Below are positions 1 to 38,934 of a stretch of 38,934 nucleotides of DNA, piece by piece. The stretch comes from an uncultured Eubacteriales bacterium (lineage in GTDB: Bacteria > Bacillota_I > Bacilli_A > RF39 > UBA660), in assembly GCA_900319955.1 (NCBI GenBank), contig ONQM01000007.1:1-38934 (forward strand). Direction: 5' to 3'. The notes beneath the pieces are model-generated. The model did not search any database, was not told where the DNA came from, and saw nothing but the letters and a program-made list of their open reading frames with translations. Both the position numbers and the translations under genes were made by a program. Every line of letters begins with the position of its first letter. Position 1 is the first letter of the stretch.

Positions 1-75
1 CATAAATGAATTAAGTTTAATCTCTGTATCCTTATCAGGATACATTCTAAACTTATAAGCTTTATAAATTTTCAA
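1..75 (-). CDS. tnpB: TnpB-type (OrfB_IS605) protein, N-terminal fragment at window edge
   Basis: Twenty-five codons run off the left edge. A TTG start at 73-75 lies just downstream of a GGTGGTT ribosome site. The peptide begins (M)KIYKAYKFRMYPDKD, the typical start of the N-terminal helix-turn-helix region of TnpB/OrfB proteins of IS200/IS605-type elements. TnpB is an RNA-guided nuclease carried by these transposons. No tnpA is visible on this side, and the transposon end would lie between here and the ftsH terminator, but I could not define it. The catalytic RuvC part lies outside the window, so I cannot tell whether the gene is intact. The call rests on the N-terminal motif only. Confidence 0.7.
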   Translation of the reverse strand, partial: MKIYKAYKFRMYPDKDTEIKLNSFM

Positions 76-196
76 GAGAACCACCACCTTTGTAACTAAT
101 CTTATTATACGGGCAAATTGTTGATAATAAAAGGAAAATTTAAGATTTTTTATAATTTTTCTATGACTTTCCTATTATATTAAAAAATAAAATCAA

Positions 197-228
197 GTAA
201 AAAATAGAATACATTAAGCATCCTATTT
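197..228 (-). terminator. Rho-independent terminator after ftsH
   Basis: On the minus strand a 9-bp stem AAATAGGAT / ATTCTATTT with a 9-nt loop is followed by a run of T. The 5' arm overlaps the ftsH stop codon. It ends the tilS-ftsH transcript. Confidence 0.75.
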
Positions 229-2211
229 CTTATTATTCATCTTATCAATTTCATCAATTATTTGAGCTTTATTCTTATGACTATAATCTTTTATTCCTTT
301 TTCTTTAGCAATCTTTCTTAAATTAGTAAGACTTAAAGATTCAAGATTATCTTCTTTTTCTTCAGGCATATGACCATTCTTAACTAAATAATCAATTTGT
401 TCTTTAGTAAGAGTTTCATATTCTAAAAGTGCATTAGCGATTAAATCAAGTAAGTCTCTATTTTCTTTAATAATCTTCTTAGCGTTAGCATAACACTTAT
501 CCATAATCTTACGCATTTCTTGATCAATTTCTTGAGCTACACCTTCGGAGAAATTACGAACCTTATTATAATCTCTTCCAAGGAAAGTTGAGCCTTCCCT
601 TTGCTCAAATTGAATTGGTCCTAAATCACTCATACCATACTCAGTAACCATAGAGCGAACAATCTTAGTAGCTTTCTCAAAATCATTTTCAGCACCAGTT
701 GTTACTTCACCAAAAACAATCTCTTCTGCAACGCGGCCACCAAGAAGACCAGTAACCTCTTCAAGTAAATCATTCTTAGTTCTGCAAAGTCTCTCTTCAG
801 ATGGAACCATCATGTTATATCCACCAGCTTCTCCTCTAGGGATAATAGTTACCTTTTCAACATCACTAGCATTTTCAAGCTTAATACCAATAACAGCATG
901 ACCAGCTTCATGGAATGAAACAAGGCGTCTATCCTTTTCACTATACTGTCTAGTAATCTTAGCAGGTCCCATAAGAACTCTGTCAGTTGCTTCATCAACC
1001 TCACTCATAGTAATCTGATTTTTGTTACGGCGAACTGCAAGGAGTGCTGCTTCATTAAGTAAGTTCTCTAAGTCTGCTCCACTAAATCCAGGAGTTCTCT
1101 TAGCTAAGTTCTCAAGTGTTACGTCAGGTGCAAGCTTCTTATTCTTAGCATGAACTTTTAATATAGCTTCTCTCTCACTAACATCTGGTAAATTAACAGT
1201 AACTTGTCTATCAAATCTACCAGGCCTTAAAAGAGCAGGATCTAGAACATCAGGTCTGTTAGTTGCAGCAATTATAATGATACCTTCATTAGGACCAAAT
1301 CCATCCATCTCAGTAAGTAATTGATTAAGAGTTTGTTCTCTTTCATCATGTCCTCCACCAAGACCAGTACCTCTTTGACGACCAACTGCATCAATTTCAT
1401 CAATAAATATTAAACATGGAGCATTTCTTTTAGCTTGTGCAAACATATCACGAACACGTGATGCACCAACACCAACATAAAGTTCAACGAACTCAGAACC
1501 ACTTATAAAATAAAATGGTACGTTAGCCTCACCAGCAACAGCCTTAGCAAGTAAAGTTTTACCAGTTCCAGGAGGACCCATTAAAAGTACTCCTTTAGGA
1601 ATTCTAGCACCTAATTTTTCAAATTTCTTAGGATTCTTAAGAAAGTCAATTAACTCCCTTACTTCTTCCTTTTCTTCCTCTAAACCAGCAACATCCTTAA
1701 ATGTAACCTTATTCTTATCAGTAGAAAGACGTGCTCTACTCTTAGCAAAATCTAAAGATCCTCCCTTACCAGCAAGCTGTCTATTTAAGAAGAAATAACC
1801 AAATCCTAAAATAAGAACTATAGGTATAACATCAGCAAGTACTAAAAGAAGAGAACTAGACTCAGGATCAGCAGATGTAGTAAATTCAAAATCATTCTTT
1901 GAACTAGCATCAACTAATTTTTTCATAACAGAATCACTCATAGGAAGTCTTACAAAAAATTCTTCACTACTATTATAATTCTTAAGTTTTCCTCTAACCT
2001 CATATACTTGAGCTCTTTCTCTAGGAACAACTTCTACTTCCTTAACCTTATCATCATTTAAATCATTCATAAACTCATTATAAGTTAATACATTAATAGT
2101 TGTATTCATAGATCCAACTAAATAAACTATAAAGAGCATAATAAGAATTAAGAATAAATAAGGAAGTAACCCCTTTCTTAAAACCTTTTTATCAAAATTT
2201 CTATTATTCAT
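223..2211 (-). CDS. ftsH: ATP-dependent membrane zinc metalloprotease FtsH
   Basis: This is a membrane-anchored AAA+ protease that degrades misfolded and regulatory membrane proteins. Two membrane segments (about residues 15-34 and 120-142) flank an extracytoplasmic domain. Walker A GPPGTGKT is at 212-219, Walker B LIFIDEID at 267-274, and the zinc site HEAGH at 434-438. The start is the ATG at 2209-2211, preceded by GGGAGGAAATT. A second in-frame ATG 15 bases upstream lies inside that ribosome site and is rejected, giving 662 residues. The tilS stop codon overlaps the ribosome site, so the two genes are transcriptionally and probably translationally coupled. The last 40 residues (about 622-662) carry [18 protein letters not shown] followed by a lysine-rich helix. 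This resembles the Rho_N/SAP-like helical module and is not part of standard FtsH. Confidence 0.97.
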
Positions 2212-2225
2212 ATAATTTCCTCCCA

Positions 2226-3542
2226 TTAGTTATATTTAAGTATTATATCATACTTTTCAGACTTTTTTTTGTCAAATTTACTTTTTTTAAGTCCCGGTAT
2301 CCAAACAACATTATCTCTGCTATCAACAACAATAGGCCAAATGTCCCTATCTTCTACTGGAATCTTCTCATTTATAAAGATATCTTTAATCTTTTTAGTA
2401 CCACCATTACCCTTTAATTTAATTTTATCTCCAAACTTTCTAGTTCTAACAATTAAAGGTAAACTAACATCTGTACTTAATAGTCTGCATACGTTGTTGC
2501 TATTTCCCAAATCATCATCTTCTACTCTAGTAATAGTATGATGATTAGGAAGTTTAGCGTATCTAGATACTTCAATCTCATACTCAGTAACACTCTTAGT
2601 AACTTCTTCTAATCTAAAAATATTATAACTTTTAACACCAATAATTTCATTAGGTAAAGATACTCTTCCATTACTCTTAGAACTATTTATTAAAGATAAA
2701 ATAAGATTAATATGTTTATCATTAATTAAAATTAAATCATCCCTGTAATACTTTTCCATTAAATAATAAAGAATTTCTTTTTGAAGAAAAGGATCAACTT
2801 TTAGAAACTCATCAATTAAAATATTACCATCTTTATAAACATTATTTAAAGCCTTATCTCTTTCCTTAATAACAAAATTATTAGCATCATTTATAGTCTC
2901 ACTAAACTTTAAAAATTTTAAATGAACGTTCTTATCTTCTTTTTTAAGGAATGGTAGTACTTTTTTTCTATATCTATTTCTGGTATAAGATAAATTGTTA
3001 TTACTACTATCTATATAAAACTTAATATGATGTTTATTGTCATAATCAATAAGCTCTTGTTTAGTAAAATAAATAAGTGGACGAACAATCATATAAGATC
3101 CCATATCAACTACCTTTTTAAAACCAGAATAACCATTTAAATTAGATCCTCTTACAATCCTCATAAGAATAGTTTCAACTAAATCATCGCCATGATGTGC
3201 AGTCATTAAATAATTAGCATTATATTTATGTACTATCTCATCAAAATAGTGGTATCTAATATTTCTCGCTTCATTCTCAAAATTATCATCACTATACTTT
3301 TCAATCTTCATAGTCTCAAATATAAGATTATATTTATTTGCAAACTCTTCCATGTAACGAGCTTCCTCAGCACTTTCTCTTCTAACATTATGGTTAACAT
3401 GACAGCATATAAGCTTTAAATCATATTTTTCTCTAATTTCTAAAAGCATAGAAAGAAGAGCCATAGAATCAGGCCCAGAAGATGCACCAACAACAATAAT
3501 ATCACCTTTATTAAATTTAAAATAATTATCAATTGTACGCAA
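2226..3542 (-). CDS. tilS: tRNA(Ile)-lysidine synthase TilS
   Basis: TilS modifies C34 of the CAU-anticodon tRNA(Ile) to lysidine using ATP and lysine, so that the tRNA reads AUA. This is essential in a genome that uses AUA heavily. The PP-loop is seen as SSGPDSM near residues 21-27 (family consensus SGGxDS, so one Gly is Ser here). HHGDDLVETILMRIVRG in the first half and the RxRN motif (TRNRYRKKVLPFL) are also present. The C-terminal part carries the TilS_C-like KIKLKGNGGTKKIKDIFINE stretch. The 438-residue length is normal. The start is TTG at 3540-3542 behind GGAGTG. In B. subtilis tilS lies between spoIIE and hprT-ftsH; here both neighbours spoIIE and hprT are absent. Confidence 0.95.
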   Translation of the reverse strand: MRTIDNYFKFNKGDIIVVGASSGPDSMALLSMLLEIREKYDLKLICCHVNHNVRRESAEEARYMEEFANKYNLIFETMKIEKYSDDNFENEARNIRYHYFDEIVHKYNANYLMTAHHGDDLVETILMRIVRGSNLNGYSGFKKVVDMGSYMIVRPLIYFTKQELIDYDNKHHIKFYIDSSNNNLSYTRNRYRKKVLPFLKKEDKNVHLKFLKFSETINDANNFVIKERDKALNNVYKDGNILIDEFLKVDPFLQKEILYYLMEKYYRDDLILINDKHINLILSLINSSKSNGRVSLPNEIIGVKSYNIFRLEEVTKSVTEYEIEVSRYAKLPNHHTITRVEDDDLGNSNNVCRLLSTDVSLPLIVRTRKFGDKIKLKGNGGTKKIKDIFINEKIPVEDRDIWPIVVDSRDNVVWIPGLKKSKFDKKKSEKYDIILKYN

Positions 3543-3587
3543 TTAAAATCACTCCAAACATTCTTATTATATCACAGAAAAAAGAAT

Positions 3588-3887
3588 TTACTTAATATTT
3601 AAGATAAATTCTCCATCTTTACTATATAAATATTTTTCTCTAGCATATCTAGCTATATAATCAGAATCCTGCATCTTATTAACATCAACCTTTAAAGCAG
3701 CTTCTTTTTTCTTTAATTTTTTATACTTTTCATCAAGTGATGCAAGCTCTTTATGCTTATTATATATCTGCACCCAATAATTAAGAGTAGTATAAAGTGT
3801 AGCTCCAATAACCGCTACAGAAATAATAGTTATAAGTACAGAAAAAACACCGAACTTAAGATGCAATCTAGTTTTTCTTTTAGCCAC
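3588..3887 (-). CDS. divIC: Septum formation initiator DivIC/FtsB-like protein
   Basis: This is a single-pass division protein of the FtsB/DivIC family that works with FtsL and DivIB in the divisome. A basic cytoplasmic N-terminus (AKRKTRLHLKF) is followed by one membrane helix, a short coiled coil (KELASLDEKYKKLKKKEAALK), and the family's C-terminal motif YIARYAREKYLYSKDGEFIL. I chose the GTG at 3885-3887, which has GAAGGTGG just upstream. An in-frame TTG further upstream has no ribosome site. The position directly after yabP-yabQ is the same as in B. subtilis, which supports DivIC. About 99 residues. Confidence 0.9.
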   Translation of the reverse strand: MAKRKTRLHLKFGVFSVLITIISVAVIGATLYTTLNYWVQIYNKHKELASLDEKYKKLKKKEAALKVDVNKMQDSDYIARYAREKYLYSKDGEFILNIK

Positions 3888-3944
3888 TTTACCACCTTCT
3901 CTTATAACATATAAATACAATAGAAATTAAAAAACTTCAAGTAT

Positions 3945-4214
3945 TTAATATAAATTTGACATTATCTTATGTAAAGAGAAAAATCCTATTAAAAAGAAAA
4001 GTAAAAAGTAAACGTTAAAATAAAAGTAATTAATATTATACATTATAAAAAAATAAATAATAGATAAAGAAAAAACATAGATAAAAGAAAATAATATTCT
4101 TATAAGTAAATACTTATTCAAAAATAATCTTCTAACTAAATGAAAAACAAAGTAAGAAAAACTACCATATAAAAAATTAAATATAATAGAAAATATCTGA
4201 ACACTAACACTCAT
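3945..4214 (-). CDS. yabQ: Spore cortex biosynthesis membrane protein YabQ-like
   Basis: This 89-residue, almost entirely hydrophobic protein has three predicted membrane helices and few charged residues. It shares a base with the upstream yabP (4214) and precedes divIC, exactly the B. subtilis yabP-yabQ-divIC order. In B. subtilis YabQ is a forespore/outer-membrane protein needed for cortex formation. Sequence identity cannot be judged by eye for such a hydrophobic protein and it is shorter than B. subtilis YabQ, so the call rests mainly on context and topology. Confidence 0.75.
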   Translation of the reverse strand: MSVSVQIFSIIFNFLYGSFSYFVFHLVRRLFLNKYLLIRILFSFIYVFSLSIIYFFIMYNINYFYFNVYFLLFFLIGFFSLHKIMSNLY

Positions 4215-4492
4215 TATCTAAAAAGTTTACCAATAAAAGAGCTTTTCTCAGTATCATTATCATCTAAATAACTAATAGAATTAATTGTTCCTTTAATAGA
4301 AATATTACCAAGACCAGTATCAAGTTTAACAAGCTCTAAATCCTCTCCCTTAACTAAAAGATACCCCATAATAGTATCAAGTAAAAATTCCTTATCATCA
4401 AAATTTTCTATCTTCTTAACACCATTTGTAACAAAAGACTTTCTTTCAAGTATAGTAACACTATGACTATGATTAGTACTATTTTCATTCAT
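4214..4492 (-). CDS. yabP: Sporulation protein YabP
   Basis: A 92-residue YabP/YqfC-family protein. It shows the family layout: HSVTILERKSFVTNGVKKIENFDDKEFLLDT with the N-terminal His/Arg-Lys block and the TGV-like turn, followed by GYLLVKGEDL and IKGTINSISY. In B. subtilis YabP is made in the mother cell under sigma-E and is needed for the spore cortex. ATG at 4490-4492 has GGAGGG upstream. It follows the spoVG terminator, so it must have its own promoter; none is clear by eye. Confidence 0.88.
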   Translation of the reverse strand: MNENSTNHSHSVTILERKSFVTNGVKKIENFDDKEFLLDTIMGYLLVKGEDLELVKLDTGLGNISIKGTINSISYLDDNDTEKSSFIGKLFR

Positions 4493-4530
4493 AAACTTTT
4501 ATTCCCTCCAATAAAGTATATGAAAGACAA

Positions 4531-4561
4531 AATAAAAAAAGTACTAGCTAAAGTACTTTTT
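4531..4561 (-). terminator. Terminator after spoVG
   Basis: On the minus strand AAAGTAC and GTACTTT form a hairpin around TTTAGCTA, followed by a run of T. It separates spoVG from the yabP-yabQ-divIC group. Confidence 0.75.
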
Positions 4562-4567
4562 GAAATA

Positions 4568-4858
4568 CTACTCTTCTTCAGAATCTTTTGAAGGTTCTTC
4601 ATCTGGAGTATTTTTGTATTCATCTAAAATAGCTTTCTCAAACATTGCACGAGTTTCAGCATTAATTGGATGAGCTACATCACGGTATTCACCATTAGGA
4701 TATTTACGACTAGGCATAGCGATAAATAAACCATTCTCTCCTTCAATAATACGTATGTCTTTAACAGCAAACTGATCATCTAAAACAACAGATGCTATTC
4801 CTTTCATACGAGATCCTTCTTTTTCGATTTTACGAACTTTTACAGATGTAATTTTCAT
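4568..4858 (-). CDS. spoVG: Septation regulator / RNA-binding protein SpoVG
   Basis: SpoVG is a small conserved nucleic-acid-binding regulator linked in Firmicutes to septation at sporulation onset and to virulence and cell-wall genes. The protein starts [20 protein letters not shown] and contains the family signature [21 protein letters not shown] followed by [21 protein letters not shown]. The 96-residue length matches the family, with a short acidic tail. The start is the ATG at 4856-4858, behind GAGGAGG. An upstream in-frame ATG overlaps that ribosome site and is rejected. It has its own promoter and terminator, so it is probably monocistronic. Confidence 0.97.
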
Positions 4859-4900
4859 ATGTATCCTCCTCATCATAAAGTCTTTAAACTTTACATATTA

Positions 4901-4929
4901 ATTGTATATTATTAAAAATAAAATAGCAA
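4901..4929 (-). promoter_or_regulatory. Sigma-A-type promoter of spoVG
   Basis: On the minus strand TTGCTA (4924-4929) and TACAAT (4901-4906) are 17 bp apart and lie about 40 bp upstream of the spoVG ribosome site. In B. subtilis spoVG uses sigma-H; I see no convincing sigma-H elements here. Confidence 0.6.
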
Positions 4930-4940
4930 GCATTTTAAAA

Positions 4941-5168
4941 CTATTTTTTTCGCTTTACATCAACAATTTCAATATTAGAAATAATGTAATCATTGTAACT
5001 AAATGAATAAATATTACCATTATCATCACTAACAATAAATATAGCAGGATAACACTTAGTAATAGAACCATTAAAGACTAAACTTTGTCCTCTACTTAAC
5101 TTACACCTAAAAGTATGCATCTTTCCTATTTCATTTTTAATCTCATTCTTAACAATACTTAAATTCAT
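4941..5168 (-). CDS. veg: Veg family protein
   Basis: A 75-residue basic protein of the Veg family (DUF1021), a small beta-rich protein. In B. subtilis veg is very highly transcribed and affects biofilm formation and spore outgrowth. Family features seen are the N-terminal IKNEIGKM, the central YPAIFIVSDDNGN and the later YSFSYNDYI block. The start overlaps the yabG stop by four bases (ATGA-type coupling), so the two are co-translated. The yabG-veg order is as in B. subtilis. Confidence 0.92.
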   Translation of the reverse strand: MNLSIVKNEIKNEIGKMHTFRCKLSRGQSLVFNGSITKCYPAIFIVSDDNGNIYSFSYNDYIISNIEIVDVKRKK

Positions 5169-5926
5169 CTAGGGAACCCCACATACATAGTACCATTTGT
5201 AATAATACCACCAACACCATCAGTTCCATACTTAGTCTTTTTTAAAACATTCATTAAATCAATCTCCTTATTCTTTGGACTTAAACTTATACTGCTTGCA
5301 ATAATTGCAGGATCAAGAGCATGAATATTAGTACGCTTAGGACTAGATGCAAAGTTAGCTCCCGCTCTAATTAAGCTTTCATAATCAGACTGACAAGCAC
5401 CTGCAATAATAATTAGTTTTTCCTGACTCTTCTCATACTCTCTAGCTTTTAAAACAGTATCAATAAAGTTGCCACTATTTTCATAAGTTTTGTCTTTAAG
5501 AAGTGCATCATGCCCAGTAATAACTAAAATATCAGGTTTGTACTTATTTAAAATAGAAGTAATTTGAGAAGCCATCTCACTTTCTTTCATTAAAAAAGTA
5601 TAGGCTTTAACATCCATATTATTATAAAACTTAATAGATCTCTTAATATAAAAAGAATCACTATCTATATGAACAACAACACCTGGAAGATAAAAATAAT
5701 TATCTCTATCTAAATTTAAAGAACTAGAAAACTTATTAGTAATATCTAAATCCCTATCTAAAGATCTATCAACATTATTAAGAATTAAATCATTAACATT
5801 AGAACTTGCATAAAGTCTAACATCAACGCCGCTTAAAGAAGCAACATCTCCATTAATACTTGTTATCCTAAACAAAATATCATTACTATCTGACTTACGT
5901 GTTACAAAATCACCAACTTTAAACAT
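5165..5926 (-). CDS. yabG: Sporulation-specific cysteine protease YabG
   Basis: YabG is a peptidase (family U57) that trims spore coat proteins such as SpoIVA and SafA late in sporulation. The N-terminal SH3-like segment MFKVGDFVTRKS and the ITGHD (His139) and IAGACQSDYE (Cys178) motifs match the expected catalytic His and Cys. The C-terminus keeps the conserved GTDGVGGIITNGTMYVGFPR. The 253 residues are slightly shorter than in B. subtilis. ATG at 5924-5926 has GGGTGG four bases upstream. Its presence is strong evidence that the lineage sporulates or recently did. Confidence 0.95.
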   Translation of the reverse strand: MFKVGDFVTRKSDSNDILFRITSINGDVASLSGVDVRLYASSNVNDLILNNVDRSLDRDLDITNKFSSSLNLDRDNYFYLPGVVVHIDSDSFYIKRSIKFYNNMDVKAYTFLMKESEMASQITSILNKYKPDILVITGHDALLKDKTYENSGNFIDTVLKAREYEKSQEKLIIIAGACQSDYESLIRAGANFASSPKRTNIHALDPAIIASSISLSPKNKEIDLMNVLKKTKYGTDGVGGIITNGTMYVGFPR

Positions 5927-5950
5927 TAAACCACCCAGTTAATATTATGT

Positions 5951-5984
5951 AAAAAAAAAGAAAATAGAACATAAATTCTATTTT
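5951..5984 (-). terminator. Terminator between the ksgA group and yabG
   Basis: On the minus strand AAAATAGAA and TTCTATTTT pair around a short loop, followed by CTTTTTTTTT. It is a strong intrinsic terminator and isolates yabG-veg transcription. Confidence 0.85.
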
Positions 5985-6002
5985 ACTAAAGTTCCACCCC
6001 AT

Positions 6003-6281
6003 TCAACTGCAGTAAATCCCATCTCTTACTACACTAACACCATAATCATAAATATTAGTATTTAACTTATCATAATTATTCTTATTATTATCATTTAAAC
6101 ATTTAGATAAATCAACATCTTTGTTTTCATCTTTAATAACTTTCTTACTAGTTCCTTTATTGTTACTTTTACTATTAATAGAACTCTTACTACTTGTATT
6201 AAATAAATGTAAAAAGAAAAATAAACAAACTATAAATACTGCTAAAACAATAGTTATAACAATAAAACAATTAAATAGCAC
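6003..6281 (-). CDS. Small single-pass membrane protein, unknown
   Basis: A 92-residue protein not recognised. It has an N-terminal membrane helix (about residues 4-26) and then a Ser/Lys/Asn-rich hydrophilic tail ending in YDYGVSVVRDGIYCS. The GTG start at 6279-6281 is about 11 bases after a GGAG that overlaps the ksgA stop region, so it is likely co-translated with ksgA. A strong terminator follows directly. The opposite strand is also open over part of this stretch, but it has no ribosome site and runs against all neighbours. Confidence 0.6.
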   Translation of the reverse strand: MLFNCFIVITIVLAVFIVCLFFFLHLFNTSSKSSINSKSNNKGTSKKVIKDENKDVDLSKCLNDNNKNNYDKLNTNIYDYGVSVVRDGIYCS

Positions 6282-6286
6282 AAAAA

Positions 6287-7084
6287 CTATTTCTCCTTAC
6301 ATAAAGCATTTGAAATAGAAACAAATATATCTACTGAAAGTTCTTCAGCCCTTACACTTAAATCAAAACCATAATTTTTTAAAACTTCACTTATCTTATC
6401 TAAATCATAACCCTTTAAATTATTCCTAATAGTTTTACGTTTAAATTGAAAACTATCTCTAATAATATTAAAGAATAAATCATAATTAGAAACAGGAAGC
6501 AACTTATCTTTTATGTCAAACTCTATAACAGCACTATCAACATTAGGTACTGGATAAAAAGAGCCACGTGACACATTAAATAAAATCTTACTATCAAAAA
6601 AGTAATTAAGAAAAACAGAAATAGAAGAATAATCTTTAGATCCAGGTTTACTAGTAAAACGTTTAGCAACCTCTTTTTGAACCATAATAACAATTTTTGA
6701 AACATTTAAATGACTATTAATTATTTTCATAAGAATAGGTGTTGTAATATAATATGGAACATTACTAATAAAATAAAGATTATCGAAGCTATAATTCTCA
6801 ACATCTTCTTCTATATTTCTCTTCATAAAATCATCATAAATAATATGAACATTTTTATAAGAAGAAAACTTACTATCAAGTTTATCTTTCAAAGAAGAAT
6901 CAATCTCATAAGATAAAACTTCACCATAATGGCTTAATACATCAGTAAGAATGCCTTCTCCAGTTCCAACCTCAATAATTAAAGAATTATTTTTTAAATT
7001 AGAAAGCTCACACATCTTTTTAACAATATTCTTATCTTTAATAAAATTCTGCCCATACTTTTTTTTAAATCTAAAATCTTCCAT
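6287..7084 (-). CDS. rsmA: 16S rRNA dimethyladenosine transferase RsmA/KsgA
   Basis: RsmA dimethylates two adjacent adenosines near the 3' end of 16S rRNA with S-adenosylmethionine, late in small-subunit assembly. It begins RFKKKYGQNFIKD, has the SAM motif IIEVGTGEGILT, and the catalytic NVPYYITTPI (motif IV). The C-terminal four-helix region contains FQFKRKTIRNNLKGY. The 265-residue length is typical. GGTG lies before the ATG at 7082-7084. In B. subtilis ksgA is likewise upstream of yabG. Confidence 0.97.
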   Translation of the reverse strand: MEDFRFKKKYGQNFIKDKNIVKKMCELSNLKNNSLIIEVGTGEGILTDVLSHYGEVLSYEIDSSLKDKLDSKFSSYKNVHIIYDDFMKRNIEEDVENYSFDNLYFISNVPYYITTPILMKIINSHLNVSKIVIMVQKEVAKRFTSKPGSKDYSSISVFLNYFFDSKILFNVSRGSFYPVPNVDSAVIEFDIKDKLLPVSNYDLFFNIIRDSFQFKRKTIRNNLKGYDLDKISEVLKNYGFDLSVRAEELSVDIFVSISNALCKEK

Positions 7085-7107
7085 ATAATCACCAAAAAGA
7101 GTATAAA

Positions 7108-8136
7108 CTATTTTAGAACCATTTGTAAATTACTTTTAGCAGTATCTTTAGAAACTATTTCATAATCATCATCTCTAAAATGATCAATTCTTTTCATATC
7201 AAAATTAAATAAAGGATTTACTTTTCTATATTCTCCAACAAATCTATTCTTCTTCCAATCAGGATACTTAAAATCAAGAATAGAGCATAAAGAACTAATA
7301 ACAACAGTTTTCTTGTCATGAGAAAGATTAACCCAGTTCATAGCATTCTCAACTCTAAATAAAGTATGAAGAGAGTAAAGCCCTTCCATTTGTTCTTTAT
7401 ACTCATCTGAAAATCCAACCTTGTTCATTTGATCTTCAAGATGATCTAAAGATTTAATAATATCATAAACATTAGGAATCTTTTTAAAGAAATCTTTCAA
7501 TGTAGTATTAGCATGAATTCTGTAATTGTTAACATCTTCATCCATATTAAATACCTTTTCACTTTTTGCAATAGCAATAGGCATAATGGATAAATCTTCC
7601 CATTTAGTCTCAGAAAAACTTAGGTCATCGAGCAAATCTCTTTTAATAAGTTTATTACCTGTACCAGGTGTTTCAGTAACAATATAATCCTTATTAGACT
7701 TTACATCAATTATACCTTTAGAGACATTACTACCAAAATTGCACTTATCTTCAAACTTAATAGGACCAATACATGTAGTCATATTACCACGAACTAAAGA
7801 ACAATGTGATTCTTTAGCAACATCATACATCTTTTCTAAAACATCAAGTTTTAAATAATCATCTGCATCAACAAACTTTATATATTCTCCATTTGCCTTA
7901 AGAAGTCCAATATTTCTAGCAGATCCTGTTCCACCATTTTCTTTATCAATTACTTTTAATTTATCTTTATATTTAATAGATAAATCATCAAGAACATTTA
8001 AACTATTATCAACAGAGCCATCATTAACTGCAATAATCTCTACATCTTTTAAAGTCTGTTCTGCAATACTAGAAATACACTTACTTAAATACTTTTCTGC
8101 ATTATAAACAGGTACAATTACACTAACTTTTGACAT
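7108..8136 (-). CDS. GT2-family glycosyltransferase
   Basis: A cytoplasmic GT-A fold glycosyltransferase of the family-2 type that transfers a nucleotide-activated sugar to an unknown acceptor. It begins MSKVSVIVPVYNAEKYLSKC, with NDGS at 38-41, NGGTGSARNIGL at 68-78 and the metal-binding DADD at 90-93. The second half is family-variable. No membrane anchor is present. ATG at 8134-8136 is behind AGGGGG; a longer upstream reading is rejected. It sits between the surface-protein block and ksgA, so a role in cell-wall or matrix polysaccharide is possible but not shown. 342 residues. Confidence 0.88.
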   Translation of the reverse strand: MSKVSVIVPVYNAEKYLSKCISSIAEQTLKDVEIIAVNDGSVDNSLNVLDDLSIKYKDKLKVIDKENGGTGSARNIGLLKANGEYIKFVDADDYLKLDVLEKMYDVAKESHCSLVRGNMTTCIGPIKFEDKCNFGSNVSKGIIDVKSNKDYIVTETPGTGNKLIKRDLLDDLSFSETKWEDLSIMPIAIAKSEKVFNMDEDVNNYRIHANTTLKDFFKKIPNVYDIIKSLDHLEDQMNKVGFSDEYKEQMEGLYSLHTLFRVENAMNWVNLSHDKKTVVISSLCSILDFKYPDWKKNRFVGEYRKVNPLFNFDMKRIDHFRDDDYEIVSKDTAKSNLQMVLK

Positions 8137-8206
8137 ATAAATTTCCCCCTTACTAAATATGCACAAATTATACCACAAAATCTTTTAAAAAACAATAAAA
8201 ACAATT

Positions 8207-8235
8207 CAAAAAAAGAAAGTAGTTATCTACCTTCT
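8207..8235 (-). terminator. Terminator after the sipW operon
   Basis: On the minus strand GAAGGTAG and CTACTTTC pair around ATAA and are followed by seven T residues. The hairpin starts at the stop codon of the upstream gene and ends the signal-peptidase operon. Confidence 0.8.
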
Positions 8236-8890
8236 AAAGCATTTCTATATCATTATAATTTTGATTATTATTGTTATTATTCTTATGTTTTTTCTTCTTC
8301 TTTTTCTTTTTATTTTTATTAAAATTTAAATTATAATTATTAACATTATTATTAGAATTATTACCACTATCTGTATAATTATTTATATTGTCATTTCTTA
8401 TAGGAGCATATTTACTATAAAAATCAATATTAGTATATTTATCAAAAGGAACTCTCACTATAATTTTATTTTTTTTATTAGGTATAAACATAAATATAAT
8501 ATCTGAAAGAATAAGTCCATAAAGCATAATCTTATTGAAAGATAAATAATCATTAAAGAAATTAAAATTAACACCTAACTTTTGAATACCATTAAACACC
8601 ATATTAGTATCAAATATTGCCCTTAAACAAACAACTATATTTGAAGTAAAAACAAGACAACATGTTAAATTAAAATAAATATTTTTTGAAATAGAAGTTC
8701 TTTCAATAGAATAATTTAAAATAAAAAGTAAAAGTAAAGCTCCATAAGGAATAAATGTAGGTATAGATGAAGTAAGAGACTTACCAAGTCTTAAATTTAA
8801 TTTAAGTGTTATATAAAGAGTTAAACCAATACAAACAAGAAGTAAAACATATTTAAGAAAACTAAGAAGTTTATTAAATACCCTAATCAT
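8234..8890 (-). CDS. Polytopic membrane protein with Asn/Lys-rich tail, unknown
   Basis: Not recognised. The 218 residues have about four membrane helices (near 10-28, 43-60, 71-92, 121-137). A hydrophilic tail of about 70 residues is dominated by Asn and Lys, including a nine-Lys run followed by an Asn run. ATG at 8888-8890 with GGAGG upstream begins one base after the stop of the preceding gene, so they form one operon with the signal peptidase. A longer reading would overlap the previous gene by 100 bases and is rejected. The position suggests an accessory role in surface-fibre export or assembly, which is inference. Confidence 0.7.
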   Translation of the reverse strand: MIRVFNKLLSFLKYVLLLVCIGLTLYITLKLNLRLGKSLTSSIPTFIPYGALLLLFILNYSIERTSISKNIYFNLTCCLVFTSNIVVCLRAIFDTNMVFNGIQKLGVNFNFFNDYLSFNKIMLYGLILSDIIFMFIPNKKNKIIVRVPFDKYTNIDFYSKYAPIRNDNINNYTDSGNNSNNNVNNYNLNFNKNKKKKKKKKHKNNNNNNQNYNDIEML

Positions 8891-8891
8891 A

Positions 8892-9569
8892 CTAGACACC
8901 TCCATTAACATAAGACTTAAACCATCTAGAAACTTCCAAAACAAGATTAACAGAAGAATCATAAGAAGAAACAATCTTAGTATAACTATCACGAGTTAAA
9001 TCAAAAATATTAGTTTTATCATAATTAGTACTAAACTGATAAGAACTATTATTTTGAATAGATCTCTTAACAAAATCTAAATCGTTAACAAGCATACGAC
9101 TATTTTGATCAACAAAAGGTTTTATGCTGTCATAACTAGTGCCAGGTAAACTGATACTATAAATATCCATAACTATACAGTCATTAACAATATCAGCTTG
9201 ATATTTAGAAAGAAGTTCATAATCATCTTTAATTGTAATATTTTTCTTAGCAAAATACTTATTAGCATCAGTCTCTTCAAACTTAGATATACACATATCA
9301 AGATTAGATTTAATACTCATCAATCTAAAACTATTTGGATTATTTTTAAACTTATTAGCATCAAATGAATTTGAATTAGCTTTAATCTCCTCTAAATTAC
9401 CCTTATTTTTCTCATAAGCAGAAACAGCATTATCACCTCTATAGTAAACTTCATTAACGTCTTTATAATGATAAAAATTAACAAGCAAAACAAATATTGC
9501 AATTGAAAAAACAAGACCTGTAACAACATAACCAATTACTTTAATATATTCAATTAAAAATTTTTTCAT
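8892..9569 (-). CDS. Membrane-anchored extracytoplasmic protein, unknown
   Basis: A 225-residue protein with one N-terminal membrane helix (about residues 13-32) and a soluble, probably extracytoplasmic remainder rich in Asn, Asp and Ser. Two Cys (in LDMCISKF and NDCIVMD) could form a disulphide. No known family recognised. It has ATG at 9567-9569 with GGAG upstream, and lies third in the operon that begins with the SipW-type signal peptidase. Confidence 0.7.
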   Translation of the reverse strand: MKKFLIEYIKVIGYVVTGLVFSIAIFVLLVNFYHYKDVNEVYYRGDNAVSAYEKNKGNLEEIKANSNSFDANKFKNNPNSFRLMSIKSNLDMCISKFEETDANKYFAKKNITIKDDYELLSKYQADIVNDCIVMDIYSISLPGTSYDSIKPFVDQNSRMLVNDLDFVKRSIQNNSSYQFSTNYDKTNIFDLTRDSYTKIVSSYDSSVNLVLEVSRWFKSYVNGGV

Positions 9570-9582
9570 AACTAATCAACTC

Positions 9583-10080
9583 CTATGCTGCAGGTACTAA
9601 TCTTAAACTAAACGAATAATAATCATTTGTAGAAACATTATTATTAGTCCAAATAGTAAAATTAAATGAATTATTACTTCCAGCTTTAACATAAGAAGTA
9701 TATAAAATATCATTACTTATCTGATCAAGAGTTCCACTAGCAACCTTATTACCATTCATAGTAAGAACAAAATTAATATTACTCCTATCAATAGTACTAT
9801 TCTTATCATTTAAAACAATATTATAACGAGAATCATATTTATTATCATTATTAATAGTAAAACTATAATTTAAATTATTATCTTTACTATTTGTATCATA
9901 CTTAATCTCAGAATTACTAAGTTCAACTGAACTGCCAGAAATAATTTTAGGATTCTTACTGTCAAAAATCTTAAAGAAACAGAAAGAAAAGAAAAATACA
10001 GCAACTATAAGAACAATAACTAAAATAATAATTAAAATATTACTTTTATCTTTTTTTTCATATTTATTATAATTTTTCAA
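9583..10080 (-). CDS. Single-pass anchored protein with beta-rich ectodomain, unknown
   Basis: Short charged N-terminus, one membrane helix (about residues 14-36), then an Asn/Ser-rich ectodomain with an alternating polar/hydrophobic pattern (SFTINNDNKYDSRYNIVL, FNFTIWTNNNV) typical of beta-sandwich folds such as TasA/camelysin. I chose TTG at 10078-10080, nine bases after GGAG and overlapping the end of the signal peptidase gene. ATG codons slightly upstream are possible. 165 residues. It may be a second substrate or partner of the signal peptidase, which is inference from gene order and fold impression. Confidence 0.65.
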   Translation of the reverse strand: MKNYNKYEKKDKSNILIIILVIVLIVAVFFFSFCFFKIFDSKNPKIISGSSVELSNSEIKYDTNSKDNNLNYSFTINNDNKYDSRYNIVLNDKNSTIDRSNINFVLTMNGNKVASGTLDQISNDILYTSYVKAGSNNSFNFTIWTNNNVSTNDYYSFSLRLVPAA

Positions 10081-10780
10081 TATTATCATCTCCATCTTCA
10101 TTTTTGTTTTCATCATCATCTAAAGATAAAACTTCAACATCTTTAAATTCATAATCATTAATTTTTTCATTTTCCTTAAGACTTTTAGAAAGCTTAAAAA
10201 TATCGTAAATAATAAGGAAAATACAAGGAATTGCAACCACTAAAATCCAACCAATAGGCTTAGATAAGAAAAATCTAACATAACCAAGCCATGGTATTAC
10301 TAAAATAACCTTACCAATAACATTACCAAATGGAACATAAGCATCATCAGGTGTTGTGTTATTGTCACCCTTTGTTTGATACTCTAAAGCACCATCATTT
10401 TTTACACTTAAGATTCTATGAGTAACAGTCTTTCCAGTATAACGCATATCAGTTGAAGAAAACGTAATAACATCATTCTTTTTTAATTTATTACTGGGTC
10501 TTACTGCAACAACTGCATCTTCAACATTAACAGTGGGAACCATACTTGGACTTATAATAACATAAGCACTTATAAGAGGTGACTTTCCATTAGTTCCAAA
10601 CTTCTTTGTATAAAAAGAATAAAAAAGTAAAACTATTAAAAGTGCAAGAATAATCGTAAAAAACAGATCACTTAAAAACTTAAATACTTTATTAAAATTA
10701 TTCATAAATTTAACATTTTTAGGAACATCATAGTAAGATTCTGCACTACTATTAATATTATCACCCCTTTTCCCTATCAT
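10067..10780 (-). CDS. sipW: SipW/ER-type signal peptidase I
   Basis: A membrane signal peptidase of the ER-like (SipW) subtype, which uses a Ser-His rather than a Ser-Lys dyad. A membrane helix at about 36-56 precedes IISPSMVPTV (catalytic Ser79). VTHRILSV supplies His121 where bacterial LepB enzymes have Lys, and KGDNN (Asp139) follows. A second membrane helix lies near 175-195, then an acidic cytoplasmic tail. In B. subtilis SipW processes TasA and TapA. The gene for a TasA-like protein is directly upstream but separated by a terminator. ATG at 10778-10780 lacks a good ribosome site. A GGGGTGATAAT sequence a few codons in hints at a later, non-canonical start. Confidence 0.92.
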   Translation of the reverse strand: MIGKRGDNINSSAESYYDVPKNVKFMNNFNKVFKFLSDLFFTIILALLIVLLFYSFYTKKFGTNGKSPLISAYVIISPSMVPTVNVEDAVVAVRPSNKLKKNDVITFSSTDMRYTGKTVTHRILSVKNDGALEYQTKGDNNTTPDDAYVPFGNVIGKVILVIPWLGYVRFFLSKPIGWILVVAIPCIFLIIYDIFKLSKSLKENEKINDYEFKDVEVLSLDDDENKNEDGDDNIEKL

Positions 10781-10849
10781 ATAACTATATATTACTACAT
10801 AAATGAAATAAAAAGAAGAAAAAAAGGCTAAAAGAAAAACACTTTACAG

Positions 10850-10882
10850 TAAAAAAAAAGAATAGCCTAAGCTATTCTCTAA
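10850..10882 (-). terminator. Strong terminator after the TasA-like gene
   Basis: On the minus strand AGAATAGC and GCTATTCT form a perfect 8-bp stem with a TTAG loop, followed by nine or more T. It makes the TasA-like gene largely monocistronic; leakage would feed the signal peptidase operon. Confidence 0.9.
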
Positions 10883-10899
10883 CTAACAAATATCAAATA

Positions 10900-11544
10900 T
10901 TAATTAGTTCCTTTACCATAAACATTAACTTTTACTTGGTAAGTATGTGCATCGCCATCAATTGTGAATGCTGAATCAACCCACATTCTCAAACGATAGT
11001 ATTTAGTTTGAAGAACGCCACTCTTAGCATTTGATGCATCAGCAGTAAATGAACCTGTTGCAAGCTTCATAGAACCAATTGGAGCTCCATAATCATCAGC
11101 TTCTGTACTAGCAGTATAAGCAGCTGGAGCAGCAACTTGAGTATAAGTTGTATTATCATCGCTTTCCTCTAAGTAAAGTCTTATATATTGATTATCTATG
11201 TTACTAGTATCTTGTTTAACAGCAACTACTTCATAATTAACTGTTGTATAACCAGTAATAGTACAAGTAACTGTGAAATCAAATGTATTATTTTCACCAG
11301 TTAAAACTTTACCTTGATCCTCAGTCATAGGAACAGCATTAGTAATATTAATACCATTTTGTGGTTCATTATAACTCATAGTTATCGTACCAGTACTAAT
11401 AGTATTAGTAGTTTCTCCTGCCTTACTATAACTAAATACAGCGAATGAAATTCCAACCACTGCAACAATAAGAATAGCAACTCCTAAAACTGAAAGTAAT
11501 ATTTGTTTAGAATTGTTATTATTCTTTTCTTTCTTTTCTTCCAT
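10900..11544 (-). CDS. TasA/camelysin-family surface protein with SipW-type signal peptide
   Basis: A secreted beta-sandwich protein of the TasA/CalY (camelysin) type, the class that forms biofilm fibres in Bacillus. It has a charged Asn/Lys N-terminus, a hydrophobic segment at about 15-33, and the characteristic GISFAVFSYSKAGETTNTIS region, in which SipW-dependent cleavage is expected around residues 35-43. The mature part is rich in Thr, Val and Tyr, with a C-terminal YQVKVNVYG strand. Length is 214 residues. ATG at 11542-11544 follows AGGAGG. Base composition is less extreme than in its neighbours (GCA, GCT and ACT codons common), as expected for a highly expressed protein. Confidence 0.85.
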   Translation of the reverse strand: MEEKKEKNNNNSKQILLSVLGVAILIVAVVGISFAVFSYSKAGETTNTISTGTITMSYNEPQNGINITNAVPMTEDQGKVLTGENNTFDFTVTCTITGYTTVNYEVVAVKQDTSNIDNQYIRLYLEESDDNTTYTQVAAPAAYTASTEADDYGAPIGSMKLATGSFTADASNAKSGVLQTKYYRLRMWVDSAFTIDGDAHTYQVKVNVYGKGTN

Positions 11545-11620
11545 GTATATTTCCTCCTATCTTTATATACATTATATAAAATCAATATTCAAAAGTAAAT
11601 ACCTAAATTTACTATTTACA

Positions 11621-12373
11621 CTAAATATTATAAACATATTTTACATTTTTATTAGTAATTTCTTCTACTTTTTCAAAAGAGACACCATAAATACTAGATA
11701 TTTTATCAATAATATAAGGAATATATTTAGAACTATTAGTCTGTCCTCTAAATGGAGTTGGTGTCAAATAAGGACTATCAGTTTCTAAAACTAAATCATC
11801 TAAATAAAGCCTAGAAAGAGTAAGAGGAAGTTTACTATTTTTAAAAGTAAGAGTACCTCCAATACCTAACTTAAATCCCATTTTAATATAAATACATGCT
11901 GTCTCATAAGATCCACTAAAACAATGTATAACACCTTTTAAATGAAATTTCTTTAAAGAATTAATTGTATCTTCTGTAGCGTCCCTAGTATGAATACATA
12001 CTGGCATATTAAGCTTTTCAGCAAGAGCAAGCTGAGACTCAAAAAGCTTAATCTGTTTATCTCTATCCTCTTTGCCATAATGATAATCAAGTCCAATCTC
12101 ACCAATACCAACTATTTTTTTATTAGATTTAATTAAATTTTCTAAATAGGATATATAATCATTAGGCAGTCTATCAACCTCTTCAGGATGAAAACCAATA
12201 GTAGAATATAAACATGAATATCTATTAATAAGTGGAATACCTTCTTCTATTCCTTTATAATCACAAAAAGAAACAATCATATATTTGCATCCTGCATCAA
12301 TATTATCCTTAATTACTTTATCAAAATCATCATAATAATCTTTTTCTAAATGACAATGGGTATCTATAAACAT
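11621..12373 (-). CDS. tatD: TatD-family metal-dependent deoxyribonuclease
   Basis: A cytoplasmic metal-dependent hydrolase (YabD in B. subtilis) with 3'-5' exonuclease-type activity. It begins MFIDTHCHLEKDYY with the metal-binding HxH. Other TatD marks are GEIGLDYHYG, the VCIHTRDA histidine, GVIHCFSGS and LETDSPYLTP. 250 residues. The ATG at 12371-12373 has GGTG upstream; a longer reading starts inside the preceding terminator and is rejected. The metG-tatD order matches B. subtilis. Confidence 0.95.
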   Translation of the reverse strand: MFIDTHCHLEKDYYDDFDKVIKDNIDAGCKYMIVSFCDYKGIEEGIPLINRYSCLYSTIGFHPEEVDRLPNDYISYLENLIKSNKKIVGIGEIGLDYHYGKEDRDKQIKLFESQLALAEKLNMPVCIHTRDATEDTINSLKKFHLKGVIHCFSGSYETACIYIKMGFKLGIGGTLTFKNSKLPLTLSRLYLDDLVLETDSPYLTPTPFRGQTNSSKYIPYIIDKISSIYGVSFEKVEEITNKNVKYVYNI

Positions 12374-12383
12374 AATAATCACC

Positions 12384-12427
12384 AAAAATAAAATATCATA
12401 GATCAAGTTTAATTTCTATGATATTTT
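12384..12427 (-). terminator. Terminator upstream of tatD
   Basis: On the minus strand a 13-bp stem (12415-12427 with 12390-12402) is followed by ATTTTT. It would end any transcript coming from the metG side or from the short unit at 12.4-12.55 kb. The stem is nearly symmetrical, so it could also act on the other strand. Confidence 0.75.
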
Positions 12428-12548
12428 AACTTTAGAACATAAAAACTAATGATTATAGTGTAAACTAAATCGTAAATACTTAAAAAAATAAAACTTAAAA
12501 TTAAAGTTACTACACAAAAACTACCAAAATAAATAATATTTTTCATGA
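12409..12548 (-). other. Possible small or frame-broken gene between metG and tatD
   Basis: A very good ribosome site (GAGGAGGGCGCTC) precedes ATG at 12546-12548, but this frame stops after only 12 codons (MKKILFILVVFV). After the start is a run of seven A. One extra A would open a frame of about 47 codons encoding a hydrophobic peptide with a YVLKLKYHRN end, stopping inside the terminator at 12390-12427. The stretch lies between two terminators, so it may be a separate transcription unit. It could be a small membrane protein with a frameshift, a very short leader peptide, or chance in AT-rich DNA. Confidence 0.35.
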
Positions 12549-12584
12549 GCGCCCTCCTCTTAAGCACTTAAATAGAGTAACACA

Positions 12585-12619
12585 AAAAAACTAGGTTTTA
12601 AACAAAAATCTAGCTTTTA
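12585..12619 (-). terminator. Terminator after metG
   Basis: On the minus strand AAAAGCTAG pairs with CTAGTTTTT (one G-T pair) around an AT-rich loop, continuing into a T run. It lies just beyond the metG stop. Confidence 0.7.
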
Positions 12620-12635
12620 TATTAAACTTTACACA

Positions 12636-14147
12636 TTAACCGTTAATTCTCATAAAAAGCGCTTCTGGTTTATTTAAAATATATTTATTATTAGAATTAA
12701 AAGTAAATTCTTTCGAAGAAGAATTAATTTCTTCTAAAATCTTTTTACTTTTATCAGGCATATAAGGTTCTAAGAGAGTGCCACAAACTCTAATAGATTC
12801 AAGTAAATTGTAAAGAACAGTCTCTAATATTTCTTTATTTTTATCATCTTTAGCAAGAACCCATGGAGCTTCAACATCAATATATTTGTTAGAATCCCTT
12901 AATAAATCAAATATATCAGTTAAACTATCTGCAACATGAAGTGTATCCATATGAGACTTAACTTTATCAAAAACACCATTTATAGAATCTATAAACTTTA
13001 ATGACTCTTCATCATTTACACCTTTATTTTCAATACTACCATCAAAATACTTAATACCCATTGAAATAGTTCTTTGAACAAGATTTCCTAAGATATTTGC
13101 AAGATCACTATTAATACGTTGTTCAACAAGTTCTTCACTAATATTACCATCATTCTCATAAGGTATTTCATGTAAAAGATAATATCTAATAGAATCAACA
13201 CCATACTTATTAACTAAATCATCAGCATATAAAACATTACCTTTACTCTTACTCATCTTATCATTATTCATTAAAAGCCAAGGATGACCAAATATTTTCT
13301 TAGGAAGAGGTAAATCTAAACTCCAAAGAAAACAAGGCCAGTAAATAGAATGAAACCTAACAATATCTTTACCAACTAAATGTAAATCACATGGCCAAAG
13401 CTTGTTAAATTCTTCACTTGACCCATCAGGATCATAGCCAATATTTGTAATATAATTTGTAAGAGCATCAAGCCATACATAAACAACATGTTTTGGATCA
13501 AATGTAACAGGTATTCCCCAATTAAAACTAGTTCTAGAAACACATAAATCTTTTAAACCAGGTTTTAAGAAATTATTAATCATTTCGTTTTTTCTAGATT
13601 CAGGTTGTATAAAGTCAGGATGATCTTCAATATATTTAATTAATCTATCTTGATACTTAGAAAGTTTAAAGAAATATGCTTCTTCTGCTACTTCCTTAAC
13701 CTCTCGCCCGCAGTCAGGACACTTACCATCAACAAGCTCAGATGGAGTCCAAAAAGACTCACATGGAGTGCAGTAAAGTCCTTTATATTCACCTTTATAA
13801 ATATCACCCTTATCATACATCTTCTTAAAAATCTTTTGAACTATTTCTTCATGATGCTTATCAGTTGTCCTAACAAACTTGTCATAACTAACATTCATCA
13901 AATCCCAAATTCTTCTAATCTCACCAGAAATATTATCAACATACTCTTGAGGACTAACACCAGCATTTTCTGCTTTTTCTTCAATCTTTATACCATGTTC
14001 ATCAGTCCCAGTTTGAAAATAAACATCATCTCCAATAAGTCTCCTAAATCTAGCTATTGCGTCTGCCAAAACTATTTCATAAGTATTACCAATATGAGGT
14101 TTAGCACTAGTATAAGCAATTGCACTACTAATATAAAATTTTCCCAT
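12636..14147 (-). CDS. metG: Methionyl-tRNA synthetase
   Basis: MetG charges tRNA(Met) with methionine. It shows ITS-like SSAIAYTSAKPHIGNTYEIV with the class-I HIGN signature, a zinc knuckle with four Cys (CTPCESFW...CPDCGREV, about residues 126-149), and the catalytic DKMSKSKGN loop. The 503-residue length is the short form: the C-terminal EMAP/Trbp111-like tRNA-binding domain found in the approximately 660-residue B. subtilis enzyme is absent. ATG at 14145-14147 follows AAGGAGGAG. Expression is controlled by the T-box leader upstream. Confidence 0.97.
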   Translation of the reverse strand: MGKFYISSAIAYTSAKPHIGNTYEIVLADAIARFRRLIGDDVYFQTGTDEHGIKIEEKAENAGVSPQEYVDNISGEIRRIWDLMNVSYDKFVRTTDKHHEEIVQKIFKKMYDKGDIYKGEYKGLYCTPCESFWTPSELVDGKCPDCGREVKEVAEEAYFFKLSKYQDRLIKYIEDHPDFIQPESRKNEMINNFLKPGLKDLCVSRTSFNWGIPVTFDPKHVVYVWLDALTNYITNIGYDPDGSSEEFNKLWPCDLHLVGKDIVRFHSIYWPCFLWSLDLPLPKKIFGHPWLLMNNDKMSKSKGNVLYADDLVNKYGVDSIRYYLLHEIPYENDGNISEELVEQRINSDLANILGNLVQRTISMGIKYFDGSIENKGVNDEESLKFIDSINGVFDKVKSHMDTLHVADSLTDIFDLLRDSNKYIDVEAPWVLAKDDKNKEILETVLYNLLESIRVCGTLLEPYMPDKSKKILEEINSSSKEFTFNSNNKYILNKPEALFMRING

Positions 14148-14159
14148 TCAAATCTCCTC

Positions 14160-14376
14160 CTTAAAATAAAAAAATATTATAAATATAAAGACGATTTCTC
14201 GCGGTACCACTTTATTTTATAATAATTTTTATTATACACTCAAAATAGTTAACGCCTATTAACGCTCATACTTACATATCAGTATGAAAGTTCAGAAGCC
14301 ATAACATATATTAATATTTATCTATTTACACCAACCATAGACTCTCTTGAAAATATATAATACATGTCTCTTCATC
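14160..14376 (-). promoter_or_regulatory. Methionine T-box riboswitch leader of metG
   Basis: The leader carries the T-box core AAAGTGGTACCGCG at 14200-14213, which pairs with the uncharged tRNA acceptor end. Stem I has an AGAGAG bulge region and a GGTTGGTG distal loop (ccaacc at 14331-14336). An ATG specifier at 14300-14302 is followed by G and then by the basal helix CTTC (14295-14298), which pairs with GAAG (14370-14373). The ATG specifier fits methionine. After the T-box come a CGAGAAATCG hairpin and a T-rich stretch just before the ribosome site. The terminator form is weak by eye, so transcriptional control is likely but not proven. Confidence 0.9.
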
Positions 14377-14408
14377 AAAACATTTATGATGATATAATAT
14401 CACAAAAT

Positions 14409-15050
14409 TTATAATTCATCAAATTTAGAATTATTCTTAATAAATAAATATCTTTCTCCCTGCTCTTTAACACCATTAATAAGTGTTGTATCTTTAACAA
14501 GAATTTTAAGTTCAATACCATCAATTAAATTCTTAGGGTACTCTTTATTAAAGAAATAATTAAGACTCTTAGTAAGAGATGATGACTCAATATAATCTAA
14601 ATACATATTAGAATAATTTGTTATCAAACACTTAGAAACATCTTCTTTTATTATTTTTTTAACATTGCCAACAATAACTTTATCAATTTCATTAAGTCTC
14701 TTCTTTGTTATCTTAATAATATCAACACTACGAACAGGTTTAAAACTATCAACATCTTTAAATATCTCTTTATTTCTATAATCATTTATAAATGATAAAT
14801 CATCTATTAACTTAGACCTATAAGTATCAAGAATTAAATCTATTTTTTCAGAATTAATGAGTAAATTATTTTTCTTACCAATTTCTAAAAGTTTATTTTT
14901 AATAACATCCATAGAATCAAGTGGGGGACGAGCGGCTAGAGAAGAAATATCAGAAAAAACTAAATTACTAGTATTATTAGTAATAATATCTTTAACCGCT
15001 AAAATATAATTATTTAATTGATTTTTTTCTATATTTTCTAATTCATTCAT
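14409..15050 (-). CDS. Conserved-looking protein between mfd and metG, unknown
   Basis: Not recognised. The 213-residue soluble protein is helical and rich in Lys, Ile and Asn, with no membrane segment or Cys pattern. Notable stretches are SSLAARPPLDSMDVIKNKL near residue 36-54 and the C-terminal EQGERYLFIKNN. ATG at 15048-15050 has GAGG and AAGG upstream. In B. subtilis the genes after mfd are spoVT, yabM, yabN and rqcP; this protein resembles none of them by eye. Its stop is close to the metG leader, so the metG promoter probably overlaps its 3' end. Confidence 0.7.
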   Translation of the reverse strand: MNELENIEKNQLNNYILAVKDIITNNTSNLVFSDISSLAARPPLDSMDVIKNKLLEIGKKNNLLINSEKIDLILDTYRSKLIDDLSFINDYRNKEIFKDVDSFKPVRSVDIIKITKKRLNEIDKVIVGNVKKIIKEDVSKCLITNYSNMYLDYIESSSLTKSLNYFFNKEYPKNLIDGIELKILVKDTTLINGVKEQGERYLFIKNNSKFDEL

Positions 15051-15104
15051 AACCTTAACCTCAACTAATCGACTATTAAAGAATAACTTAAGGACATAAA
15101 AGTG

Positions 15105-18100
15105 TCAAGACAGTTTCTTAATTAATTCCATTAATTTAATTAAAAGAATAATATAATTTTCCTTAAGTTTAACAGTATCTAAAATAATACTTATATTTTT
15201 ATCATGCTTTTTAAATCTAAACATAGGACTAATCTTATAACTTTCTACAAATAAATCATCCATAGAAATATTATCAAGAACTCCCTCTTTAAAGATAATC
15301 TCTATAAAATTACGAGTTTCTCTAACCCTTTCAATATAAGGATTACTAATATTTTCAAACCATTCTTCATACATATAATTAATAATATCAGAATCAGGCA
15401 TACCAAATCTATCAGTAAGTTCTTCTAAAATCTTATCAAAAGATTTTTGATCAGTAACTTCATTAATAAGTCTATGTATTTCAATCTTCAAATCATTATT
15501 TTTTACGTAAGAGTCTTTTATATGCGTGTCTACATTTAATAGTGGTGGTTTCAAGCTATCATCTTCTTTTACATCTATTCCGTGTCTTCTATTAACCTCT
15601 TCATTAAGCATAGAAAGATACATATCTATTCCAACACTATTGATAAATCCCGCCTGCTCTGCACCTAAAATATCTCCTGCACCACGAATAGATAAATCAC
15701 GAGTTGCAATAGAAAAACCAGATCCAAGTTCTGTAAACTCTTTAATAACATTTAAACGCTTAATAGCAATATCATTAAGTTCTTTATGAGGATTATACAT
15801 AAGATATGCATACCCAAACTTATTAGATCTTCCAACTCTACCACGAATTTGATAAAGTTGAGAAAGTCCAAACCTATCTGCATCTAAAATGATTAATGTA
15901 TTAACATTAGGAATATCAATACCAGTTTCAATAATAGTAGTACATACTAAAACATCATATTTATAATTAATAAAGTCCATCATTCTATTTTCAAGTTTTT
16001 CTTTATCCATTCTGCCATGAGCAAAAACTACTCTTGCACTCGGAACAAGTGATTCTATCTCTCGCGCTTTTTCTTCAATTTTTTCAACACTATTGTAAAG
16101 GAAAAATACTTGTCCACCTCTAGATAATTCTTTTTCAATAGCATCCTTAATTATTTCTTTACTTTCTGCTATAACATAAGTTTGAACAGGAAACCTTTGA
16201 GAAGGTGCAGTCTCTATTAGAGATAAACTTCTAATACCAGTCATAGACATCTGAAGAGTTCTAGGTATTGGAGTTGCAGAAAGAGTTAAAACATCAACAT
16301 TAGTTTTATACTGCTTTAATCTTTCCTTCTGTCTAACACCAAACCTCTGCTCCTCATCAATTATAAGAAGTCCTAAATCCTTAGGATGGATTTTTTTATT
16401 AAGAAGTCTATGTGTGCCAATAACAAAATCAATAGTACCATTTTGAAGACCTTCTAATATTTCATTAAATTCTTTTTGACTAGTAAATCTATTTAAAAGT
16501 CTAATATTAACTGGAAATCCTGCAAAACGCTCTAATGCATTCTTATAATGCTGATTAGAAAGAATTGTTGTAGGGCAAAGAAGAAACACTTGTTTTGAAT
16601 CAGATACTGCTTTAAAAGCAGCGACAAAAGCAACCTCAGTCTTACCAAAACCAACATCACCACATAAAAGTCTATCCATTGGTTTATCACTTTCCATATC
16701 AGCTTTAACTTGTGCAATAGACGTTACCTGATCTTTAGTAAGAGTATAAGGAAAAGCTTTTTCAAATTCAATTTGCAAATCAGTATCAGGACTAAAACTA
16801 AATCCTTTTTTCTTCTCTCTTTCAGCATAAAGCTTTAAAAGAGAGTCTGCCATATCTCTAACTTTTTCAGTAACTTTTCTCTTAGTTTTCTTAAAATCAC
16901 TAGAATTAAGCTTATTAATATGAGGAGTATACCCCTCTTTACCAGAATACTTGTAAAGATTATCAATCTTTTGAGCAGGAATATAAAGCTTATCCCCACC
17001 ATCATATAAAACTTCAACAAAATCCTTATCATTTCCACCAACATTAAGTGTCTTAATACCATTATAAACACCAATACCATAAGTAGAATGAACAACATAA
17101 TCACCAATATTTAATTTATTGATATCACTTATCTTAGAAGAATATTTAAAATTAGTTTTATATTTATGTACTGAAACATTATTAATAAATAAAGTATTAG
17201 AAGAAATAAAAATAATATCCTTATATGAAAAATCACTATCAAATAATGAAGAAACAATATTTAAAGAATTAGGATAAATCTTATCATAACTAGTAACTTT
17301 AAAATCAAACTTAAATCTCTTCTTAAAATTATTTATTTGATAATCTCTTAAAGAAATAACAACAGTCTTTTTATCATTAAAACATTTATTTAGAAAAGCC
17401 TTAATTACATCCTCTTTTTCATAAAATTTATCTATAGAATGACTATCAAAATTAATAAGTTCTGATACATAATTAGGCTTAACATTATCAATATCAAGAA
17501 AATATAATCCATCTCTTTTAATATCATTAAGATTAAACATATAATTGCCACTATATTCTTTATCATTATCTTTTTTATAATCATCAATCTCTTTTAAAGT
17601 AGACTTAAAACTATTTTCTATTTGAGAATAATCTTTATAAATAATAATTGGATCATCTAAATAATCCTGTAAAGACTCTACATCTTCATACTTATATAAA
17701 TATTTTTGTTTTCCAAATTCATCATCAGATGCATCTTTAAAAGTTAAAAATTCAGAATTAGGATACAATGTAATATTATCAATACTTTCAAAAGACTTTT
17801 GAGTATCAGGATCAAAATATTTTATATCATCAATGTCATCACCAAAAAACTCAATTCTTATAGGATACTTAGAACTTAAAGGATAAACATCAATAACAAA
17901 ACCTCTTAAACCAACCTCACCTGTGTTAGTAACGAGTGTTGAAGACTTATATCCCATCTTATAAAGCTTGTTATATAATTCAGATGGTTTAATAGTCATA
18001 TCTTTCTTAATTGAAATAATAAATTTTTCATAAGTTTTATGATTAGGTAAAAATCTTAAATAACCCATTAAATTAGTAACAACAATATTATTCTCATTAT

Positions 18101-18389
18101 TTCTAATACTCTTTAAAGTTTCCATTCTACTATTTAAAAGATCAGGACTAATAGCCATCGCTTCACTTGATAAAAAATCATCCATTGGAAAAATATAAGT
18201 ATTAGGATTTAATGAGCTACTTAGAGAATAAATTTTATTAGATTCATATAAAGAATTAGTAACAACTAAAATATTCCTTCCAGAACTTTTAGAAAGATTA
18301 GATAAAAAGAAAGCAAAAAAACCACTAGTAAGTCCAGTGATACCAGTTCCTTCCTTATATTTAAATTTTATGCTATCAAATATATTCAT
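15105..18389 (-). CDS. mfd: Transcription-repair coupling factor Mfd
   Basis: Mfd removes RNA polymerase stalled at DNA lesions and recruits UvrA. Order of domains: UvrB-like N-terminal part; RNA-polymerase interaction domain (IGDYVVHSTYGIGVYNGI, about 430-450); RecG-like helicase with Walker A CGDVGFGKTEVA, IIDEEQRFGVRQKE and the LSATPIPRTL motif; TRG motif region; and C-terminal UvrA-binding domain. The 1094 residues are a little shorter than the approximately 1180 of B. subtilis. ATG follows the pth stop codon with no gap, so translation is coupled. Confidence 0.97.
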   Translation of the reverse strand: MNIFDSIKFKYKEGTGITGLTSGFFAFFLSNLSKSSGRNILVVTNSLYESNKIYSLSSSLNPNTYIFPMDDFLSSEAMAISPDLLNSRMETLKSIRNNENNIVVTNLMGYLRFLPNHKTYEKFIISIKKDMTIKPSELYNKLYKMGYKSSTLVTNTGEVGLRGFVIDVYPLSSKYPIRIEFFGDDIDDIKYFDPDTQKSFESIDNITLYPNSEFLTFKDASDDEFGKQKYLYKYEDVESLQDYLDDPIIIYKDYSQIENSFKSTLKEIDDYKKDNDKEYSGNYMFNLNDIKRDGLYFLDIDNVKPNYVSELINFDSHSIDKFYEKEDVIKAFLNKCFNDKKTVVISLRDYQINNFKKRFKFDFKVTSYDKIYPNSLNIVSSLFDSDFSYKDIIFISSNTLFINNVSVHKYKTNFKYSSKISDINKLNIGDYVVHSTYGIGVYNGIKTLNVGGNDKDFVEVLYDGGDKLYIPAQKIDNLYKYSGKEGYTPHINKLNSSDFKKTKRKVTEKVRDMADSLLKLYAEREKKKGFSFSPDTDLQIEFEKAFPYTLTKDQVTSIAQVKADMESDKPMDRLLCGDVGFGKTEVAFVAAFKAVSDSKQVFLLCPTTILSNQHYKNALERFAGFPVNIRLLNRFTSQKEFNEILEGLQNGTIDFVIGTHRLLNKKIHPKDLGLLIIDEEQRFGVRQKERLKQYKTNVDVLTLSATPIPRTLQMSMTGIRSLSLIETAPSQRFPVQTYVIAESKEIIKDAIEKELSRGGQVFFLYNSVEKIEEKAREIESLVPSARVVFAHGRMDKEKLENRMMDFINYKYDVLVCTTIIETGIDIPNVNTLIILDADRFGLSQLYQIRGRVGRSNKFGYAYLMYNPHKELNDIAIKRLNVIKEFTELGSGFSIATRDLSIRGAGDILGAEQAGFINSVGIDMYLSMLNEEVNRRHGIDVKEDDSLKPPLLNVDTHIKDSYVKNNDLKIEIHRLINEVTDQKSFDKILEELTDRFGMPDSDIINYMYEEWFENISNPYIERVRETRNFIEIIFKEGVLDNISMDDLFVESYKISPMFRFKKHDKNISIILDTVKLKENYIILLIKLMELIKKLS

Positions 18390-18959
18390 TTACTTATTCT
18401 TCCTATTATATTTACTTAAAACAAAATCAAATCCGTGTACAAAATAATCATCTAAAATTAAATTAATTGTATCAGAAACACTTTTAAGTAATTTTTGATC
18501 ATCTAAAGAAAACTTACCTAAAACATAATCAGGACCATTTCCATTTTTAATACTTCCAATACCAACTTTAATTCTATTAAAAACATTTGTGCCTAAATTT
18601 TTTTCAATATCTTTAATTCCATTATGTCCACCACTAGAACCCTTACATTTAAGCTTAAAATTACCAGGATTTAAATCTAAGTCATCATAAATAACAACAA
18701 TATTAGATATGTCAATCTTAAAGAAATTAACATAATCTCTAACAACTTCGCCAGATAAATTCATAAACTTTTGAGGTTTCAAAAATAAAACTTTTTCTCC
18801 ATTAATTATTCCATCAACATAAAGACCAGAAAATTTACTTTTCCAGTTTGCGTCAATTCCTTTATATTTTAAATAATTATCAATCATATAAAATCCTGTA
18901 TTATGACGAGTTCCATCATAATCCTTACCAGGATTACCAAGACCTACTATTAATTTCAT
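18390..18959 (-). CDS. pth: Peptidyl-tRNA hydrolase
   Basis: Pth releases tRNA from peptidyl-tRNA dropped by ribosomes. It has MKLIVGLGNPGKDYDGTRHNTGF (Asn10 and the catalytic His in TRHNTGF), FLKPQKFMNLSG, VIYDDLDL and GSSGGHNGIKDI with the substrate-gating Asn and His. 189 residues is normal. The start overlaps the rsmI stop by four bases. The pth-mfd pair is conserved in Bacilli. Confidence 0.97.
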   Translation of the reverse strand: MKLIVGLGNPGKDYDGTRHNTGFYMIDNYLKYKGIDANWKSKFSGLYVDGIINGEKVLFLKPQKFMNLSGEVVRDYVNFFKIDISNIVVIYDDLDLNPGNFKLKCKGSSGGHNGIKDIEKNLGTNVFNRIKVGIGSIKNGNGPDYVLGKFSLDDQKLLKSVSDTINLILDDYFVHGFDFVLSKYNRKNK

Positions 18960-19807
18960 CTTTCTTCACCTCTTTTTTTAGAAGTATATTCTTTATAAAC
19001 AACTGATTTAGGTACGCCACGCTCCTTAGCAACCTTCTTAATAGCATCCATTTCTTTCATATCATTTAAATAAAGCAAAACATGATCATAAATAGATAAA
19101 CTACTATAATCTTCTTTTTCATAATTACCAGAACATATTATAACATACTCTCCCTTAATTGTAGGTAAATTTTCTAAAACTTCTGAAATTTTTCCTCTAA
19201 CAACTTCTTCATGAATCTTAGATATTTCTCTTGCAACAGCAATTTCTCTATCACCTAAAACTTCTTTCATATCATTAAGCGTATCTATAATTCTATGAGG
19301 AGCTTCATAAAAAATAATTGAAAAAGGATAATTTGCAATACTTTTAAGTTCATCTACTCTCTTACCATGATGAACATTCAAAAAACCGTAATATAGAAAT
19401 CTATTAGGATTAAGTCCTGACATCATAAGAGCAGGTACAAAAGCAGTCGCTCCAGGAAGACCAACAACATTGAAACCATTTTGAATTGCAAACTTAGAAA
19501 TAATATATCCAGGATCATTAATAACAGGACTACCTTGGTCAGTTATTAAAGCAAGATTCTTGCCATCTTTCAAAAGAGAAAGAATCTTACCTTCAATTTT
19601 TTCTTCATTAAATTCATGACAACTAATAAGAGGCTTAGAAATTTCATAATGTTTAAGTAATGGTGTGCTTGTCCTAGTATCCTCACATAAAATATAATCA
19701 ACACTTTTTAAAACCTCAATACCTCTTAAAGTCATATCAGAAAAATTTCCAATTGGAGTTGGAACTAAATATAAAGTTGGACTATTATCATAACTATTTT
19801 GAATCAT
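18956..19807 (-). CDS. rsmI: 16S rRNA (cytidine-2'-O)-methyltransferase RsmI
   Basis: RsmI 2'-O-methylates C1402 of 16S rRNA. It shows the TP-methylase fold: LYLVPTPIGNFSDMTLRG, the CEDTRTSTPLLKHY signature, LITDQGSPVINDPGY and FYEAPHRI. The C-terminal short helical domain contains AKERGVPKSVVYKEY. ATG at 19805-19807 lies five bases after AGGTGG; a GTG nine bases upstream is less likely. It overlaps the 3' end of trmN6 by 14 bases. 283 residues. Confidence 0.96.
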   Translation of the reverse strand: MIQNSYDNSPTLYLVPTPIGNFSDMTLRGIEVLKSVDYILCEDTRTSTPLLKHYEISKPLISCHEFNEEKIEGKILSLLKDGKNLALITDQGSPVINDPGYIISKFAIQNGFNVVGLPGATAFVPALMMSGLNPNRFLYYGFLNVHHGKRVDELKSIANYPFSIIFYEAPHRIIDTLNDMKEVLGDREIAVAREISKIHEEVVRGKISEVLENLPTIKGEYVIICSGNYEKEDYSSLSIYDHVLLYLNDMKEMDAIKKVAKERGVPKSVVYKEYTSKKRGEER

Positions 19808-20528
19808 ACTTACCACCTATAATTTCTTCATATTCTTGTGTATTAGAGCCATCTAAATTATGCATAATAAAAGGTTTGTCAACTTTGATACCACTCTTGC
19901 CACATTTTATACCTTCCATTATAAAAAGATTAGGAAGATTATCTATACTATCATAAACAAATCTTAAATACTTAGGTTCAAATCCATTCTTTTTAAGAGT
20001 TTCAATAACATAAATTAAATTATCACACCTATTAACAGTAGCAAAACGTCCTCCCTCTTTTAATAAAAGATTGCTACACCAAAATATTTCATCTAAACTA
20101 ATATTATCTTCATGTCTAGCTATTGTCTTATGTGAATTTCTATTTAAAGTTTTATTAGGGTCATACTTAAAATATGGTGGATTACATAAAACTAAATCAA
20201 ATTTATTTAAATTATCATCCTTAGCATAATCTCTCATATCAGAATTTACAATACTTATGTTTGATAATTTATTAATATTTACACTCATTTTTGCAAGACT
20301 TGATAAATCTTTTTGAAGCTCAACGCCAACAATATTGCCTCTAAATCTCTTAGATAAAATTAATGGTACAACTCCATTACCAGTACCCAAATCACAAATA
20401 TTTTTACATCTTAAATTGATATGAGATAAAGACGCCAATATAACACTATCAATTGAAAAGCAAAAATAATCGCTATCTTGATAGATTTTTAAACTCATAC
20501 CAAGAATATCATCTAACCTTTTCATCAT
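19794..20528 (-). CDS. trmN6: tRNA1(Val) A37 N6-methyltransferase TrmN6-like (YabB)
   Basis: A SAM-dependent N6-adenine methyltransferase of the YabB/TrmN6 family. It has ICDLGTGNGVVPLILS (SAM motif I), GVELQKDLSSLA, and the catalytic NPPYFKYDPN. ARHEDNISLDEIF is typical of this family. About 244 residues. The start overlaps the end of ricT by 20 bases. In B. subtilis the order ricT(yaaT)-yabA-yabB-yazA-yabC(rsmI) is similar; yabA (a DnaA regulator) and yazA are absent here. Confidence 0.93.
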   Translation of the reverse strand: MMKRLDDILGMSLKIYQDSDYFCFSIDSVILASLSHINLRCKNICDLGTGNGVVPLILSKRFRGNIVGVELQKDLSSLAKMSVNINKLSNISIVNSDMRDYAKDDNLNKFDLVLCNPPYFKYDPNKTLNRNSHKTIARHEDNISLDEIFWCSNLLLKEGGRFATVNRCDNLIYVIETLKKNGFEPKYLRFVYDSIDNLPNLFIMEGIKCGKSGIKVDKPFIMHNLDGSNTQEYEEIIGGKYDSK

Positions 20529-21282
20529 CTAAATAAGAGCAAGAAATAGAAGTTTTATCAGGAAGCTCTACATTACAAGTTTTATGAAATAAATCAACAC
20601 TAACTACCTTGCCATCACCTTTCTTAGTTTTAAATTTACCACCAACTTTAGGAGCATCTCTTCTAAGTTCAGTATAACTATCATTCTCATAATTTAAACA
20701 ACAAAGAAGTCTACCACAAACACCATTTATTTTAGAAGGATTTAAAGCTAAATTTTGATTCTTTGCCATATTAATTGAAACACTATTAAAATCAGTTAAA
20801 AAAGAATTACAGCAAAGAAATAAACCACATGGCCCTAAACCACCAACTCTTTTAGCCTTATCCCTAACTCCAATTTGTCTCAACTCAATACGAGTTCTAT
20901 ACTTATCAGCAAGACGTCTAGCAAGGAGTCTAAAATCAATTCTTTCTGATGCAACAAAGAAAAAATATAGCTGTTTTTTATCAAAAGTATAAAAAGAATC
21001 GACAAAACTCATATCAAGTTTTAATTCATCTTTAATTTTTCTAGCTTCTAAAAGTGCACTATCAGCATTTTTCTTATTATTATCAATAATAATTTTATCA
21101 TCATTAGAAATAAATCTAACAAAATTATATTTTGTATTACATTTTTTTATATTTTTAATAACAGTAGCACTAAATAGTGAATCAGATGAAGACAAAATAA
21201 CATGAGACCCTAAGTCGATTTTCTCCTTAGAATACATAAAATCATGTTCACAAAGCCCATCAAGTAAAATATCATAAAACAT
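20509..21282 (-). CDS. ricT: PSP1-domain protein RicT/YaaT
   Basis: RicT is part of the RicA-RicF-RicT complex, which in B. subtilis carries [4Fe-4S] clusters, assists RNase Y and promotes sporulation, competence and biofilm formation through mRNA processing. The PSP1 region contains PCGLFLCC (Cys152, 157, 158) and GVCGRLLCCLNYE (Cys189, 194, 195), the cluster ligands expected. 257 residues. ATG shares one base with the holB stop region. Its presence fits the other developmental genes in the window. Confidence 0.94.
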   Translation of the reverse strand: MFYDILLDGLCEHDFMYSKEKIDLGSHVILSSSDSLFSATVIKNIKKCNTKYNFVRFISNDDKIIIDNNKKNADSALLEARKIKDELKLDMSFVDSFYTFDKKQLYFFFVASERIDFRLLARRLADKYRTRIELRQIGVRDKAKRVGGLGPCGLFLCCNSFLTDFNSVSINMAKNQNLALNPSKINGVCGRLLCCLNYENDSYTELRRDAPKVGGKFKTKKGDGKVVSVDLFHKTCNVELPDKTSISCSYLDDEKVR

Positions 21283-22097
21283 TAAACCATCTCCTCAACA
21301 TCAGTAAGAAAATTATCTAAAATAAGCTTATAACCAACATTATAATTATTATTCTTCAAATATTTTTCAATCAAAATGATTACTTTATATAAATAATCTT
21401 TTAAATTTGAAATAGAAGAATCTAATTCTATTTTACCACCAATTACATTAAAAAAATACTTTTCGGATAAAAGTAAAAAATTATTAAAAGAAACTTTGTC
21501 AGGTAAAGACTCTAATATATCATTGTAATAAAAAAATCCCATATCCTTAGAAAATAATAAAGTTAAAGTATTTAAATCATTATCAGAAATACTAAACTTT
21601 TCATCATTTTTTAAAGATATAATTTGACATCTAGAAACCAAAGTATCTAAAACACTATATCTATTCTTACAAACTAAAATACCAACAACATTAGAAGAAG
21701 GTTCCTCTAAAAATTTTAAAAGAGCATTGCTAGAAGCAGCATTAAAAGAAGAAGCATCAGTGACAACATAAACTTCTTTATTTTCACTAAAAGAAGTATT
21801 AGAAAAAGAAGTTATTAAATTTCTTACAGCATCAATATCAATTATTTTACTGCTATTAACAGAAGAAGATAAACTTGATGGAGAAAGAACTTTAAAATCA
21901 GCAAGAGATGCATCATCAATTAAAGTATCAACCTTATCATCATGATTAGCATTACCATTATGAAAAAGAGCTTTAACAAAATAATCTATAAAAGGTTTTG
22001 CATCAGAAATATCTCCAGTTTCAATCAAATAAGCATGCGAAATACGATTATTCGAAATTTCATTATTTATAAAATTTTTAAAATCATCGTAATTCAT
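21282..22097 (-). CDS. holB: DNA polymerase III delta' subunit HolB
   Basis: Clamp-loader delta' subunit. ISHAYLIETGD occupies the Walker A position without a GKT, as expected for the non-ATPase subunit. The conserved ALLKFLEEPSSNVVGIL and VSRCQIISL (SRC arginine finger) motifs are clear. 271 residues. In B. subtilis tmk, yaaQ and yaaR lie just upstream of holB; here bofA and recR take that place, so tmk must be elsewhere. Confidence 0.93.
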   Translation of the reverse strand: MNYDDFKNFINNEISNNRISHAYLIETGDISDAKPFIDYFVKALFHNGNANHDDKVDTLIDDASLADFKVLSPSSLSSSVNSSKIIDIDAVRNLITSFSNTSFSENKEVYVVTDASSFNAASSNALLKFLEEPSSNVVGILVCKNRYSVLDTLVSRCQIISLKNDEKFSISDNDLNTLTLLFSKDMGFFYYNDILESLPDKVSFNNFLLLSEKYFFNVIGGKIELDSSISNLKDYLYKVIILIEKYLKNNNYNVGYKLILDNFLTDVEEMV

Positions 22098-22109
22098 AAA
22101 CTACCTCCA

Positions 22110-22295
22110 TCATACAATTAATTTGAAAACTGCAAGAGCAATAAGTCCAGGAGCTCCAAAAATACTAACAATACTTAAAGTAATTATATTAATAGGAATA
22201 ATAACATTGAATTGATAAGCAAATAAATTATATCCATAAAGCAAAAAACCACTAAATAGAATTTTCTTAAGAAAAGAAAAAAATTTTTGAGACAT
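22110..22295 (-). CDS. bofA: BofA-like regulator of sigma-K processing
   Basis: A 61-residue protein with two hydrophobic stretches ending IVSIFGAPGLIALAVFKLIV. The GAPGLIAL motif near the C-terminus is the BofA hallmark. BofA holds the SpoIVFB protease inactive until engulfment is complete in sporulating cells. The location directly downstream of recR matches B. subtilis (recR-yaaL-bofA). ATG is preceded by AGGTGATAAT. Short length makes homology hard to judge by eye, but motif and context agree. Confidence 0.82.
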   Translation of the reverse strand: MSQKFFSFLKKILFSGFLLYGYNLFAYQFNVIIPINIITLSIVSIFGAPGLIALAVFKLIV

Positions 22296-22336
22296 ATTAT
22301 CACCTAAAAAATAATATGAAAATATAATTAAAAAAA

Positions 22337-22933
22337 TTATTCTAACTCTTTTCTATCACTAAGTGCCCTCTCAAGTGTTAAAGAATCAACATATTCCATA
22401 TCAGCCCCCATTGGAACACCACTTGCAAGTCTAGAAAACTTAATATCAAGGCCACTAAGAACTCTTTTTATATAAAGAGCTGTAGTTTCACCCTCAATAC
22501 TAGGCTTAAAAGCAAAAATAATTTCAGAGAATTTTTCATTTTTAACTCTTTCAACAAGTTTATAAATACCAACATCCTCAGGATTAACACCATCAATTGG
22601 AGAAATAAGACCATCTAAAACATGATAAGTGCCCTTAAAAATATGCAAATTTTCAAAAACAAAAACAGTTTTAGGATCATCAACAACAACTAAAGAACCA
22701 TTATGTCTATCTTTATCAGAGCAAATACTACAAACATCCTCTTCAGTTAAATTATTACAAACCGAACATTTGTGCACCTTTTCTTTTACTAATTTCATAT
22801 TATCAGCAAAAGAATTAACTTGATCTTCATCAAGCTCTAAAATAGAAAAAGCCATTCTCTCAGCAGTTTTTTGACCAATACCAGGCAAATACTTAAAAGA
22901 CTCAATTAAATTCTTAATACTACTTGGATACAT
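22337..22933 (-). CDS. recR: Recombination protein RecR
   Basis: RecR works with RecO and RecF to load RecA on gapped DNA. N-terminal helix-hairpin-helix (YLPGIGQKTAERMAF), a four-Cys zinc finger (CSVCNNL...CSICSD), a Toprim domain starting SLVVVDDPKTV, and the C-terminal ASGVPMGADMEYVDSLTL Walker-like motif are all present. 198 residues. It lies three bases from ybaB, as in many bacteria (dnaX-ybaB-recR). Confidence 0.97.
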   Translation of the reverse strand: MYPSSIKNLIESFKYLPGIGQKTAERMAFSILELDEDQVNSFADNMKLVKEKVHKCSVCNNLTEEDVCSICSDKDRHNGSLVVVDDPKTVFVFENLHIFKGTYHVLDGLISPIDGVNPEDVGIYKLVERVKNEKFSEIIFAFKPSIEGETTALYIKRVLSGLDIKFSRLASGVPMGADMEYVDSLTLERALSDRKELE

Positions 22934-22935
22934 AA

Positions 22936-23229
22936 TTAAAACAATCCTGGAATATTTCCGAATTTAGACATCTTATCTTCAGTAGTTTTATCAACTTTTT
23001 TAAAAGCATCATTAAGAGCAACAACAATCATATCTTGTAAAATATCTTTATCATCTTTTTCAAGTTCATTCATATCAATATTAACTTCAAGAACTTCCTT
23101 CTTACCATTAACTTTAACATGAACTAAATTACTTTCACCTTCAAAAATAGTATTGTCTATTTCATTCTTAATATTTAACATATCTTTTTGCAATTTTTGT
23201 GCTTGCTTCATCATTGCTTGCATATTCAT
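22936..23229 (-). CDS. YbaB/EbfC nucleoid-associated protein
   Basis: A 97-residue dimeric DNA-binding protein of the YbaB/EbfC family (YaaK in B. subtilis). It begins MNMQAMMKQAQKLQKDM, the typical amphipathic helix, and ends with DKMSKFGNIPGLF (family SxG..PG.). It lies between dnaX and recR as usual. Confidence 0.95.
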   Translation of the reverse strand: MNMQAMMKQAQKLQKDMLNIKNEIDNTIFEGESNLVHVKVNGKKEVLEVNIDMNELEKDDKDILQDMIVVALNDAFKKVDKTTEDKMSKFGNIPGLF

Positions 23230-23243
23230 ATAAAATCATCTCC

Positions 23244-25082
23244 TTAATTTTCTACATCTAAAATATCACTAAACTCATCTAAATTACTATCATTATTTAT
23301 AACCTTAACTGAAGAATTACTTTTATCAGCAACATTATTTTCTTTATTAAAAACAAGTTCAGGCTCTTTTATTAAATCATATTTTTCATTGTTTTTAAAG
23401 TGCTTAATAAAATCATCTTTGTAAACTTTCCAATCATCAACTGAAATAATAGCAATTTTAACAACAATACCTAATTTATCTTTTATAATAGATTCCATTT
23501 TAGAAATATTAGGATAGTTTTCCACAACAATACCTTCATAATCAAAAGTAATAACAACTAAATTTTTACTAGCAACAGCAATTTTTCCATCACATAAAGT
23601 ACCACAAATTCCACCTATTTCAGGATCAATTGAAAAGTCATAAAGCTTTTTAAATAAAGAAATATAATCATTTTTAATAGATTTTGAAGCTTCACAGAAA
23701 GCATTATTAACCCTAATTTTCATAATTTCTTTAATATTAGAATTTAAAAATTTTTTATTAGAACTTAAACCACTTTTTTTATCACTTTCTGGATTTCCTT
23801 CTTCAATTATTTCTTGGGAAATATTATTATTAAAATCATTTTTTTTAACTTCAACTATTTTATTTGAAGCATTTTTGTCAGAAATTATTTCCCGGGAAAT
23901 ATTTTTTTTGAAATTATTATTTTTATTTTCTATAGTTTCACGTGAAACATTATCATTAGAATTAATTTTTTGGGAAATATTATTTTCCAAACCATTTTTA
24001 TCAATTCCTACTATTTTATTTGAAACATTTTTGTCAGAAATTATTTCCCGGGAAATAATTTTATTCTCAGAATCCATAAAATTAAGAAATAAAATTTCAA
24101 AATAAATTTTAGGATTAGAACTTAATCTAGCACTAGAAAGATTATTATTAACGAGATTAGCAAGTTTCAAATAAGATTCATTTATTTTTTTAGAAGAAAC
24201 ATAAGAATTAACTATTTTATCTTTTAAATAATTAAGAAGTTGAATCATAACTTGTAAAATATTAGTACCTCTATCATTCCAAGATTCAAGAGTTGAAACA
24301 ACTTCATTAAACTTATTTTCTGTAATGAGCTTAATAAAATTATCAATCTCATCATTAGTAATTAATCCATTTAAAGAAAGAAATTCATCTAAAGTAATTT
24401 CTTTATTTGAAAAAGAACTTACCTTATCAAGTAGACTAATAGAATCTCTCATACCACCATCAGAAATAATAGCAATCTCTTTTAAAACATCATCAGAAAC
24501 TTTAATATTTTCATTTTCGGATATCATTCTTAAATTATTAACAATATTATTTTCAGAAATTCTATTAAAATTAAAGCATTGACAACGTGAAACAATAGTT
24601 GCTGGAACCTTTTGAGGATCAGTAGTTGCAAGAATAAAAATAACATAATCCGGAGGTTCCTCAATAGTTTTTAAAAGAGCATTAAAAGCTTCATTTGTAA
24701 GCATATGAACTTCATCAATAATATAAACTTTATACTTTAAAGTAGAAGGAACAATATTAACTTTATCTATTAGATCACGAATATTATCTATCTTTCTATT
24801 AGAAGCAGCATCCATTTCAATAATATCAAGTGAATTAATTGAAGCTAAACAACCATCGCACTTTCCACAAATATCACCATCATTTGAATTTAAACAATTA
24901 ACTGCTCTAGCAAAGATTTTAGCAGTAGAAGTCTTACCAGTACCTCTAGGACCAATAAATAAATAAGCATGTGAAATATGATTATTTTTTATAGAATTTT
25001 TTAATATTTTAACAATAGAATCTTGTCCAACAATTTCACTAAAATTCCTAGGTCTATATTTTCTATATAAAGTTTGATACAT
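23244..25082 (-). CDS. dnaX: DNA polymerase III gamma/tau subunit DnaX
   Basis: Clamp-loader ATPase that ties the polymerase to the helicase. Walker A GPRGTGKTSTAK, a zinc-binding module (CLNSNDGDICGKCDGC), IDEVHMLTNEAFNALLKTIEEPP and the SRC motif (VSRCQCFNF) are all present. Residues about 340-430 form an unusual low-complexity linker made of repeats (ISREIISDKNxSNKIV, NVSRETI, ISQEII) that are encoded by Noc- and parS-type palindromes. Two 47-bp direct repeats (23854-23900 and 24010-24056) differ by one base. The C-terminal tau-like domain follows. ATG at 25080-25082 has GGAG upstream. 612 residues. Confidence 0.96.
   Translation of the reverse strand: MYQTLYRKYRPRNFSEIVGQDSIVKILKNSIKNNHISHAYLFIGPRGTGKTSTAKIFARAVNCLNSNDGDICGKCDGCLASINSLDIIEMDAASNRKIDNIRDLIDKVNIVPSTLKYKVYIIDEVHMLTNEAFNALLKTIEEPPDYVIFILATTDPQKVPATIVSRCQCFNFNRISENNIVNNLRMISENENIKVSDDVLKEIAIISDGGMRDSISLLDKVSSFSNKEITLDEFLSLNGLITNDEIDNFIKLITENKFNEVVSTLESWNDRGTNILQVMIQLLNYLKDKIVNSYVSSKKINESYLKLANLVNNNLSSARLSSNPKIYFEILFLNFMDSENKIISREIISDKNVSNKIVGIDKNGLENNISQKINSNDNVSRETIENKNNNFKKNISREIISDKNASNKIVEVKKNDFNNNISQEIIEEGNPESDKKSGLSSNKKFLNSNIKEIMKIRVNNAFCEASKSIKNDYISLFKKLYDFSIDPEIGGICGTLCDGKIAVASKNLVVITFDYEGIVVENYPNISKMESIIKDKLGIVVKIAIISVDDWKVYKDDFIKHFKNNEKYDLIKEPELVFNKENNVADKSNSSVKVINNDSNLDEFSDILDVEN
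23809..23822. promoter_or_regulatory. Degenerate Noc-type site inside dnaX
   Basis: ATTTCTTGGGAAAT, two mismatches to the Noc consensus ATTTCCCGGGAAAT, in the coding sequence of the DnaX linker (read as ISQEI). Confidence 0.4.
23854..23900. repeat. 47-bp direct repeat copy 1 in dnaX, ending in a Noc site
   Basis: This stretch is 46/47 identical to 24010-24056. Both copies end with a perfect ATTTCCCGGGAAAT and encode the same peptide block (ISREIISDKN, V or A, SNKIV). They look like an in-frame tandem-type duplication carrying the palindrome. Confidence 0.9.
23887..23900. promoter_or_regulatory. Noc binding site (NBS) inside dnaX
   Basis: A perfect ATTTCCCGGGAAAT palindrome, identical to the B. 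subtilis Noc consensus as I remember it. It is translated as ISREI at about residues 394-398. Confidence 0.8.
23934..23949. promoter_or_regulatory. parS site inside dnaX
   Basis: GTTTCACGTGAAAC is a perfect 14-bp palindrome (23935-23948) equal to the core of the Firmicutes parS consensus TGTTNCACGTGAAACA. It is read as VSRET at about residues 379-383 of DnaX. Confidence 0.85.
23965..23978. promoter_or_regulatory. Decayed Noc-type site inside dnaX
   Basis: ATTTTTTGGGAAAT keeps one half of the palindrome (GGGAAAT) and has three mismatches in the other. It encodes ISQKI. Confidence 0.3.
24010..24056. repeat. 47-bp direct repeat copy 2 in dnaX
   Basis: Second copy of the 47-bp repeat; the single difference from copy 1 changes Ala to Val in the encoded peptide. 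Confidence 0.9.
24043..24056. promoter_or_regulatory. Noc binding site (NBS) inside dnaX
   Basis: A perfect ATTTCCCGGGAAAT, continuing as a longer near-palindrome (AATTATTTCCC / GGGAAATAATT), read as ISREI at about residues 343-347. Confidence 0.8.
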
Positions 25083-25102
25083 AATGCAACATCTCCATAA
25101 TG

Positions 25103-25108
25103 ATTATA
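25103..25108 (-). promoter_or_regulatory. Candidate -10 element before dnaX
   Basis: On the minus strand TTTTGGTATAATC lies just upstream of the dnaX ribosome site. The TATAAT has a TGG before it. No clear -35 is seen. The weak hairpin and T run following tadA also lie in this 54-bp gap. Confidence 0.4.
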
Positions 25109-25136
25109 CCAAAATGAGAAAAAAAAAACATTATAA

Positions 25137-25583
25137 TTAACGTTTTAATTTAAAAAAATTATCGACAAGCTCTTTACAATCAGAAGAAAGATATCCACAA
25201 GAAAAGTTAACTAAGTGATTCCCGAATCTATTAGAAAATATAGAAATAATAGTTTCATGTGAAACATTATCAAAAGAAGTTAACCCACAAAAAACATTAT
25301 TTATACGAGCTTGTTTAATTGCAGATGCACACATAGGACAAGGTTCCAAAGTTACATAAAGATCACAACCATCAAGTCTCCAATTATTTAGATAAGAAGA
25401 AGCATTTTCCACAGCAATTAATTCAGCATGCCTAGTAACAGACATTAAATTCTCCTTTAAATTATGGCCTTTTGCGATAATACTATTATTTTTAACTATA
25501 ATACAACCAATAGGAACTTCACCCATTTTAAAAGCAATTTTTGCCTCATTAATAGCTTCTTTCATAAATAATTCATTGTACAT
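25137..25583 (-). CDS. tadA: tRNA adenosine(34) deaminase TadA
   Basis: TadA deaminates A34 of tRNA(Arg) to inosine. The zinc/catalytic motifs are RHAELIAV (His52, Glu54) and LEPCPMCASAI (Cys82, Cys85). GEVPIGCIIV is also typical. The ATG at 25581-25583 has GGAGGAAATT upstream; a longer reading would start inside the SRP RNA and is rejected. 148 residues. Residues 105-112 (DNVSHETI) are encoded by a parS-like sequence, matching the DNVSRETI block in DnaX. The tadA/SRP RNA/dnaX grouping is as in B. subtilis, although the RNA lies on the other side of tadA here. Confidence 0.96.
   Translation of the reverse strand: MYNELFMKEAINEAKIAFKMGEVPIGCIIVKNNSIIAKGHNLKENLMSVTRHAELIAVENASSYLNNWRLDGCDLYVTLEPCPMCASAIKQARINNVFCGLTSFDNVSHETIISIFSNRFGNHLVNFSCGYLSSDCKELVDNFFKLKR
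25251..25266. promoter_or_regulatory. parS-like site inside tadA (one centre mismatch)
   Basis: AGTTTCATGTGAAACA differs from the parS palindrome only at the centre (CATGTG instead of CACGTG). On the minus strand it shares a longer stretch beginning GATAATGTTTCAC (A for G two bases on) with the parS site in dnaX. Confidence 0.6.
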
Positions 25584-25593
25584 AATTTCCTCC

Positions 25594-25675
25594 ACAAAAA
25601 AAGTGCACATAAATTTAAATGAATTGGCTGCTGTCTTCCAACTCTGACCAGTTGTTCAAATAAACTTATTGCACA
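25594..25675 (-). ncRNA. ffs: Small signal recognition particle RNA (SRP RNA)
   Basis: The minus strand contains CTGGTCAGAGTTGGAAGACA followed by GCAGCCA, the helix-8 domain that binds Ffh: the GGAA tetraloop closed by GTT/GAC, and the asymmetric loop formed by GTCAG and GCAG. The flanks pair over their whole length (GTGC...TTGAA at the 5' side with TTCA...TGTGCAC at the 3' side). The transcript ends in a T run just before the tadA ribosome site. It is about 75-80 nt, the short bacterial 4.5S form without an Alu domain. Confidence 0.9.
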
Positions 25676-25714
25676 AATAGATATTAACACAAAATAAATA
25701 AAAAATAAATACTA

Positions 25715-25738
25715 AAATTATTTCCCGGGAAATAATTT
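25715..25738. promoter_or_regulatory. Noc binding site, 24-bp perfect palindrome
   Basis: The core ATTTCCCGGGAAAT is extended on both sides (AAATT / AATTT) to a perfect 24-bp palindrome centred between 25726 and 25727. Confidence 0.85.
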
Positions 25739-25803
25739 AAAAAAATAAATATCCATAAGCAAATTTAAATAAAAAATAAAACATTCTACACAATTATTTA
25801 CTT

Positions 25804-25843
25804 TATAAACAAAAATTGTGGAAAACATGTTTCACGTGGAACA
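25804..25843. repeat. 40-bp DnaA-box/parS unit, copy 1
   Basis: Layout: TATAAACAAAAA, T, TGTGGAAAA (DnaA-box-like, complement TTTTCCACA), CA, then parS TGTTTCACGTGGAACA at 25828-25843. Copies 2 and 3 are at 26040-26079 and 26344-26383. Confidence 0.85.
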
Positions 25844-25886
25844 TAAAATAATTTTTTTATAATAAAATTTTAAAAAATCATATAGA

Positions 25887-25910
25887 AAATTATTTCCCGG
25901 GAAATAATTT
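25887..25910. promoter_or_regulatory. Noc binding site, 24-bp perfect palindrome
   Basis: Identical 24-bp palindrome to the one at 25715-25738, centred between 25898 and 25899. Confidence 0.85.
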
Positions 25911-26039
25911 GTAAAAAAAATTAATATAAAGTTAAATTATTACATAAAAAAATATTAAATAATAAAATAGCTAAATAATATTGTTAATAAAAATAAAATA
26001 TTAAATAAATATGTGAAAAAAATATATAAAATTTATTGT

Positions 26040-26079
26040 TATAAACAAAAACTGTGGAAAACATGTTCCACGTGGAACT
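26040..26079. repeat. 40-bp DnaA-box/parS unit, copy 2
   Basis: Differs from copy 1 at three positions. The parS core is GTTCCACGTGGAAC (26065-26078), a perfect palindrome. The DnaA-box-like TGTGGAAAA is at the same fixed distance. Confidence 0.85.
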
Positions 26080-26112
26080 ATAATTTATTTATATAATTTC
26101 GCTTTAAATATA

Positions 26113-26136
26113 AAATTACTTCCAAGTAAAAATTTT
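26113..26136. promoter_or_regulatory. Decayed Noc-type site
   Basis: AAATTACTTCCAAGTAAA matches the 24-bp NBS at about 18 of 24 positions, with the CCCGGG core lost. It occupies the place where the alternation predicts an NBS. Confidence 0.3.
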
Positions 26137-26239
26137 TATACAGATAAAATTAATTTAATAAAATTAAACAGTAATCTGTGAAAAAAAGAAATTCTAATAA
26201 ATTAAATTTAAAATATAAAAAATAATTGTGAAAAAAAGA

Positions 26240-26260
26240 GAATATAGTCCACGTAAAAAA
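26240..26260. promoter_or_regulatory. Decayed parS-type site
   Basis: TCCACGT (26248-26254) remains of the parS core. ATTGTGAAAAAAAG just before it looks like a decayed DnaA-box-like half of the 40-bp unit. Confidence 0.3.
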
Positions 26261-26295
26261 ATAATAACTAAAAATAACATCAAATAATAATCAAA

Positions 26296-26313
26296 TTATT
26301 TCCCGGGAAATAA
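26296..26313. promoter_or_regulatory. Noc binding site, 18-bp palindrome
   Basis: TTATTTCCCGGGAAATAA, perfect over 18 bp. Confidence 0.85.
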
Positions 26314-26343
26314 AAAAAATTTAATTAATAATGAAAAATAAAT

Positions 26344-26383
26344 TATGAACAAAATCTGTGGAAAACATGTTCCACGTGAAACT
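26344..26383. repeat. 40-bp DnaA-box/parS unit, copy 3
   Basis: Same layout as copies 1 and 2, with parS TGTTCCACGTGAAACT at 26368-26383 and TGTGGAAAA at the same spacing. Confidence 0.85.
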
Positions 26384-26417
26384 ACATTCTAATATATATT
26401 TTTGCTATATAAGTGAA

Positions 26418-26443
26418 GAAATTATTTCCCAGGAAATAATTTC
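26418..26443. promoter_or_regulatory. Noc-type site with one centre mismatch
   Basis: A 26-bp palindrome centred on TTTCCCAGGAAA. Only the central base pair breaks symmetry. Confidence 0.7.
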
Positions 26444-26510
26444 AATAAAAAAATTATTGGGAAATATTTGTTAACAAAAAAATAGATGATTTTTAATTAT
26501 TAATAGCTTC

Positions 26511-26547
26511 TGTGGATAAATATATTTATATGTTCCACGTGGAACAT
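26511..26547. promoter_or_regulatory. Perfect DnaA box followed by perfect parS
   Basis: TGTGGATAA (26511-26519; TTATCCACA on the other strand) lies 11 bp from TGTTCCACGTGGAACA (26531-26546), which extends to an 18-bp palindrome. The spacing differs from that in the 40-bp units. Confidence 0.8.
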
Positions 26548-26614
26548 TGTTAATTTAAAATAATTAGATTATTTCCCACAAATTAAAAAGTAAACAAATG
26601 TTTATAAAATTAAT

Positions 26615-26645
26615 AAAGAAAAATTACTACTTTATTCAGTAGTAA
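26615..26645 (-). terminator. Terminator after gyrA
   Basis: On the minus strand TTACTAC and GTAGTAA pair around the gyrA stop codon and are followed by TTTTT. Confidence 0.65.
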
Positions 26646-29184
26646 CTTCTTCTTTTATATTATCTGATGCATTTTCATTAACTTCAGATTCATCAGAATT
26701 ATCATTTATTTCTTCTTCATGATCTACTATACTTACTGAAGAAGCTGTTTGCTCATCCTTAAGATTAATTAATCTAACACCTTGTGTTGCACGTTTTAAA
26801 ACAGATACTTGTGAAAGTGGAAGTCTAATAATAGTACCACTATCAGTCATTATCATTAAATCTTTATTTTCGTCATTTGACACTTTCTTAACAGCAATTA
26901 TAGAACCATTTTTATCGGTCATTTTAAGTGCTGTAACGCCTTTACTTCCACGATGCGTTAATCTATACTCAGAAGCATTTGTTTGCTTTCCATAACCCCT
27001 ATTTGTTACAAATACAAGCAAATCATCATCATGTACAACTTCAGCGCCGATTGCAATTCCATCACCTAAATCAATTCCTTTAACACCACTAGCTGATCTT
27101 CCCATAGGTCTAGCTTCACTCTCATCAAATCTAACCATTCTACCATTATTTCCGCAAATAACTATTTGATCATTACCAGTTGTTTTAAGAACATTAACAA
27201 GTTCATCATCATCTTTAAGACTTATTGCAATCTTTCCACCTTTTCTAATTGAATCAAATTCTTCAATTGGTGTACGTTTTACTAGACCTTTTTTAGTAAC
27301 AAATACAATATATTTATACTCATTTTCTTTTTCATCTAAGTTAAGTATAGAATTAACTGACTCATCCTTTTCAAGAGAAAGTAAATTAACAATTGGAAGT
27401 CCTTTAGATTGTCTAGAAAATTCAGGAATTTCATATCCTTTAATTCTATATACTCTACCTAAATTACTAAAGAATAATACATAATCATGAGTCTTTAAGT
27501 TAACAAGTTTTTCAACATAATCATTTTCAGTAGTTGCCATACCTTTAACTCCAACTCCACCTCTATTTTGAGTTTTATATATATCACTCTTGATACGCTT
27601 AATATAACCTTTTTTAGTAAGTGAAACCATAATGTCTTCAACAGGAATTAAAGATTCATCTTCAATATAATCAATAGCAGTCATATCAATAGAAGTACGT
27701 CTCTCATCAGCAAATTTATCTTTAATTTCAAGCATTTCATTCTTAACAACTTCTAATATCTTTTCATCACTAGCAAGAATTGCTTTTAACTCTTCAATCT
27801 CTTTTAATAAATCATTAAGTTCTCCTTCAATCTTATCACGTTCCAAACCAGTTAAACGTCTAAGTTTCATCTCCATAATAGCTTGAGCTTGAACCTCAGA
27901 TAAACCAAACTGACTCATCATATTATTAATAGCCTCTTGATCACTTTTAGCTGCCCTAATAAGCTTTACAATAGCATCAATATGATCAAGTGCAATCTTT
28001 AATCCTTCTAATATATGAGCACGTTTTTCATCTTTATTTAAATCAAATTTAGTACGTCTAATAATAACTTCTTTTTGATAATCGACATACTTAGAAATAA
28101 TATCTTTTAATCCAAGAGTCTTTGGAACACCCTGATCAAGCATCAAAAATATAATTCCATAATTAATTTGAAAATCAGTATGCTTATATAAATTGTTTAA
28201 AACAACCTGTGGATTAGCATCCTTCTTCAAAGTAATAGTAATTGTAACACCATTTTTTAAATCAGTGTGATAATCAGAAATACCATCAATAGTTTTATTA
28301 TGAACAAGTTCAGCAACTTTATTCTTAAGCTCTAATGTATTAACTCCATAAGGAACTTCATCAACAATAATATAATGTCTTCCTTTTTCTTCTTCAATAT
28401 GAGCACGACTCCTAATAGTAATAGTACCACGACCAGTTTCATAAGCTTTACGAATACCACTATTACCAAGAATAATTGCGCCAGTTGGAAAATCAGGTCC
28501 TTTAATATGTGTCATTAATTCATCAAGTGTAATATCAGGATTATCAATGTAAGCAATACATCCATCTAAAACTTCCCCTAAATTATGAGGAGGAATATTT
28601 GTTGCCATACCAACAGCAATACCCATAGTACCATTAACTAAAATATTAGGAATACGAGAAGGAAGTACTTCAGGTTCTTTCTCAGTTTCATCAAAGTTTG
28701 GAGTAAAATTTACTGTATCTTTGTTAATATCTCTAAGCATTTGAAGAGAAATCTTAGAAAGTCGTGCTTCTGTATAACGCATGGCAGCAGCTCCATATCC
28801 TTCAATATTACCAAAGTTTCCATGACCATCTACAAGCATATATCTGTATGAGAAATCTTGTGCCATTCTAACCATTGCTTCATAAATAGAAGAATCACCA
28901 TGAGGATGATATTTTCCCATAACATCTCCAACAATTCTTGCACTTTTTTTATGAGGCTTATCTGGAGTATAACCAGATTCATACATAGAATATAAAATTC
29001 TTCTGTGAACAGGCTTTAAACCATCTCTTAAATCAGGAAGAGCACGAGAAACAATAACACTCATTGAATATTCAAGAAAAGAATCTTTAACTTCTTTAAC
29101 AATATTATTTTGCTCTAATTTATCTTTTTCATCACCAACACTAATATTTAGTTCTTCTTTTTCTTTGTTTTTATCATTATCCAT
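26632..29184 (-). CDS. gyrA: DNA gyrase subunit A
   Basis: The breakage-reunion subunit of gyrase, which introduces negative supercoils. It has [19 protein letters not shown]-like N-terminal motifs ([19 protein letters not shown]), the quinolone region [15 protein letters not shown] with Ser98 and Glu102 (the usual susceptible state), and the catalytic Tyr137 in AAAMRYTEA. The C-terminal beta-pinwheel carries the GyrA box QNRGGVG, which distinguishes it from ParC. An acidic tail ends the protein. 850 residues. GGAGGG precedes the ATG, 11 bases from the end of gyrB. Confidence 0.98.
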
Positions 29185-29195
29185 CTTTAACCCTC

Positions 29196-31124
<1,929 letters not shown>

Positions 31125-31130
31125 TTATCC

Positions 31131-32240
31131 CTACTTTCCTATAACATTTCCATTTATAACTTCATAAATATTAGCATTATCAATATATCTTTTATTAATA
31201 TTTTTTAAATCAGTAGTTGTAATAATACTTTGAATATCATGATTAATATACTTAAGAAGCCTATTTCTTTTCTTTAAATCAAGTTCACTAAACACATCAT
31301 CAAAAAGTAAAACAGGTTTAGTACCACATTCATTTTCAAATAAATCAATCTCACTAAGTTTAAATGATATAACTGCAATTCTCTGCTGTCCTTCACTTCC
31401 AAAAACCTTTAAATTATTATCATTAAGTAAAAATGAAAAATCATCTCTATGAGGACCAAATAAAGTCATACCATTATTAAGTTCTCTATAATAATTAGAC
31501 TTATAAGTTTTTAAAAGACTATTTTTAATAGTTTCATCATCAAAATTATCAATATTTACATTAGTAATATAATTAATAGAAAGACCACTACTACCAGTAA
31601 GTTCCTTAAAAATAGAATTGATATTTAAGTTTATTTTATCAATATATTCTTTTCTTAATTTATATATAATGCAAGCTTTCTCTACAAGTTTAAAAGTAAG
31701 AACATCAAAATAACTCTTATCACTAATACTATTTGTTAGCATCATTTTTAAATATTCATTTCTATTTTTTAAAAGTCTATTATATTCATTCAAAGTATTT
31801 AAATATTTATTAGATAATTGACTTAACTGTATGTTTAAAGTATTACGTCTGATATTAGGAGAACTCTTAATAATTAAAAGATCATCTGGTGTAAAAGAAA
31901 TAATATCTAAATTAGAAATATAACTTGAAAGCTTTCTAACTAAAGTCTTATTAACATAAAAGTTTTTCTTATCTTTATCTATATCTAAAGAAAGTTCTTT
32001 TATAATACTTTCATCCTTAATTTTACATGAAATTTTTGATTTTACTTTACCAAATTTAATAAAATCTTCTAAAGAACCATATCTATGAGACTTAGTAATA
32101 GCAAGTAAAACTATAGACTCTAGAATATTAGTCTTACCAGATCCGTTACTACCAATAAATATATTCATATTAGGATTAAGACTAATATTAAGCTTATCAT
32201 AATTTCTAAAATTATTAAGTTTTAAACTTTTAATAAACAT
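31131..32240 (-). CDS. recF: DNA replication and repair protein RecF
   Basis: RecF is an SMC-like ATPase that helps RecR/RecO load RecA at gaps. Walker A IGSNGSGKTNILES, the signature FGSEGQQRIAVISFKLSE, and Walker B PVLLFDDVFSELD are all clear. 369 residues. The ribosome site before ATG at 32238-32240 is weak (GAGTG 13 bases away). A TATAAT at 32307-32312 suggests that recF-gyrB-gyrA has its own promoter after comK. Confidence 0.97.
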   Translation of the reverse strand: MFIKSLKLNNFRNYDKLNISLNPNMNIFIGSNGSGKTNILESIVLLAITKSHRYGSLEDFIKFGKVKSKISCKIKDESIIKELSLDIDKDKKNFYVNKTLVRKLSSYISNLDIISFTPDDLLIIKSSPNIRRNTLNIQLSQLSNKYLNTLNEYNRLLKNRNEYLKMMLTNSISDKSYFDVLTFKLVEKACIIYKLRKEYIDKINLNINSIFKELTGSSGLSINYITNVNIDNFDDETIKNSLLKTYKSNYYRELNNGMTLFGPHRDDFSFLLNDNNLKVFGSEGQQRIAVISFKLSEIDLFENECGTKPVLLFDDVFSELDLKKRNRLLKYINHDIQSIITTTDLKNINKRYIDNANIYEVINGNVIGK

Positions 32241-32306
32241 AAAAAATTAAAAAACACTCATTTTACCACCATATCCCCTATATCAGTATCCTACACATAC
32301 AAGACT

Positions 32307-32312
32307 ATTATA
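32307..32312 (-). promoter_or_regulatory. Candidate -10 of the recF-gyrB-gyrA promoter
   Basis: On the minus strand GTGGTATAATAG, a perfect TATAAT, lies about 65 bp upstream of recF. No clear -35 hexamer is seen. Confidence 0.45.
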
Positions 32313-32340
32313 CCACTAATACGCCATTTATGCACGCTTT

Positions 32341-32784
32341 TTAGACATTTTTATGAGTTTTCATGATATAAAATAACCTAAAAGATCTAAGAAGTTGATT
32401 ATTAAGTATCCTACATGATATAGGAATAACAACAGATGTTTTATTATCAAACCAAACTCTAGTCTGATTACAATGAAGATTTTCAAGTTTCAGAATCTTA
32501 TCAAAAGCTAAAAAACAGCAGTTAACATCCCTAGGACTACAAGTAGGAAAAAATATCATATTATCAGAAACACATATAGGTACTTTATAATCCATGCCAG
32601 TTAAATCTTTAGTACCAATTTCTCTTCCATTATAACTACTACCAAAATATCTACAACTGTGTTCCATTACTTGGAAGGGAGTGCTCATAACAATTAAAGA
32701 TTTTTCTCTCTCAATTACTTTTGAAAAACCATTTTCTGCAATAATAGCAAGTGTATCACAATTAATTTCATAATCAATATTCAT
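32341..32784 (-). CDS. comK: ComK-family competence transcription factor
   Basis: ComK is the master activator of genetic competence in B. subtilis; it binds AT-boxes as a tetramer. This 147-residue protein has the family hallmark HSCRYFGSSYNGREIGT (about residues 42-58; B. subtilis has SCRFFGSSYAGRKAGT), followed by YKVPICVSDNMIFFPTCSP (B. subtilis IFLFPTLSS), a Cys-rich stretch, and PISCRILNNQLLRS near the end. It stops where B. subtilis ComK continues with about 35 more residues, including the FMLYPK segment recognised by MecA/ClpCP. ATG at 32782-32784 follows AAAAGGGGG; longer upstream readings lie in the dnaN terminator. It occupies the dnaN-recF interval. Confidence 0.88.
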   Translation of the reverse strand: MNIDYEINCDTLAIIAENGFSKVIEREKSLIVMSTPFQVMEHSCRYFGSSYNGREIGTKDLTGMDYKVPICVSDNMIFFPTCSPRDVNCCFLAFDKILKLENLHCNQTRVWFDNKTSVVIPISCRILNNQLLRSFRLFYIMKTHKNV

Positions 32785-32845
32785 TTTAAAATCCCCCTTT
32801 TGATTTAAAATTGACATTATTTTAACACAAACACATGTAGAAAAT

Positions 32846-32862
32846 TGTCGAAATTTGTCGAA
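32846..32862 (+). promoter_or_regulatory. Two tandem Spo0A boxes upstream of comK
   Basis: TGTCGAA occurs at 32846-32852 and again at 32856-32862, exactly 10 bp apart and in the same orientation. This is the arrangement known for Spo0A dimer binding. They lie about 60-80 bp upstream of the comK start, in or near the -35 area of its promoter (minus-strand TTAAAATAATG is a possible -10). Confidence 0.65.
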
Positions 32863-32895
32863 AAAAAAAATAAATTCATAAAATATGAATTTATT
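32861..32895 (-). terminator. Strong terminator after dnaN
   Basis: On the minus strand a 12-bp stem (AATAAATTCATA / TATGAATTTATT) follows the dnaN stop and ends in ten T residues. It separates the dnaA-dnaN transcript from comK. Confidence 0.9.
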
Positions 32896-34033
32896 AATAA
32901 GTTCTAATAGGAAGAACTGGAAGAACAAGTTCAGTTAAATTTTCTTTTTCTTTACTCTTTATTATAATAGGCTTAATTTCACCAACATAATTAATATCAA
33001 CAGTTTCTGTTGAAAAAGCCTTTAAAGCTTCCATCATATATCTAGCACTAAATGAAATCTTTATATCATCTTCTATATTCTTAGTAATATTCATTTTTTC
33101 TTCTACTCTACCAATTTCAACAGAACTAGATTTGACAACAAGCGTATTACCTTGAGTTTCAAATGTAACAGTATTCTTATCTTTGTCACTTGTCAAAATA
33201 GATGCTCTATCAATAACATTATATAAATCATTTAAATTAGCAGTTATAACCATATAAGTCGATTCAGGAAGTAAATTAGAAGTATTTGGATAAGTTCCAC
33301 TAATAAGTCTAGACTGGAATAAAACATTTTTATACTTAAATAAAACCTTACTATTAAATATATGCATTTCAACATTAGCCTTATCATCATCATCCATTAT
33401 TCTAGTAAACTCTAATACATTATGACTTGGAATAACAATATTATAAGAATCCTCAGATGCTTTACTAAGATTAATAAGTTTTCTAGCAAGTCTATAACTA
33501 TCAGTTGAATTAAGTTCTAAAATATTACCATTTACTTTAAAATTAATACCAGTAAGAATAGGTTTAGTTTCTTCATTACTTGTAGCAAAAGCAGTCTCTG
33601 TTATACTATCTCTAAATATCTTACTATTAATATCTATTTTTTTCTTACTCTCATCTAAACTAATAGTAGGATATTCATTTTCAGAAATACCATTTAAATC
33701 ATATTCACTATTATCTGTGTAAACCATTATTTTTAAATTATCAACAACATCTATATTAATAAATTCATCAGGTATCTTTCTAACAATTTCAAGTATATAT
33801 TTACCAGAAATAATAATACTTCCTTCTTCTTCTACTTTAAAATCACCATCTTTTAAACTTTCAATAGTAGTTTGAATAGTAATATCATTATCACTTGCAG
33901 TAAGAGTAAGTTTATCTTTCTTTAAATCAAACTTAATACCAGCAAGGACTGGAATTAAATTCTTTGAACTAATAGCATGACTAACCTTATTAAGTCCATC
34001 TAATAATAAATCTTTCTTTATAGTTAATTTCAT
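32894..34033 (-). CDS. dnaN: DNA polymerase III sliding clamp (beta subunit)
   Basis: The ring-shaped processivity clamp. MKLTIKKDLLLDGLNKVSHAISSKNLIPVLAGI is typical of the N-terminus. TGINFKV near the middle, DSYRLARK, and the C-terminal LVLPVLPIRTY (family LxMPMRL/MPIRxY) are present. 379 residues. It lies directly after dnaA, with DnaA boxes in the gap. Confidence 0.98.
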   Translation of the reverse strand: MKLTIKKDLLLDGLNKVSHAISSKNLIPVLAGIKFDLKKDKLTLTASDNDITIQTTIESLKDGDFKVEEEGSIIISGKYILEIVRKIPDEFINIDVVDNLKIMVYTDNSEYDLNGISENEYPTISLDESKKKIDINSKIFRDSITETAFATSNEETKPILTGINFKVNGNILELNSTDSYRLARKLINLSKASEDSYNIVIPSHNVLEFTRIMDDDDKANVEMHIFNSKVLFKYKNVLFQSRLISGTYPNTSNLLPESTYMVITANLNDLYNVIDRASILTSDKDKNTVTFETQGNTLVVKSSSVEIGRVEEKMNITKNIEDDIKISFSARYMMEALKAFSTETVDINYVGEIKPIIIKSKEKENLTELVLPVLPIRTY

Positions 34034-34175
34034 AATTTTATTTCCTTCTTTCTTTATATTTATAAATTATTTTTATTATAGCATGTGGATAAGTGGAAAA
34101 ACTTAAAAACATTTAAGTATAACAACAAAATATTTTAATTTTTCTTGTGGATAACTTGTTTATAATTTTAAGTTT
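34034..34175. promoter_or_regulatory. dnaA-dnaN spacer with two perfect DnaA boxes
   Basis: TGTGGATAA occurs at 34084-34092 and 34146-34154. With the cluster upstream of dnaA this gives a bipartite origin as in B. subtilis. The sequence between them is highly AT-rich and may be the unwinding element. Confidence 0.75.
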
Positions 34176-35546
34176 TCAACTACCTATTTTTTCTTTTAAT
34201 TTTTCTATAATTTTAGCAAGATCTTTATTAACTTCAATCTCCTTAGCTATTTTATCACAAGAGTGCATAACAGTCGAGTGATCTTTTCCACCAAATTCAG
34301 TTCCTATCTTAGGAAAAGACTCATTTGTACACTTTCTACATAAGTACATTGCAATTTGTCTAGGATTAGAAATATTAGCACTTCTTTTCTTACTTCTAAT
34401 ATCCTCAACACTTATCTGAAACTCTTCTGCAACAATTTTTTGAATTCTTTGTATGTCATTCTGTTCATAAGTTCCATTGCTCATTAAATCTTTTAAAGCA
34501 TCAAGAGCAAGAGGAAGAGTAATTTTATCCGCTCCCATAATAGCAACATAAGCAAAAAGTCTTGTAATAGCACCCTCTAAATGTCTAACGTCAGACCCAG
34601 CATTTTCTGCAATATAATCAATAACATCTTGTGGAACATCAAGTGGAGCTTTAAAAGCAATAATCTTTCTTTTTAAAATTTTCTTTCTAAGCTCAATATC
34701 TGTAGGATCAATATTAACAGAAAGTCCCCAAGCAAATCTTGTCATAAGTCTGTCTTCCATAAGTTTTAAATCATCTGGTGACCTATCTGATGAAACAACA
34801 ATTTGTTTAGAATCACTAAATAGTGTATTAAATGTGTGGAAAAATTCCTGTTGACTCTTAGTAGCATTTCCTAAATACTGAATATCATCAATCATTAAAA
34901 CATCAATATCACGATACTTTTCTTTAAAAAATTCCATTTCCTCATAATTATTTTCTTTTCCACTCTTTCTGTTCATTTTAACAAAGTCATTAATAAATTG
35001 TTCTGACGTAACATATAAAACCTTTTTAGAAGAATGTTCAACAATATAATTACCAATAGCATGCATCAAATGAGTTTTTCCAAGACCACTATTACCAAAT
35101 AAGAATAATGGATTAAACATTTTACCAGGATTTTCTGCAACAGACATTGCAGCAGATTGTGCAAACTTGTTTGAATCACCAACAACAAAGTTATCAAAAG
35201 TATATTCTTTTTTCAAATTAGAATTAAATTTAAATTTATTATTATCTTTTGGAATATCTTCTACTTTAACAGATTTTTCTTCATTTTTCTCTTCTTCAAC
35301 TTCATCTTCTGTAACAAAAGAGATGTTAGTATCATTATTAACAATTTTATCAAATATAGATTTTATTAAATCGTAATAATTATCTTGTAAATGTTTCTTG
35401 TATATAGACATAGGAACAAGTACTTTAGCATTACCATCTTTATAATATATAAGTTTCGTTTCACTAAACCAAGTATCATACGAAAGAGATGATAATTCTT
35501 CTTTAATCTGTGCTAGAAAATTGGTCCAAAGGACCTCTAAGTTCAT
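34176..35546 (-). CDS. dnaA: Chromosomal replication initiator DnaA
   Basis: DnaA is the AAA+ initiator that binds DnaA boxes and opens oriC. It has domain I (NLEVLWTNFLAQIKEELSSLSYDTWF), a short charged linker, Walker A FGNSGLGKTHLMHA, Walker B VLMIDDIQYL, and the C-terminal DnaA signature FGGKDHSTVMHSCDKI with RQIAMYLCR. 456 residues from ATG at 35544-35546, preceded by GGGGAGATGG. An in-frame TTG upstream is rejected because it lies at the ribosome site. Confidence 0.98.
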   Translation of the reverse strand: MNLEVLWTNFLAQIKEELSSLSYDTWFSETKLIYYKDGNAKVLVPMSIYKKHLQDNYYDLIKSIFDKIVNNDTNISFVTEDEVEEEKNEEKSVKVEDIPKDNNKFKFNSNLKKEYTFDNFVVGDSNKFAQSAAMSVAENPGKMFNPLFLFGNSGLGKTHLMHAIGNYIVEHSSKKVLYVTSEQFINDFVKMNRKSGKENNYEEMEFFKEKYRDIDVLMIDDIQYLGNATKSQQEFFHTFNTLFSDSKQIVVSSDRSPDDLKLMEDRLMTRFAWGLSVNIDPTDIELRKKILKRKIIAFKAPLDVPQDVIDYIAENAGSDVRHLEGAITRLFAYVAIMGADKITLPLALDALKDLMSNGTYEQNDIQRIQKIVAEEFQISVEDIRSKKRSANISNPRQIAMYLCRKCTNESFPKIGTEFGGKDHSTVMHSCDKIAKEIEVNKDLAKIIEKLKEKIGS

Positions 35547-35672
35547 TATACCATCTCCCCACAATCAATTTATACCAAATATAATAAACTACTTTGTTGA
35601 AAAAAGAAATAGTTTTTTTAAACTTTTTTTATCCACAATTTATGAACAGGGTTTATCCACAATTAAAAACAT

Positions 35673-35679
35673 TGTCGAA
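35673..35679 (+). promoter_or_regulatory. Spo0A box within oriC
   Basis: A single TGTCGAA lies between the second and third DnaA boxes. In B. subtilis Spo0A binds oriC sites and restrains initiation during sporulation. Confidence 0.45.
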
Positions 35680-35784
35680 TAAAGATAAATAAGACTTTTC
35701 CACATTTTCCACAGATTTTATAATTAACATAGTGAAAAAAGTTATAAACAAGTATGTTAACTTGTGTGGAAAACAAAAATTTTA

Positions 35785-35814
35785 TTGACAATATGAGGTT
35801 TTATACCTTATAAT
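35785..35814 (+). promoter_or_regulatory. rpmH promoter
   Basis: TTGACA (35785-35790) and TATAAT (35809-35814) match the sigma-A consensus exactly, with 18 bp between them, about 30 bp before the rpmH start. Confidence 0.85.
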
Positions 35815-35845
35815 AAGGTAGATTTGTCTGGAGGTGGAAAATATT

Positions 35846-35968
35846 ATGAAAAGAACTTATCAACCAAATAACAAAAAAATGAAGAGACATTTAGGTTTTT
35901 TTGCTCGTCGCAAAGGTAATGTAATTAATAATCGTCGTAAGAAGGGCCGTAAAACTCTTTCTAAATAA
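35846..35968 (+). CDS. rpmH: Ribosomal protein L34
   Basis: A 40-residue basic protein beginning MKRTYQPNNKKMKRHLGF and ending RRKKGRKTLSK, the clear ends of L34. The usual length is 44-46: the middle is shortened and divergent (FFARRKGNVINN in place of the common FRARM.TKNGRKVL). GGAGGTGG precedes ATG at 35846-35848. Its CGT/CGC/GGC codons stand out from the AT-rich neighbours, as expected for a highly expressed ribosomal gene. Position next to oriC and before rnpA is universal. Confidence 0.95.
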   Translation: MKRTYQPNNKKMKRHLGFFARRKGNVINNRRKKGRKTLSK

Positions 35969-35991
35969 TCACTTTTTTAGTGATTTTTTTT
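35967..35991 (+). terminator. Terminator or attenuator between rpmH and rnpA
   Basis: AATCACT and AGTGATT pair around a T loop, followed by TTTTTT. It would lower rnpA expression relative to rpmH. Confidence 0.75.
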
Positions 35992-36012
35992 AAATTAAGG
36001 AGGAAAGAGTAA

Positions 36013-36345
36013 ATGAGAAAACTATACATAGTAAAAAAAGAAGAAGATTTTAATAATATAATAAAAAAAGGAAAATTAAATAAAAATAAATATCTAGTAA
36101 TATATAATATAGAAAATAATTTACCATATGATAGATTTGGAGTATCTGTTCCAAAAAAATTAGGTAATGCAGTATTTAGAAATAAATATAAAAGAAAATT
36201 AAGAAGTATTATAGATATTTATAGAAAAGATTGTAATAACTCTAAAGATTATATTATAATATTAAGGAGTAAGGGAAAAGATTTAGAATTTAATGAATTA
36301 AAAGAAAGTTTAATTACCCTACTAAAGCAAGGAGAAAAAAGATGA
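36013..36345 (+). CDS. rnpA: Ribonuclease P protein component
   Basis: The protein subunit of RNase P, which matures tRNA 5' ends. The conserved FGVSVPKKLGNAVFRNKYKRKLR (RNR-motif variant) is present. 110 residues. AAGGAGGAAAG lies before the ATG. The stop overlaps the yidC start by four bases. Confidence 0.95.
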   Translation: MRKLYIVKKEEDFNNIIKKGKLNKNKYLVIYNIENNLPYDRFGVSVPKKLGNAVFRNKYKRKLRSIIDIYRKDCNNSKDYIIILRSKGKDLEFNELKESLITLLKQGEKR

Positions 36346-37274
36346 AGAAAAAAAATAAGAAAAAGTTAATTATTCTTGTACTCTTAGTAACACTTCTTTT
36401 AACAACAGGATGTACAAAGACATTAACTGATAAAAACAAAAAAGCAGTAGTTAACAAAGTAACAGGACAAAACTTAACAGAAAATATACTGTGTAAGCCA
36501 ACAGATAAAGAAACAATAAAACAGTATAAGGATAGTGGTGTAAAAATAGATAAACTTCCAGAATGCAAAGATTTTAAAGTAAACAGTGGAAAGTATGAAG
36601 ACCTTTGGACAGCACTTCTTGTAAAACCATTAGCATTCTTAATACTAAAAATAGGAACATTTACTAAAAACTATGCACTAGCACTTATAATACTTACAAT
36701 ATTAATAAGACTTGTATGTTATCCATTTACAAGAAAAACTGCAATGCAAAGTGAAAACATGAAAAAAGCAAATCCTGAAATACAAAGAATTCAAAAGAAG
36801 TATGAAGGAAGAAAAGACGAAGATGCAATGATGAAGCAAAGTCAGGAAATGATGATGGTATATAAAAAATATAACATTAATCCAACATCAGGATGTATAT
36901 TTGCATTCTTACAGTTACCACTATTTATAGCATTCTATGAAGCAGTACAGCGTTTCCCAGTAATCTTTGAAGATAGCTTCCTAGGAATGCAACTTGGAAC
37001 AACACCATCAATAGGACTTACAAGTAAATTCTTCTTTATGTACTTAATATTAATGTTATTAATAGGACTAACAACTTATATGTCATTTAAAATGAACTCA
37101 TCAGGAAATGATTTAGATCCATCAATGAAACATATGCCAGTATATATGACAGCAATGATAATAATAACAGCATTATTTATGCCATCAGCTTTATGTATTT
37201 ACTGGTTAACAAATAACTTATGTACAATGCTTCAAAATTACATTGTAAAAAAAGAAGTAGCAAAAAATAAGTAG
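36342..37274 (+). CDS. yidC: Membrane protein insertase YidC (lipoprotein form)
   Basis: YidC/SpoIIIJ-type insertase. A lipoprotein signal with LLTTGC places the lipidated Cys at residue 24. An extracytoplasmic stretch is followed by five membrane segments, starting near LLVKPLAFLILKIGTF. The conserved YPFTRKTAMQSENMKK, LQLPLFIAFYEAVQRFP and IYWLTNNLCTMLQNYIVKK motifs are present. 310 residues. It is coupled to rnpA and followed by jag, as in B. subtilis (rpmH-rnpA-spoIIIJ-jag). Confidence 0.96.
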   Translation: MKKKNKKKLIILVLLVTLLLTTGCTKTLTDKNKKAVVNKVTGQNLTENILCKPTDKETIKQYKDSGVKIDKLPECKDFKVNSGKYEDLWTALLVKPLAFLILKIGTFTKNYALALIILTILIRLVCYPFTRKTAMQSENMKKANPEIQRIQKKYEGRKDEDAMMKQSQEMMMVYKKYNINPTSGCIFAFLQLPLFIAFYEAVQRFPVIFEDSFLGMQLGTTPSIGLTSKFFFMYLILMLLIGLTTYMSFKMNSSGNDLDPSMKHMPVYMTAMIIITALFMPSALCIYWLTNNLCTMLQNYIVKKEVAKNK

Positions 37275-37286
37275 GAGGTAGTAAAG

Positions 37287-37889
37287 ATGGAAAAACATTT
37301 ATATACAAAAGAAACAAAAATGGATGCAATAAACTTAGCAAAAAGAGAACTTGTAGAAACAGAAGATAACTTAATAATTAATGTAAAAGAAGAAAAAGAA
37401 GATAGTGTAACAATAGAAGTAATAGAAAAAAGAGAAGTAATAGAATTTATTAAAAGTTATATAGTTAAACTTCTAAATGAAATGGGATATCAAAATATAA
37501 ATATAGAAATAAAAAATAAAGATATAACACCAAACTTTACAATATATAGTGATGATGATGCTTTGTTAATTGGAAAATCTGGTAGGAACCTAAAAGCACT
37601 TCAAAAAATAACATCACAAGCTGTAAGGAAAGAATTAGGAGAAAACTTTAAATTCATTATAAATGTTGGAAACTATCAAGAAAAAAGAGAAAAAAGTCTA
37701 GAGCATCTAGCATTTAATATTGCAAGAGAAGTAAGAAATACAGGAATACCTGTAAAAATGGATAGAATGAATTCTTATGAAAGAAGAATAATACATAATA
37801 CCCTTGCAAATGATAAACATGTAACAACACATAGTGAAGGTGAAGAGCCTAATAGGTATGTAATTGTTGAACCAAGAGAGAATAATTAA
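37287..37889 (+). CDS. jag: RNA-binding protein Jag/KhpB
   Basis: A KH/R3H-domain RNA-binding protein that partners KhpA and affects division and cell elongation in Firmicutes. Jag_N domain (residues 1-50), KH domain with the GKSGRNLKALQ loop, and C-terminal R3H domain (RRIIHNTLANDKHVTTHSEGEEPNRY). 200 residues. AGGAGGTAG precedes the ATG. In B. subtilis mnmE-mnmG-rsmG-noc-soj-spo0J follow; here the neighbourhood changes immediately. Confidence 0.95.
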   Translation: MEKHLYTKETKMDAINLAKRELVETEDNLIINVKEEKEDSVTIEVIEKREVIEFIKSYIVKLLNEMGYQNINIEIKNKDITPNFTIYSDDDALLIGKSGRNLKALQKITSQAVRKELGENFKFIINVGNYQEKREKSLEHLAFNIAREVRNTGIPVKMDRMNSYERRIIHNTLANDKHVTTHSEGEEPNRYVIVEPRENN

Positions 37890-37901
37890 CTCTCTTTTTT
37901 T
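37875..37901 (+). terminator. Terminator after jag
   Basis: AGAGAG and CTCTCT pair around the jag stop codon, followed by TTTTTT. Confidence 0.8.
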
Positions 37902-37905
37902 ATGC

Positions 37906-37939
37906 AAAAAAAAGACTAAGAATTTTTATCTTGGTCTTT
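37906..37939 (-). terminator. Terminator of the ribbon-helix-helix gene
   Basis: On the minus strand AAAGACCAAGA and TCTTAGTCTTT pair (one mismatch) around TAAAAAT, ending in a T run. The stop codon is inside the hairpin. Confidence 0.75.
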
Positions 37940-38143
37940 TAACTCTTCTTTTGTTTTAATTTTAATACTATCTTCATCTAAATTATCTAAAGCAAATGAA
38001 ATACATTCATTTATAAGTCTATTAACTGATATGTTGCTAGCACTAGATATTTCTTCAAGTTCACTCAAAAGAGAATACTTAATTCTCATAGTTTTAAGTA
38101 CACTTTTTTCATTATTAATATTTGGAAGTTTAAATTCACCCAT
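37916..38143 (-). CDS. Putative ribbon-helix-helix (Arc/CopG-like) DNA-binding protein
   Basis: A 75-residue protein from ATG at 38141-38143 (MGEFKLPNINNEKSVLKTMR). The pattern KTMRIKYSLLSELEEISSASNISVNRLINECISFALDNLDED matches the beta-strand plus two helices of the RHH fold, as in CopG/Arc regulators: an amphipathic strand, LxxELxxxAxxxxxSxNxLI, then a long helix. The tail is acidic/lysine-rich. The ribosome site is weak and longer in-frame starts exist upstream, so the N-terminus is uncertain. It is divergent from a surface-protein gene, and the shared spacer has repeated AGTAATAC motifs, so it may regulate itself and that gene. No toxin gene is seen next to it. Confidence 0.6.
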   Translation of the reverse strand: MGEFKLPNINNEKSVLKTMRIKYSLLSELEEISSASNISVNRLINECISFALDNLDEDSIKIKTKEELKDQDKNS

Positions 38144-38170
38144 ATATATCAGTACCAGCCTTTTAATTAA

Positions 38171-38286
38171 TTTTACAAAAAAGTAATACCACATGTAAGT
38201 TTCACAATTAGTAATACTTAAAGTAAATTCAATTAAATATAATTTTAGATACACAATTTGTTTTACAAAAAGTAATACAATTGTGT
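38171..38286. promoter_or_regulatory. Divergent regulatory spacer with three AGTAATAC motifs
   Basis: AGTAATAC occurs at 38182-38189, 38210-38217 and 38271-38278. The first and third copies are preceded by TTTTACAAAA. The third lies inside an inverted repeat ACACAATT (38251-38258) / AATTGTGT (38279-38286). These are candidate operators for the adjacent RHH protein. Confidence 0.45.
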
Positions 38287-38349
38287 GACTTAAATAAATT
38301 ATTTTTATGTTTTATTCTTTAAATAATAGATTATTTAAAGAGGTAGAAA

Positions 38350-38934
38350 ATGAAAGAAAAAAATTTAAATAAGATTTTAAAGACAAGTATAGTTACATTT
38401 TCAATTTTAACAGTAATAAATTGTATTGGAATAATGAATAGTAGTCATGCATTATTTGAGAAAAGTGTAGATAGTAAAAACAAAATAAGTATGAAAATTG
38501 TTAATTATGCTGAAAAAGGTGTTGCAACAACATCAATTGCAAATCTTGCTAAGAAAGACAAAACAAATTTAGCATATGATGAAACATCTGATAATAATTT
38601 AAGATATATAGGAGCAAATCCAAACAACTATGTAAGATTTAATAACGAGTTATGGAGAATAGTAGGAAGCTTTGCAAATATAAGTAATGGAATAACTAGT
38701 TCAAAGAGAATAAAACTAGTAAAGAATGGATATGCATATACAGGAACAGCATTTGATATTAATAATGTTAATGATTATTCAACATCAACTTTAAAAACAA
38801 CACTTAATGGAACATATTATAATGGATTAACAACAGATGCTAAAAACATGATAGATAATGCAGTATGGAATATTGGAGGATTTGTTCCAACTTGGAATGC
38901 ATCAACTGGTTCGAATGCCGCTAATTTCTATGCA
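38350..38934 (+). CDS. Secreted surface protein, N-terminal part (runs off the window)
   Basis: An open frame of 195 codons without a stop reaches the right edge. ATG at 38350-38352 follows AAAGAGG. A basic N-terminus and a hydrophobic segment (about residues 12-30) form a signal peptide or anchor, ending near SSHALF. The rest is Asn/Thr/Ser-rich, with a motif NLRYIGANPNNYVRFNNELWRIVG and many aromatic and Asn residues. I recognise the YIGANPNNYVxFNxELWRI type from large repeat-bearing surface proteins of uncultured gut Firmicutes, but no function is known to me. Spacing and divergence suggest control by the RHH protein. Confidence 0.7.
   Translation, partial: MKEKNLNKILKTSIVTFSILTVINCIGIMNSSHALFEKSVDSKNKISMKIVNYAEKGVATTSIANLAKKDKTNLAYDETSDNNLRYIGANPNNYVRFNNELWRIVGSFANISNGITSSKRIKLVKNGYAYTGTAFDINNVNDYSTSTLKTTLNGTYYNGLTTDAKNMIDNAVWNIGGFVPTWNASTGSNAANFYA

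Follow-up and report, generated by a model that had tools for sequence, protein, structure and literature searches.

Interleaved parS, Noc-binding and putative DnaA sites downstream of gyrA in an uncultured member of the Bacilli

The centromere of Caulobacter crescentus lies 8 kb from ori, and binding of DnaA there is reported to allow segregation (Mera et al. 2014, as cited in PMC6399470 and PMC6667618). On chromosome II of Vibrio cholerae, the rctA/parS2 locus unites sites for an initiator (RctB) and a centromere protein (ParB2), linking replication with segregation. Chromosomal ParABS systems (soj-spo0J-parS) combine neighboring ParA and ParB with consensus 16-bp parS clustered near oriC. 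Bacillus subtilis and Staphylococcus aureus additionally possess Noc and Noc-binding sites (NBS), dozens of which are scattered along the chromosome near the origin, with 41 loci bound by Noc in S. aureus (PMC5540599). The NBS consensus is TATTTCCCGGGAAATA, and four protein positions decide between parS and NBS, one lysine out of two being enough (PMC7383237). In B. subtilis, Noc bears an N-terminal membrane-targeting segment of ~10 residues (PMC8429893). The closest Noc precedent is that of S. aureus, where Noc restrains initiation.

The locus described here was found in a window of 38,934 nucleotides (the whole stretch of DNA analyzed) from a draft genome of 1.24 Mb. It resembles the Caulobacter centromere, the proposed trigger of segregation in that organism, in having DnaA-box matches at parS close to the origin (~9 kb here, ~8 kb there). 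However, DnaA binding is reported for Caulobacter, whereas here the sites are predicted from the sequence. Compared with Caulobacter, the present locus also stands out by several parS with a box at 2 bp, a repeated unit, interleaved Noc sites and a host among Noc-encoding Bacilli. The V. cholerae locus likewise joins initiator and centromere sites, but its initiator is RctB and it resides on a secondary chromosome. The genome conforms to chromosomal ParABS in that 16-bp parS cluster near oriC and both ParA and ParB are encoded side by side, but here parS are concentrated in one gap by gyrA and mixed with Noc sites. The NBS consensus is the same as in B. subtilis and S. aureus. In contrast to the dozens of dispersed sites in those bacteria, only a handful are present, clustered with parS: all five exact NBS matches in the draft genome fall within the window, and exact matches thus give no spread across the origin-proximal chromosome. 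In the open-access literature, we found no description of such a mixed parS/NBS/DnaA-box locus.

Sites in the gyrA–tadA gap and in dnaX

The window contains, all pointing leftward, dnaA, dnaN, recF, gyrB, gyrA, a gap of 1021 bp (25611–26631), tadA and dnaX. Gene names were read off translations, with support from a family search (DnaA) and from tblastn in related records. The likely oriC, at about 35.6–35.8 kb, is ~9 kb from the parS cluster. Coordinates of all sites are given in the table.

Coordinates of predicted sites and RNA genes in the window, ordered by position
Feature	Position	Strand	Remarks
NBS in dnaX	23886..23901		read as ISREI
parS in dnaX	23934..23949		read as VSRET
NBS in dnaX	24042..24057		read as ISREI
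Degenerate parS in tadA	25251..25266		AGTTTCATGTGAAACA
Bacterial small SRP RNA gene	25597–25677	-	Rfam RF00169; between tadA and the parS/NBS cluster
NBS 1	25719..25734		TATTTCCCGGGAAATA; consensus per PMC7383237
Possible second weak inverted DnaA box, unit 1	25803..25811	+	TTATAAACA; 5 nt from the TTTTCCACA box
Putative DnaA box, 2 bp from parS 1	25817..25825	-	TTTTCCACA; sequence match
parS 1	25828..25843		TGTTTCACGTGGAACA; 0 mismatches to TGTTYCACGTGRAACA
NBS 2	25891..25906		exact
Possible weak DnaA box, unit 2	26039..26047	+	TTATAAACA; sequence only
Putative DnaA box, 2 bp from parS 2	26053..26061	-	TTTTCCACA; sequence match
parS 2	26064..26079		TGTTCCACGTGGAACT
NBS 3	26297..26312		exact
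Possible weak DnaA box, unit 3	26343..26351	+	TTATGAACA; same 9-mer at oriC (35640–35648)
Putative DnaA box, 2 bp from parS 3	26357..26365	-	TTTTCCACA; sequence match
parS 3	26368..26383		TGTTCCACGTGAAACT
NBS 4	26423..26438		one mismatch, TATTTCCCAGGAAATA
Exact DnaA box, 11 bp from parS 4	26511..26519	-	TTATCCACA; sequence match
parS 4	26531..26546		TGTTCCACGTGGAACA
Likely oriC	35629..35713	+	two TTATCCACA, one TTATGAACA, two TTTTCCACA; upstream of dnaA

The initial annotation had described three 40-bp units that join a DnaA-box-like word to parS at fixed spacing. The units indeed start at 25804, 26040 and 26344, exactly as claimed, and in 3/3 of them TGTGGAAAA lies 2 bp from the 16-bp parS (3 bp from its GTT core). 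The exact box TGTGGATAA described beside the fourth parS is likewise present at the claimed distance. Pairwise identity of the units is 93, 85 and 93% within the 40 bp, compared with 53, 42 and 33% in the preceding 40 bp and 47, 38 and 38% in the following 40 bp. Because identity drops so sharply outside the units, the three equal spacings are to be read as one duplicated unit and not as independent events, that is, as a single arrangement either kept or recently copied. The window has six parS-like sites (≤3 mismatches) against 0.17 expected, and we rejected a chance origin of the repeats on the basis of this excess and of the difference between unit and flank identity. Genome-wide counts come from searching for the patterns either exactly or with a few mismatches allowed; in these, all parS of the genome with ≤1 mismatch fall in the window.

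What the initial annotation overlooked is that the same 1-kb gap holds NBS, three exact and one with a single mismatch, so arranged that the order is strictly alternating: NBS-parS-NBS-parS-NBS-parS-NBS-parS. It also missed a further NBS-parS-NBS series inside dnaX. The strongest other words of the gap (CAGGTCAG, GGCTGCTA and others) were considered as a possible new motif and dismissed, since they belong to the SRP RNA gene. Elsewhere in the window, a T-box leader (RF00230; 14184–14387, minus strand) lies upstream of an ORF (12636–14147) that reads as methionyl-tRNA synthetase, and at 9583–11544 a signal-peptidase-like ORF adjoins one that, by reading, encodes a small secreted coat-like protein.

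Is the word within the units a DnaA box? Across the family of the window, TTTTCCACA occurs 8.46 times per 10 kb at oriC compared with 0.99 in coding DNA, and the exact box TTATCCACA 4.16 compared with 0.41 times. Since TTTTCCACA is enriched at oriC family-wide, it can be read as a DnaA box, and these densities support that assignment for the units. The units may, on weak grounds, include a second, inverted weak box (TTATAAACA or TTATGAACA). At the likely oriC, TTATGAACA lies between two exact boxes TTATCCACA. Two other genera have modules in which a similar word sits where the second box lies in the units, at a spacing picked post hoc. TTATGAACA showed no family-wide enrichment at oriC, and for this reason the second box stays a suggestion.

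Noc, Soj and Spo0J of the genome

The genes for Noc, Soj and Spo0J are on another contig of the genome (C64), in the B. subtilis-like order gidA-gidB-noc-soj-spo0J. Noc has 489 aa and ParB 297 aa. Among solved structures, this Noc is closest to two Noc entries, 7ng0 and 7nfu; its best family match, NCBIfam TIGR04285, scores 293.4 bits, below the cut-off of 315. The four residues that set specificity are Q-K-T-R in Noc and R-T-S-G in ParB, the latter including the R173/G201-type ParB residues. The pattern Q-K-x-R, shared with B. subtilis and S. aureus, was present in 20/20 Nocs taken as a sample from further family genomes. Thus, the genome combines TATTTCCCGGGAAATA sites with a Noc orthologue encoded beside gidB and soj that has Q-K-(K)-R-type residues.

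The Nocs differ from their B. subtilis and S. aureus counterparts at the N-terminus. Judged by length and inspection, neither the Noc of the genome nor the 20 sampled Nocs have the amphipathic membrane-targeting segment of ~10 residues, although starts are possibly misplaced; a short leader alone precedes the ParB N-terminal domain. The Nocs of the family are long, at 395–595 aa (C64 of the window genome, L364–L383).

Conservation across the family

For comparison, 120 gyrA-centered loci were fetched, about one per genus of the family, plus congeners; all compared genomes are draft assemblies, in which array ends often are contig ends. In 121 gyrA loci, almost all parS lie 0–2 kb and most NBS 0–3 kb downstream of the gyrA stop. 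Downstream sequence reached 3 kb or more in 91 loci, and of these, 85 have parS, 59 have NBS and 56 have both. As judged from these loci, the family generally has parS/NBS clusters downstream of gyrA. In the 45 loci with at least two sites of each kind, parS and NBS switch 164 times compared with 146 in shuffled orders (48 of 5000 shuffles are as high), an excess to which tandem duplication of mixed units contributes. Two loci (L023 and L037) have tandem parS arrays downstream of gyrA with a period of ~37 bp, in 7 and 10 copies, and a third (L043, position 1429) has a parS/NBS hybrid, TATTTCACGTGAAATA, beside gyrA.

NBS within coding sequence were found in 33/94 dnaX genes, that of the window, at 23244–25082, included, compared with three NBS in a control of 121 × 8 kb of upstream coding DNA. 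They map near residues 340–395, in a region of DnaX that is probably a linker. Since they are read in two different frames, as ISREI or as FPGN, it is the DNA and not the protein that is kept.

Exact NBS occur in 106/145 family genomes, with no matches for the reversed control. NBS 10–40 bp from parS were present in 15/54 family genomes compared with 0/341 genomes when the search was extended to other families of the class. A phylum-level sample gave matches in family members only, but it adds little because all its genomes belong to that same class. The mixed ParB/Noc centromere predicted here seems peculiar to the family of the window.

The specific 40-bp unit, searched for as TGTGG-NNN-ACATG-parS with ≤2 mismatches, was found in 0/7 congeners, and the exact 40-bp composite was also absent from all seven. 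parS itself is kept at gyrA in 6/6 congeners whose gyrA locus was found. By this comparison, the window's species alone has the exact 40-bp unit. Judged by the condition for refutation set in the initial annotation, the proposed link between box and parS fails for the specific unit, in addition to having left out Noc, but stands as a general pairing: TTATCCACA lies ≤12 bp from parS in 9 of the 99 genera that have parS in the gap, compared with 2.1–2.8 expected when boxes are randomly relocated within each gap (p 5e-5 to 4.5e-4). When TTATCCACA is compared with 1680 permutations of its letters, the true box ranks first with nine genera, the next reaching four and the mean being 0.065 genera; it is also the commonest 9-mer beside parS among those with at least three G/C. 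On these counts, DnaA boxes pair with parS recurrently and not at random.

Elsewhere in the family, exact boxes next to parS recur in two geometries. One is parS-NN-TTWTCCACA, which the window shares with G101 and the genus of G147; the other is TTATCCACA-A-parS (G003, which belongs to the same genus as the window, as well as G057, G027 and others). Of 386 family genomes, 11 have the former (gap 0–4) and 14 the latter (gap 0–5), 25 in total. Boxes abutting parS in the two orientations are found in ~17/150 genera of this set, with no reversed-control matches; the reversed patterns are not anchored on parS, and the relocation and permutation tests are the fairer controls. In several genera, NBS, DnaA box and parS come within ~60 bp, and in some they are joined directly; examples are G375 (L344), with three copies of NBS-A-TTTTCCACA-N-parS, G049 (L092), G295 (L357) and L221. 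On the GyrA tree (FastTree; 114 labelled rows), the box-beside-parS label changes at least six times, and because of this the box is unlikely to go back to one inheritance. In the closest relative (82% identity in the C-terminal part of GyrA), an exact box lies 1 bp from parS in the opposite orientation. With this difference in geometry and at least six changes on the tree, a single conserved ancestral composite is unsupported. About 90% of genera in the family have no DnaA box beside parS; therefore, the family cannot depend on such a box for coupling.

Among the matches listed from a scan of all bacteria for parS plus box, several have only degenerate parS. The listed Devosia matches (L207, L210, L218, L247, L258, L270, L282) share GATTCACGTGRAACA, a degenerate parS-like word 1 bp from TTATCCACA, and those of Emticicia (L215, L227, L231) share another such word, 5 bp from the box. 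Also among the matches listed are Deferribacterota with parS 6 bp from a DnaA box (L249, L273, L279, L281), two of these four records carrying gyrA as well.

Possible roles of the locus

We consider it probable that the locus is a ParB/Noc centromere with repeatedly recruited DnaA sites, which probably couples initiation to segregation as reported for Caulobacter. The gyrA–tadA gap, with its extension in dnaX, would be the origin-proximal centromere of the chromosome. If they behave like known members of their families, Spo0J would load at parS and Noc at NBS, both as CTP-dependent clamps, and Spo0J would recruit Soj together with SMC to the region around the origin. Less certainly, DnaA directly beside parS might contact the ParB/Soj complex, bringing origin segregation in step with DnaA activity, and/or Soj and Noc might act on DnaA at the centromere. 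DnaA sites would have been added several times onto a common parS/NBS background rather than inherited as one element. Against a part for DnaA speaks that the boxes of the three units are of the variant TTTTCCACA.

The duplication of the unit bears directly on this proposal. The three copies share a duplicated unit, so their equal spacing is one event, and the DnaA-box-like word might be a mere part of the duplicated segment, with no role of its own in an otherwise real parS/Noc cluster. The absence of the unit from seven congeners and the lack of a box by parS in most genera agree with such an account. We nevertheless regard it as rather unlikely, since unrelated parS elsewhere have exact boxes at 0–5 bp, far above chance and with at least six changes on the tree, and since the fourth parS of the window, outside the units, also has its exact box.

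If, on the other hand, the boxes do bind DnaA, they could serve as a sink that titrates it off oriC or tunes its nucleotide state (datA/DARS-like), their proximity to parS being incidental. Several boxes 9 kb from oriC would suit this role, as would the enrichment of boxes across the gap as a whole, beyond the parS neighborhood. However, just four boxes were counted in the gap, fewer than in the dnaA/oriC region, and boxes in the gap are closer to parS than under random placement, which makes a sink decidedly unlikely. It is very improbable, finally, that TGTGGAAAA is an extra ParB half-site of an enlarged parS. Its GTGGAA is common to the parS half CGTGGAAC and also occurs in the window's parS variant GTTCCACGTGGAAC, yet other genera have TTATCCACA/TGTGGATAA, in which the half-site is broken and the DnaA box is exact. 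Word counts beside parS disfavor the half-site as well: TTATCCACA/TGTGGATAA is the top word, and its one-mismatch neighbors are rare.

Beyond a centromere with recruited DnaA sites, it is conceivable, and we put this forward tentatively, that the locus acts as a hub. In this family of uncultured Bacilli, Noc would have quit genome-wide, membrane-bound nucleoid occlusion and would now serve, within the origin region only, as a second centromere protein; DnaA sites would have been added repeatedly beside parS/NBS, and initiation, segregation and division would be integrated in one place.

The locus bears on how bacteria link replication initiation with origin segregation and division. In the family of the window, nature has produced many variants of a compact locus that physically joins ParB, Noc and DnaA sites, and the convergent pattern among them makes the link testable through site swaps. 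The data also suggest another use of Noc, limited to the origin and without the known membrane anchor. In this bacterium, one small stretch of DNA may tie together the copying, the moving and the dividing of the chromosome and cell.
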